A program made the position numbers and the translations under genes. Positions 1-64,000 of a DNA stretch of 64,000 nt are shown piece after piece; position 1 is the stretch's first letter, and every line of letters starts with the position of its first letter. This DNA comes from Morinoia aosen. Its lineage: Eukaryota > Arthropoda > Malacostraca > Amphipoda > Talitridae. Location of the stretch: positions 27,770,120-27,834,119 of the forward strand of contig CM059568.1 of NCBI GenBank assembly GCA_030386875.1, given 5' to 3'. Below the pieces are notes generated by a model. That model was not told the origin of the DNA. It saw only the letters and a list, made by a program, of their open reading frames with translations, and searched no databases.

Positions 1-401
1 TCCAGTGCCGCCTGAATAAGTTTTCCCCGAATTTTTCCGTGAAAATTGTTTCAGTAAAGCTTAAAGGCTCAACGTAATTGCAACCAGAATTGTTTCAATT
101 ACATTTATAATGATGTACCGCGCAGTTCACTCAAGAAATGAGCCATATTTTCATGAATGATAATCTCCACGATCTGTTGTCTTCGATGAATCGATAAGAA
201 GGCTGGAATATAAAATATAGTTTTCTACCATTCTTTTCATCCACCCATATTCTGATTTTGTCTAACTAATTAGCAGATCGGTGTAGAGGAACTCATTGCA
301 AATGCTGCCTTCAAATTTTGATATTCTAGGAGTGGCAGGTTGACCATTCCTGAATTCCTCACGCAAGATTGGCGGGCAGTCCGTAAAGCTGAGAGCCACC
401 T

Positions 402-620
402 TCATCTCTGAAGAGTTCGGACCAATGCGCCGTCATCTTTTTCATCGCCGCTGTCATCGCCTTCATCATGAGAGCCGTCCAGGAGTTTGTCTTCCAGATC
501 GGTGCCAAAGTCAGAGCCTTCTGAGAGAAGAGCGAAGTTGACTTCAGTGTGAGGGCTGGTGACGTGTAGAATGTGTACGTGAGGGCCAAGGCTGCGTCGT
601 ATTTTGAGACGGTGAGGCGG
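402..620 (-). CDS. Possible coding exon, acidic stretch, no ATG
   Basis: A minus-strand frame stays open for 72 codons between an upstream TAA (plus 621-623) and a TGA (plus 402-404). It has no ATG, so it could only be an internal or terminal exon. The predicted peptide has a protein-like composition with an acidic run (LLDGSHDEGDDSGDEKDDG), and its codons are richer in G/C at third positions than the flanking DNA. An overlapping minus frame (359-631) does have an ATG but gives a less protein-like peptide. I do not recognise the product and see no convincing splice acceptor, so this may be chance. Confidence 0.18.
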   Translation of the reverse strand, partial: PPHRLKIRRSLGPHVHILHVTSPHTEVNFALLSEGSDFGTDLEDKLLDGSHDEGDDSGDEKDDGALVRTLQR

Positions 621-631
621 TTACTATTCAT

Positions 632-1755
632 AGGGTTTATAAATTGTCTTGCTAAATATGAGAAACGAAACGCGAGATAATCAAATTCCCAGTGAAACGG
701 TTATTTTAAACATTATTTATGAAAGTTTGTCTTTAGAAGTTATTTTCTATAGTTTATCCTTTAGTTGCAAATACCTGTTACCTGATCTTGTCACAGTAAA
801 GTTTGCAATGCGGATAATTTGAATTTACGTAAGCTCACAAACAATTATAGATAACATTTTCGAGTGCTATGAAATGGATTCCGACGAAATTAATGAATAT
901 GATGATGAAATACCACACGTGTGCTCTGCGCAGGCATATCAGCTAACAATGAAGAAAAAACATTGTTAAAAACGTTCATTTATATGAGGAAGCATTGGTT
1001 TGAGTCACGTGTCCAATTTGCTTGAAGAAGTTGAGGCGCGCAAGTATTGCATTTTAGTAGCTACTCTTCAGTTGAGCTCGGTGCTCCAATATTGCTGTGT
1101 GTAGTGCTCCAAACTGCACGTGGCTAGAGAGATGATACAGAAAAGATTTTATGAAACAGTAAGTATAACTTTTTAAAACTTTTCAACGGTATAGAGGTGA
1201 AAAATAAAATTATAGAATAACTCATCTAAATGAGCTTGCCGTGCAGGTCCTTAGTTTAAAAATGAGATATGCTGAAAAATTTATATATACCGAAAAACAC
1301 ATTCAAAACGCAATTACCTAAATGAAAATGTTAATTACAACGTTTTGGTTTTAAACGTAAAACCGTAAACGACAGTTTGTTGAAAATTCATCACGTTGCT
1401 GAACAAGAAATGACAAATCTTTTTCGTTCTTTTTTTATCTTTTTTGTCACGAAATAACAGCATTTCATGCATATTTTGCGGTGGGCATTCCCAATCCTTC
1501 GGAGCCATGTTGTGTAGCAGTTTCAGTAACAACATGTGTGCGCTCCCAGGAAGGAAATATTCCCTGTTCATTTTACTTCTTAGTCGGCAAGTAGTGTGGT
1601 AAACAACGTACGCTGCCGCCATTTCGAGGAAGCCCTTATTTCATAGTTGAGATAGCAAATCATGCTTAGATGCGCGCCGGTGACTTCCTTTCCGCTTAGG
1701 GGAGCGCGTCAGCCATGTTAATGAGAGATTTCTTATTTTGCTTCACTACCTGGAA
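632..1755. other. Unassigned AT-rich sequence
   Basis: No supported gene. A 95-codon minus frame (1335-1622) begins at an ATG inside GCCGCCAT but matches no family I know. A donor-like GTAAGTAT lies near 1159 without any recognisable exon before it. Confidence 0.4.
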
Positions 1756-1803
1756 CCCGACGTCATGGTAGCATGCCCGACGTCATGGTGCCATGCTCGA
1801 CGT
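1756..1803. repeat. 20-bp tandem repeat, 2.4 copies
   Basis: Unit CCCGACGTCATGGTAGCATG (1756-1775) is followed by a copy with one change (1776-1795) and a partial third starting CTCGACGT. Each unit contains the palindrome GACGTC. It sits directly before AGTCGGGCTGGGTA and the ATT microsatellite. Confidence 0.85.
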
Positions 1804-1820
1804 ACAAGTCGGGCTGGGTA

Positions 1821-1848
1821 TTATTATTATTATTATTATTATTATTTA
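1821..1848. repeat. (ATT)n microsatellite
   Basis: About nine uninterrupted trinucleotide units. A minus-strand frame across it reads poly-asparagine, which is a by-product of the repeat. Confidence 0.95.
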
Positions 1849-1849
1849 A

Positions 1850-2200
1850 GAAAGTTTTAGCCTCCCTTAACCACGACAAAGATGTTCCAAGAGAGGAAAG
1901 AGGATGGCACCATTTAGTATGGAGTTGAGGGAACGCGGAATCTATGCACAAGGTGCACAGAAACAGTAAGCTAGGAAAGAAGTTCATGAAACAAGAAAAA
2001 GTCGAAGAAGAAAGTAGTAGGTGCTGAAAAACAGGACAGCAGTGAACCGAAAAAATATGGTCCGTAACAAAACAAAAACCTATTTTATTACAACAAAAAG
2101 GAAGCCTACCTAACCTTTAGCTCGGGCCCTCACATGATTAGTCGGGCTGGGTAACGGCTCTAGGCCTCCCAGCAGGGAAGAGATCGGCAGATTATTGAGC
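1850..2200 (-). repeat. Dispersed repeat, copy 1
   Basis: The reverse complement shares ordered words with 53,045-53,412: CTTGTGCATAGATTCC (1937-1952 here, 53,324-53,339 there), AATGGTGCC (1906-1914; 53,364-53,372) and GGAACATCTTT-like sequence at the same spacing. A 14-bp word AGTCGGGCTGGGTA occurs at 1807-1820 and again at 2140-2153, roughly bracketing the block. There is no coding capacity. The family is unknown to me; a SINE or a non-autonomous DNA element are both possible. Confidence 0.5.
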
Positions 2201-2209
2201 ATTCCGTTC

Positions 2210-5200
2210 GCGAGTTGTGAATGCGAATGCAGCCTAACTTGATCTATTGACGACATAATGAACAGTCTAATATTCCAGGTGAAACATTTGAGAATTGTCT
2301 GTTTACCTTCTATAATCGTGTTTTAAACGCTAGTTCGTACCCAAATTCCACACAACTTCAAGCAAGTTCAATTGAAGTGAACAGCGTTTAAAGTGAAGCA
2401 TAAAACTAAGCCAGTAACGGCATTCTGTTTGCACAAATATTTTTTCGAAAAATAAATTCTATGAGTTACCACCACTCATATTCATCACGTAAGAGAAAGG
2501 TAGGGGGAAAATTAGATATGTTTACGAGTTTGTAAGCAAATGAGATTTTATGAAATCACCTGAGTAAATGGAAACTAAAGCGAGCAAATGTTAAACACTT
2601 TCTTAGCATTTAGGGCTGAACAGTTCTAGAACCATCGTGAAGTGATAGTTTATGCCTGTGAAACAAAATTCTCCCTATAGCATGCATTGAATATCGATCG
2701 ATTTGATGCAATAATTGTGAAATGTGTGTTAGAAGTAAAACGTTCACACTATAATGCTTGGGCTCTCAGATGGCTGAGAGGAGCAGAAAGGACCCATCTA
2801 CCCGTGCAAGATACAATCTCACGATCTGCGAGGTGGAGACGGAGGTGACGTTTCGTCTCCCCTCAATAGATGGCATCACCCCGTCCCCGCAGCACCTTTA
2901 TATTGTATTGTTGTGCCAACACCTAAGAATACGATCTTCAGCCCAATCGAGCTCTCGACGTCTGTAAAATTTAAAGAGAAATAAATGTTCTTTTATTTAT
3001 ACATACTTTCAGTATTTTTCTAACAGTTGTATTCATACAAACCGTCTTAAACACTGGAGATCAGGGGAAAAAGCTACTCCAAATTAATACGAATTGTATC
3101 AGCAATACCGGCATCAAAGAAGAGAAAAATTACAAAATTCGGTGCTACTATAGCGTGAAACCCACCGCCTTATATCGCCGATCCAGGTGCAGCTAGAGAT
3201 GTAAAAATTATTTTTTGCTAAATTGAATGCATATGGAAGTAAATAATTTCCATAAGTAACGTAACCTGACCTGACCTGACCTAACCTAACCTCACGCTCT
3301 AGTACAGCTAGAGGTAGATCTCATGCTATTGCGGGTAGACCTCATGTTACTGCAACACCCAAAATTCGCTATTTTATAAACTTGATACCACACGTTCCCT
3401 AATTTTACCAGCAAATATAAACAATTCATTCACACACTGTCCATTTTAAGTTTAAGGGTTTGAAGAGGTTAACTAATTTTTTCTAGGAGTTAAAGTTGCA
3501 GGTTTCACAACTGCCCAAAATCGGACGAAGGAGAAAATTAGGCTCGTGAGAGTAGCCCAAACATCGCATGCATACCGACCGGGTCGTGAAGTTGAAAAGC
3601 TATTCATTAATAACTTGATTAATTATACCTACCGTACTCTTAAGATTTTAATGGCTAAGTTAGGTTATGCTTCGTATTTCATAGCGTTCATTAATTCATT
3701 ACAACAAACTAGGAATATGTTCATATCATAACGAATGTTAGTCATTACTAGCTTTTGGAGTTGTCGATAACTGTGGAGAACATCGTCATTATTATTTTTT
3801 ACATTCGTAAATAAAAAGCCCGCACGCTCTTATATAAATATACAGTATGTGTTATCTTTTATTAAGTGCGGTTGACGTTCATAAATTCCGCTATGTAATT
3901 TGAACATTGGGATCACATGGAGAATTAGCTTTCCAAATATCGCTATAGGGTGCTATTCTATTCTCGAGTTCATTTGAAGTGGGTTGGCTGCCTTTTCTTC
4001 ATGAGTAATTTATACGACTAAATTAGTTTGTATGAGGGGACAACTCAGCTACAAAGCTTCCTAGAATAATCATGTGCTGCTCATTAGGTATGTTAGGTCA
4101 GATCAGGTATATACGTAAGATAAACAGGACTGTTTCATATACTGTTCTCGTTACTCGTTACAATTTGAAGCAATGATAAGTACTGTTACAAAGTTATTAC
4201 TTTTATAAACCATGATCATCAGTAACATGTACTTTCTGTTACATGATCTTCTACCATATTTATTTTCATGTGTACTAAAGTATTTTATCGATAGATTTTT
4301 CCGATTCCTGTTTCTGTGACGGCAAAAAAAATTGCATTGCCTAATCTTCGTGTTGAAAGCCTGGATGTCAATCCTTTGTTCGTACCTTCTAGGGTGCTTT
4401 ATATTGAATGATCCGAGTGTTGTGTAGAAAAGATATTCTCTCTTCACTTCTGAGAATTATTCGGGGCTGACGTTGATTTGGTTCCACTTGCTTCCATAAG
4501 TATTTTTTCAACAGCTGTGTTCGATTAAGTTTTGACTCACACGACACACTTTCTCTGTTATTTTCTCTGCAACCAATGCACGCCATAGATTTCAGCTGTG
4601 TTGGGGAGCACGTACTTTGGATTTGCTTTGGAATTAGGGCAATGTTTGCCTCATGAGCTCTTGTTCCACTGCTGCTTCAAGAGGTTTTTACACCTGTATC
4701 CCCAATTAAACTATGTTCTCTGGTGTCGGAAATCTTTTTCACCTGCTCTCGTCAAGCCGTGCTTAAATTTCAACACATTAATTAGTCAAAGCTACAACTT
4801 TATTTTTTATCATCTAAGAGAGGGTTAGGTGCCATCTGAACAAGATACTCCAAAAATTTTCCGCGAGGTTGAAGTGTAAAGCTGAATGAAAATAAAATTA
4901 AACTATTTAAAGTATTGAACCTTGAAGCTTTCTGGATTTAGTCTATTGAATGTAATATTCACAAGTTTAATCTTGAGCACATGTATGCTGTTGGTGCGGC
5001 TGAAGACGGTTTGTTGTCGAACTGTGCGTGTCTTATTTAGCGTTGGACAATTATGATTTTTAGGTATGCGGTTTCCTGTAACAAATCATTTCGATGTAAA
5101 ATATTACAGCTCTTATAAGTCGGTCTCTGGAGTTAGCATGATTTTCGTTTTTTGAACTAAAATAAATAAATTACCGTTAACAGTTGACTTTCAAAGTTAA

Positions 5201-6419
5201 GCGAGATTGAGTTTCGGGCTCTAGAAAACTGAGTAAATTGAATTCTGATTTAACACGTTCGTCAAGATGTGAGCCACCGGTGTACACGGAGCGAAATTTC
5301 ATAAAGCTGCTGATTGACCAGTAGTCACCTACTCTAAATTCACAAAAATTTAACCAAAGCTAAGTAAAAGCACGATTCAGTTAATGTTTGCTATTTTCAA
5401 AATTGCTTATTACAATTGACTTTAACTTTGAATTGAATTTGAACTTCAGTTTAACCGACCGTGATCAACATGTTAAAACCTAGGTCCTAGGAATAGCATT
5501 TAGCATATAGCAATAACAAGAAACATACAATTCATGAATACAAGTTCGATACATCAGTATCTATCGTAGTGCGTTCACTGCAAGAATGCATTTCGCAAGA
5601 AAAATAGTATTCTTTAATATCTGGGACTTTTTGTGTAGCAAACGTGGCTCGCTGGTTCTCGTGAGGCCGGTACTATGGCGCTCATTGAAGTGAGGCAAAA
5701 CGTCTCGTTCATATCCGTCTGTCAGATCACGAGATGGCTTCCCGTGCTGATAGATCTCTGGGTTCTCCTCCTCTCATCCGTATGAGAGACAACGCAAAAT
5801 AGTACGTAATCATATCGTTTCAAACGAAAAATTCAAAACCATTTCATGCAGCTCGCTTTGTAATCGGCAGGCATTGAAAACATTTTGTTTCCTAAGCACA
5901 CACCAACACTTGAATATCCCGTCAGCAAGTTTTACCTGGTGCAAAAAGTAAACTATTATTTAAATTTTCCAATTTGTAATTTTTGTTCCCACAATTCTTC
6001 ATTTTAAATAAACGCATTTACTTGTAATTTTGCAGCATATCTAGCTTTTCCGAAGTTAATGGACGTCAACGCGTAACAACAACCTTTAATCAGCGTCTAT
6101 AGAAACTAATATTTTTCACCGACCTCCGTTATCTAATTTACTGTGAGAAAACCTTTCACGACACGTAATTCAATTCGAATATTTTTGCTCGAGAAGGCCT
6201 TTGTATAGTTGGTGAGTTTACCAAGCAAGTAAATCTAAAATTTTATACCAAGCAATCTTTGACGGAGGGAGAGCTAACAAATATAGTACTCGCGGGTGAA
6301 AGGTTTACTTATCATAATATTTTTTCTGTTCTAGCTTTTCCACTTCACAAAATTGTACCGAGTTCTTCAAGTGTTGAAATGAAAAGGAAATCAATATTTT
6401 TACTGTTGCAATGTGACTC
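2210..6419. other. Long stretch without a supported gene
   Basis: Only short open frames, all stop-rich on their flanks. A GC-richer patch at 2755-2900 and another at 5640-5790 have no recognisable product. The only structured sequence I see is the telomere-like run at 3264-3292. Confidence 0.4.
3264..3292. repeat. Short (CCTRA)n telomere-like run
   Basis: Three CCTGA units followed by CCTAA units. CCTAA/TTAGG is the canonical arthropod telomere motif, and short interstitial runs are common in arthropod genomes. It supports the host assignment but is too short to indicate a telomere. Confidence 0.6.
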
Positions 6420-6720
6420 GTTAAAATTCTACGTCTCTATCAGTCTGTAAAAAGCGACGTTTCGAGTTAACAAACATCATCCTCAGGCTGAATATATGCA
6501 GAAAAATTTTAGAATCATACTGATAAAACTGCAATCTAGTAGTTAAAACTACTTCAGATGCAGTAAAATGTAGAAAATCACAGCAAAACCGAATCTTGAG
6601 CAATAACAAAAATCATCGACTTAATACACGTCATATTAATTCATTTTATAAAACCCAAATGCATAAGAATTAGAAATTGATGAACCAGATTTTAAGAACC
6701 GGAGATGTCGATTAAAGTCT
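6420..6720 (-). mobile_element. Penelope-like element 3' end (copy A)
   Basis: The reverse complement aligns by eye with the 3' region of copy B (about 7860-8045). Shared landmarks in order are an ATTGCATCT-like word, TTTATCA-TGATT, TTCTGCATAT, CCTGAGGATGATGTTTG, GTCGCTTTT-like sequence, CTGATAGA and GAATTTTAACGA. No reverse transcriptase remains; only the terminal region with a hammerhead-like motif is seen. It points left and its partner points right, so the pair is head-to-head. Confidence 0.55.
6440..6500 (-). ncRNA. Hammerhead-like motif, copy A
   Basis: Minus strand reads CTGAGGA (6486-6480), then a degenerate stem II region, then CGAAAC (6464-6459) and GTCGC. The hammerhead core is CUGANGA and GAAA; position 7 may be any base, so CTGAGGA fits. 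The stem III form AC-GTC-GC is a 2-bp stem with triloop in which the closing A-U has become A-C. The core is largely kept but stem II is weak, so activity is doubtful. Confidence 0.4.
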
Positions 6721-6789
6721 GTGGGTGTTAACAAAATCCTAAAATCAGTGACCTCTTGTTAAAAAATATTTCCGTATCCAGGGTCAGTG

Positions 6790-6797
6790 ATCTAGGC
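6790..6797. repeat. hAT target site duplication, left
   Basis: ATCTAGGC, identical to 7431-7438 on the other side of the element. Confidence 0.85.
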
Positions 6798-7430
6798 CAG
6801 TGGTTCTTAATCTTTTTACTCCGGCGCCTCGTTAGGGATCTATTTTTCCTTCGAGACCCCTTTAGTATTTTTAAATAAATTTGGCGGTTGAGTTAAGGCA
6901 GAAACAGAAAACTTGGATTTTCTCTTAAATCTATTTATTCTATTCCATTTAGTATAAACCAATTACATAATTGACATGTTTGACTCTGCTTCATAGCTAT
7001 TAATGGAAAAAAAAAGAATTAGTGGGACTCTTAGCACTGTTTCCTTGACACTGGATTTTGAATGCGAGGCTGATTCTGAGGCACTTTTCTGGCGTGACCA
7101 ATCAGAGGCTATAATTCATCACATCTTTATGAGCTGAAGCATGAAGGTCATTTCAGAATGCAGTAACCAACGAGACATGTACACGTTCACACAACACACT
7201 GTGTTCAGAGTAAAGAGGTTAGGTAGAGTCAATGTCAGCGGAAATTGTGGGCTGATGGACTGGTAAATAAGAGCTCACAACAAAGAATATTGTAAATAGG
7301 TCTTCAAAGTTATTCAACAGTGAAAGTTCACTCTTTTATCGAAAACATTACTGGAAAAAATCAGGCTTTACTGCAGAGGCTTGCGCCCTCTCTGGAATCC
7401 GCTTACGCCGCCCAGGTTTAAGAACCACTT
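6798..7430. mobile_element. Non-autonomous hAT element, 633 bp
   Basis: The left end begins CAGTGGTTCTTAA and the right end finishes TTAAGAACCACTT, the terminal inverted repeat type known from hAT (Charlie-like) elements. Both sides carry a perfect 8-bp target duplication ATCTAGGC (6790-6797 and 7431-7438), as expected for hAT. No transposase frame is present inside, so it must have been mobilised in trans. Removing it and one duplication rejoins GTCAGTG-ATCTAGGC-GGACCC. It lies between Penelope copies A and B and is younger than that locus. Confidence 0.85.
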
Positions 7431-7438
7431 ATCTAGGC
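7431..7438. repeat. hAT target site duplication, right
   Basis: ATCTAGGC, the partner of 6790-6797. Confidence 0.85.
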
Positions 7439-7639
7439 GGACCCAGCGGGATCTACCAGTTCAAAAGTGACAAAAGAAAAAGTCTCTTAATAAATGTTAC
7501 ATTAGCATGACTGGGATAACACTGGAACAAATATTAGACTCACACAAAAATATCATGGTTCTAGTTTTCATGATTTCCGTCTTAGTCGGGGTTGTAAGCC
7601 CTCGAATAAAGATCAGTATTCTAATACAAAAATTATATT

Positions 7640-8045
7640 TATAATGTTGTTAAAAAAGAGCAAATAATAGAAGCATTAGATATCCATGACCTTAAACGTT
7701 CCCTTAACGAAAACACAAATGACTGCAGCTTAGAACTCAGATGCATCCGATCGATCGTCCACTTCGCGCTTGTCTCTTCTGAAATCAACATCCACCGTTG
7801 TGTAATGCTGTCTGGTCTTGTGATTGCATATTTCTGTAGTCCAAATATTGTCTCTCTAATCATTTCTTTTCTAGTATTTTCAACATTTTTATTGCATCTA
7901 ATGTGGCTTTAGTATTACATTGAATTTTTATCAATGTGATTGTAAAATTTCTCTGCATATTTCCACCCTGAGGATGATGTTTGTTACATGGGAATGTCAC
8001 TTTTATAAGCTGATAGAAGTATGGAATTTTAACGATTGACAATAT
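7640..8045 (+). mobile_element. Penelope-like element 3' end (copy B)
   Basis: Plus-strand counterpart of copy A. A hammerhead-like motif lies at 7968-8000: CTGAGGA, a stem ATGT/ACAT, then GGAA where GAAA is expected. In the short stem III the C-G pair of copy A appears as T-A (TGTCA), which keeps pairing. Upstream sequence at 7640-7860 could be decayed coding sequence of the endonuclease end, but I cannot align it with confidence. Confidence 0.5.
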
Positions 8046-8700
8046 ATCGCATTATGACACGTGAAGAACTCGGATGACATTCCCTTTCAAGATAATTAAT
8101 TTTCATGTTATTGTTGCACAAAAGCCAAACCGAACGAGAAGTAAATAATAATACGACGAGTTGCAACTGTGGAAACAAACTGGATCATTCTGCCTCGAAT
8201 GCATTTCAGACTGTGCGGCTGCTGTTGGATAATTGTTTTGTTGTTTCAAGCGTTACGTTCTGCATGTAATGGTCTCTAAATAAACAAAGCAATAAAATTA
8301 TTGATGAGAAACTGAGTGAATACACCAGGAAATTAAATCAGGACCATTCTACACTTGTGTGTATAGATGGCCTAATTTTGTGCCTTCAGATGTAACAATC
8401 TCTCCAGATTATTCAGATGTAATAATTATCTCTTCTCCAGGAGAAAGATATCGACGTAACACTGATATAAGAACCCTATATCAGGAACCGAGAAGGAATG
8501 GAACTTTTACCCTAAAGCTGTGTGAAGCTATCCGTTTAGAAAGAAAGAAAAATAACTCTGGTAGAAATTCCAGAGCGCCAACTAAGAAGTTTTCGAATGA
8601 ATTTCCGGTAAATTACTTTTTTTCAGCATTATTTCTAATTACTTCTTCAAAACCAATATGAATAAATTTTACGTGATGTTGCATCTACAAGCCATCACTT

Positions 8701-10930
8701 GTTTAATTTTAATAAAAATAGGAGAGCAAAAATCAGTGACAAAAATTTCATTACACTGACATCGTTCCGGGCTAATATCCATCATCAGCTCATTAAAAAA
8801 ATCTTACATATATCACTGAAATAGAGATGAACGTAGATGTACGAACAAACCAACACGGATTTAAAAGTAAAAAAAATTAAAAAGTAAAAATGCAGTAAAT
8901 TACACAAACACAACTTAGAACCTATGATACTAAGAGGGTATGAACTCAACTGGTTATTACGTGAAGGCTTGCATTTAAAAATGAAAAGCGATTCTAAAAT
9001 TCTAAGATCTATAACACTTGAAGCTACGCGTACTACTTTAAAATGACTAGAGTGAGGAGTTACATTGCACGTTGCAGCATGATCGCGAACAGCGGAGTGA
9101 GATGGACGGGTCAATCGAACACCAGTACGATAACTAACTCCAACGTGCTCGGCCACTCTAGCTCCGAGAGTAAGTGTGGTCAAGCCAAAGTACTCGGATG
9201 CACATCGTGCACAACTGTATGAATACACTAGTGAGGCCTGCATGGTAGAAGGAAGTTTGTCTTTATAATTGGAAAAAAAGTTAAATTTGTTTTTTAATCT
9301 CATATAAAATTTTATGCCTGTAAGATATCTAGAAAAGAGGGCAAGTAATTCAGTTTTGAGTATTTCGGAATTCGATCCAAAATATGGTAAACACAAATAA
9401 ATTGGTTGAGAGATTGGTTCTTGAATGATCGAATTTGGTTCGACGTTAGCATTTTGAAACTTGTTTGCCAAAAACTTTCTAATTTGGTATTCAATAAATG
9501 AAGACCTGAAAGCATTTTGGCGCAAAATTCTGTTAAAAATTAGAATTCTAAATGAAAGACGCTAAATTAAGAACAAATTTTGAAAGCGCGAGCAAGCAAA
9601 GTTGTAATACAATTCAGTTTAAAATGGAAAGTGCAATAACCATGAAAACTCATTCCTATAGGCCAGAAAAGCATTTGTTCGGTATACCGACACATCAAGT
9701 TTATTCCCTTGTTTAATCACTAAACAATCCAGGAAAGGTTTTTATTTTTGTTCTTCACATTCCATAGTGAATCTTATATTTTTATGTTTACTATTTATGA
9801 AGTTGAAAAGTAATGTTGCATGGGATTCCTCACGGAACAGCAAAAAAAGTATCGTCAATGTAATGACGGTAACATATGGGCCAGAAGTCATCAGGACACA
9901 GCTTTAGCCATCTAGTTTCGTAAAAGGACATGAATGTATTTACGAAAGTTGGGGCAAGAGGTAGGCCCATACCAAGGCCCTCAATTTTCTTATTAAACTT
10001 CCTATTGAACACAAAAAAATATTTTACCGTAAGTTCCAATTGGGTTCTGAAAAATTTACGAGAAAGGCCATAAACTAGAGAATTAGGATCAGTAAAAAGT
10101 TGCCACAGGCATGAATCTATAGTTTCTTCCAACGGGATTTTAGTGAATAGGTTTTCAATGTCAAATGATGCCATAAAAAATTTTTATGCATTACTAATTT
10201 TGCTTAAATCATTAACAAAAGATTGAGAGTTCTCTATCATAAATTCATTTCGAGAACTAGGGTTCAAGATCAGCACCAAAAATTTAGCGACAGAAAAGCC
10301 TGGAGTATTATTTGCAGCAAATATCGGCCTGAACTTAAACATAGTAGAAAAATTGTTTTTATGTATTTTTGGCAAACCATACAGTTTACCGGGCCCCGAA
10401 CCCGAAACAAACATTTTACTGTAATTATCATCCAACAACATTTTCAATTCTTTTATTTTACGTAGAAAACTTTTATTTTGTCCTCTATTCTAAGTGCATA
10501 AGTGTGAATCGGCTCTCATATCAATGGGAACTTAGACCTGTCAGAGATGATAGCTGTCATGCTTTCAATATATTTGTTTTTAGCAACAATGACTACTCCA
10601 CGACCTTTGTTTGGTCAAAAAACAATTGTATCCTTATTATGGCCAAATTGTTTCAATAGTTGTATTTCAGACTTAAAAATACAAGACGAAAAAATCTTTT
10701 TAGGAGAAAAGTTATAATAATATTTGGCAGCTATGCTCCGAAGCTAATCTGTAAATTCAGGAATAGCATCCCCGCTTCTATTTTTCAGAACTAAAAGTAT
10801 TTAATCAGAAGCTAAAAAATAACAATAAAATTACATTCTATACACAGGTAAACAAAAATCTAAACCAAAAGCCAGCAGAAACTTGACACGGTCAGGTACA
10901 ATTGTTGAGCTATAGTTGAAAATACCTTCA
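8701..10930 (-). pseudogene. Penelope-like retroelement, RT plus endonuclease (copy C)
   Basis: Read on the minus strand, 10,930 to about 8,915 encodes a nearly full Penelope-like polyprotein broken by stops and frameshifts. In order: a VPDRVKFLLAFGLDFCLPV-like N-terminal motif, DKGRGVVI-like sequence near 10,600, YGLPKIHK and RPI-AANNTPGF (10,400-10,260), SFDIENLFTKIPLEET (10,165), GMGLPLAP, and the RT catalytic YIDD box near 9,860. The C-terminal domain (about 9,330-8,915) has SCARC followed by ARVAEHVG and RPSHSAVRDHA, the zinc-binding and GIY-YIG-type nuclease end of this family. The probable native stop (TAG in copy D) is AAG here (plus 8913-8915), extending the frame. Not functional as written, but the RT core is well preserved, so the insertion is fairly recent. 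Confidence 0.85.
8733..8819 (-). ncRNA. Decayed hammerhead-like ribozyme, copy C
   Basis: Minus strand: outer stem arms TCAGTGA and TCACTGA (plus 8813-8819 and 8733-8739), core CTGATGA (8788-8782), stem II region and GGAAC in place of GAAAC (8766-8762). Stem III AC...GT encloses a 7-nt loop and position 17 is G, which does not support cleavage. Two core defects predict an inactive ribozyme. Confidence 0.5.
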
Positions 10931-11013
10931 TTTGGATCAAGTGGGCGAGTACTGCAATCAATTCCCAGGTTGAAGGGCTTCCTCGAGTGCGTACGAAGTG
11001 TAGCACACCTAAA

Positions 11014-11830
11014 ATGGTTTTAGGTCTTCATTTATTGAACACCAAATTTGAAAGTTTTTAGCAAACAAGTTTCAAAACGCTTATGTCGAACCAAATTCGA
11101 TCATTCAAGAACCAATCTCTCAACCAATTTATTTCTGTATACCATGTTTTTGTCCGTATTCCGAAAAACTCAACACTGAATTACTTGCCCTTCTTTCTAG
11201 ATATTTTACAGGCATAAAATTTTATATGATAGTAAGAAACAAATTTACAATTGTTTTTTTTTCAATTATAAAGACAAACTTCCTTCTACCATGCAGGCCT
11301 CACTAGTGTATTCATACAGTTGAGCACGATGTGCATCTGAGTACTTTGGCATGACCACACGTACTCTCGGAGCTAGAGTGACCGAGCATATTGGAGTTAT
11401 TTATCGTACTGGTGTTCGATTGACCCGTCCATCTCACTCCGCTGTTCGCGATCATGCTGCAACGTGCAATGTAACTCCTCACTCTAGTCATTTTAAAGTA
11501 CGTGTAGCTTCAAGTGTTTTAGATATTAAAATTTTAGAATGGCATTTCATTTTCAAATGCAAGCCTTCACTTAATAACCAGTTGAGTTCATACTCTCTTA
11601 GTATCATAGGTTCTTAGTTGTGTTTGTGTAATTCACTGCATTTTTACTTTTAATTTTTTCTACTTTCGAATCCTTGTTTATATCTGTTTGTACATTTACG
11701 TTCATTTCTATTTCAGTGATAAATCTTTGATTCTTTTCATAAGCTGATGATGGGAATTAGCCCGAAACGTTCTCAGTATAATGAAACTTTTATCACTGAT
11801 TCTTGCTCTCCTATTTTTATTGAAATTGAA
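11014..11830 (+). mobile_element. Penelope-like element, 5'-truncated (copy D)
   Basis: Plus-strand partial copy of the element at 8701-10,930, starting within the region equivalent to about 9,520 of copy C. It encodes the endonuclease end: a frame at 11,351-11,617 reads LGARVTEHIGV and RPSHSAVRDHAATC and stops at TAG after SIIGS. Upstream the same domain is interrupted, with a cysteine codon of SCARC changed to TGA near 11,322. The 3' end shares TTGCTCTCCTATTTTTATT with copy C. C and D face away from each other, with about 80 bp between their inner ends. Confidence 0.85.
11713..11799 (+). ncRNA. Hammerhead ribozyme, type I, intact core (copy D)
   Basis: All invariant core positions are present: CTGATGA (11,744-11,750), stem II GGG/CCC, GAAA (11,764-11,767), stem III AC (11,767-11,768) with GT (11,776-11,777) around a 7-nt loop, and A at position 17 (11,778). 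Stem I is extended by an 11-bp perfect helix, TCAGTGATAAA (11,713-11,723) with TTTATCACTGA (11,789-11,799), plus TTTCAT/ATGAAA nearer the core. Penelope-like elements are known to carry hammerhead motifs in their terminal regions. Predicted cleavage lies between 11,778 and 11,779. The base pairs next to the core on stem I are imperfect, so activity is likely rather than certain. Confidence 0.65.
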
Positions 11831-11995
11831 GAAAATTCCAGAAAATGTACTTGTTTAATTCTTTTTAACTGTGACGCTCAAATCAAATTCATGTCCCTCT
11901 ATCCTATTCAAATCTTTATCTCTGATGAATTAATTCCATGTGTTTCCCTGTAGTTAAAATATTACCAGAGCACGGATAAAACATCATTGCTTAGA

Positions 11996-12885
11996 ACGAA
12001 GGTAGCACTACGCAGAGAAAAAGGAAAAAAGAATGTTACTTCATAACGAAGGGAGGTGTATGTTGGGGGTAGCTTGCATGAGCGAATGACGGGAAAGCTT
12101 CATGAAACAGATTTATGGGTATAATTGGCCCTTGAAATATCAGTAATGCCTATTCAATTCTTATTACAGAAGTATACAACATTGAAAGTTATGGTTAAGG
12201 ATCTAGAACAAAGGTGACGGTGAGGTATAAAAACTGTCGCTTAACAACTGAGGGGTCTTCTTCACAGTTAATTAAGCTTCTGCCGGTATCGGGCACCGCT
12301 GTGTTAAGCGAATCGACGCCATGAAGAGTCAGAAATGGCTAAACGGGAGCTAGGGTGGTAGCAGCAAGAAGTACAGCAGGAAGTGCATCAAGAAGAAACC
12401 TCGGAGAGCACACGGGGCCGGAACAAGAGAAGGCAGCTAGTCGGTAAAAAAAATGGAAGGGGACATTCAGCTCAGCAATTCCCAATAATAGCTTGGAAGA
12501 GAGTGGTTAAAGACTTTCCTGCATTGACGACGAGCGAGAATGCTACACAATAGCCCAAAATGCGTGACTTGAAACCTCGGAAGTAGTCTGCCAGAGCCGA
12601 CGACGGGGCGAGAGATGACGAGGATGAAGACTACAAAAGAGTTCGAAATACGTAATTCGAAATATTTAGAGAAGTCAGTCAGAGGCGGCAACAAGGGGAT
12701 GTCACGGCGCCCTAACGTCACTTCTTACTGATGTTAAGTCAGTGTCAGGCTTCGGAAAGGGGATTTAAGCCCTCAATAGGGGAAGAAGAAAGAAGTAGAA
12801 AGTTCGAGAGGAAAAATAGACAGAAAGAGAGAAATAAGAGTTAAAGAGAAATGAGAGATAGATCTTCCTACTCTGCATTTGCTTC
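11996..12885 (+). repeat. Dispersed repeat E, copy 1 (about 0.9 kb)
   Basis: Matches 20,671-21,351 in the same orientation over its first 0.6 kb: shared words include CTACGCAGAGAAA, GGAGGTGTATGT, GCTGTGTTAAGCGAATCGA, ATGAAGAGTCAGAAAT and GAGCACACGGGGCCGGAAC. Its last 190 bp (about 12,695-12,885) match 21,611-21,805 only after reverse complementing. A TATAAAAA sits at 12,227, which could be a promoter if this is a solo LTR, but I see no LTR boundaries, primer site or coding sequence. Short frames inside are not conserved between copies. Confidence 0.75.
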
Positions 12886-12889
12886 ACCC

Positions 12890-15200
12890 CCCTGGAGATA
12901 TTATCGACTGATAATTTAATAATTACAATTTTTTTTTATAATAATTTTCTTCTGATGTTTATGGCAAACTGCTAATTTTGAGCGCCCTCATTCACAAGTA
13001 GATGAAAAATTTCGTCCTATTGATTCCACTTACCTTAAATCCAACCGACAAATTACCTTCAAATACTGGTTTATTATAATCTGAATTAATTTTACATTCC
13101 ACCAATGCTTAATTGTTATTAGGACTTTGCCTAGTGACTCAGAATTATTTTCTACAAGATTTAAGATTCTTCAATGTTAGCCCCTACTGTTCAACTACAT
13201 TGCGTAACTTACATTGCGTAAGTTTGCCGATGAAATGTGCGTTCACTACAATTTTAATCATTTACAGCAAATTTCTTCACTACAAGCAGGGCTAAAATTA
13301 CTTTAAAATTTTGTAATCATACAAAATTTCACTGATACTGATATACATTTTGTAATCATACAAAATTTCAACTGTAAAAAGAGCGTCTAAGTTAAAAGTA
13401 GCTTGGTGGCATTCTCACAACCTGTGGGTTTGTGGATTAACCTGCCGACACATGAATTAAGTGAGTTAAATTCTATCTTCTTTAAACTATATGTGTGCTT
13501 CGTGGCGGTCTGATGTTTTCTTAGTAAATATGCTATTCGAGTTAAACCATTATGAAGTACTCTCAGTATCTGTCATTAAATTTCAATGAAAAGCAAAGAA
13601 AATATCTAGGATTCAAACTATGCTTTAATTAAATGTTTAACGTGAAACTTTATTTTTTTTAAGTTATCCTTGGTGCGGGCTGATTAGTTTTGAATTTTAT
13701 TACTCGTTAATTGATATTCGCCGACAGCGCTTTTTTGTTCAACACATGTGAATCTGTACATTGAATAATTTGTTTATACGAGTGTACGTGATGTTGAAGG
13801 TAACTCATAAGGTCTCGCTGTTGGAAATCCGAAGGTTTAGTAATTTCTTCATCCAGTGATATATTTATGTGATTGGTATTTTTCTCAATAATTTGTGTCA
13901 CATACAAAAGTTCTCAAATTTTCTGTGGAACGAGCTTTCCTCGTCCTTCTATTTAAGAACAATGTTTGCGATGTGGATTGTACAACTAGTATTTCCAACA
14001 AGTAAGCGACAAGGATGTGTAATGCGGTATATCGAAATATTTTTTTGCGTAGGCAGATATCCAGTATTTCCGGAATGGTTCCATAATGCTTTTTTTTGCG
14101 TAAATTTATATGAATGTTATTTGAAGGTCATACTGTGCAAATTGGTAGGATGCTCGTGTGTGTGTGATGGATACGGTATGCAAGAAAATGGGTAAGAACC
14201 GCATTTTTATCACCATGCAGGACCATGTGGTAAAAATTTTGGTGTGTCCGACCTCGCATTGTGAAAGACAAATGATTTGATGACTCACGAGTGATGATGG
14301 GAATAATTCATAATATGAGAGTAGGAAATATTAAAACAAGCCATGGCCAGTAGCATAATGAAAATAATTGAACTTGAATGACCTGTATTCTGAAACTTAT
14401 GGCTCTGATGTTGCTCGTTTTCTTTTCCAACTCTGTTCTTTTACAAGTAGTTGGTGTACAGATAAGAATTTAATTTCGTGAGCTATTAATTATATTCATC
14501 AGAAAGAATCGTAGTTTAGAAATGCGTTGGGTAGCTATGTGTCAGTTATTACCTAGATTGTCAGGCTGGTGGTTAATCGCGTAGTAATTTATTTTCTAGC
14601 GGGAATTTTAAATCAGCCCTCAGCACACTTTGTACTTGTTGTTGGTGTGTATTTGATTCTCTTTCTGTACATCGGCGTTCAATTGGAGTGGGGTTTCAAG
14701 CACTTTACAAAAATTGTAATTGTATTGCACCGACTTGTACATTAGTACACAAACCTGGTAAGAATTAGGTTTGCAAGTAATAAGAATGCCTTTCTAGTTC
14801 TTCAAGATCATGCGTTGTGTCCGCCTGAAGTCTTTCCCTCTTTTCTTCTCTCGGTGTGATCCCTTAATTGATATACTCTATGCAGTGAATTTAATTACTC
14901 TGATTACTAATAAAGCCCTTTTTAGTGTCGGAATAAGTTCAGCACATCCAATTTATTTACATGTTGTTTCATGCGATTACTGAATTTGCCCACTGATTGT
15001 GTTTACTTGCCAGGGGTGTGACCATGCATCGGCGGTTGTTAGAAAATACTCTCGCTGCTCCTCGACTGGCGGCGCAGGCTGTGGTTTGGGACCCTGGTGA
15101 CATTTTCGGGAGCCGTTGGTGCCACTGCCTTTATTTGCTGGTTTGGATTTTTTAACCTTTTTGAATCACGCCCGTAGTTAGTATGTGTCCTGATTTATAC
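12890..15200. other. Unassigned sequence
   Basis: No supported gene. A GC-richer patch at 15,010-15,140 just before the LINE has no long frame. The 108-codon plus frame at 13,869-14,195 does not resemble a known protein. Confidence 0.35.
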
Positions 15201-15204
15201 GATT

Positions 15205-17198
15205 TCTCTACACCCTTAACTGGAATTTATGGAACATATTCGAGAACACAACTCCTTTTTCTTTACGCCTACAAACTCCTCCGATGTAATTGCGTGCATA
15301 AACAACATGAAAAATAAATCGAGTGGGTTACAAACGTTTCCAACTAAAATACTTAAAATTATTGCTGATATTGTAGCCCCGCTGATATCCAATATAATTA
15401 TTAACCAGTCTCTCTTACTAGGCACTTTCCCGAACTCCCTCAAAGTTGCTAGAGTAACCCCTATCTTTAAAAATGGTAAAAAACCTGTGTAAACAATTAT
15501 CGACCTATCTCCATGTTACCAATTATTAGCAAGGTATTCGAGAAAATTGTGTAAAAAAAGTGTACTCTTATTTTGAACAAAAATCATTTCTCTATGATAA
15601 ACAATACGGCTTTCGCTGTGAAAAATCAACAACACAGGCAATATTAAATCATTTACAATTCCTTTATTCTAATATAGATAACGGAAAGACTGTCTTCTCT
15701 GTATTTCTTGACTTTCAAAAAGCATTCGATTGTGTGGACCATAAAATACTACTCTCGAAACTACACTGTTATGGCATTCGAGGGATTGCCCATGATTGGT
15801 TCTGATCATACCTAACAAATCGGAAGCAATACGTTGTCATTGACGATGCAAAATCGTTCCCACAGAAAATTAGCCATGGAGTTCCACAAGGATCTGTTCT
15901 TGGGCCTCTCCTTTTTCTGATTTTTATCAATGATATCATTAAATCTACATCATTTTTTAAATTCATACTTTTTGCCGATGACAGTACGCTTTCTGCGGTC
16001 CTTCCGAACCAAAATCCTACTACGATTGCGGAGAGTATAAATAATGAACTCCATAAGGTTTCACTGTGGCTTAAAGCTAATAAAATAAGCCTTAATATCG
16101 ATAAAACAAATTATATTACATTCTCATACAAGAAAAATATATCTCTACCATGCAATAAAATTGGCGAAGGTGAAATCAAAGAAACCAACTCATGTAAATT
16201 TCTGGGCATCATAATAGATAAACATCTGACCTTCAAAGAGCACATCGCTAATATTAGTTCTAAATTATCAAAATCCATCGGAATCCTGAATAAAGTTAAA
16301 AGTTTCCTACCAGAAACAGCCTTACTAATGCTTTATCGAACGCTCATTTCACCATACTTGCAATACGGAATAGAAGCATGGCATGGAACTGATAAAAATA
16401 AAACCAATATAATTTTTACTCTGCAAAAAAAGAGCCATCAGAGCGGTAAAGAACCTAGAATATAATGCTCACACAAATGATTTATTCAAAAATTTACAAA
16501 TACTTAAGCTCTCGGATCTCTACAAAATCTCCATCTGCAATTTCATTTACAAAACATTAACTAATGACGGCGACAATAGCCTACAACAATCATTAACTGC
16601 GCAAACTGGTCATCACGACCATTTAACGCGAAATAGAAGTAAATTCATGCTTCCTTATTATTCAAAGGCCCGCTCGCAACACAGTATACTATTCGTTGGA
16701 ACTAAAAATTGGAACTCAATACCTGCGGAGATCCGTGAAAGTAATTCTTACAAGGTATTCAAAAGAAATCTTGAGACTCACTTCTTATCAGAATACTAGT
16801 CGTGTAAGATCACCAAGTCAAATCCTGCCTCCTACATGTCTGGTTCTAATAATGCAATTTGCCATGAGTAATATCGCCGATTTTTAGTCTGCTCCTAAAT
16901 CGTTATCGAATATACTGTTAAGTATTGTCCATATGACCTATATTGTAAAATTAAACATCAATATCGACTTCATTATCCTGTTGATCAGTCTAATGCGAAA
17001 CTAGGCTAAGTGAATTAGGTTAAACATTATTGTACACCCTAGAATAACGTAATGGTAGGATGCCCTAGAAATCACTGAACTTATTCGGGCCCACAGGTAG
17101 CTATACTCAAATTTGACCATTGTACTAGACTTAAGAAACATTCTACCTCTGTATCACCTGTGGTAAATAAATTGTTTAAATTGTTTAAATTGTTTAAG
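15205..17198 (+). pseudogene. 5'-truncated LINE (CR1/Jockey-type) reverse transcriptase
   Basis: Coding sequence for an apurinic-endonuclease-class LINE RT begins near 15,205 and runs to a stop at 16,798. Motifs in order: DVIACINNMKNKSSG, VTPIFKNG, NYRPIS, FLDFQKAFDCVDHK, HGVPQGSVLGPLLFL-FINDI, the catalytic FADD (near 15,974), LNIDKT, FLGIIID, YLQYGIEAWHG and the C-terminal ARSQHS-WNSIPAEIRES. Defects: a stop/frameshift near 15,490-15,555, TGA at 15,803, and one extra A in the run near 16,425. The endonuclease half is missing, a normal 5' truncation. The 3' UTR ends in TTGTTTAAA units (17,171-17,198), the microsatellite tail expected of this group. A second copy of the same tail lies at 31,499. 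Confidence 0.88.
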
Positions 17199-17459
17199 GC
17201 TGTGCGCAATTTCTGTAATTAATTTTCTAGACATATATAGAATTAAAAATCATGTACATGGGCTACCGCCCAGGTAGCAAGAAATTATTAGGCCAATATT
17301 GGGTTGATAATTATTTATTGACCTGAAATTGGAATCTTGGATTACAATAATAGGTTAATAACAAGACAATATCGAAAAAAGATATATTTATTTAAGATAT
17401 CAACTTGTTATTGGGACAAAGTAGTAAATAGTTTTATTTCTAATATTAAACTAACAGTG

Positions 17460-17496
17460 TATATATATGTATATATATATATATATATATATACAC
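17460..17496. repeat. (TA)n microsatellite
   Basis: Imperfect TA run inside the TIR element; it opens a meaningless plus-strand frame. Confidence 0.9.
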
Positions 17497-17885
17497 GATA
17501 TTCATATAAGTGGAAACTATCTCGTAATAATTAAAAATCTCGCAATTTAATAAAATTTGTTAAAATATCAATTATTATTGCCCATATATTGGGTTGATAT
17601 TGTACGCTAAAAATACGGAGTAATTTGTTTAAATGTACCAATAAAGTTAATGAATAGTTATTGCAGTCATTAATGAGTGCAGATATATTTGAAAGATATC
17701 AAGAAGTGTGAATACGTGACAATAACATGTATATTCAGAATTACTGTAATCACAGGTTCGCAGTTCTTGTTTTTCAGTCGTCCAATGAGTTTCGAATGTC
17801 TAATTTTTTCAAAAAATATGCTAAAATCGTTTGTCATATGTTACTATAGCAATAAATGTCTATTATATTGAATTACGATGATATA

Positions 17886-17916
17886 AAGTCATTTATATAG
17901 ATGATATAAATGACTT
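17886..17916. repeat. Perfect 13-bp inverted repeat
   Basis: AAGTCATTTATAT (17,886-17,898) and its exact reverse complement (17,904-17,916) around a 5-nt loop AGATG, inside the TIR element. It could form a short hairpin; too short and AT-rich for a microRNA call. Confidence 0.8.
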
Positions 17917-18996
17917 AATTTCGTAACGAAGGTATTGAGAACTCCTATTCCTACCATATAACCCATTTTGCATGCATCATTCTTTGAGTAAAGCGCTTTC
18001 GTGTTATTTTTCAATCACGCATATATATGCTGCTTAGATGAACGTATATATGCTGCTTAGTACAAGTTGCCCGACCACTGGTACGTAACTGCAACGCAAA
18101 ATTTGGACCACGATGCCAAAGAGGTTTGTAATCATGGATTTTAGATAAATTATGAATGCAGTTTAATTCATAGTCTTATAGGTGTGTAGGTATGTACATA
18201 GGATGACATCTTTATCAGAATTATATACATTTATCGTCTTTGAACCCTTCTGAATATTGATGCGATATTAGAAATTAATTATTGAGCCAAAGTGTTGTTT
18301 AAGGAAACAACTCAATATCAAGTCAATAGTGACACAGGAATGAGCTGATACTGGGTTAAAAATAAATTATTATTGGGACAATAAATTCTACCAATATATC
18401 CACTTGATGTCAGGAAATAAGTATTGGGCCTGTAGTACCCTACCTTAATTACCCCTCAAACTCAGTTCTAGTCCATTTGTGTTCAGTAATATTAGTATGT
18501 GTATATGTAAAATTATCCAAGAAAAGAGTGGAAAATTCTGCATAGCGCATAATAAATAAGAATTGCAGGAGAACACGAGTACGTAACTATGGTCGCTGCT
18601 TCACTCGCCGAAAGCGGAACTCATGGCTAAAGAAGCTACAACTACAGGCCATACATGCAAATATTATTCTAAGGAACAACACAATAACAAGTGCATAGTG
18701 ACACAATAATTAGCTAATATTGGGTTAGTGAAATTATCATTATCGGGGCCATATGTTTTACAAATATCAACCTATCAGGAATTGAGCATTAAGCCAATGT
18801 TATTGTAGGGAACACTTCATTATCAAGTCAATGTTGGCACAATAATTAGTTGATATTGGGTTGATGATAATATTGTTATAGGGCCAATATATTTTTTCCA
18901 AAATAAGGTATTGCCCCAATGTTCATTTTGAATATCCAGTCAATATTGAGACTATATTGGCTCAATATTAGGTCAATAAATTTTGCTACCTGGGCG

Positions 18997-20670
18997 TAAC
19001 AAAATGAGCGAACGAATCACTTCCGCCAGGTTGCGTTCTATATAAGAGTGCAAATAATGTATTGATCCTCGTCGAAATGAGATTGGAATTAAACTTAGTC
19101 ATATAATAAAATGAAACAAATTTCACAAATTTAAGTGCGCCTGATCAGTGCTGATGTCAGGTAGTAAGATTTTTATGCCCTCGTTTTCGACAGTATAGCG
19201 ATGCGCTATTTAACATTACAAATAATTTGTTCATGTATCTATTAGTTATTAATGTGTGTGTATTCACCTTGTTTGATCGTTGCCAAATTGTTTAGGCAAG
19301 TGGAGGCGTCAAGTCGAATAACTCGGTTGTACATGTTTTTTTTTTTGTACTATTAATGTAACTTGCATAAGGGATTTCAGCCCGTCAGGTAAATCTCCCG
19401 CTTAAGCGAAGGTAAATTTTGTGCAATCAAGTTTGGTGAACTTAATGATCTAGCAACAGGGCCCTTTGAATAAAATCGAGGTTGTCGCATATTTAACGGA
19501 GGAACTATGCGTAATTTTACTGTACTTCTGATATGTTGCTCATGCACAGACTTCTGCTTAATTACAGTGAAACTTCTGAGGCGAGATGAAATAAATAGAA
19601 ATGAATAAATAATATGGATAATAATAGGTGCGGAGTCTCTCGTCCACTGTGTCCACCTTGTTCAGCTTAAATTAGTGCGACTGAATCGCGCACTCGAATT
19701 GTCCCAGCCCGCCACTCAACTCACGCGAGCCTCCCTGAGCCTAAGCCTTACCCAAGCCGACAAGGGGAGATTCCACCTAACCTAAATGTGTTACGCATAT
19801 AAATGAATTTACATAATCAAAATACCGAGCTGGCGAACTCCTTCCAATAAATTTTAGCGCTCTGATGTGAAACCTGAAAAAACATGTTTTCGGCGTGCAT
19901 GGAATCAACAATTAGGAAACTTGTACCAGACACAATGTGCTCACACTGTTCAGCAGTTGACACACATTATGTACTTCTTTAAAGATTGGATGACGTCTAC
20001 CAGAAATATTTATAGGGTCGAAATTTTCTCTCAGTCGTTGTGAATTATGAAATTCAAAATAGGGAATCTGTAAATGTTTTTCTCTCTCCTTGTGCTATGT
20101 TCGTTGGTTTGAATACTTAAATGCAGTTTATGTGCGTCGGGTCGCCGTAGACAACCCAAGCAATTAATGCGTTTTTTATTTGATACATCAATGTTTACTG
20201 ATTTAAGTGTAAAACATATCTTATGTATGAATTGTGAGTCTGAAGTGATGCATTTTTGGATTTGAAAATACATTTATGCTTATAATTGTGTAACATCTAT
20301 TGACAGTATTATTGCAATCGCGCGAGTAATGTATTCTAATAATTTATTGTACGCTTCAGAATGAAAGAATTACACGATAATGCGGACCGAACAAGAGAGG
20401 CCACTAGTGGGAATGTTGCGGAAACTACTTCTTTAAAAATTGAATATTGTGCGTCAAAAAAAGGACTGCATCATCAGCAGAAATAATCACGTCTGTTTCT
20501 TTCGTTTAGGTAATCAAGAGGGAATATTACTTTCTTGTTTTTTATATAAAAAGGAAACTTACCTTGCGGAAGGAAAATTAGAGCTATTAACGTCTAAAAT
20601 TTTTCTCCCTGGAGTGGGGTATGTTACAGTGAAGCTATTGCAAAAACGCGCGAAAAAACGGCGTTGCTTA
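18997..20670. other. Unassigned sequence
   Basis: Short frames only. A GC-richer block at 19,625-19,780 ends in CCTAACCTAA and could be an unrecognised SINE-like repeat, but I see no second copy in the window. Confidence 0.35.
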
Positions 20671-21351
20671 TAGCGAAGGTAGTGCTACGCAGAGAAAGAG
20701 AGAAAGAAATGTTAATTCATAAAGAAGGGAGGTGTATGTATGTAGGGGGTTAGCTATGATGAGTAAAAGATGGGAAAACTTCTTCAAACAGACTTTGTGG
20801 GTATAATTGGACTTTGAAATATCAGTAATATCAATTCAATTCTAAATTCGAAGAGTGTACAACACTAAAAGATACGGGTAATAGATCTGCTTATTGAATC
20901 TAGATGTTCACGCGAGGGAATTATAGGGACGCTCGAAGAGCGTCAGTCTGTTGAGAAGTATCCCGAACAAAAATGGCGGTGAGATACAAAAGATGTCGCT
21001 TAACAACTGAGGGTTTTTTCATAGTTAATCTCTGGCAGTGTCGTGCATCGCTGTGTTAAGCGAATCGAAGCCATGAAGAGTCAGAAATAGCTAAACAGAA
21101 GACTGGATGGCTGCAGCAAGAAGTTCAGCAAGAAATAACCGCTTAGAGCACACGGGGCCGGAACGAGAGAAAGCAGCTAGTCGGCAAAAAATTGGAGCTG
21201 ACATTCAGCTCAGCAATTCCCAATAATAGCTTGGGAGAGGGTGGTTAAAGCCTTTCCTGCATTGATGACGAGCAAGAATGCTACACAATAGCCCGAAGTG
21301 CGTGACTTGAGACCTCGGAAGTAGTCTGTCAGGGACGACGACGGGGCGAGC
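20671..21351 (+). repeat. Dispersed repeat E, copy 2, main body
   Basis: Direct-orientation counterpart of 11,996-12,617, ending where both read GACGACGGGGCGAG. It has a roughly 70-bp stretch absent from copy 1 (about 20,895-20,965) that contains a short palindrome GACGCTCGAAGAGCGTC. Confidence 0.75.
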
Positions 21352-21610
21352 TAAGCGTGAAAGTAAGAATGCTTTGAAGTGTGAAATGCAGAGCGAAGTT
21401 CATGGTCTTGTTTTTGAGATGAGGCAAAGTGGTTTTCCCGAGGCTACACAAGAAAAATGCGGAGGACAAGAGCTCAATTATTACGTGTGAAATCATTAAT
21501 TAATCGGTTTGCTCTGTAGCGCGCTCATTTTCACATTTTTCAAATATCCTACGTGTTACCTTTAAATAAAATTGATTGAACCTTCCTATTAGTCACTATT
21601 ATCCCACGTT

Positions 21611-21805
21611 GATCGAGCAAATGCAGTGTTGGAAGATCTATCTCTCATTTCTCTCCATTTCTTATTTCTCTCTTTCTGTGTATATATCCTCCCTAATTTT
21701 TCTAATTATTTCCTTTTCCCTTCTCGAGGGCTTAAATCTCCTCTCCGACGCCTGGCGCTCTCGTTACATCAGTAATGAGGGACGGTAAGGTGCCGTGACA
21801 GCTCT
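21611..21805 (-). repeat. Dispersed repeat E, copy 2, inverted terminal part
   Basis: Reverse complement of the end of copy 1 (12,695-12,885), with words such as GGAAGATCTATCTCTCATTT and GAGGGCTTAAAT shared. It is separated from the main body by 260 bp of unrelated sequence and flipped relative to copy 1. The plus-strand frame over it (21,576-21,788) is a repeat by-product. Confidence 0.75.
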
Positions 21806-22789
21806 TCATTAAAAAAAACAGAGAATCTATTTAATTCTGCGAACGGAAATATGGATTGCTGTTGCATTTCCTGTCCAGCTGTCTAGAAGCGCACTTGAGA
21901 ATATGCTGAGCGAGATCCTTGCCGCACGAAGTTCGTCTCAAAGCATTAACATGAACTTCGCTGTCACGTCCACTTCGATCTGGACAATTTTGTGGAACTC
22001 TAACGCGATCCTACTGTACCACGTTACCATTTCATGCATCCTCTCGCCTCACAGAGAATGCAACTTTCAGGCTAGAGAGATAGGGAATTACCACCGCGTG
22101 ATGAGGGTAACCTGTTCCCTTACTTTCGCTCAGTGGACGGCTGTCTGGCCCAGCCAACCCCCAACTTATTTTACTTGGGCGATTTATTTTGGTGTTTCCA
22201 AACAAAAACCTGATATTCATATATGTCCCAACTACGTGTTATTGTGAACATCTCATTTGAAAATTGAAGACCCGTTGGGACTTTCGCTCCCTGCAAAGCA
22301 TTTAAAAAATACACTCACATTTCTCGTCAATCGATCGCTATATATGTCTGGACCCAAAAGATCTACACGTAAAATGAAACAGTCTCCCACACAAACGAAT
22401 TGACAAAGTACCAGTACTATTTTTCTTTACATCGTTTGTCGTACCAAAAAATAGTAATATTTATCAAAAATTAGAGGTTCAGTTGAGAGATAAGTTTTAG
22501 AATTGTTACCGCTTGAAACACTATACACTGATTGTTTTCTGAAGAAATTAAATTGTGAATTTGTATAATATGCAAACGTACACGATAGCGCGCACCAGTG
22601 AGCGTCAAAAATATATAATGCTTCTTTCAAACATATAAGTGAACGACTAATTTATGACACTCACAGTGCAAGAAAGTATTTTAACACTTTCTATTACTAG
22701 ATTTAAAAGTATCATTTCGACAATTTTTGACAACTAATTTATTAGAAATACTGTGATAATTTTCATTAGAATCACGTCTAAAACCACTA
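21806..22789. other. Unassigned sequence
   Basis: Several overlapping frames of 60-114 codons on both strands at 21,900-22,250, none recognisable and none clearly favoured by codon use. Confidence 0.35.
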
Positions 22790-23700
22790 TAAGATGTCTA
22801 GCAAAAGAATTTATCGACAGATGAGAGAGATTGTATCATTTCTACGCGCGCTGCAAAAAATTATACGTTTCGAAATAATTCCAAGAATTTTTATGTCCCT
22901 TTCAGGACAGTAGTTTATAACTTTATATTACAGGAAACCGAAGATGACAGACCGCGAAAAATCTTCCAAAATCTGCTGCACCACGAGAGATTTTAATGCG
23001 ATGCTCAAAAAACGGGGAACTTAAAAAATCTTAGCGTTGCTGAAACACGTGTCTGGAAGATTATATTTAGCAATGGCAATGACCTTCAGCAACGAAAGCT
23101 CAAATCACGATCCTCTCACTAGACCCGCTAACAAAATAAAATAGCAGTTAGCGTAATTAAAATCAAAGTTATAATTCTGTTTGCAAAAACAAACTTGGAA
23201 CACAATGGTGCCTTTTTAACTATTTTTGTTGTCTGATGAAGGCAAGAGAGAACTTAAAGGCCATAATGATATCACTAATCTGTCATGTTTTGAGAGAAGA
23301 TGGAACATCCTTCGCCCAAAATCCCTCTGAACTATGAAACATGGGGAGGAGCATGTTGGTGTGACCTTGTTTAATAGTAAAGAGCAGCTGAAAATAATTG
23401 AAAGATCTATGAATATAAACCAGAATATCGTAAGACTTTAGAAGATAAATTGTATACACTGGCCGACGTTTCGATTCTGGGAAAAGAATAGCTATTTGAA
23501 CAAGCCAATGATCCGAAGCTTATCTCTAAGGTATACGAGTGAATGATTCCAAAGCCGCTGTATCAATAAATACTGATTTAATCTAATCAATCACCAGTTT
23601 TAAATGCTAAAAAAATTTCATGGAGAAAACTGAAAAATAAGATCGATGGACTAAGATTACATTCAGATTTTGCTAACAGTTACCAAAACTTATAGATACT
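22790..23700 (+). pseudogene. Tc1-like transposase relic
   Basis: Across three plus frames the translation follows the Tc1 layout. An N-terminal helix-turn-helix half reads SRTVVYNFLQE and DRPRK, then LSVAETRVWKII-SNGNDLQQRKLKS. The first catalytic aspartate context appears as LLSDEGK followed by LKGHND near 23,230-23,270, then KHGEEHVGV (normally GGGSVMVWG) and SMNINQNIV (normally TMN-YI). At least four frameshifts and several stops are needed, so it is long dead. No terminal repeats were identified. Confidence 0.55.
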
Positions 23701-25129
23701 GCTTACGAGCTGAATATGCTAGCGTAAGCGCTGCAACTAACAAGCAGAGTAGCACATACTGTGAGCCGGCATTAGATCAGCGAGTGGCTGGTGCTCCGGA
23801 AGTCAAAACGTGAAATTCAAGCAGGTTAGTGAAACGTTGAAGCCGCCGCCTGCACGACCCTGATACCGAGTGATGGAGACATGTTGCTGCACCTCTCACA
23901 CCTCGTTGTGCTTGTGCGTGAGACGGTGTTCAAGAGCTTCAGAAATCGCGAGATTGTAAATCCATGTGCGTGTTGTTTTATTAAACTACAGTAATGTGGC
24001 ACAAATTCGTCCGAAGCACGTAAGGCCAGTGCATACTGTGGCGAGATGGGCAGCGTAGGCACTACTTAGTTCCTAGGCCCGCACTTTCTCAAAAGCACGA
24101 CTTCCTGCGTCATGGAAGCCATATGCAGTTGCATCTTCACTAATGTACCTTTTTTACGAAAGTTGACATGCTGCTGTGGCTAATATTCATTATCGAGTGG
24201 CCGCCGTGCTTAGGGATGAGTAAGATCTCAATACAACACAGCGAGGCAAATGCTTCAATATGAATGACCCCACTAATTTGTAGTTTACGGTAGAAGTATT
24301 TATTCGAGTTCCAGAATAATTTATTTATGCATTTTCTAAATGTTCTACAGATTGTTAGTGTAAGTAAATGTAAATCCCGACACAGCAGGGGCCGCTATGC
24401 TGATTTCCATACAAGATGCAACAGAGCTAAAAGCACGCGCCCCGTTCTCTTTATCTATTGACGGGGCGAAAGAGCAGCGACTCCCTGAGGCTTAAATTAG
24501 GAGAATTAAATTATTTTATGTTCTAGGTGTAGTGAAGGCGGTTAAACTCGAGCAGGTCTGCGCTAGGCATCTTGGTTGTTCTGTGCAGACGATGATTGTG
24601 CATCCTTGGCCGCCTGAATGTAATTTCAGGTTATGCATATGACCAACAGCCTCGAGTTATTTTAAGCGCATAGCAGACCGGACGTTAGTTGGTAGGACAC
24701 AAGGGTTTCAAAATCCCTGTTTTGGACTCGCAATAGAACTGCTGTTGTGTGTCGATGCAGTCGCTATTGTTGCATAAACAACAAGGTTAGAAATAAACGC
24801 TCGGCGTTCGACAGGCTCAGATGAACGATAGCGGGCTATCGGTGCTAGAAAATTTTGCGCATTGTTGCACCAAAGCAAAGGCGATGTTGGAATACACGGG
24901 TTTACTGGATTGATAGCTGCGATAATCGTTTTTAGAGTTACTCAATTCCTTTTGTTTGCGGAAAGAATGATCAATGATCATTTTATTTAGATACTTCGTT
25001 AAAATTTAACTGTTAGATAGCTTATTCAGTTATTTTAGTGCGTCTCATGTTGATACGGATACAGAGTACTGTTTATTTCCCTATTTTGGGCACCATCTTA
25101 GAAGCTGTAGCGTAATTAAAATAACTGTG
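23701..25129. other. Unassigned sequence
   Basis: A GC-richer stretch at 23,820-24,060 carries a 78-codon minus frame of unknown character. Nothing else is supported. Confidence 0.35.
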
Positions 25130-25790
25130 TGTCAAATATGTCTATAGCTTTCATTTACGTGTCATTCCGGGTAATAATTTTAAATGTTACTTCTTTTTCC
25201 CTGTACAAGGATACGCTTCCCATTGATATGCGAGCGTCTTTGGGTTTCTCTTATAGTTGTGTGCAGTGCACATCTTCGTACGTCAGAATGACGTCACGAA
25301 ATTTTTACATCAGAGTGGCCGAACGTCGGGGCAGAAGCTTCCATACCGGAATCAGCTAGCACACCCATCGCATTCTGCAGTGCGAATCATGCCGAAAAAC
25401 ACAATGATCCTTTATCTCATGCCGATTTTAAAATTTTAGACTCTGCTTCGACCACTTATGACCTCTGAATTTCAGTCCTTACATATTCTCTAGCTAAACC
25501 CTGATCTGGAAAATATGGACAGTTCATACCCTTCACAAATATTAAATAAGAAGAAACCTCTTCATTACTAGCCCAATTTCATTTCATGTCTAGATTTTGA
25601 GTGTTTTCCGTTTTATATTATTTTTCATCAGTGAGCTTTCTATATTTTCCTCTCATGAAATATTTTAATGCCTTCAATTCATTGTACTTTGATCTTTTAT
25701 TTGAGACATTACTATTTGTTTTTTGAACTAATGATGGAGCGGGACTCCGAGACGTTTTCTTTGTGAAGATAATTAATTTCTTCGAAATTA
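25130..25790 (+). mobile_element. Penelope-like element 3' relic (copy E)
   Basis: The plus frame at 25,190-25,360 reads FSLYKDTLPIDMRASLGFSY, then SCVQC, RVAERRGRSFHTG, aligning with YKDKLPSTMQASLVYSY, SCARC and RVAEHVGVSYRTG of copy C. A stop follows and the rest is eroded. A hammerhead-like end is at 25,728-25,755: CTAATGA (core G5 changed to A), stem II GGAG/CTCC around a 5-nt loop, then GAGAC for GAAAC. Ribozyme predicted dead. Confidence 0.65.
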
Positions 25791-25926
25791 TCTTTATTTT
25801 TAAGTTTCAGATAAGGTTGCGACTAAAGCAACCCACTGACGTGTTCAGGCATATTAAACGAAAGCACTCTCCTTTTATCAAGCAAAGCTTTTCTTCCTCG
25901 GGGGAATTATTCGAGATTAGCAGCGA

Positions 25927-26165
25927 TGCAGATATTAGTTGCAAGTGCATACATTAGTTGTAATTGCAGATATTAATTGCGAGCTTACATTAGTTGCGAG
26001 TGCAGACATTAGTTCCAAGTGCATACATTAGTTGTATTTGCAGAAATTAATTGCGAGCTTACATTAGTTGCGAGTGCAGACATTAGTTGCAAGTGCAGAC
26101 AAAAGTTGGAAGTTGCATTAGTTGCGAGTCCAGAAATTAGTTATAAGTACAAACTTATGTAGTAA
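25927..26165. repeat. Degenerate ~19-bp tandem repeat with 74-bp period
   Basis: Units resembling ACATTAGTTGCGAGTGCAG repeat about twelve times with drift. A higher-order period of 74 bp (four units) is seen between the AAGTGCATACATTAGTTG starts at 25,943 and 26,017. No coding meaning. Confidence 0.85.
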
Positions 26166-27490
26166 ATGCAGTCATCTCCGGGTGCAAACAAGAGCTTTAT
26201 TCGCCACTTCAGAAGTAGTGACCTCTACCTAGCGCACAACTTTTCTGTTCATACTGGCAATTTATGCAGAAAGCACTAAAAAACATGTGATATTTTACGT
26301 TGTCCCGTTCAAGAATTTTGCATGAGAAATTCTGGAATTTAAAGGAATTTTGTTGTTCAAGTGTATATTTGATACCTTGTAGAACAGACGTGCCTCTTAA
26401 CAGTTTACCACGTCTTCGCACGACACGTAATGCTATTTTAAGCGCACAGTTGATAAAGGTAATCATTACATCCTCTTCGCTTCGATGTCCCATCCGATAT
26501 TGGAGCGACTTCTTGTATTTTCACAGCAACAAGTGTAGAATTTTCTGTCTATGTGATTGTTTTAATTGCAGCGAATCGATTATCTTAAAAGGCACTTTTT
26601 GCTGAGAATACGTTTGTTAAAACTACAACATCTGGCAGTTTTACTGAGATGAATTCGAGCCCACCTCGAGACAAAAAACGGAAGGCGTTTGATGCTGGCA
26701 GTTCAGATACTTCCATAAGGAGCAGCTTCCAGCAAAAATCTAAGCTCAGTCTTCACATATTTAAGCAATTTCCATAGGGTATTTATGAGTTGCTAAAACC
26801 TAGCTCGTAGCATTATTTTTACTTCCCACTAATGACTGCAATCATGAAAACTACCCAAGTTTATTGGAACACTTTTGGCTGTTGTTGCACTTCTAAGCTT
26901 TTAGAAAATGATCTCAGAGTGTTACTCTCGGAGCTTTCCATGGAACGTTATGCATTGTGATCAAATACAATGAAATATATCAGTAGCTTTGTTATGATAC
27001 GCAAAGCAAAGGTACGAGTGAGGTTGATATTCCATAAGGAAATTTAGACTGGAATGTAATCTGCTCCTGCTAAAGATAAGTGAATCAACAAGCCGAGCTG
27101 TATTTGTCGATCAATTCTCTGTGTTTCAGTGTCGACTCAAAGAGGATTAACTGAGGGATTCTATTGACTTGGTCGCAAGGGAGGTGCCGCGCTGAAATAA
27201 ACTGTTCGTCTTAGATAGAATAGGCGGTCAGTCCGCAGCTTATCAGGGTGTTAGCTCTCATGACAATGTTTGGTTCTCACTATCATGAAACTTATTTACA
27301 TGGGCTCCACAAATAACAAATACATTATGTTGAGCAGGTGTGAATTGACAGTTTATCGCGACTGCTCAGGTTATTCGCTAAGGTCGCTTACTTTGGTTGA
27401 ACACGTACGCAAAAATACAGTTCTTTGGCTGAGTTTTTTTTTGCCCGCGCTATCTTTCAGGATCGAGTTGAAGTGTGCGAACTCAGTGAA
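26166..27490. other. Unassigned sequence
   Basis: Overlapping frames at 26,209-26,605 on both strands are unremarkable. No repeat or transposon motif recognised. Confidence 0.35.
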
Positions 27491-27664
27491 ATGAAAACGA
27501 TCTACAAACTATATTTCCTTGTAATATTCATGATTTTCAGGCTATTATATGAAAATTCATTAGTGTCGTTGGTGGTGGATTGTCCTGCTGCATACCCAGG
27601 ACACATAATCCGTGTCGAGGCTTGTGTGCCTTACAGAATTCCTGGACTCTCCTGCATGAGATGA
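27491..27664 (+). CDS. Small secreted cysteine peptide, cystine-knot-like start
   Basis: ATG at 27,491 opens a 57-codon frame. Residues 1-19 (MKTIYKLYFLVIFMIFRLL) look like a signal peptide. Three cysteines follow with spacing C-x13-C-x9-C (codons at 27,581, 27,623, 27,653), and the segment between the last two reads VPYRIPGLS. The same spacing opens the cystine-knot domain of bursicon-alpha and GPA2-type hormones, where the third cysteine begins C-x-G-x-C. Here a TGA follows two codons later, and another frame continues with more cysteines (CCGGNC near 27,770). A typical acceptor TTTTCAG ends at 27,540, so the alternative is an exon from 27,541. It could be a real short peptide, a frameshifted pseudogene or chance. 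Confidence 0.28.
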   Translation: MKTIYKLYFLVIFMIFRLLYENSLVSLVVDCPAAYPGHIIRVEACVPYRIPGLSCMR

Positions 27665-27849
27665 GCTGGCTGTGCGTGTCTGTCGGTGTACTTGGGGAAA
27701 TTAGCACTCGACGGTGTGATGCCCAGCTACTCAGGCAAGAAACATCAAAGCTCGTTCAAACGGACTGCTGTGGGGGAAATTGTCAGGTCTCTTTCTTCCT
27801 TTTTTCTCTTCTCATAGTAATAACCACGTTTATTAAGCATCTGTTCTAG

Positions 27850-28470
27850 GGCCTCAGTGTTTTTATAATGACCAAGGACATGCTGCAAAACTATTTTATT
27901 TTTTCAATTCATTCTTTTTTGTCAGCGATGGCATGTACTGTTGCTTCAACACTTCCTAATGGAACTGTGCTGCAACGGCGAATAGTTAACAGCGAGCCTT
28001 AAAAAAATACATAATGGCTCCACAGAAATAAAACATGAATCAATATCAATTTAGTAAATGCACCATATTCTGTTGTACAGCATGTAGCTCGATCTAACCT
28101 ACAGTTCCGCCCAAAATGATCAGCACACAGTAAGGCCAGTATTATTCTAAAATACTTTCAAATGAAACTGCAGAAGGCTTATATTTATCGTGATGCTATT
28201 TCTTTGTTATGCTTTGATTTTGAAGATATTCTGAAAAGAAACGCAAACTTAAAATTTCTGAAAAACTTATATTTCAAACAAATTATGCACAAAATAGCAC
28301 ATATACTATGTTGTTATTTACTGGTACCCATCTCAGTAACCTGTGCCAAGCCTTTATTTTCAGTACCTGCCACTAGACATATAGGGCCACTCTTTCTTTA
28401 CAATTTATTATTAGTTTTTAAAGATTCTTGGGCTTCCTTGCATGGACATTTTTTTTACTGATCCCGACAA
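27850..28470. other. Unassigned sequence
   Basis: A 99-codon plus frame at 28,162-28,461 lies downstream of the Tc1 relic end and has no recognisable motif. It may include eroded transposon sequence. Confidence 0.35.
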
Positions 28471-28474
28471 ATTT

Positions 28475-29140
28475 TGGTAGAGTTCAGTAATGAAGTTCGA
28501 CTTGGACTCTACAAGCCGTCATTCGATCATTTCTTAACTCATTTCGCGCTTAGGGTTGTTATATTGTTGAAATACGACATCGGCTCCAAGATAAAAAGCT
28601 TCGCTTGACTTTTTCAGACTTTCACTGATAATTTTGATGTACTGTATTGATCATGTTTCATGATTCCTCCAACTCTCACGAAGCTTCGAGTGCTATTGGC
28701 CAAGAAACAACCCCGAAATATATAATTTCCGCCGTATTTCTCACAATTGGAACAGAGTTCTTCTGCTTGAAAGCGTCACCTTTTTTCGCCTATCAAAAAA
28801 AACATCCCTGTGTACGAAGCTTCGCCCTTTGTCTCATCAAACCACAAAACTAGTATCCAGAAGCAGGTCTCTTTATGAATATCTGTCAAAGCTATTCGGG
28901 CTTTATGTGTCTAGCCGTAAGACGGGTTTCTTTTCGTCTGCATCCTACCGGCCCTTCCTTCTAAAGTATTTTTTTACAGCGTTGATTTTGAAATATCAAT
29001 TCCTCTCATGTTTAAATTCTACAACAACACTTTTTTGTGATTCTTTTGTTAACTTCTCTCATTACCTGCCATGCCGATCGATGTGAGAAGGTCTCCTTTC
29101 TTTCTCGTCCTGTAAGGCATTGAGTGGTGCTAAACTTTAT
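28475..29140 (-). pseudogene. Tc1-like transposase relic (DD34E type)
   Basis: Minus-strand translation follows Tc1 in order: GRPSHIDRHGR and KESQKSVVVEF-like sequence near 29,070, a helix region ending KKYFRRKGR, TKRNPS and THKARIAL, VLWFDETKGEAS (first catalytic D in FDE context, near 28,850), GGNYIFRGCFLANSTRS (GG-VMVWGCFSANGTG in the family), YIKIISESLKKS, and VVFQQYNNPKREM where FQQDNDPKHT is usual. The second catalytic aspartate is therefore tyrosine. Several stops and frameshifts; clearly inactive. Plus-strand frames at 28,647-29,086 are antisense shadows. Confidence 0.75.
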
Positions 29141-29375
29141 ACGCTTCCTCACCTTACCTGCGACTGTTGGTACAAAGACATTAACTTACTTCGAAATTGA
29201 TTTTTAACCATTCCCATTTGCGTGAGCATCTACAATTTTCTTTTCAACTCGATGATGAAATTTCTTTTCTTCAAGATTAAATGTTTGGAAATGTGAAATT
29301 TCATGAAAACGTTAGGTAAGCGTTGTAGAATGCACAAGAATGAGCAGGAAAACTAACATTATTTTAGAATTTTTA

Positions 29376-29385
29376 CATCTTACCC

Positions 29386-29432
<47 letters not shown>

Positions 29433-29503
29433 CAGCTTAACAAAATTTGTTTTGCTTCACTATAAGAATTGGCTACTTACAAATTTAAACATAGGGTAGA
29501 TGG
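29376..29503. repeat. (TA)n run bracketed by inverted repeat
   Basis: A (TA)~21 microsatellite (29,389-29,431) is preceded by TACCCTATGT (29,381-29,390) and followed by ACATAGGGTA (29,489-29,498). With one inserted base the match extends through CATCT/AGATG. The sequence could extrude as a cruciform or be a very small palindromic element. Confidence 0.75.
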
Positions 29504-30292
29504 TAGTTTGGTTTTCATAGTTCAAATTTTGTTTTGTATAATATTTTTTCAAAAAATTTAAATATGGCATTTCTTCGCAAAAGCTTTAAGAAGAAAGGTA
29601 GTCTGTCGATGGCTTTTTAAAAAAATTCAAGAATAATACACGGGTACGAATAATATAAAGCGTAACTGACAATCAATTTCGTTGATAGCATGATTGAAAA
29701 AACTAATTGTAAATCCTAGGGAATATTATCAATCAAATTTGACTTCCATAATGCATATCTAATCTTTTCGTTTACCTCTGTTAGCCCTTTGAAATTCCCA
29801 ATCAAGTGAAATTAATTAAATAGTAGATAATTCATTATTTTACTGGCATTCATCAATCCATTTCTGTTACACGGAAAAGAATAGAGCCGTTAGAACAGTG
29901 AAAAATTGGCATACAAATAATTCCTTCAAATACTAGAAAGTGTTTGATCTTTATATTATCCATCAATTTTCCTGTCATGGGTTCTCGCAGAAATTATGAA
30001 GGCCACAAAGATCTTAAGTAATTAATATCTTCTCAAACTGGCTGTCACATTCACTGCACTTGACTCCGTAGCAAGTTCATGTTCGCTTACTCTTCTAACT
30101 CAGATCTCAATTTTGTTTACACTGCCATAGAATTAAGGCTTAGACATCGACGTCATCTGTTGCGTTCAAAAAAACTAGTACTTATTTTTTTATGTAGATG
30201 TTGATGGAAGTCGTTATTGCGAGATAATACTTGCCTCGTCTATCAAAATGACTAATCAGATTTTTCGAGATTTAACTGATCTTAAGTCTGTG
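29504..30292. other. Unassigned AT-rich sequence
   Basis: No frames of note and no repeat recognised. Confidence 0.4.
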
Positions 30293-30296
30293 TTAA

Positions 30297-30517
30297 CCCT
30301 TTAACGCCCACATTTTTATACTCACATTACCGTTATGACAACCACTATCACTAAACCGACACTGGCATTTGGTAGTCACTGTTATCAAGATGGGGAAGGA
30401 ACTGCCACTCGGCAGTGCAGTTCAAAGGACACATTAGTGAACAAATTGAATAAGAAATACGATATATTATTGTTATTTTTGAAAGAGGACGAAATAGTCC
30501 AGTTGGGCAGTAAAGGG
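30297..30517. mobile_element. piggyBac-type MITE, 221 bp
   Basis: Left end CCCTTTAACGCCCA and right end TGGGCAGTAAAGGG are inverted repeats (12 of 14 positions) of the piggyBac CCCTTT-type. The element is flanked on both sides by TTAA (30,293-30,296 and 30,518-30,521), the piggyBac target. No transposase inside. The frames on both strands across it are by-products. Confidence 0.88.
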
Positions 30518-30521
30518 TTAA

Positions 30522-30910
30522 GAATGATTTATTGCGCTCCGATAAGCATGTTAATGATTCGATTACTATTTCCGTTCTCTCACGTATATCCGTTATTGTA
30601 TACTTGTACACCGTAACACTATGCATAATGGTCAGCATCCAAGGGTAAATATAGGTATGATTTTACAGCTTATACCAAACACACGGTGCTCTAGAAATCA
30701 TTGAACTTACTCTAAATCACAGGTAATGTACAGTGGCTATATTTGAAACTGTTTATCGTGCTAATCCTGCGTAGTGATTTTACTCATGTCATGCTTGGGA
30801 AATAACTTCTTGATTGCTCATTTGTTTCGGTATTATATATAAAGATCAACATGACGTTCCACTCTGATTTTTTTTGTGTGCGTACGAATTCTTTTTTGTC
30901 GTTGAAGTGA
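30522..30910. other. Unassigned sequence
   Basis: Nothing recognised. The stretch at 30,680-30,760 shares a few words with the LINE 3' UTR (GAAATCA-TGAACTTA), suggesting old LINE debris. Confidence 0.3.
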
Positions 30911-31499
30911 TGGTCATCACGACCATTTAACCCGAAATAGAAGTAAATTCATGCTTCCTTATTACTCAAAGGCTCGGTCACAACACAGTATCCTCTTCGT
31001 TGGAACTAAAACTTGGAACTCAATACCTGCGGAGATCCGTGAAAGTAATTCTTATAAGGTATTCAAAAATAATCTTGAGTCTCACTTCCTATCAGATTAC
31101 TAGTCGTGTAAGATCACAGAGTCAAACCTTGTCACCTACATAACTGGTCCTAATAATGTAATTCGCCGTGGTTAATTTCGCCGATCTTCAGTCTGTTCAT
31201 GAATCGTTTGTCGACTATACTGTTAAATCAATTCCATATGAACTATATTGTGAAATGAAGTGTCTAATTTCGAGTTAATTATCTCATTGATCAGTCTAAT
31301 GCGTCTCTAGTTTAAGTGAATTAGGTTAAACATTATTGTACTCCTAAGACTAACCTTGATGGTAGGATGCCCTAGAAGTCACTGAACTTATTCGGGCCCA
31401 CAGGTAGCTATACTCAAATTTGACCATTGTACTAGACTTAAGAAACATTTTATCTCTGTATCACCTGTGGTAAATAAATTGTTTAAAATTGTTTAAATT
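30911..31499 (+). mobile_element. LINE 3' fragment, same family as 15,205
   Basis: Very close copy of 16,617-17,198 starting at TGGTCATCACGACCATTTAA. It retains the last ~60 codons of the RT protein (RSKFMLPYYSKARSQHS, WNSIPAEIRES) in frame to a stop near 31,101, then the 3' UTR and TTGTTTAAA tail. Strong 5' truncation is normal for LINE integration. Its last codons are less damaged than the relic at 33 kb, so it is one of the younger insertions. Confidence 0.88.
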
Positions 31500-33110
31500 A
31501 CGATGATGATATTTTCACACGCTATGGGAATCTGTATCCAGCTAAGACTAAAATTTTCATTCTATTCAAAATTTCACTTAGCCCAAGCCTTTATTATCGC
31601 GGTTCTCAGAAAAGCGGATGGGTTATGTAAGCCTTGCATGGGCAAAATGATAATAACTTCCTGATAACACAAAAATTTGACACAATGAAATGTGTTTTGC
31701 TCCCATTCCGTCAGGGGGATAATTAGTATATATTTTATTTCAGTTTTTATTCCGACTGTTCGGTAGCCATTGCAGTAGTTCTTTTTATTTCATCTATGAG
31801 TAAAATATCCTCACTTGTTTTTTATTAACTTCTGTAAATCAGGTTGTGTAAAATATAACCGTTTAGATAACTCAACGGCGCACAGACCAATTAACCTCTT
31901 GCTTTCTGAAGCTTCCAACGCTACCTCTTGTACGGGTTTAACTATGAAACATTAGAAGGCAACGGAAGACGTGCGCACGTTATACAACTGCGATTCAAAT
32001 TCCCTTTTAAACCCACTGTGACCGAACTTTCTTTGCGCTAGCCAGACTGATTGCTTCATTTTACAGCGCTGTTACGAGCCCCAATCTAGCGCATAAAATC
32101 AGAACGAGAGCAATGATTTAAGAACGGTCTGGCTGAAAGAGGGCAGTATAAAAGATCATTCATTGTGCTTGCGCTATTTTTTCAAGTTTTTCTCGCGATA
32201 CGAATTTTATATGTCTTCAATATATTTCCGAACCTGTTTTGAATGATAAATATACAAACATGTGAGCATAATCTGTACAAACCTAAGGATCAAAGTCTTT
32301 TTTTCTCGAAATCATCTTATCAATCAAGTTCATTGACTCTAGATCTGAATTTTATCCTGAGAGGTCACTGATTTTACGATTTTTATGAAGCGCGCTCACT
32401 TGTAGGTCTGACAAAAGTTTTCACGATACTCTTAAAAAATCATTCATCTACGTTGTAATTCATTTAGATTTGGCTTTCATCAAATACATCGATGAAGCGC
32501 ATGTTAAGTCCAGGATTGTCACTTTTCAAAGTTGCCAATGGTTTTATCAATAAGAGTATTTGCAAAACTGTCTTTAACAGGCAACTGTTAACTCATGCAA
32601 CTTGTGGAGGAAAATTGGCTGAATCGCTGCACACCTCAAGTTCTGTCGCATGAAGTGGGAATAACGTCTTCTTTATGCACTTGCAAAAATTATCACAATC
32701 ATAATTTAAATTTTTTCTAGTGTGGGAAAGCTTAACATGCACGGATCCTTACATGTACCGTGAAAGATTTGAAACCTTTCCTTACAAAAGCTAATACATT
32801 GTTGATGCTAATGCTAATGGAATATACTCACTATCTAAAAGAAACAATATTAGCTCCGAGGGCCAAACCTACGCAAGTTTTATGACAACCTATCAAGAAA
32901 GGAACAAATTCTACAGTACGCTATGGTAAATGACTCGGTAAACTTAGCATGGAAAATAAATGTTCTAATATCCAGCCGAGAGAAAAAAGTTTTTTATTCT
33001 GTTCAACTTTGTGATGACACCTTCGTAGTTAGAGGTTTATCTTTCCCATTTTTCATGATAAAGGATAATATACAGCAATGATATAATGTATGATTTTTCT
33101 TTTAGTTTGC
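31500..33110. other. Unassigned sequence
   Basis: Only short frames. No transposon motif or gene-like codon use was found. Confidence 0.4.
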
Positions 33111-33111
33111 T

Positions 33112-34365
33112 TCAGTTATTTAATTTAGAGATGTTTATTTTCGGTTCGTATAGCATGCAATTTGAGTGCATGTGAGTCCCAAAGCTATTTTTGAAGTTCG
33201 TGTAGGTTGGAGCATCGCAAACATCGAGAGATATGGAATTCCAGAATTTTATACGAGCGAAAACAAAGCTATTTTGAGATCTAGCTTCTGGGTAATAAAG
33301 GAGTATGAGCTTATTTATATTTCTCGTCAACTAATCATGGAAGTCAGCTTTTGCGTAAACTTTTTAGTCGAAAGTCGGAATTCTCGTTAGTGTTGAGTGC
33401 TAATTGTACACAAACTTCCAAGGAAAAACAGAAAGCAATCATGCAGTTTTCAAACTGTTTGGTTCTTGAATGAATCAGTTGTGTGAACGTTGTATTCCAA
33501 GTTGAAGGTAGATTCAATGCCATAACTTTCTTAAATGTAAAAAATCTGTGTTCTATTTTCGTCAGTGCCATCCCTGGCTTCAGATGCTTTATAAATGTGA
33601 ATAACCTTTGTTTTATTATCGACTGGACCATGCCAGACTTCAATGCCGTATTTAAAATACTGACGGGTCAGCGCACTGTGAAGCACCTTCTGCACTTCTC
33701 TTGATACGATATGCGTAAATTTCCGATAGATTGATGCAGTTTTAAACGAATTTGATTGAAACTATTTTTTAAAGGACAAATTTTCGTCTAGTGTTATTTC
33801 GTGTAATTTGCTGTTGTTAGTCTCTTTAATTTTTTTGCCGTTTATCAAAATGCTAGGAAGGGCGCCTATTCTTATAAGCGAATAGTATACTTGTACACTT
33901 GAATACTTGAATACTTGTACACTTGTATACTTGTATTCAGTCTTTGTGATATTTATCTTGATTCATTTGCTATGAACCAGAGCGAAATGCAATTTAATTC
34001 CCGATTTATTTGAAATGAGATGCTTACAACGGTGTTTTTGGAAGGAAGGTACGATGAAAATGTGCTGTCGACCGCCAAAAAACTAAATTTGAAGAAGAAC
34101 GTGGATTTCACGATATCGCTTGCAAAGAAAAGAAATAGGAAAGGCTGGAGAACAGTTCCATGAGGGACTCCATGGGTTATGTTTTGCAACTCTGAAGCAG
34201 AATTGTAAATTGCTGTATATTTTTCAAAGTTTGTGTGGTACAGCTTCTGCAAAAGCACAGGGTTGTTGCCAAAAACTGTAGGCTTTAAAAATTCCGATAA
34301 CTCTTTGAATTTATGAAATAAGGGACTATAACATAGAACCTCCGAAAGGAAAGAATTCATTGTTT
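33112..34365 (-). pseudogene. Ancient LINE RT relic, minus strand
   Basis: Minus-strand translation parallels the LINE at 15.2 kb with many frameshifts. A 135-codon frame (34,360-33,953) has HGVPHGTVLQPFLFLFF for HGVPQGSVLGPLLFLIF and FLAVDST for the catalytic FADDST, so the catalytic pair is lost. Then RQYFKYGIEVWHGPVDNKTK (near 33,650) matches YLQYGIEAWHG-DKNKT. The C-terminus (33,330-33,112) reads YYPEARSQNS and FWNSISLDV. It is far more diverged than the other two copies. Confidence 0.8.
33885..33938. repeat. Short ~9-bp tandem repeat
   Basis: Irregular ATACTTGTA/ACACTTGAA units just 3' of the relic boundary on the plus strand, within the minus LINE relic. Probably replication slippage. 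Confidence 0.7.
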
Positions 34366-34443
34366 TCTTACATATCTGGTATACCCTTCAAATAAGCATA
34401 AACTTAAAGGGTGGTGAAGAGAAGATTATCGTAATTAACAAGC

Positions 34444-34720
34444 ATGGCACAACTGACTCTTCATCAACGCAAGTTCATCATCGAAGAAATGACGGAAATT
34501 GGTTCCATCGTCGGGACACTGAGGAAATTCTTCTTGAGATACCGATTCAAACCTAACAAAATAACGATTCAGAGGATCTTCCAAAAGGAGCAATCTTAGT
34601 TTATTGTGAGAATAAAGGAAGATCTGAAAGAAAAGTTTCGTAACGCACAGCAGAAAATGTATCGCAGCTCGTGGCAGGCAATTAGCATCGTAGATTCAGC
34701 AAAGTGAAATAAAAATGAAA
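34444..34720 (+). pseudogene. Mariner-type transposase N-terminus fragment
   Basis: ATG at 34,444 opens MAQLTLHQRKFIIEEMTEIG, followed by the pattern FRYRFKPNKITIQRIFQKE, then a stop and KEDLKEKFRNAQQK-like sequence. This is the layout of the DUF4817-type helix-turn-helix at the start of many arthropod mariner-like transposases (LT-EQR-FIVE...TGS...P...TI-RI--KF). The catalytic region is not seen nearby. It may be an independent fragment or an internally deleted copy. Confidence 0.6.
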
Positions 34721-35339
34721 AATTAACTCTTCTTCTTTCCAATCATACCAGTTTAGTTTCTCTTTCCTGTCTGAGAAAAAAGTTATAGCAATTTTAAAAG
34801 GTATACATTTTTAGCAACCACCCTGTAAGTTGGGATCTATTCGGTCAAGTTTTTTTCTAAGTCATGGAAAATGAGGAGTACTATATATAGAAGTTTTCCA
34901 CATCAAAATTTGAATAAAGAAATCGCAGATGATTTAAATTAGCCTGAGTCGCTGATGTTAGGGATCGAATACCAAATTGCTTGTCATTGATGAAGGAATT
35001 GCGCTCTAGTTAAGGACATACTTTATTATACTCTATTTTCAAAAAACATTACTAAAGATCGGCGGTGTAAAAATTTGTCTTTACTTGTGATGAAAGTTTT
35101 CCTATCAATTTCAGATATGAGAGTTACTTTTGCATTTTTAAATGAATTAGGAAAGGAGCAAATCATTAGGATTTCCGTATAATGCCGGTAAGGAAAGGTA
35201 AAACTAGATTGCGCTCTAGTTAAGTCTAGAGCGCAGGAGCAGGTATGACTTATGACTTTGAGGAGGAGGTATGTATTTAAAAACTTTAAATAGAAAATTT
35301 ATTCTATTTCTTGAATCTTGTGAAGCAACCACTTGAACA
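34721..35339. repeat. Region with direct repeat and palindrome
   Basis: ATTGCGCTCTAGTTAAG occurs at 34,998-35,014 and again at 35,208-35,224. The second copy continues into a palindrome GCGCTCTAG (35,211-35,219), loop TTAAGT, CTAGAGCGC (35,226-35,234). These may be ends of a small unclassified element about 210-235 bp long. No gene is visible. Confidence 0.5.
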
Positions 35340-35775
35340 ACCAGAAATGGCATCTCAACTTCTGTACACTCAACGTACAAGCTAAACTCATCTGTGAATT
35401 ATCTCGTACAAGCTAAACTCATCTGTGAATTACCTGTCTCTCGAGTACACAACATCTCCAACAGCTCAACACTCTACTTCTGCGAAAATATCTCCCATCT
35501 CGCCTTGATCTCTGATGCTATAGCTTTTGTGCAGCGTTATTTTGCAAAGTCATCTTAAGCGGTAATTTCGTATTCCTGTTGTAAACTGTTTGCTTATCTA
35601 CTCATCTTGCGCTGCGAGTTCGGACATGTGTGTTGCGTCTGATGTAGCTTAAATATTAGCTTTGCATTTTTATCAGCATAACTGTAAATAATTTCTACAT
35701 ATTTCGGGCCTGATGATGATGTTCGTAACATCGAAGCGTCGCCATGTACAGAATGAGTCTAACATTTCATAGATT
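35340..35775 (+). mobile_element. Penelope-like element 3' end (copy F)
   Basis: The 3' part (35,650-35,775) shares with copies A and B the ordered words TTTTTATCA, TTTCTACATATTT and CCTGATGATGATGTT, followed by GAAGCGTCGC. Upstream is non-coding as it stands and contains a 31-bp tandem duplication (35,374-35,404 and 35,405-35,435, one difference). The element lacks its reverse transcriptase. Confidence 0.6.
35690..35760 (+). ncRNA. Hammerhead-like ribozyme, copy F
   Basis: Core CTGATGA (35,710-35,716), strong stem II GATGTT (35,718-35,723) with AACATC (35,727-35,732) around a 3-nt loop CGT, GAA (35,733-35,735), then stem III GC-GTC-GC, in which the usual A-U closing pair is replaced by G-C, and C at position 17 (35,743). 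The core is formally intact. Stem I next to the core pairs poorly (TACAT/ATGTA only after a bulge), so cleavage is uncertain. Confidence 0.5.
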
Positions 35776-38325
35776 GACTGCGTAATACAACTAATTGGTA
35801 ATTTTTTCCAAAATTTATTACTTAAAAACTAGAGCAATCGAGTTGTGAGACCGATGAGAGCACAGTTCCATGGTTTGCACCGTCAGAAAGGTTTCAATTT
35901 GGTTTACACCATACTTTTATTATGACATTTTATACTTTGAACTATGACGCTCTTATTCAATAAAATAATTTTTTGTTGTATAGTCGCATATCCTGACACT
36001 AGCCGCCAACACTAGTCTAAATGTAGAAATTAGATCGCACATGACTGCTGCACTTGGCTTTTGACTGCCTGAGACGACGGACGCTCTCGTGTTTGCCGTC
36101 GACTTGAGGCAGCGCAGTCTGGGAATTGGCTGGTGTCGGAGTTGTGTTCTCAAGCGTGGACTAACGAGGCGGCGAGCTGCTCGTCTCTGCGCTTCCACAC
36201 TTCCTACGTTATAATGGCAGCTTAATTTTAGATGTGTGAAATCAAGCATTGTCTTATTGTGAACGAACAGATGCCGGGCGTAAGGGATTGGGAAAATCTA
36301 TTCATTGAAATGAAATATTAATATTAATGCAATTGAGAAACGTTTCCGTGAGGACATTCTTCTACAAAATCCACAATTCTGTCTGCTTCAATATCATTTG
36401 AGGCAGAACTACACCTAAGTACACAAATGTGCAGACGGTAGAGAGCTCGGAGTAGGCTAAGAGGAGACTGTAAGCCGTACTGACGATACGGCAGGGCATG
36501 CGCTGTATTGCCAGTTCAGTGCACTGGGCCAAGTTCCAGGAGTGAGAGCTGAGTACTGGTCTGTGGTGAAGAGCGGTCGCACGCGGGCTCACAAAACACA
36601 GCGGTCGCACAAGGAATTCCGATTTTCTTAGTCGTATGAGAATTTCCACGCGTATAGAGTTTCTCAAATTATGCCAGTTGAAACAATTTCGAATATTTTC
36701 ATCTCTACAATTGTTGGACGGGAGAGACATAAGTATTCGGCACGCGAGAAAATGATGGAAATAAATAAATTGAATTGCAGGAAGCCAACAGTCAAATAAC
36801 CAGGGTGGAAGACTAATTAATTCTCTATAGAACAGACTACGACGTCCGCTTACTTTCAGTGTGTGTCTTTAAATGGCAACAGAAGCAAAACTCCCAGCGC
36901 GGTGGCTGCAGAGGCGGCATCAGTAAGTAACGCGGTCGACAACCGCGCTCGCTACGTGCGGCTCTGATGCGAGTTATTAAGCCCGTAATACCCGCCGGCC
37001 TCGTATTTGAAATGCGGTGGAATAAAACTACATTTTCTTCATTTTTGTACAAACTTGGCATTAGGAGCGGATTCAGAACTTGTCTGCTCTTTGATGTAGA
37101 AGCTAAATATAGATACACATGCTTCGGTGTATCACATGCTTCGGTTCGTAGAAATGAAAAGTCTAGATTTGCAGCTTTTACTATCGTGAATTTTGTTTGG
37201 TTAAAATGAAGCGTGTGTGATGTTGAGCTTAATCTTCTCTTTTATTAGTGGTAATTAATTTGAAACAACGACAAAGAAGATTCAGTTCTTTTAATCACGA
37301 AGACATGAGATTTTAGCGCCTCCAACTCTTTAGTTTTGAGAGTCGGGCGCGTCCAACAAAACGAGGGCGGCTGATTTCAGGCCTTTGTATCACATGCTGC
37401 TCTGCGTCGCAAAGACTTGATTCTTAGAGAACTGACGGCGCGGCATTGTCGGGGCCGAGACGAGAAAAAGGAAATGTTCCATTCATGGGAATGTCCCTTC
37501 GAAAAGAAGCGTTAAAATGGAGCTCATCGCTCGCCAGGAATGTCAGCAGCGTGAAACATTACCAAAGATCTAATGGATCTTGACATTTGCAATCTAAGCG
37601 GGAAAGCATTTTAAAATGCGGGTTTGTACGCAGTAGTCGAATGGTAAGTTCTTGACATGACTAAGAATAGGAAAGTACTGAGACCATTAGGCCTTCTTGG
37701 AATTGAAAATGTTAGATTTCGGTCTTCGTTTGAAATACGTTGCGAATTTTATTTTTCTCACAAATGTGATTTATATTTCTCCTCTAATGATTTTTCTTGT
37801 ATCACAGTTTTTATCACGAATTAAAAGAAGAATAGCCCATATTTGTTTGTCGTTACGGCACGTGTATTAAATACTGAATGAGGAAAGAGAGGCTGAAAAT
37901 ACAAAAACGTTTCTGCATAATTCGAAGGGCTTTTATACGTACGCAGAAAACTGTATGTTTTCAAAAAAATTATGATTCGCATTGACATTTGACTTCAACG
38001 AGACGCGTTTCTAAACTCAGTCTTACCCCCAGCGCCTTTAAAGTTTGGTACTATTATGTACTTCAGCGTTCATCAATATTGCTACAACCTTTACAAAAAT
38101 TACAGCAACCCCTACCAATATGGCTTCAAACTATCACAATATTGCTTCACGCTGCTATAATATAGCTTGATTAGGAGTGCGACCACCTGAGTCACTTCAG
38201 CATTATGTTGTGTTTTCGTTCTAGCACGTAGCAAAAATATTTTAGCTTGTATTAATATTTCTTTATGCTCAAACATTGCTTCATATCTTTGAGCATTAGT
38301 ATTGTTTCAGCATGTTTTATGATTG
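35776..38325. other. Gene-poor stretch with GC-rich patches
   Basis: Patches at 36,030-36,210, 36,430-36,640 and 36,850-37,010 are CpG- and GC-richer than their surroundings. A minus frame at 36,730-36,362 has 122 codons; another at 36,180-36,020 has coding-like third positions. On the plus strand ATGGCAACAG at 36,871 starts a 17-codon frame ending at a perfect donor-type GTAAGTAA near 36,920. None can be joined into a gene. The region 38,040-38,320 has loose repeats (ATTGCTTCA, ATGGCTTCA) leading into the satellite. Confidence 0.35.
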
Positions 38326-41300
38326 CTACACACTCCCCACTACTGCTGCAGCTACATCAACATTACACCTCCTGCACTACGCTGGCTACACACTCCCCAC
38401 TACTGCTGCAGCTACATCGACATTACACCTCCTGCACTACGCTGGCTACACACTCCCCACTACCGCAGCAGCTACATCAACATTACACCTCCTGCACTAC
38501 GCTGGCTACACACTCCCTACTACCGCAGCAGCTACATCAACATTACACCTCCTGCACTACGCTGGCTACACACTCCCTACTACCGCAGCAGCTACATCAA
38601 CATTACACCTCCTGCACTACGCTGGCTACACACTCCCTACTACCGCAGCAGCTACATCAACATTACACCTCCTGCACTACGCTGGCTACACACTCCCCAC
38701 TACCGCAGCAGCTACATCAACATTACACCTCCTGCACTACGCTGGCTACACACTCCCTACTACCGCAGCAGCTACATCAACATTACACCTCCTGCACTAC
38801 GCTGGCTACACACTCCCCACTACCGCAGCAGCTACATCAACATAACTCCTGCACTACGCTGGCTACACACTCCCTACTACCGCAGCAGTTACATCAACAT
38901 AACTCCTCCTGCACTACGCTGGCTACACACTCCCTACTACCGCAGCAGCTACATCAACATTACACCTCCTGCACTACGCTGGCTACACACTCCCCACTAC
39001 CGCAGCAGCTACATCAACATTACACCTCCTGCACTACGCTGGCTACACACTCCCCACTACCGCAGCAGCTACATCAACATTACACCTCCTGCACTACGCT
39101 GGCTACACACTCCCCACTACCGCTGCAGCTACATCAACATTACACCTCCTGCACTACGCTGGCTACACACTCCCCACTACCGCAGCAGCTACATCAACAT
39201 AACTCCTCCTGCACTACGCTGGCTACACACTCCCCACTACCGCAGCAGCTACATCAACATTACACCTCCTGCACTACGCTGGCTACACACTCCCTACTAC
39301 CGCAGCAGCTACATCAACATTACACCTCCTGCACTACGCTGGCTACACACTCACTACTACCGCAGCAGCTACATCAACATTACACCTCCTGCACTACGTT
39401 GGCTACACACTCCCCACTACCGCAGCAGCTACATCAACATTACACCTCCTGCACTACGCTGGCTACACACTCCCCACTACCGCTGCAGCTACATCAACAT
39501 TACACCTCCTGCACTACGCTGGCTACACACTCCCCACTACCGCAGCAGCTACATCAACATTACACCTCCTGCACTACGCTGGCTACACACTCCCCACTAC
39601 CGCAGCAGCTACATCAACATTACACCTCCTGCACTACGCTGGCTACACACTCCCTACTACCGCAGCAGCTACATCAACATTACACCTCCTGCACTACGCT
39701 GGCTACACACTCCCCACAACCGCAGCAGCTACATCAACATTACACCTCCTGCACTACGCTGGCTACACACTCCCTACTACCGCAGCTGCTACATTAACAT
39801 TACACCTCCTGCACTACGCTGGCTACACACTCCCTACTACCGCAGCAGCTACATCAACATTACACCTCCTGCACTACGCTGGCTACACACTCCCTACTAC
39901 CGCAGCAGCTACATCAACATTACACCTCCTGCACTACGCTGCTACACACTCCCTACTACCGCAGCAGCTACATCAACATTACACCTCCTGCACTACGCTG
40001 GCTACACACTCCCTACTACCGCAGCAGCTACATCAACATAACTCCTCCTGCACTACGCTGGCTACACACTCCCCACTACCGCAGCAGCTACATCAACATA
40101 ACTCCTCCTGCACTACGCTGGCTACACACTCCCTACTACCGCAGCAGCTACATCAACATTACACCTCCTGCACTACGCTGGCTACACACTCCCTACTACC
40201 GCAGCAGCTACATCAACATTACACCTCCTGCACTACGCTGGCTACAGACTCCCTACTACCGCAGCAGCTACATCAACATTACACCTCCTACACTACGCTG
40301 GCTACACACTCCCTACTACCGCAGCAGCTACATCAACATTACACCTCCTGCACTACGCTGGCTACACACTCCCTACTACCGCAGCAGCTACATCAACATT
40401 ACACCTCCTGCACTACGCTGGCTACACACTCCCTACTACCGCAGCAGCTACATCAACATTACACCTCCGGCACTACGCTGGCTACACACTCCCCACTACC
40501 GCAGCAGCTACATCAACATTACACCTCCTGCACTACGCTGGCTACACACTCCCCACTACCGCAGCAGCTACATCAACATTACACCTCCTACACTACGCTG
40601 GCTACACACTCACTACTACCGCAGCAGCTACATCAACATTACACCTCCTGCACTACGCTGGCTACACACTCCCTACTACCGCAGCAGCTACATCAACATT
40701 ACACCTCCTGCACTACGCTGGCTACACACTCCCTACTACCGCAGCAGCTACATCAACATTACACCTCCTGCACTACGCTGGCTACACACTCCCCACTACC
40801 GCAGCAGCTACATCAACATTACACCTCCTGCACTACGCTGGCTACACACTCACTACTACCGCAGCAGCTACATCAACATTACACCTCCTGCACTACGCTG
40901 GCTACACACTCACTACTACCGCAGCAGCTACATCAACATTACACCTCCTGCACTACGCTGGCTACACACTCCCCACTACCGCAGCAGCTACATCAACATT
41001 ACACCTCCTGCACTACGCTGGCTACACACTCCCCACTACCGCTGCAGCTACATCAACATTACACCTCCTGCACTACGCTGGCTACACACTCCCCACTACC
41101 GCAGCAGCTACATCAACATTACACCTTCTGCACTACGCTGGCTACACACTCCCCACTACCGCAGCAGCTACATTAACATTACACCTCCTGCACTACGCTG
41201 GCTACACACTCCCCACTACCGCAGCAGCTACATCAACATTACACCTCCTACACTACGCTGGCTACACACTCACTACTACCGCAGCAGCTACATCAACATT

Positions 41301-44046
41301 ACACCTCCTGCACTACGCTGGCTACACACTCCCTACTACCGCAGCAGCTACATCAACATTACACCTCCTGCACTACGCTGGCTACACACTCCCTACTACC
41401 GCAGCAGCTACATCAACATTACACCTCCTGCACTACGCTGGCTACACACTCCCCACTACCGCAGCAGCTACATCAACATTACACCTCCTGCACTACGCTG
41501 GCTACACACTCCCTACTACCGCAGCAGCTACATCAACATTACACCTCCTGCACTACGCTGGCTACACACTCCCCACTACCGCAGCAGCTACATCAACATT
41601 ACACCTCCTGCACTACGCTGGCTACACACTCCCTACTACCGCAGCAGCTACATCAACATTACACCTCCTGCACTACGCTGGCTACACACTCCCTACTACC
41701 GCAGCAGCTACATCAACATTACACCTCCTGCACTACGCTGGCTACACACTCCCCACTACCGCAGCAGCTACATCAACATTACACCTCCTGCACTACGCTG
41801 GCTACACACTCCCTACTACCGCAGCAGCTACATCAACATTACACCTCCTGCACTACGCTGGCTACACACTCCCTACTACCGCAGCAGCTACATCAACATT
41901 ACACCTCCTGCACTACGCTGGCTACACACTCCCCACTACCGCAGCAGCTACATCAACATTACACCTCCTGCACTACGCTGGCTACACACTCCCCACTACC
42001 GCAGCAGCTACATCAACATTACACCTCCTGCACTACGCTGGCTACACACTCCCTACTACCGCAGCAGCTACATCAACATTACACCTCCTGCACTACGCTG
42101 GCTACACACTCCCTACTACCGCAGCAGCTACATCAACATTACACCTCCTGCACTACGCTGGCTACACACTCCCTACTACCGCAGCAGCTACATCAACATT
42201 ACACCTCCTGCACTACGCTGGCTACACACTCCCCACTACCGCAGCAGCTACATCAACATTACACCTCCTGCACTACGCTGGCTACACACTCCCTACTACC
42301 GCAGCAGCTACATCAACATTACACCTCCTGCACTACGCTGGCTACACACTCCCCACTACCGCAGCAGCTACATCAACATAACTCCTCCTGCACTACGCTG
42401 GCTACACACTCCCTACTACCGCAGCAGCTACATCAACATAACTCCTCCTGCACTACGCTGGCTACACACTCCCTACTACCGCAGCAGCTACATCAACATT
42501 ACACCTCCTGCACTACGCTGGCTACACACTCCCCACTACCGCAGCAGCTACATCAACATTACACCTCCTGCACTACGCTGGCTACACACTCCCCACTACC
42601 GCAGCAGCTACATCAACATTACACTTCCTGCACTACGCTGGCTACACACTCCCCACTACCGCTGCAGCTACATCAACATTACACCTCCTGCACTACGCTG
42701 GCTACACACTCCCCACTACCGCAGCAGCTACATCAACATAACTCCTCCTGCACTACGCTGGCTACACACTCCCCACTACCGCAGCAGCTACATCAACATT
42801 ACACCTCCTGCACTACGCTGGCTACACACTCCCTACTACCGCAGCAGCTACATCAACATTACACCTCCTGCACTACGCTGGCTACACACTCACTACTACC
42901 GCAGCAGCTACATCAACATTACACCTCCTGCACTACGCTGGCTACACACTCCCCACTACCGCAGCAGCTACATCAACATTACACCTCCTGCACTACGCTG
43001 GCTACACACTCCCCACTACCGCTGCAGCTACATCAACATTACACCTCCTGCACTACGCTGGCTACACACTCCCCACTACCGCAGCAGCTACATCAACATT
43101 ACACCTCCTGCACTACGCTGGCTACACACTCCCCACTACCGCAGCAGCTACATCAGCATAATTCCTCCTGCACTACGCTGGCTACACACTCCCCACTACC
43201 GCAGCAGCTACATCAACATAACTCCTCCTGCACTACGCTGGCTACACACTCCCCACTACCGCAGCAGCTACATCAACATTACACCTCCTGCACTACGCTG
43301 GCTACACACTCCCTACTACCGCAGCAGCTACATCAACATTACACCTCCTGCACTACGCTGGCTACACACTCACTACTACCGCAGCAGCTACATCAACATT
43401 ACACCTCCTGCACTACGCTGGCTACACACTCCCCACTACCGCAGCAGCTACATCAACATTACACCTCCTGCACTACGCTGGCTACACACTCCCCACTACC
43501 GCTGCAGCTACATCAACATTACACCTCCTGCACTACGCTGGCTACACACTCCCCACTACCGCAGCAGCTACATCAACATTACACCTCCTGCACTACGCTG
43601 GCTACACACTCCCCACTACCGCAGCAGCTACATCAGCATAATTCCTCCTGCACTGCGCTGGCTACACACTCCCCACTACCGCAGCAGCTACATCGACATT
43701 ACACCTCCTGCACTACGCTGGCTACACACTCCCCACTACCGCAGCAGCTACATCGACATTACACCTCCTGCACTACGCTGGCTACACACTCCCTACTACC
43801 GCAGCAGCTACATCGACATTACACCTCCTGCACTACGCTGGCTACACACTCCCCACTACCGCTGCAGCTACATCAACATTACACCTCCTGCACTACGCTG
43901 GCTACACACTCCCCACTACCGCAGCAGCTACATCAACATTACACCTCCTGCACTACGCTGGCTACACACTCCCCACTACCGCAGCAGTTACATCAACATT
44001 ACACCTCCTGCACTACGCTGGCTACACACTCCCCACTACCGCAGCA
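38326..44046. repeat. 60-bp satellite array, about 95 units
   Basis: A head-to-tail array of a 60-bp unit beginning CTACACACTCCCTACTACCG and ending CTGCACTACGCTGG. Variation is limited and discrete: CCCTAC/CCCCAC/CACTAC, GCAGCAG/GCTGCAG, CATTACACC/CATAACTCC, CATCAAC/CATCGAC/CATCAGC. One unit of 57 bp (about 38,845) and one of 59 bp (about 39,942) break the register. The strand is C/A-rich and G-poor. The usual unit has no stop in any plus frame and no ATG, so long frames (up to 572 codons) start only in the flank. They have no signs of selection as proteins. Confidence 0.98.
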
Positions 44047-44670
44047 TCTCGCCTCATCACCGCAAGGACGCGCGTTTATACGACCCAGAGGAGACTAAAT
44101 TCGTCCCTGCGACGCTCATATCGACGTGAACGCCCTGCTCGAGGCAGCGCATCTCGCCGCGCTATCGCACAAAATTGCCGGGTTTACCGTTTTTTGATCA
44201 TCTGGGAACACCTGGGTGCTCGGTAAAATCCTCTTTTCGGTATTTTTTGCAGCAGAGGCAAAGCCGTTGACGTCATACAGAGGCGGAAGTTATCCGTAGT
44301 GTTTTCCCAGCATCATATGACGTCCGAAGGTATTTCACGCGTGTCAAGTACTGAAGTTGACTTCTCTAGAATAATTCATTCCCTCAGTTAGGATGATCAC
44401 AGAGGAAATGATCATCCTAATGAACTCGATAAAATCTCCCTTATCGCATTGTACTAGTTGGTAGCGCTGAAAATTTCTCAGGTGAACTGCCTTAATTAGC
44501 AGTTAGTAGTACAATTGTATGATTGTTTTCCTTTGTTAGATTTCGATTCCAATCTACAAGTATGGCCTTCAATTGTGTCACCTATACACCCTTTCCAGAT
44601 ATCGATCTCTGTATTTAGTATTTTTTGCTCGATCTCTGTATCTGTATGGATTATGCTCCATCCGGCGCAA
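44047..44670. other. Unique spacer between satellite blocks
   Basis: About 620 bp unrelated to the 60-bp unit separates the main array from a short second block. The first 130 bp are GC- and CpG-rich. Array phase is not kept: the left side stops after CCGCAGCA and the right resumes at TTACACC, about 11 nt of the unit missing. No target duplication was found, so a deletion/rearrangement origin fits as well as an insertion. Confidence 0.6.
44388..44420. repeat. Perfect 12-bp inverted repeat
   Basis: TTAGGATGATCA (44,388-44,399) and TGATCATCCTAA (44,409-44,420) flank a 9-nt loop. A stable hairpin or binding-site pair inside the satellite spacer. Confidence 0.85.
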
Positions 44671-44768
44671 TTACACCTCCTGCACTACGCTGGCTACACA
44701 CTCCCTACTACCGCAGCAGCTACATCGACATTACACCTCCTGCACTACGCTGGCTACACACTCCCCAC
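44671..44768. repeat. Second 60-bp satellite block, 1.6 units
   Basis: Same unit as the main array, carrying the CATCGAC variant also seen in the last part of the main array (43,681-43,870). It abuts the 28-bp minisatellite through CCCCACTCCCCACC. Confidence 0.95.
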
Positions 44769-44784
44769 TCCCCACCACTCCCCA

Positions 44785-45312
44785 ATGTGTGGCATGTACT
44801 CCTTCAGGCACACGGTGTGGCATGTGCTCCTTCAGGCACACGGTGTGGCATGTACTCCTTCAGGCACACGGTGTGGCATGTACTCCTACAGGCACACGGT
44901 GTGGCATGTACTCCTTCAGGCCCACGGTATGGCTTGTACTCCTTCATGCACATGATGTGGCAAGTACTCCTTCAGGCACACGGTGTGGCATGTACTCCTT
45001 CAGGCACACGGTGTGGCATGTACTCCTTCAGGCACACGGTGCGGCATGTACTCCTTCAGGCACACGGTGTGGGATGTACTCCTTCAGGCACACGGTGTGG
45101 CATGTACTCCTTCAGGCACACGGTGTGGCATGTACTCCTTCAGGCACACGGTGTGGCATGTACTCCTCCAGGCACACGGTGTGGCATGTACTCCTTCAGG
45201 CACAAGGTGTGGCATGTACTCCTTCAGGCACAAGGTGTGGCATGTACTCCTTCAGGCACAAGGTGTGGCATGTACTCCTTCAGGCACAAGGTGTGGCATG
45301 TACTCCTTCAGG
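44785..45312. repeat. 28-bp minisatellite, about 19 units
   Basis: Unit AGGCACACGGTGTGGCATGT plus ACTCCTTC. The last units (from about 45,200) share CACAAGG in place of CACACGG, showing local spread of a variant. Because 28 is not a multiple of 3, all three plus frames are open and encode the same 28-residue cyclic peptide in different phases. The frames of 130-250 codons here are by-products of the repeat. Confidence 0.97.
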
Positions 45313-45380
45313 TATAATTTCCGTCCTCACTTAAATTTCACGCGAAACTCACAAGGCATCCAGCAAGTGAGATGGTTTTG

Positions 45381-47528
45381 ATAAATAAAATTCAAGTCTG
45401 GTTAAAGTTTGCTCATTTTTGTCTTCATTGTTCATTTCACTGTTGATTTATAAGCAAAGTTTAAAAAAGACATCACAGAAAAATAGAATTATAAAAATAC
45501 TCGTCAAACATAAACGTCGGAGTTAAGGTGATTCTTTGGAACATGATGAATTTCACTTTGATTTCATGCACAGAACATTTTCACACATTTCACAAGCACA
45601 ATACAGTACCCAGGAAAGTTCAAGTTGCGAACAAGACGCAAGTATCATCCTCACTTCCACGGCTAGTTGGTTGATGCAAAAAATTCAAGATTTATTCTGA
45701 GCAAATTGTTAGGTGCTCCTACGAACCAGTAATTGTTACGAAGCTATTTCGAAATACTTAACTACCTCTGCATCTACCGCACAATGTACCATCAAAAAGT
45801 TTAAAGAGATTTGTTAAACGACTTTGCCTGGCGTGGAAGACTGCCGAAATTACCACAAAGAGCCACGCAAAAGCTATCCCAGAAATAAAATGAAAACAAC
45901 AACTGCGTTAAAATACCGCCAAAAACTTGGGTTTGCAATGTGCCAGCGTTACCACTCGTACAATCGACGTTGTGTACATAGAAAATGACACTTTTTCCCA
46001 TGCCGAGTCCTTTTCACTGTGCTACAATTTTACTAAAACTTTCGAAGGTGAAGAAAATTGCTTTTAGGAAATACATTTTATAGTACTGTGGAATAGCGAA
46101 GCAAAAATTGAGTTAATTGGAAAAAAATGTATTTAAAAGATTTAGGAAAAGAGCGATGAGACTTTTTGTCTCCAAGAACACAGTGCTAGCAGGTAAACAT
46201 GGAAGAGTTTGCACGAAAATTTTTGGTTGTTTGAGTTCATATGAAACTGATAAAAAATTGCAATAGAAGGAGTGTTGTCACCTGATGGAGAGAACGGAAT
46301 ACAGGATGAAAACGTGAAGTTATCGGTACAAAATCTTAAGCTCAGCCGTCCCCTTCAATGTCAGCACGACAATCACCACGAACAAGTGAAGGCATAACTT
46401 CATAAAATAACATTACAGTTTTATCACGGGCTTCGCTGAAAACTAACTCAAATCCCCCTTGAAAATTTATGGCGAAAATTGAAATTTGAATACGTAGTCT
46501 GTCACAGACAAACTTTAAAGAACTTCTGTACGACACGTATGTAGATAATGAAGGATAGAATAGTAAAAGTATCTTAGCTCAGGCATATTCAAGTTCGTTT
46601 TAAAAATACAAACGCCTAAGTCAAAAAAAGACACCGTTATTTGTTCCCTCAGTCGAACAGAATAAATATTTTTTTTAATCATTTTGATATTGATGTTCTT
46701 ACTGAATTAGTTGCGTTCAGCCCATCGATCTGGAAACTGAGGTTCAATATTTTACTTATTTCATGACGTATAGGGCTTGGACTGACACGTGCATGGCCCA
46801 CTCTCGGCTAACGCTGAAGAGAAGAATATTTCACATTAAAGCAAAAGTGTCAATACTTTTAGCATGTCAGCAAGATATGGTTAACTTATTTTGTTTTTAT
46901 TCATCAGCTGTTAATATTATTTGTGACGGAAGATTGGCAATAAAATATTTAATAAGAGCACACTTTGGCAATAAGGACATCATAAGAAACTCCATAGGGA
47001 ATAGGATGCGATCCTCGCATACGGACCCTCTCTATCGATAAATGAAATAAGTAGTCTTACAATTTCTCTTGCATAATCTTTGGTACTCGGCTGCAGAAGA
47101 AATAAATGCTATTCGCTCAAATTTTGTCAAATTACGCGTATATCAATATTTTTACAGGTCTTTTTGAATATTCTATCGCCCTTTCTGACTGCGGGTATAA
47201 TTTGCATGAGCATCCTTCCCAAAGTTAGGTCTTTGCGCCCATTTCCCTTGCAAATTTTTCTTTGTAGCCTTTTCTCGGAAGAAAAACACCGAAAGTTTCC
47301 GGCCTTCATCATCTGAGTGCAAATTTTCGTTGACTGAAAAAATTATAAAAGCTTGTCATCCTCAGCGGCTCATAAAAAGTTTAAGTCAAGCTCCCGTTCT
47401 AGTTCTGGAGTTTCACTTAATCTGTAAGGAGCGACAATGTCATTAGTTCGAATATAGAACAGCTGAATTTCGGGGAGCTACTCCATCACCAGCGAGACAC
47501 CTGCAACCGCTACATTATGCTTGGTTAG
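45381..47528. other. Unassigned sequence
   Basis: Short frames at 45,801-46,001 (minus), 46,342-46,536 (minus), 46,763-47,041 (plus) and 47,080-47,316 (plus) have no recognisable product. No transposon motifs seen. Confidence 0.35.
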
Positions 47529-47720
47529 CGAGTTCTGTTGCGGTACATCGATTTGCTTAGCGCGTTTTGCTGCGGTGCATTGAATTACTTTGTGAGTTCT
47601 GCTGCGGTACATCGATTTACCTATCGAGTTTGGCTGTGGTATATCGATCTACTAAGCGACTGCTGCTGCAGTATATCAATTTACTTAGCGAGTTATGATG
47701 CGGTAAGTGAATCGATATAT
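47529..47720. repeat. 32-bp tandem repeat, six units
   Basis: Six units in exact 32-bp register (starts 47,529, 47,561, 47,593, 47,625, 47,657, 47,689), consensus CGAGTTCTGCTGCGGTACAT then CGATTTACTTAG, each diverged by several bases. An old minisatellite. The plus frame 47,538-47,759 reads it as YIDLLS-like repeats, a by-product. Confidence 0.92.
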
Positions 47721-48140
47721 AACCAACCGTTCCCACTGTTCCTACCTTCATGCCAATAGAGGCGTGGTATGGAGCGAGGCAAACCGAGAAAGACAGAAGC
47801 CTGCATGTTGCCTTCATAGCTGAGATATCGAAAGGTGCCTTCTGATTGGCACTTCTAATCGATATTAAGTTAACTGTGAGTATTGTAGTCCGTAGACTTG
47901 TGATTATATAAATTTATTGCCAGTTGAGTGAAGTCTGAACGATGATTTAAGTAGCAAACCTAAATGTTTTATGCAATTAAAGAAATAAAATTATTGGTTC
48001 TCCTTCATAAGTTTGAGCTCAAAAGGCCAAACTCATTTTGATGAAAATTAGTGTATATTTTTCAAGTTGATATTCCACACACTCTTACCTTGGGGGGAAT
48101 AATATTGTCGAATCGTTCCGCCCAGGTCCTTCAACTATTA
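47721..48140. other. Unassigned sequence
   Basis: Nothing recognised between the two minisatellites. Confidence 0.4.
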
Positions 48141-48144
48141 TGAT

Positions 48145-48482
48145 GGTGTAGGGGCTGGTGTAGGGGTTGGTGTAGGGTTTAGTGTAGGGGTTGGTGTAGG
48201 GTTTAGTGTAGGGGTTGGTGTAGGGGCTGGTGTACGGGCTGGTGTAGGTGCTGGTGTAGGTGCTGGTGTAGGTGCTGGTGTAGGTGCTGGTGTAGGGGCT
48301 GGTGTAGGGCCTGGTGTAGGAGCTGGTGTAGGGCCTGGTGTTGGGGCTGGTGTAAGGGCTGGAGTAGGTGCTGGTGTAGGTGCTGGTGTAGGTGCTGGTG
48401 TAGGGGCTGGTGTAGGGGCTGGTGTAGAGGCTGGTGTAGGAGATGGTGTAGGTGCTGGTGTAGGGGCTGGTGTAGGGGCTGA
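48145..48482. repeat. 12-bp minisatellite, about 28 units
   Basis: Unit GGTGTAGGGGCT with variants; the first part has a 24-bp higher-order unit including AGTGTAGGGGTT. On the minus strand one frame reads a Pro-Ala-Pro-Thr repeat of over 100 residues and another a Leu-His-Gln-Pro repeat. A proline/threonine-rich protein segment is possible in principle, but both frames are equally open and the flanks are not coding-like. Confidence 0.95.
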
Positions 48483-48741
48483 CTCACGTGTTTGAATAAC
48501 GTCGCTCGGTAACAAGCACCACTCATGCATCAAAACAAACGCAGTAAAATTTCATTTATCATTCGAACACCAATACACCAACTGTTCCTTCTAAGATTTT
48601 TGTCACTGTTTTTTCAATCTAATGCATTGGCAGTCGTACATTCTATCACTGCATTCTTTACATTACCTGAGCCATCGTTAACGAAACCTCAGACGTTTCA
48701 GATCGTTCCCTCCAACGAAGCACCACGACGCAAGTACTCAC

Positions 48742-48846
48742 CCCAACCAGGATGGTGGCCTCCGCCGTGACGTAGTCGTGTACCGGTGCGGGCACGGCGC
48801 TGCTCAGCGACGAGTGCTCGAATGGCGGTGAATATTCTACTCCCAT
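48742..48846 (-). CDS. Candidate first coding exon with splice donor
   Basis: On the minus strand, ATG at 48,846 sits in a strong start context (ACCAAGATGG) and opens 35 codons with high G/C third positions, beginning MGVEYSPPFEHSSLSSAVPA and ending in ATILVG. The exon closes at GGG|GTGAGTAC (donor from 48,741), phase 0. Upstream a strong acceptor (T-rich tract then TTTCAG, exon from 49,133) would place a 5' UTR segment at 48,847-49,133. I do not recognise the protein, and the next exon is not identifiable; it would lie at lower coordinates, probably beyond large introns. Confidence 0.42.
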
Positions 48847-49133
48847 CTTGGTTGATTTTATTCCTCAGTCCACTAGATGAATGCCTTCTTGCGTAAAATT
48901 TACTCTCTGTAAATTTTACTTCATAATGTTCCTTATCATATAATCATTTTGCTTTCGTTTGTCAATACGCAAGACTGAGTTTGTTCTTGTTTTTCATTCG
49001 ACATAATCAATCAGCACCCGATCCAACGAGTACAACGGGGTATCTCTACAGAGCTTCTTTACTAAACTTGTATCACAACGTTCATTAACTAGCCTTCTTT
49101 CGTCTGAACACCGCTGCCAGCTGGCAGTTCTCT

Positions 49134-50753
49134 CTGAAATACAAAAAAAAACACTTTTTATTTCTTTGAAACTGTCGTCGCACTGCCAGAAAATATTTCT
49201 TGAAAATTCAGCGGTACGACCCGATGTCGCCAAGTTAGGATTTGATGTCTTTCTTATTCCGAGGCTGCAGCGTAGTCATGAGGCCAGACGACCCTGGAAG
49301 AGTCATCACATCCTTGCTTAACACAGCGCGCGATGTGGCTCATTACGCGGCGCTCGCTGGAACAGACTACATCCACTGTTGGGGTGACAACCAAAACATT
49401 GCTTTGCAGACCCCATGCGCGGTTGGATGACGTCCAAGCCCTAGCTTATTTCCATACTATTTGAGCTTCGCCTGGAAATAGGGCCTTGTTTTCCGTTGGG
49501 CCGCGGCGCGGCTGCACTTCGCTGGAATTTTATGCGTGTCGCTCGTACGAGGAGATTGGACGCAGCGCTGGAGGCACGTATAACGACGGCACCGGAGTCC
49601 AGATGTCGGTCATTAAATTCTGGCTCAAGGAAATAAAAGCTCTTTGCAAGCTGTTTTCTTCATTTGTCTCGCTCCGTGAAATGACTAATGTGAGAACTCG
49701 TGCACAGAAATAATTTTCGTTCAAGACGTTTCCTGCGTATATAGTGCGGTGCACCAACAAAATTCACTATGAAGATTTTCATCCGCCGCTTGAAACCTGG
49801 CGACTGGTAATTGAGATCTTCCTCCGAGAGTCCACACTTTCTTTCTGAAACAAAAGAAAATAATGTAGTTAATAGGAGAATTTGTTCATGGAGGAGTACT
49901 TCAAACCAAAAAAAATATCAGTTTAAACTCATAACCAATTTCAAAAAATGCCTATCGTAAAATCTTGCTACTGTCCCCCAAACTATTAATAGTAACTGTT
50001 TTAACCAGTAAACTTATGGTCTATTCTGAAACTGGTCCTTGCATCCAGTATTCTATCATATCACTCCTAAATTCTAAGGGCAAAGAGTTGTTTCAATAAC
50101 TGTAAAAAACTTTCCAGACTCTCTTCGACGGTTACCTCGACGGTCTAAGCCTCGATCAATGTCCGAAGAGCAATAATGCGGGCGTGAGTAGCTTTTTTAG
50201 AGATCAACACAGCACTTCCATGAAACCTGAATCTTTACACACCTCAAGCACACTGTCATCGAGAAGACGTAGATGAAACATTATTCAGGGTGAAGTAAAT
50301 TTGGGCATCCTGCTAGTGACTTTCTCAGAGCGCAACCTAACATTTTTTGCTCGAGCCCGGAAAAGATGTACTGCATGGGAAGCCTAGAGAATAAACTGAC
50401 AACATGAACTCCAAAGCAATTTTCTACAAGTTCGTTCACATTTCATGGCCCCGAAAATGGGCTATTTACGCAATAGCTGGCTTCCATGAATGAATAATAT
50501 ATTATTAGTTAACAATATCTGCCGTTCTGATGTTATTTGTATTGTCTTCACATATTCACAGACTCTCAATAAAGCTTAAACTGAACATTGTGAATGACTA
50601 AAATTTTATTTTGCACAACAGAGTAATCATTTCTATAGACCCGGTGCTTTTCCACAACAGAGTTGCATTTGTTTGTCCACTATGACATAAATCCATTACT
50701 TCGGCTCAAAATAGACCATGGTGGTGTTTTTGTGCTCTCTTCCTGTGTTTCAG
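49134..50753. other. CpG-richer region, possible promoter or UTR
   Basis: 49,240-49,640 is CpG- and GC-richer than the surroundings. It could be the promoter and leader of the minus-strand gene suggested at 48.8 kb. A plus frame from ATG 49,245 gives about 61 protein-like codons (DPGRVITSLLNTARDVAHYA then a tryptophan-containing tail) and stops at 49,430; I cannot tell whether it is translated. 49,800-50,660 has nothing recognisable. Confidence 0.3.
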
Positions 50754-51000
50754 CAGGTCAATCAATTGCCCAGGTGCGCTGTTCATCGAGCGGAACAACG
50801 GCCGCTTCTCGCGTGTCGACATTCTGTCAACTCCAAAGTTTCTACAAAAGCGCGTGCTGCAGCCCGTATTGTTTGCGTCGGGGCTGCATGAGGGGGCTCA
50901 GCGTAATATTTTACTGTCAGAATTTCTCTCGCCACAGCAAAAGTTTAAGCAAAACCTGACTTGTGACGGACATTGGCAGCAAATACAAATAAACAAATGA
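50754..51000 (+). CDS. Candidate terminal exon after NAGNAG acceptor
   Basis: A pyrimidine-rich tract ending TTTCAGCAG (50,748-50,756) is a textbook tandem acceptor. Immediately after it one frame runs about 80 codons with strongly G/C-ending codons (INCPGALFIERNNGRFSRVD near its start) to TGA near 50,998. The overlapping frame with an upstream start reads less like a protein. No family recognised and no upstream exon found. The frame is also open a little upstream of the acceptor, which weakens the case. Confidence 0.3.
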
Positions 51001-51589
51001 GTTTGAGTCTTGTTTTTCGTTCAAGCGAACGGTAAATTCTTCAAGAACTTGACCTCTTCCTTTTAAGATTAAGAAGATATATTTCGTGCACTTGCTAAGC
51101 AGGTAGCAATTGCAGAAAAGTAGCAAGAGAACCGCAGAGGGCAAAGCAAGACCCTCATAAGGCCTGCGTCGGCGTTGCTAAGCCATTTGCCTATAAAACC
51201 TTTGCCTCGGGTACCTTTACAAACCAAGCCAGTTTCATCGTTATAATTAGGCAATACACTCCAAGCTATATCAGATCAGTATCAAGCAGTAATTTTCAAC
51301 TTTTTTGATTTCTGTGTAGGTATTTATCACTATAGTAATAAGTAACAATTATTTAGAGCTCGTAACTATTGTTGAAGATCGTCACTCTCGACTTCAACGT
51401 CAGACGTCTTTCACCTTCATGAAATTCCCATTAAGAACCCATGCGTCAAGCCAAGAGCGAGAGTCGTCTCAGAAAAAAATATTTCAACCAACGAGATAAA
51501 TTTCAGCGTCACTCCAGTAAAGAAATTTTAGCGATGTCTGCCTTAGTGTAGCGGGGCTACAAGCCCGGCCCGCGCTGCGGAGCCCGTGT

Positions 51590-51762
51590 GGTGTGCGTCT
51601 CGGTATTGCGGCGCTTGGGAGGCTCTATTCCCCACTTCTCCTTTCATGCTCACCAACGCAGTAGTGCTCTCCTGCTCATGAAGAGTGACCAAGTCGGATT
51701 CCTCGATCTGCTCTTGCACTCTCGCTCACTCGATGATTTGGGTAGACGACGTTCACAACCGA
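51590..51762 (+). CDS. Candidate exon with donor GTAAGAG
   Basis: An open plus frame over a GC-rich segment ends at CCGA|GTAAGAGT (donor from 51,763). In-frame ATG at 51,678 gives MKSDQVGFLDLLLHSRSLDD before RRRSQP. FLDLL...LDD...R faintly resembles a GoLoco motif, but the spacing is not right and I do not assign it. May be a first exon or a chance frame. Confidence 0.22.
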
Positions 51763-53044
51763 GTAAGAGTATTAGATTTGAAGATACAAACAAAACATGT
51801 TGACACACGGCACTATTATCATATTGAATTGATAGAAAAATTGATATTTCAGAGTTCTTCAATTCTTCTAGACAAAAACAATTGCCTCTAGTCCCCTTAG
51901 ACTTTTTATTCATTTCTTCCAGAAATTTTCCACTGAATTAAGATCTGGATATGGGCTTGCTAATAAATTCCACTAAATCTACCTTTAAAAAAAATTTTTA
52001 CTCGCTTCACTGCTCGGGATATCAATGTAACCTCCTCAACAAGGTGTCCCACAAAAATGGCAACCACTCTTTAAAAGCACATTATTGGCTTAATAATAAA
52101 CCTATCTTAGTATACTTTTTCTACTTTGATGGAAAAATTTGTTCTCGGCTATTAACTGGAAAAACATTATAGATATTCTTATTAGGTTGGATTGTACAAT
52201 CTGAAATCAATTTTTTTATGAAGAGGTTGTTGTCAATAAATGAATCGCCTCTGCATTACTCCATTTAAAACCCAATCCATATAAAATATTGATTTAAAAC
52301 ATAATCATAATTTAAAACATAATCTATATTAAATACTGATTTACTCGTATCAGTAATACCATCATAAAAATATAGTAAGCATGGAATTCGATGACAATTA
52401 TCTCTTCCAAATGCAGCGTGCAAAGAACCAGCGAGAGATTAGGGTAAATTGCTGCCCAAAAAAAAGAAGTTGCAAACTGTTTCAAGAAAAATTCGAAAAA
52501 GCCTCTCCCAATGGAAAATTTTTTTCAAAGAGCATTACTGGCGATACAAAGCTCAAATTCAATCATGTCGGTACCGTACATAATCTAAACAAAGGCAATG
52601 GCCGGGGGATTTGAAATCCTCTAAGCAGGCTGTAACATTGTTCATGTCAGACAAAAAAATCAAACTGTCTGCTGCAGAAATCCTCAAGGTTTATCAAAAT
52701 CGTCGTTTTCGTACGTTGTTCCAGATTTTGATAAAAGTAAAAGCGTTATTTAATAGAGGCTTTTAGATGAAGGTCTCAGACGTCGGTCATTTTTTCAATT
52801 GTTCTTATATCAACCAGCTGAACATCTCGGTCTTTTATTTATATTGTTGTAGGAGACGAGATAGCTTTGCATCTGACCGGAAAAAAAGCCTTAGACACTA
52901 TTCTATCCGTCAAAATACTAGACACTAAACAAGACACTATATTCCTGAAAAAGCTGTTTTTGATGTTCCATTAAGCCGAATGAGAGTGCCAATACATGGG
53001 TTAGTTTGTGTGACAGTGAAATTGTAATTGGACCAATATTCTAC

Positions 53045-53450
53045 GAAAATAAGCTGACTGGTGGAAACCCCTCAGGGTGCGAAGAAGAGCCGATAGGCTT
53101 CGGTTAATTAGGCTGGCTTATCCTATATGCTTTGGGGACAAGGTGCCCGCAGATGAGATACTGTGGGGTTAGCTCAGCTATAAATAGGCATTCGGAACAT
53201 ATTATGCACCCACTTTGCTTCTTTCAGGTTTCATATTTATTCCGCTACCTACTCTTTATCTTTTCTTCCTATCCTTCATAACATGCTGTTATTATGCGCA
53301 GTGTCTCTTAAATAGAAACACATCTTGTGCATAGATTCCACACTATTTTCTTTATCCAAACTGAATGGTGCCTTCTCTCTTCTATATGTGGAAACATCTT
53401 TACAGTGAAAACAGAACCTTAAACTAACTACTGTACTATACATAGGTAGA
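53045..53450 (+). repeat. Dispersed repeat, copy 2, inside mariner relic
   Basis: Shares CTTGTGCATAGATTCC (53,324-53,339) and AATGGTGCC (53,364-53,372) with the reverse complement of 1,850-2,000, and a TTAATTAGGCTGG/TTAGTCGGGCTGG-like word near its start. It separates the catalytic and C-terminal parts of the transposase, so it inserted after the transposon. Element class unknown. Confidence 0.5.
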
Positions 53451-53560
53451 AGAAATTACTTTCATAACCTAAATACAAGAGTGATTACAGTTTAAAACTC
53501 CCTACATTTATCAGTTTGACGACACTTGGAGCATGGAAGATGGAGGACCTTGCCGACACC

Positions 53561-53646
53561 AGACACTGATGTACAAAAGTGTAATAGTCGGTCGGTGTAA
53601 AATTTATTGAAAATAAAATTGTAAAAATTATAATATCATACCTTTA
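53561..53646 (+). repeat. 86-bp direct repeat, copy 1
   Basis: Begins AGACACTGATGTACAAAAGT and ends ATATCATACCTTTA. Identical to 54,746-54,831 except one T/C difference. Lies inside the mariner relic just before its C-terminal part. Confidence 0.95.
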
Positions 53647-53880
53647 GTGTTGTTGTGAGATCATATGTGTGAATCGTGTTTGCGTAAAGCTTGGCCCTCA
53701 GAAACACCGGTCCTGTCACCCTGTGACTTTTTTCGGTATTATTTAATGTCATAGGCTTACAATTCAACACCAAACTTTGGATGAGTTAAAATATAGCCAA
53801 TATAACTGAATTGAACGTGCTTAAATGCAACTCAGGTATGAAAATGCGAGTCATGAGGAATATAAAATAGTCAAGTCAAT

Positions 53881-54745
53881 TGCCTCTATTCAATTAATAT
53901 CCTGTTCCATTTTATTTTTATAATAAACGTTAATTTTCCTGAGAATTCAATAGTTTGTATTGTCCTTTAAAAGCCGAGGTCAAATTTCCGTAACGCAATA
54001 CGTAAAATAAAAACGATTCATTCATTGAAAGCGTTCACATTATAAAAAAGTGGTTCAACTACCTTGCTTACATTTTGTATCCTAATAATATTTGCAATCT
54101 CTTTCAATAAGTTGCCGATAACAAATTTCGCATTAATCTAAAAAAGGAAATTAAAATAGGCCAATGCATCAGCTAATAATACGTTCTTAAAGAGGCGATT
54201 CGATTTACTGTGGGACACTCTTTTGAATTAACACAATGTGTCATTCGCATGTTGGCTCGCTTGCTAGCACCGTCCCTATCTACACTCATTCACTAAATTA
54301 AATGCCTGAATATTGAGAATTATTTGACCGGAAATTTTATTATTAATTACTATTTATTGATGCTGATTGATGTATTTTCCAATGCTATCGAAACGTAAAA
54401 TTAGGGAAATCAGAAGAAAAAATGATACGCATCTAAATAGTTCTGCAGAAGAATTTTTAGGAATGCAGCAACACTTCAACTTAAAAACACAGTCAATTTT
54501 AATGGAGGGACAAAATGCTGATCTAATAAAGTTATAAAAATGCATTATAGAATAATATTTAGTGCCGTCATTTTCGACGAGCAGTGCACACTAATCCTGC
54601 ATAAACTCAAAGTAGTTCATCAATTGTACACGAAGTGGGTAGAGTTTAGCTCTTCTAAAGTTCCCTGTACCAGCAGCTTTGTTAATTGAAGCCGTACAGC
54701 CAACAAGACATCTGTTACCTGCACCTGATATCGTCCCAAAAAACA
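53881..54745. other. Sequence between the 86-bp repeats
   Basis: AT-rich, without recognisable genes. The 63-codon minus frame at 54,354-54,545 has no family resemblance. Confidence 0.4.
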
Positions 54746-54831
54746 AGACACTGATGCACAAAAGTGTAATAGTCGGTCGGTGTAAAATTTATTGAAAATA
54801 AAATTGTAAAAATTATAATATCATACCTTTA
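54746..54831 (+). repeat. 86-bp direct repeat, copy 2
   Basis: Partner of 53,561-53,646 at an offset of 1,185 bp. Followed by unrelated sequence (TCAAAGCC...). Confidence 0.95.
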
Positions 54832-57800
54832 TCAAAGCCACCCCTTAGCATCTTTGGCACGTTGAACTTTAATATGAAACATGACCACAGCTGACCTCAG
54901 TACGTAGCAAGTCAGAACGTAAGATTCATTTTTCCTCCAGACCTGTTCGCTCTGATCGGTTCAGTTGGACCGTGCGCGCATAATTAGATTACGTCTAAAG
55001 AAGCAGGAACGGTAACACTTGGGCCCAGGTTTGCGCACTGTATACCTGCATCAGTGTACTTGTACTTAGTATGAGCTGCACCTGCTTGGTGCGTGATTCG
55101 TTGCGCGCGGCATCACTGGTTCGGTTGGCTGTCTGTCTGAAGGAACTCGTGGACGTGGGGGAGTGTCTTGGACCGTCACTTCGATTGCTCGAGTGAGTAA
55201 GCATGAAGTATTTCCGGGAGCACTTGCGCTTAACGAATGGAGAAACCGTAGATTTCTCGTTGACCCCTGAGTGAGAACCACCGAATAATTTGGTTCCAAC
55301 TGCCGTATGCATAAAAACATCATTGTATTAGTGCTGGCAAGAGATGAAGTACATAGTGCTTGAAATTTAAATTTCGTACGTAACTATTTTTTCTATCGTT
55401 CTAGCTATACCAAGCTGAGAACGTGACTAATAACGCATTAGAAATTCATAACACCAATGAAAAAATTACAGATAATTATAATACACGTACTAGTTAACAA
55501 AAGATAAAAGTTTGAGTCAGTAAAAAATATTTAATGTTTAAATGTAAAATGTTCAAAATATAAAATGTTTCAATAAATGATTACGATTTAACATGTAATA
55601 ATCTGATCGCCTTTCTCCTATTTAGGCCTTCACTGCACTTACTGACATACTGTACAGTGCCAAAACCTTGTACACTCAAATGCGACAACGCTACGTAACA
55701 CAGCGCGTTTCGCATAAATGTATCATCCTAATTTAATGTTTCGTGTTATGATTTTTATGTAATTTTTTATAATTTTTTGCTTACATGTTCCCGTTTCCAC
55801 CTCTAATCACTAAAGCTGGTGGTCAGGATTTACAAAATTCACACATTACGAGAGTGATTGAGCTTTATCCATTATTGGTCATTCTATTAATAGTACATTG
55901 TTCTCATGTCCATCAACACCCAGGAGGCTTCGATGCGACGTGTGAGCTACAGAGCGCCGAATAATAATTTAAAGTTTCATGCATTTTTCCACATACCGCA
56001 TGCTATCTAACAACTGAAAGACTAAAAGCCTCATTCAAGAATGAAATCTGTTCTGTAAATAACCCTCTAAAGGGACAGAGATGGCGACGCAGAGCTTGTT
56101 TCATGGACAGCAACAGAGGCTAGGCGATCACGTGTCAGACAAAGATATCGGGGCGCTTAACGAGGTGTTATCGAACTGAACGATAAGCCTGTAGATGAAA
56201 TGTTCTAAATGCCTCGGTAATGGAACAGAAGGGCGGGCTGACACTATCTGTACATAGAAAGAGAGTGTTTCGAAAACGTTGTGCAAGAAGAATATAAGAT
56301 AAATCTCAAGACGAATCTGAGAAATGGAGGCCCAATATAAGATGAAAAAAACACCTACTGGTTTAGGATGAAACTAAAAACGAAGCTCAAGGAAAGAGAA
56401 CTGAAATGATGGCACAAATTTAACCAAAGAGAAACAAAAAAAAAGAGGAACCCGAAATTTTGAGGATAATTTGACCTCACAAATTTACTCGTTCATTAAT
56501 AATTTAAATTGAGCACATTAGGGTAATGCACTACATGATCTTATAATGTTCTGCTCAGTGTAAATTGAAAAAAAGTATGTGAAGGAAGGCTGGCTCCAAA
56601 AGTATGATGGCGCATTTGTACTGAAATTAGTTGTTCATGACTTTTCTCTGTAAGTGGAGTTCCCGAACAGGAAAGGCTCCGGCCTACCGCTTGCGTATAG
56701 GACTGAGAGATAAATGAACCGTAGCATGTGAAGGCAGTTTTGCTTTACCTCATGGTTTTTTCACAAAATTTTGGACTCGGCGTCAAATTGCGACTTACAA
56801 GGATTTTTGCGATGAGTTTCAGTAGGTAGAGGCTCAGTATGAAAACTGAAGCGACCAAATCTGCTAAAGCAAGGCCCAATTAATCGTGTTGACTGACACT
56901 TGAATGCTCGACAGTTGAGCTGTAGAAACGAAAACGTCTTTTGTTGTGTATATGTTAATAAGATTACCCTTCTAGCCATAGAGGCCTGATAGGTTTTTTA
57001 TACAGATTAGGCGAGCCATCATTGATAACTCAACTTCGTTTCCGGAAAAAAAGGGTCATTGCTCGTTTTATTTACTTCGTGTTTGTATGATCCAGCCGCC
57101 ACCAAGTAATCCACTAAGATTCCGCTTCGTGGATTCCTTGACTGCCGAGTCCGCCAACAACCGCTGGCAACCTGCCAGCAATACATGCACCTACCATCAT
57201 CCGTACGAACTCCTTCGCTTTGACTAACGCATGAACTCAGCGCAATTTTCGTTAGCGCATAATCAACCAAGTAACCGATATGTTTGTCTGCCTCTATTGA
57301 CAGGTGACTGACAAGAGCCTTTTTTGCTCTATCTGAAATGTTTTTACACGCCCCACGTTGTGACCAACAAATGCATCATATATCAAGGAAAATCTCCAAG
57401 AGCACAGAAAATCATGGAACTTTTTTATCTTTCTCTAGTTTTTCGTACTGAATGAATGACGCAGGCAATAATTCCTCATTGTGACAGCAGCAGTGACAAG
57501 GCAGCCATGATTTATAAATTAGGCGACGCTTCTGCGAAAATTATTAGCGCCGCACAAAAATAAATCTTGACTGGGGTTTCATTTATTTTATCATTCGCCA
57601 GGCCTGGTATTAGAGAGCTTTTGAAATAGGTTTATCCCAAGATAAATACCAATTAAAATAAGCTTGAATCCTGAGCACAGGATTGGAGTGAGGCGACCGC
57701 TGGACTCTTGCAGCATCATGAAGCCCAGCGTTATTGTGGGCTGTGGACTGTGTAGCGCTACCACTCAAAATTAATCTTGCGTCCTGCCTAATTTTCTAGC

Positions 57801-58923
57801 ATTAATTTCACTCGTAATTCTGCACAAATGCGCTATGAGTTGCTTCAAACCAAGTTATTGTCCTCACAGTAGAAATTTTAAGTTGTAACTGTTGATGATA
57901 TCATTCCAAATATTCATTTGAAATATTTCCAAGCAAAATTACGTAAAGTTTTGATTTATTATTAATTAATAATTAATTATGTCCTGCTTTTATTTTCCGC
58001 TTACTTCATATTTTCTTGTTAATGTATGCTTGAATGAATTAAAAATTAGCCTACGGCATTTCATTGTAAGCGATGCATAAATTTCCTATTACTCATGCAT
58101 TTGAAATTACAATTAATTCTACAGAAAGAAATGGATAAATTCTTTTGGTAGCGATCGTACTTTTGAAGAACTCTAAATAATTATGGAATAAAAGGTAAAA
58201 TGAAATAAAAACGTTTTTTACCAATAACATAAAGCCCGTTTTCCATAAAATTGGTGAGTGAAATGACCGTAAGAACACCGTCCTCTGTCGAGTACGGAAG
58301 TGGTTCACTTATGTAACGGGGCTCATTTAGTTCAACTGATGCTGGTAGCCTCCATTGAATTGTTGGAATCATTATGAACAGAAAATTACTTTAAGATTAT
58401 GAGGATTTATTTACAGCAAGATGCTAGGAAATTAGGTCTAGGACACCGCTGAATATTTCAGCGCGATCGACGTCCAAATACACAGCAAAAAAAGCGAACA
58501 ACCTACTTTTAAACGCCATAATTATTGTGTTGGACTGACCATCTTAGTAATCGGTTAATCCGGTTGAGAATCGTTTGTGTTACCTTAAACCTTAAGACTC
58601 GGATTTAGAAGAGAAGACGAAAGAATTTGGGGGAATTGGAAACTATCTGCTATAAAAAATGACAAAGATTACTCCTGAATACAGCTTCAACATGGTTGAG
58701 AATGATGACAATGGTTGAAGCGAGTAGTCGATCTGAAAGGCCACACCATTGACAATCGACAGGAAATTTAACTCTGTCCGCTAACAGTTTGGCTTCATTG
58801 TTTTGGGCATTTTGTAAAAACTAATTTGTGTACATATGTTCTTCTAAGTTCATAAACATGCATTTGATTACATTAAGTTTTTTGTCTTCGTATTTCATTA
58901 TCGATCTATCATAGATTTTCTAG
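54832..58923. other. Unassigned sequence
   Basis: A GC-richer patch at 55,010-55,300 contains a donor-like CGA|GTGAGTAAG near 55,190 (plus) but no clear exon. A patch at 57,090-57,250 opens several frames on both strands without recognisable product. 57,955-57,980 is an ATTAATTA-rich run. No transposon motifs recognised. Confidence 0.35.
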
Positions 58924-59124
58924 GAGTCCGGACACTTTCTGAGGGCGCTGCATGTGAACTGCAGCAATTGCTACCAAATCGCCAACGCCATCTTCACCAG
59001 TACACTCGTGCCATCCGAACCAGAGCAGGAGTACGCTTGGGGCTCAGTGCAAGTGGCAGCTGCAGGGCCGCTACACGCTCCTACATCGCTCACCTACCTT
59101 CTTCTGCCGCCGTATACCTCCTGA
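58924..59124 (+). CDS. Candidate coding exon, GC-rich
   Basis: Starts after GATTTTCTAG (acceptor ending 58,923) and stays open 66 codons to TGA at 59,122. Codons are strongly G/C-ending. The peptide begins ESGHFLRALHVNCSNCYQIA and continues with EPEQEYAWGSV. An overlapping frame is open equally long but is arginine-rich as expected for a shadow. No family recognised; no ATG, so it would be a last exon. Confidence 0.27.
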   Translation, partial: ESGHFLRALHVNCSNCYQIANAIFTSTLVPSEPEQEYAWGSVQVAAAGPLHAPTSLTYLLLPPYTS

Positions 59125-59636
59125 GCGCCTCCATGTGTCATCATTAGAACTTGAAGAGCGGCACCCGTGTTTGAGGGATCATCCTCGAGACTGCGAGAGA
59201 GCGTTCAGGAAATGTGCCTTTGAGCTGAATGTCTTGCAGATTCCTCCTTAATAGGATATTTAGGAACGACTGCTCTCAGGCTGGAATTGTTCCATCATTC
59301 ATCCTGAATAGGAACAAAAGCAAAAACGGACAAAGAAAAATTCCTATGCTCTTTTTCAGTTTCCACAGTATGGTTTGTTTTAGATAAATGGTACACAAAA
59401 TACTGATGAAAAAGTTTATTTCCATCAATTTCATCTAAATTACAGAGAATTTAAAAACTTTACGAGTAGAAAATCTTTAACCTAGAACAAAATAAGGAAG
59501 AAGATGCAGAGAAGACTGCCCTGCACGACTGTCCTGAACACGCTTGCATACTCCAGACTTGGCATGTAGTCGCACAAAGCTCTTTGAATGCAAATCCTCT
59601 GAGGAAGTTCATTGTGGACAGCAGATCTCGGCTTAC

Positions 59637-59772
59637 CGTCGCAAGTCGTGAGCTAACTTTTTTCTTCGCATTATCTGTCTGCAAATGCTCCCGTGATTCT
59701 CCCAGCATCTCTCTAAGGCTTTGAACGACCGTTTCTTGCTCATGAATACAATGATTTCGTTTTCTTGCAAAT
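59637..59772 (-). CDS. Candidate internal exon, coiled-coil-like
   Basis: On the minus strand an exon-like block starts after GACGTTCAG (exon from 59,772) and ends at GCGACG|GTAAGC (donor from 59,636), 136 nt long. The frame reads charged, heptad-like sequence including HEQETVVQSLREMLGESREH. It lies within a 107-codon frame starting from ATG 59,783, whose remainder after the donor looks non-coding. No family recognised. Confidence 0.27.
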
Positions 59773-59784
59773 CTGAACGTCATG

Positions 59785-61628
59785 CAAATATCCTACATTT
59801 CTACAATATATGAGGCAAAAAAATTATAAATTTTTTCCCAGATAAAATTTTACGAGAAAAATAAACATTACTTTTTCTTTCATAGCTTCACATGAGTGAA
59901 AAAAAGTTCTTTTATCTGTATAGAATTATGACGTCAACGTTCTCGAATTTAAGCTCTTATATTTTACTAACGTAAAATAAAATACATGGTCTTCGTTATG
60001 AGTCAAGCAGTTTGAAACATATACGGATTTTTTAATAGTATAATTATTTCTGAGCGGAAAGTTTTTGTCTTAAATTTCCTGTCATCAAACTGTTTAGACG
60101 GACGTTTGGGAAACCGAATTTTCGTCATTAATTTTAGCTACACTTCACTGGCGAACGACGTGCGTTTGTTCGAGCGATGCAGAATGTGGTTGGTGGCAGA
60201 GGTACTGAAGCGTCGAGTGAAACTCCTCGCAGTGCATAGCAGAGATTTAACTGAGCTCGGTGCCATCTTAGTTTACCAAAAGAGCGGCTTTTAAGTTCAA
60301 AGTGATGCTCTATGTACAGTTCACCTCATCTTTTGCCGTTACTGAAACAGTTGTCACAAGTTTGAGACACTGATGGCCTAGAAAATCTCATCAACTCAAA
60401 AGAATTCATGAACCAGTAATTTTGAGCTATCGAATAAATGAGGAAAAAGCTATATGCGTTTGTTCTCTATGATCCTCCTTGATTTCTTGTAAGCCTCCAA
60501 TGAAGGATTTAGTATCGGAATATATACAGATGTATAAAATGATAGTGAAAGATGCGCAGCGATGATTTCTTGTCCAAGGGATTGAGCAGATTTTTACCAT
60601 CAAATTGAGAGAAACAATAGAGCTTGAACATGTGTGTGATAAGGCCAAAGCGTCATGCGTGTAGATGGCAGAGAATACTTGCCATAACTTTTGAGTTGAT
60701 AACCACTGAAGACGATATAAAAAATACGTGCTCCTCTGTACTCGAGTTTCACAAGTCAAAAGCAATGAACTTCGTTTCGTGATGATTTCCTTTTACTCCA
60801 TTTCGAAGAACCGTGATGACTCGAGGCTTCCTAACTAAGAACGTCATTCGACATGTTATGTTTCATTTCATGGATTGCTCTTCCTTGTTACCGCGACTTA
60901 TATTGTTTAGTGCAGCACGAAAACTGTTTAATTTACGCCACGCACAACTCTTAGAGCTTTGCCTGTCGAGTGGATGTTAGTCTCGCCCTGCGCCCCAAAT
61001 AGCCTCGCTCTCCCTCATACATAAAGTAATCTACTGGCGTGTTTTATTCACGTCTTTCACTTGGTTCGGATCGGAAAAGTATAGAAATAGCAGCCTTGAG
61101 AACCACGTAGGCCGCCATCTTTGATAAGGCGCTCGGAAAGAATTGGTAACCTGGGCGTAGGAGCAACGTTCACTGTAACTAACGCTCGGAAATTCCCTTT
61201 GATGTTGAGGGTCAGATCAAATTCATTGAATACACTGAAAAAATCTTTAGTGAACCTGAGCCTCACTGAGCTTCTGGTAGCAGCAATATCGATTAATTAA
61301 CTTCCGACCTCAAAGCAGTCAAAAGTAGAGAACCAGTAAAAGGGTTTCATTCGCTGCTTTTAAAAACGCACGCTTTAGTGTTAAATGGAATTTTTTCGAA
61401 AGAAGTTGAGCATTCTTGTCAGAAACGCTCATTTGTACTAGCGAAAAACTCCAATTCCCAAGTATTTTTTATAGAGATACACAGCATTCACAGTCCAGCC
61501 TTTCATTGAACGATGTACACTCGTATTTTCAGCCGACTTAGCGTACGCTCTTACGCATGCAAGAATCGCCCAAAAATGGCGAGCAATTAAATAGAACACC
61601 GCTGATGCATGCTACGCGTTAAGCAACA
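59785..61628. other. Unassigned sequence
   Basis: Minus frames at 60,765-60,427 and 61,266-61,057 are open but unrecognised. AAGATGGCGGC at about 61,110 (minus) resembles a YY1/Pho site or a start context and opens only 24 codons. Confidence 0.3.
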
Positions 61629-62005
61629 CTCATGGGAACGGCAGTAACGTGAAGAGAGGCCTAAGCCCTTTTCGAGGCAGTGATCCACGCACGCTGAGGC
61701 CATTAAAAATCCATGGGAGTAACTCGCCCCAGCACTTCTGTAAGCCCATCACAGCCCAGGCTCGAATGGAGCAGCGCTCTATGGAGCTTCTCTTGCCGCA
61801 GTTGTGGCCCCAAATGGCACGTTCTATCAATTACTGTGCTCAAGCAGGCCCGATCTGGCTCCGACACTCCTTGCTGCATTGTGTTCTGCACTCGCATCAG
61901 CGCTCTGCGACAGCAGTGCTGTTCGACGGTGGCGTTGCCCTGCAATGGTATTGCTGGACCATTTGCTTTGTCCGACTCACACATCACTGATATCCCTGTA
62001 ATTTA
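61629..62005. other. GC-rich block open in several frames
   Basis: Three plus frames and two minus frames are open for 65-113 codons over the same 350 bp. Such simultaneous openness reflects low stop density in GC-rich DNA, so a product cannot be chosen. None resembles a known protein. It may be an exon, a CpG-rich regulatory block or an unrecognised repeat. Confidence 0.3.
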
Positions 62006-64000
62006 ACCTTAGTCATTGATGTGGCTACCACAACGATTACAAAATTATTTGGATAAACAGCGAACACTGTATTCTTTTCTATCCTCTTCCATGAATCAAC
62101 TTAGCTCAGTCGACTGAGTAGTGGAATTCTGTCTTCGCCCATCCGAGGCGAACATATTCAACTCAATCGCGTGTCTCTTTTTTGAGATTTTCCTATACTT
62201 GAGATTTGTTTTAGGTGATACTTTCGTTGTAACAAAAGTGGTTCCCAGGGGCTTGAAACTGTTCCTACGTTGTTTTCAAAAATTCATTTTACTTCAACAA
62301 GGTCTAATTGATATTTTTGCTTCCTTGTTTTAAATTTCAGTTTCATCATAACTGCTTAAATGTTCAGTATATTTTTCGGATAATTTTAATACATTCTATA
62401 AATTCCCATGCTCCATTTGCTGTAGGTTTCTCAACGTTCACTTGGACAAATTTATCAAACTATTGTGATCCTTTTATTGCAAGGAAATCTCTCATGTTAT
62501 CCTTACACTCCCCTTCTTTCTATCAGAACACAACAGTCGAGTCAAACCAACCGTTAATAAAACTACGCGTGTCACCTCAATCTGTTCAAGCTCGCCGACC
62601 TGCTGTTGTCGCTCAAACTGGGAGTAACAAGACACGTTTGACATCATTTGAATAATTCATTGAGTCCATAAAGTTAAGGACCGTCGAGACGTGGTCGCGC
62701 GTCTAGCGAACCCTCCATAAAAATTTATCTGTATTGCTGAACACGCTCCCTTTGTTTCATTTATGCTCAAATTTCACGTCCCGGTCATCCAGTGTTTGGT
62801 ATTTCCCAACCTCGTTGAATTTGGAAAGACCAATGACTCAAATCATTGATTATTCAGATTTTGTAAAAAGTGTGTTCAGGGTGGTGCGAAGTTTTAGAGC
62901 AAAATAGTTTCAACACTAAATTAGGACTTTCATCAACACTGCAGTGGAATATCGTTTTATGTGTTCCCCTCCAGCCCGAAATCGCAAGTTCTAGTTAGCC
63001 TCAAAAACTCTGCCATTCACCACCAAGTCTTGAGGAATTTTCTCCACCCCATTTTGAGGGAGCCGTTCAGAGCTTTGATTGTATGAAAAGAAGCACAAAC
63101 TTTAAACTTTAAAATGAATCTAGCAGAAAATGCATTAGGTTAAGGACACGTGATGCGAAGAGTCTCAATTAGTTACTTCAAAACCTCGGTAAAATAATCC
63201 TTACGCCACTTCTGAGTCTTGTTAATTAACTGAGTGAGAGAGATTTTTTCATCTTTTCCGTGTGATAAGTATTGTTATGTTCGAAATTTTATTTATCGTC
63301 TCGTCGAAATAATTTTTACATCCCGTAGGAGTAGGAGTTTGGCATCGAATTTCTGTTCACTTTTTCACCTTCCTGAGTAAAAATGTTTGATGGACAATTT
63401 CTTGTTTTGGAAATGCCAAAACACTTCATGACTAAGGTAAGAATGGAAAAAGTAAAGCATTTTTTAAAAATATATGCACTTATATATTTTTGAGTTATAA
63501 AGTAACTATTGGGATAATTAATAAATGTTCAATATTAGTACAATAACTTCATCCATCTGCTCCTTCCACTACGATTGAAGAGGAGCGAAACCAGTGTTTG
63601 TGAGAAGGACCAGTGTGAGCACCAGGCGCTAAACCAGTGCAATTCTTTTGTCAGTAAACACATCTAGGCTACGAACCAATCTTCATTGAAGAATTTTGCT
63701 TCAATGACATAATATGGTGAGATTTGCGTAAGCTACATAGTTTAATTCAAAGATCAAGTTGCATTTCCAATTTAATCACTTGTCAACCATCAAAATACTT
63801 TGGAAGCCTGAGTAAAATTCCTAATCGATTTTAATCACTGATACCAAATACTATGGCTAGGACACATGCATACAGGAAAATACGAATACAGGACACATGC
63901 AGCTTCGAGTCGCAAGTGTCTCAATAAACTTTCGGAGCTTTCAACAAGCTAGATAAAAGCACTGATTTCAGCACATGTAGTCATTAAAGTTACATAGTTG
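62006..64000. other. Unassigned sequence to window end
   Basis: A 115-codon plus frame at 62,308-62,655 is the longest and is unrecognised. A TAGCTCAGTCGA word at 62,102 resembles a tRNA A box but no complete cloverleaf follows. Confidence 0.35.

Follow-up and report, generated by a model that had tools for sequence, protein, structure and literature searches.

The window, a 64-kb stretch of Morinoia aosen DNA, contains a head-to-head (5'-to-5') inverted insertion of a Penelope-like element (PLE), the two arms of which lie within a 12-bp target site duplication (TSD), ACTTGTTTAATT (Table 1). The reference unit for both arms was taken from a head-to-tail array on contig C11. Arm A covers residues 152-854 of the 854-aa open reading frame (ORF) of this array unit in three pieces, and arm B, the BLAST match of which spans 11011-11864, covers residues 653-854 in two pieces. 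Pfam reported RVT_1 (E 1e-8) as the only domain of the 854-aa ORF, with no GIY-YIG domain among its matches; judged from its motifs, we take the reverse transcriptase to be of the telomerase-like kind, and a C-terminal Y..C..C..YFG..R..EH-like stretch, recognized by eye, may represent a GIY-YIG endonuclease. The initial annotation of this locus had proposed a type I hammerhead ribozyme at the 3' end of a truncated PLE, and this setting is borne out, as BLAST to the array unit shows a 5'-truncated copy with the motif near its 3' end, and the motif lies at the PLE 3'/unit junction, as is typical of minimal PLE hammerheads. That hammerheads occur in this class of retroelements, as the annotation also stated, is a known association according to passages of PMC6155905 and PMC7761336. 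In addition, the pseudo-LTR/tandem layout, head-to-head inverted copies, a TSD and an optional tail of ~30 bp were all found, traits that passages of PMC3846280 and PMC11167929 list for PLEs. When 30 motif loci were inspected with 1.5-kb flanks, 18 had homology to PLE protein, and 8 of the other 12 belong to one repeat beginning CTGAAGAYATCG, which does not resemble a PLE end.

Table 1. Coordinates of the PLE insertion and of the parts of its hammerhead motif in the window
Feature	Position	Strand	Basis or remark
PLE insertion with arm A (-) and arm B (+) inverted head to head (5' to 5')	8709..11848	.	BLAST to array unit; 12-bp TSD
Left TSD, ACTTGTTTAATT	8697..8708	+	Flank comparison
Right TSD, ACTTGTTTAATT	11849..11860	+	Flank comparison
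Arm A, PLE copy, 5'-truncated, frames broken, untailed 3' end	8702..11013	-	BLAST to array unit
Motif relic in arm A, 20.1 bits	8751..8798	-	GGAA for GAAA and CGAU for CGUU; change at stem I 1.1
Arm B, shorter PLE copy, tailed 3' end, carries motif	11011..11848	+	BLAST to array unit
Minimal PLE-type hammerhead motif	11734..11781	+	43.4 bits, model R1 without this element's family
Proximal stem I, 5' side UAAG (partner CUCA, 11772-11775)	11740..11743	+	A11741·C11774 mismatched
Core CUGAUGA and conserved unpaired U after A9	11744..11751	+	Letters; sister-locus alignment
Stem II GGG/CCC, 3 bp remaining, fourth pair lost	11752..11763	+	R1 alignment
Core GAAA, palindromic ACGU, H17 = U; expected cut 11771/11772	11764..11771	+	Register by covariation; cleavage predicted
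ATG, counterpart of first post-cut ATG in the array unit's 854-aa frame	11781..11783	+	9 nt after expected cut

The letters on which the annotation was built are present in arm B: CTGATGA is read at 11744-11750 (+) and GAAACGTT at 11764-11771 (+), which together hold the CUGANGA and GAAA core of a minimal PLE hammerhead (11744-11750 and 11764-11767), and the pattern CTGANGA..CGAAAC occurs twice in the 64-kb window versus 0.14 expected. The segment around the core (11713-11799) is closed by a perfect 11-bp inverted repeat, and this 87-mer folds at -22.1 kcal/mol (z -3.12), with 1 of 200 shuffles as good. All letters required for a self-contained type I hammerhead are thus present in an unusually stable segment, and the annotation had drawn a 2-bp AC/GU stem III with a 7-nt loop, an A at the cleavage position (A11778) and an 11-bp distal stem I that would hold the fold together. 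However, the comparison with sister loci makes this arrangement hardly credible, as set out below.

Sister loci were sought in the genome (1.99 Gb, 29 contigs) with the pattern CTGANGAN{8,36}GAAACGTH, in which the core and the ACGT are fixed and the stems are free, and which gave 23,057 matches versus 1,363 for the reversed pattern. From 100 places listed, 70 loci were used (30 given and 40 fetched, the last 40 being picked by eye for variety), of which 69 had a readable motif (L076 was missed) and 35 were left after removal of redundancy at 80%; a 28-locus alignment, namely these 35 minus 7, had stem II pairing, but not stem I pairing, as part of its selection. Among the 35 non-redundant loci, pairing between the three nucleotides that follow GAAACGUH and the three that precede CUGANGA is seen in 81 of 105 cells (47.5 on average in shuffles, with 0 of 2000 shuffles reaching 81), and stem II is paired in 119 of 140 cells (shuffle mean 80.3, again reached by 0 of 2000). 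In these loci, sliding the pairing by 1-4 nt on the 3' side lowered the first three pairs to 0.23-0.57 per position. In the 28-locus alignment, two-sided changes were found at all three stem I pairs, and the covariation score of stem I was 0.876, compared with 0.271 for shuffles and at most 0.223 for slid registers. Since stem I starts directly after GAAACGUH, there is by covariation no room for a stem III helix with a loop, and the cut expected of a hammerhead lies at U11771/C11772, with ACGU in place of stem III. These data support a predicted cut at this site and not after A11778; as such, neither the 2-bp stem III nor the cut that the annotation had placed between 11,778 and 11,779 is supported.

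Further observations speak against the fold cut after A11778. The downstream GU-A on which it relies is not kept by the sister loci, and the distal stem, although perfect in the window copy as had been noted, is not a family-wide feature: among 36 aligned copies, 30 read ATCAGTGA, in which a G breaks the 11-bp stem by one mismatch, 2 read ATCACTGA (including the window copy) and 4 read neither. The distal stem was thus rejected as a functional feature. In addition, an array copy, folded together with its flanks, is no more stable than its shuffled versions (z -0.38).

At the level of the family, the motif has stems I and II with no or a very short stem III, and the window copy as modelled has one mismatch in each stem. 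Stem II begins one letter past A9, this letter being U in 33 of the 35 loci; the base pair 10.1-11.1 directly after A9 that passages of PMC3088659 give for the canonical type I hammerhead is not a feature of these loci, the pairing at that register being 0.14. A coding reason for the AUG that is conserved as A9-U-G was considered and rejected, as 12 of 50 loci have an A9 frame that stays open across 27 codons, no more than for the other two frames (12 and 13 of 50), many of these loci being decayed copies. On its anatomy, the motif would be classed with the minimal PLE hammerheads, and we consider it highly probable that the window copy is a decayed member of this known type I group, with a cut after GAAACGUH.

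The initial annotation had made a match to the Rfam type I hammerhead models at gathering threshold its test, and by that measure it failed: no Rfam hammerhead was found at this threshold across the 64-kb window, and searches of 1.6 kb and of 141 bases around the site gave none at E<=10 either. However, 20 sister loci carrying the motif were likewise without a hammerhead match at E<=10, so that Rfam is blind to this motif and uninformative as a test, and it was dropped as a decisive one. At low thresholds, the site itself drew Rfam matches from C/D snoRNA families alone, namely Afu_300 (18.4 bits) and SNORD36 (18.5 bits), as might be seen if the site encoded a snoRNA or another structured RNA and not a hammerhead. 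Both scores are far under the gathering thresholds (40 and 30), the 20 sister loci gave no match to a common snoRNA family over the motif, and the motif is explained by its position in a PLE; the probability of a snoRNA is in our view close to nil. A covariance model (R1) was made from 28 other loci, with the family of the window copy excluded, and searched with filters off. It gave 43.4 bits for the window copy (E 4e-9), up to 48.2 bits for other members of its family among the fetched loci and 47.5 bits for array units, with one array unit at 46.0 bits.

The annotation had described the ribozyme core as intact. This is true of the 16 core letters compared, which are unchanged in the window copy relative to the array unit, but not of the stems, as stem I has an A·C mismatch and the fourth pair of stem II is lost. 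The mismatch arises at stem I position 2.3, where the window copy has A and most copies have G (2.3/1.3; UAAG for the UGAG of most family copies), a change found in 2 of 35 family rows, the window copy and L016. In addition, divergence from the array unit is ~11.5%, at which an unchanged core is expected by chance with P = 0.14, and there is thus no special preservation of the core in the window copy. The best monomer fold predicted by RNAfold is not a hammerhead in either the window copy or the array copy, CUGA being paired with UCAG, and the hammerhead pairing has an energy of 0.0 kcal/mol in the window copy and -7.7 kcal/mol in the array copy. Judged from this decay in its sequence, the window copy alone probably cleaves slowly or not at all, and it has no known role. 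The ATG just past the expected cut may serve as a translation start. As a separate observation, a pyrimidine-rich run ending in CAG (TTTTCAG/TTTACAG), which resembles a 3' splice site, is often found just upstream of the motif (11700-11720, and many sister loci).

The 3' ends of the copies bear on whether cleaved RNA is used for insertion. The unit was mapped in the window, in the array and in 16 of the fetched loci, with 14 single places and one array neighbour left out of the 40 loci listed. Counted from C3, with the cut at +28, the motif-bearing copies end at ~+80 to +94 and at +104 to +122, and all eight pairs for which both 3' ends could be called combine a long, tailed end with a short, untailed one, both past the cut. 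L018, with BLAST ends at +113 and +94, is a possible ninth mixed pair that was less sharp and left uncounted; pairs in which an end was not visible (L013, L016, L021, L025, L026 and L027) and single arms (L015, L017 and L024) were also outside the count. At L013 and L015 the gapless calls of the 3' end were wrong due to indels, BLAST giving +114 and +109. Because the query for the loci spanned the motif and a further 59 nt beyond the cut, any copies that end at the cut would be under-represented among them; partner arms were chosen otherwise, and of these, L027 ends at +20, L021 before the motif and L013, L016 and L025 further upstream, none of them at the cut. TSDs of 8-16 bp were found on all nine pairs tested (9 bp in the L023 pair), 6 of 9 being at least 12 bp, compared with 0 of 72 controls in which flanks of different loci were paired (longest shared word 9 bp; at most 8 bp in 71 of 72). 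The family membership, the pair structure and the duplication are as such read from sequence comparison.

As reverse transcription started at sites past the cut, these copies cannot have been templated by linear RNA that ended there, and with both 3' ends past the cut, the templates carried an uncut (or rejoined) site. Thus, the suggestion that this lone copy processes element RNA loses its footing, since its own 3' end, as in sister copies, lies beyond the cut. The same 3' ends would also fit a dead relic, namely an element that moves without ribozyme activity and merely carries the motif along, as would the loss of the core in arm A of the window; in addition, passages of PMC11167929 describe the ribozyme of PAc (Poseidon, Anolis carolinensis), the only PLE tested biochemically, as needing protein help and as dispensable for insertion in vitro. 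However, stems I and II covary across many families of this genome, and core changes amount to 4 of 560 cells in 35 family rows versus 78 of 3,115 elsewhere, a comparison that is only suggestive, as the family rows were picked by DNA similarity and are related. We regard a dead relic as unlikely, though deserving of serious consideration.

Under the preferred reading, that of a minimal PLE hammerhead, we infer cleavage, dimer action, protein help and a role in element RNA as follows. In transcripts of head-to-tail arrays, the motif would separate the units by a cut 9 nt upstream of the first ATG in the long frame. With stems I and II around CUGANGA/GAAA, a self-complementary ACGU and no stem III hairpin, the motif might cleave as a dimer in which two copies are joined by their ACGU, the form in which such motifs reportedly work best, and, as reported for one PLE, with the help of protein. 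At insertion, a staggered target cut would allow both ends to prime reverse transcription at two nearby sites of the element, ~50-90 nt past the hammerhead cut, which would yield head-to-head arms within one target duplication.

The array on contig C11 (C11:63675954-63701933, loci L009-L011) shows the same layout in multimeric form. It is a head-to-head PLE of ~26 kb with 7.7 and 1.9 units, the minus arm consisting of 114 nt, 7 units and 1,844 nt and the plus arm of 2,321 nt, 1 unit and 83 nt. The arms meet at a 4-bp overlap, one outer end is long and the other short, and the whole array is flanked by a 12-bp duplication, ATATTTTATTCA. The unit measures 2,702-2,704 bp, with the 854-aa ORF, and successive full units are 99.6-99.9% identical; of the 24 variable substitution sites across ten array units, 22 differ in a single unit only. 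From this sequence structure, the array is probably one multimeric two-sided insertion, which perhaps grew later. Later enlargement by unequal exchange could indeed have contributed, as the two shared sites and a T-run indel fit the duplication of block m2-m3 into m4-m5, i.e. at least one two-unit duplication, and the array could likewise have come from reverse transcription of a long linear array transcript. Here we speculate that the hammerhead might make 2.7-kb circular monomer RNAs, cut and rejoined, from what would be an autonomous retroelement that codes for protein, which the reverse transcriptase would round repeatedly from both ends of the target cut, giving multimers in one step. We consider this quite improbable; if true, it would explain arms of 7.7 and 1.9 units inside one 12-bp duplication and start sites beyond the cut, which circularization would have made whole, and it would account for the mostly private differences between units.

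Minimal type I PLE hammerheads deficient in stem III were reportedly described by Cervera & De la Pena in 2014 and by Lunse et al. in 2017. The present motif shares with them CUGANGA, stem II, GAAA, the lack of helix III, the location in PLE pseudo-LTRs and the tandem copies, and may differ by the additional conserved U between A9 and stem II (33 of 35 loci); the window copy also differs by the stem I mismatch. Passages of PMC6155905 and PMC7761336 likewise present PLE hammerheads as minimal versions without helix III that may act as dimers, and report such dimer action. According to passages of PMC11167929, PAc has a junction hammerhead, a tail, tandem units and extension of both target strands, as found here, and two start sites of reverse transcription ~30 nt apart downstream of the cut, the present element having two sites as well. 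However, the PAc ORF is said to begin at stem II, so that the cut falls 26 bp within it, whereas here the first ATG of the long frame lies 9 nt past the cut; and for PAc in vitro these passages give no difference between strands in the start site, whereas here both sites are used, one per arm, in 8 of 8 genomic pairs. The Penelope of Adineta vaga, in passages of PMC3846280, shares head-to-head inverted pseudo-LTRs and partial tandems, with TSDs of 8-10 bp and a 31-bp tail that is optional on one inverted pseudo-LTR; self-priming is favoured there, whereas in the C11 array the two arms are both multimeric and share a single TSD. Metazoan retrozymes, as described in passages of PMC7229834, share type I hammerheads in tandem repeats and a circular RNA model, but they are short and non-coding (RNAs of ~170-400 nt), whereas the unit here has 2,702-2,704 bp and an 854-aa ORF.

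Given that PLE hammerheads are already known, the window copy changes little and is locally ordinary. The thousands of natural variants in this genome are enough to fix the fold and the cut register by covariation, and the same variants show why an Rfam covariance search misses them. In addition, the C11 array, as a clean and young multimeric head-to-head insertion in one target duplication, opens a long-standing question to testing, namely the purpose of the hammerhead and the choice between tandem transcripts and circular RNA as the template that PLEs copy.

Several other features of the window and the genome were observed. A second PLE 3' end lies at 25138-25766 (+), with a protein fragment at 25138-25356 (46% identity) and a hammerhead relic at 25718-25766 (+; 37.5 bits), the core of which is changed to CUAAUGA and GAGA. 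A motif that reads CUGAGGA and CGAAACGUC scores 34.4 bits and has a weak partner at 13.6 bits (E 0.77); the two lie at 6446-6496 (-) and 7958-8008 (+), within inverted arms (6450-6546/7908-8004) that have the appearance of a second head-to-head pair; no PLE-protein homology was found at these two motifs. A further motif at 35700-35750 (+; 31.8 bits) has CUGAUGA unchanged and GAAG for GAAA. Elsewhere in the genome, a repeat with CTGAAGAYATCGTGA..GAAACGT fits the search pattern without a stem II and is not a PLE end (L033, L036, L042, L044, L048, L054, L057 and L058). Another retroelement, recognized by eye from pieces of a reverse-transcriptase-like ORF, is located at 15216-16465 (+) of the window. 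Finally, a minisatellite at ~38205-44100, with 95 copies of a 60-bp unit and a strong bias of C over G (GC skew to -0.56), has long open frames in all three forward frames and is probably non-coding.
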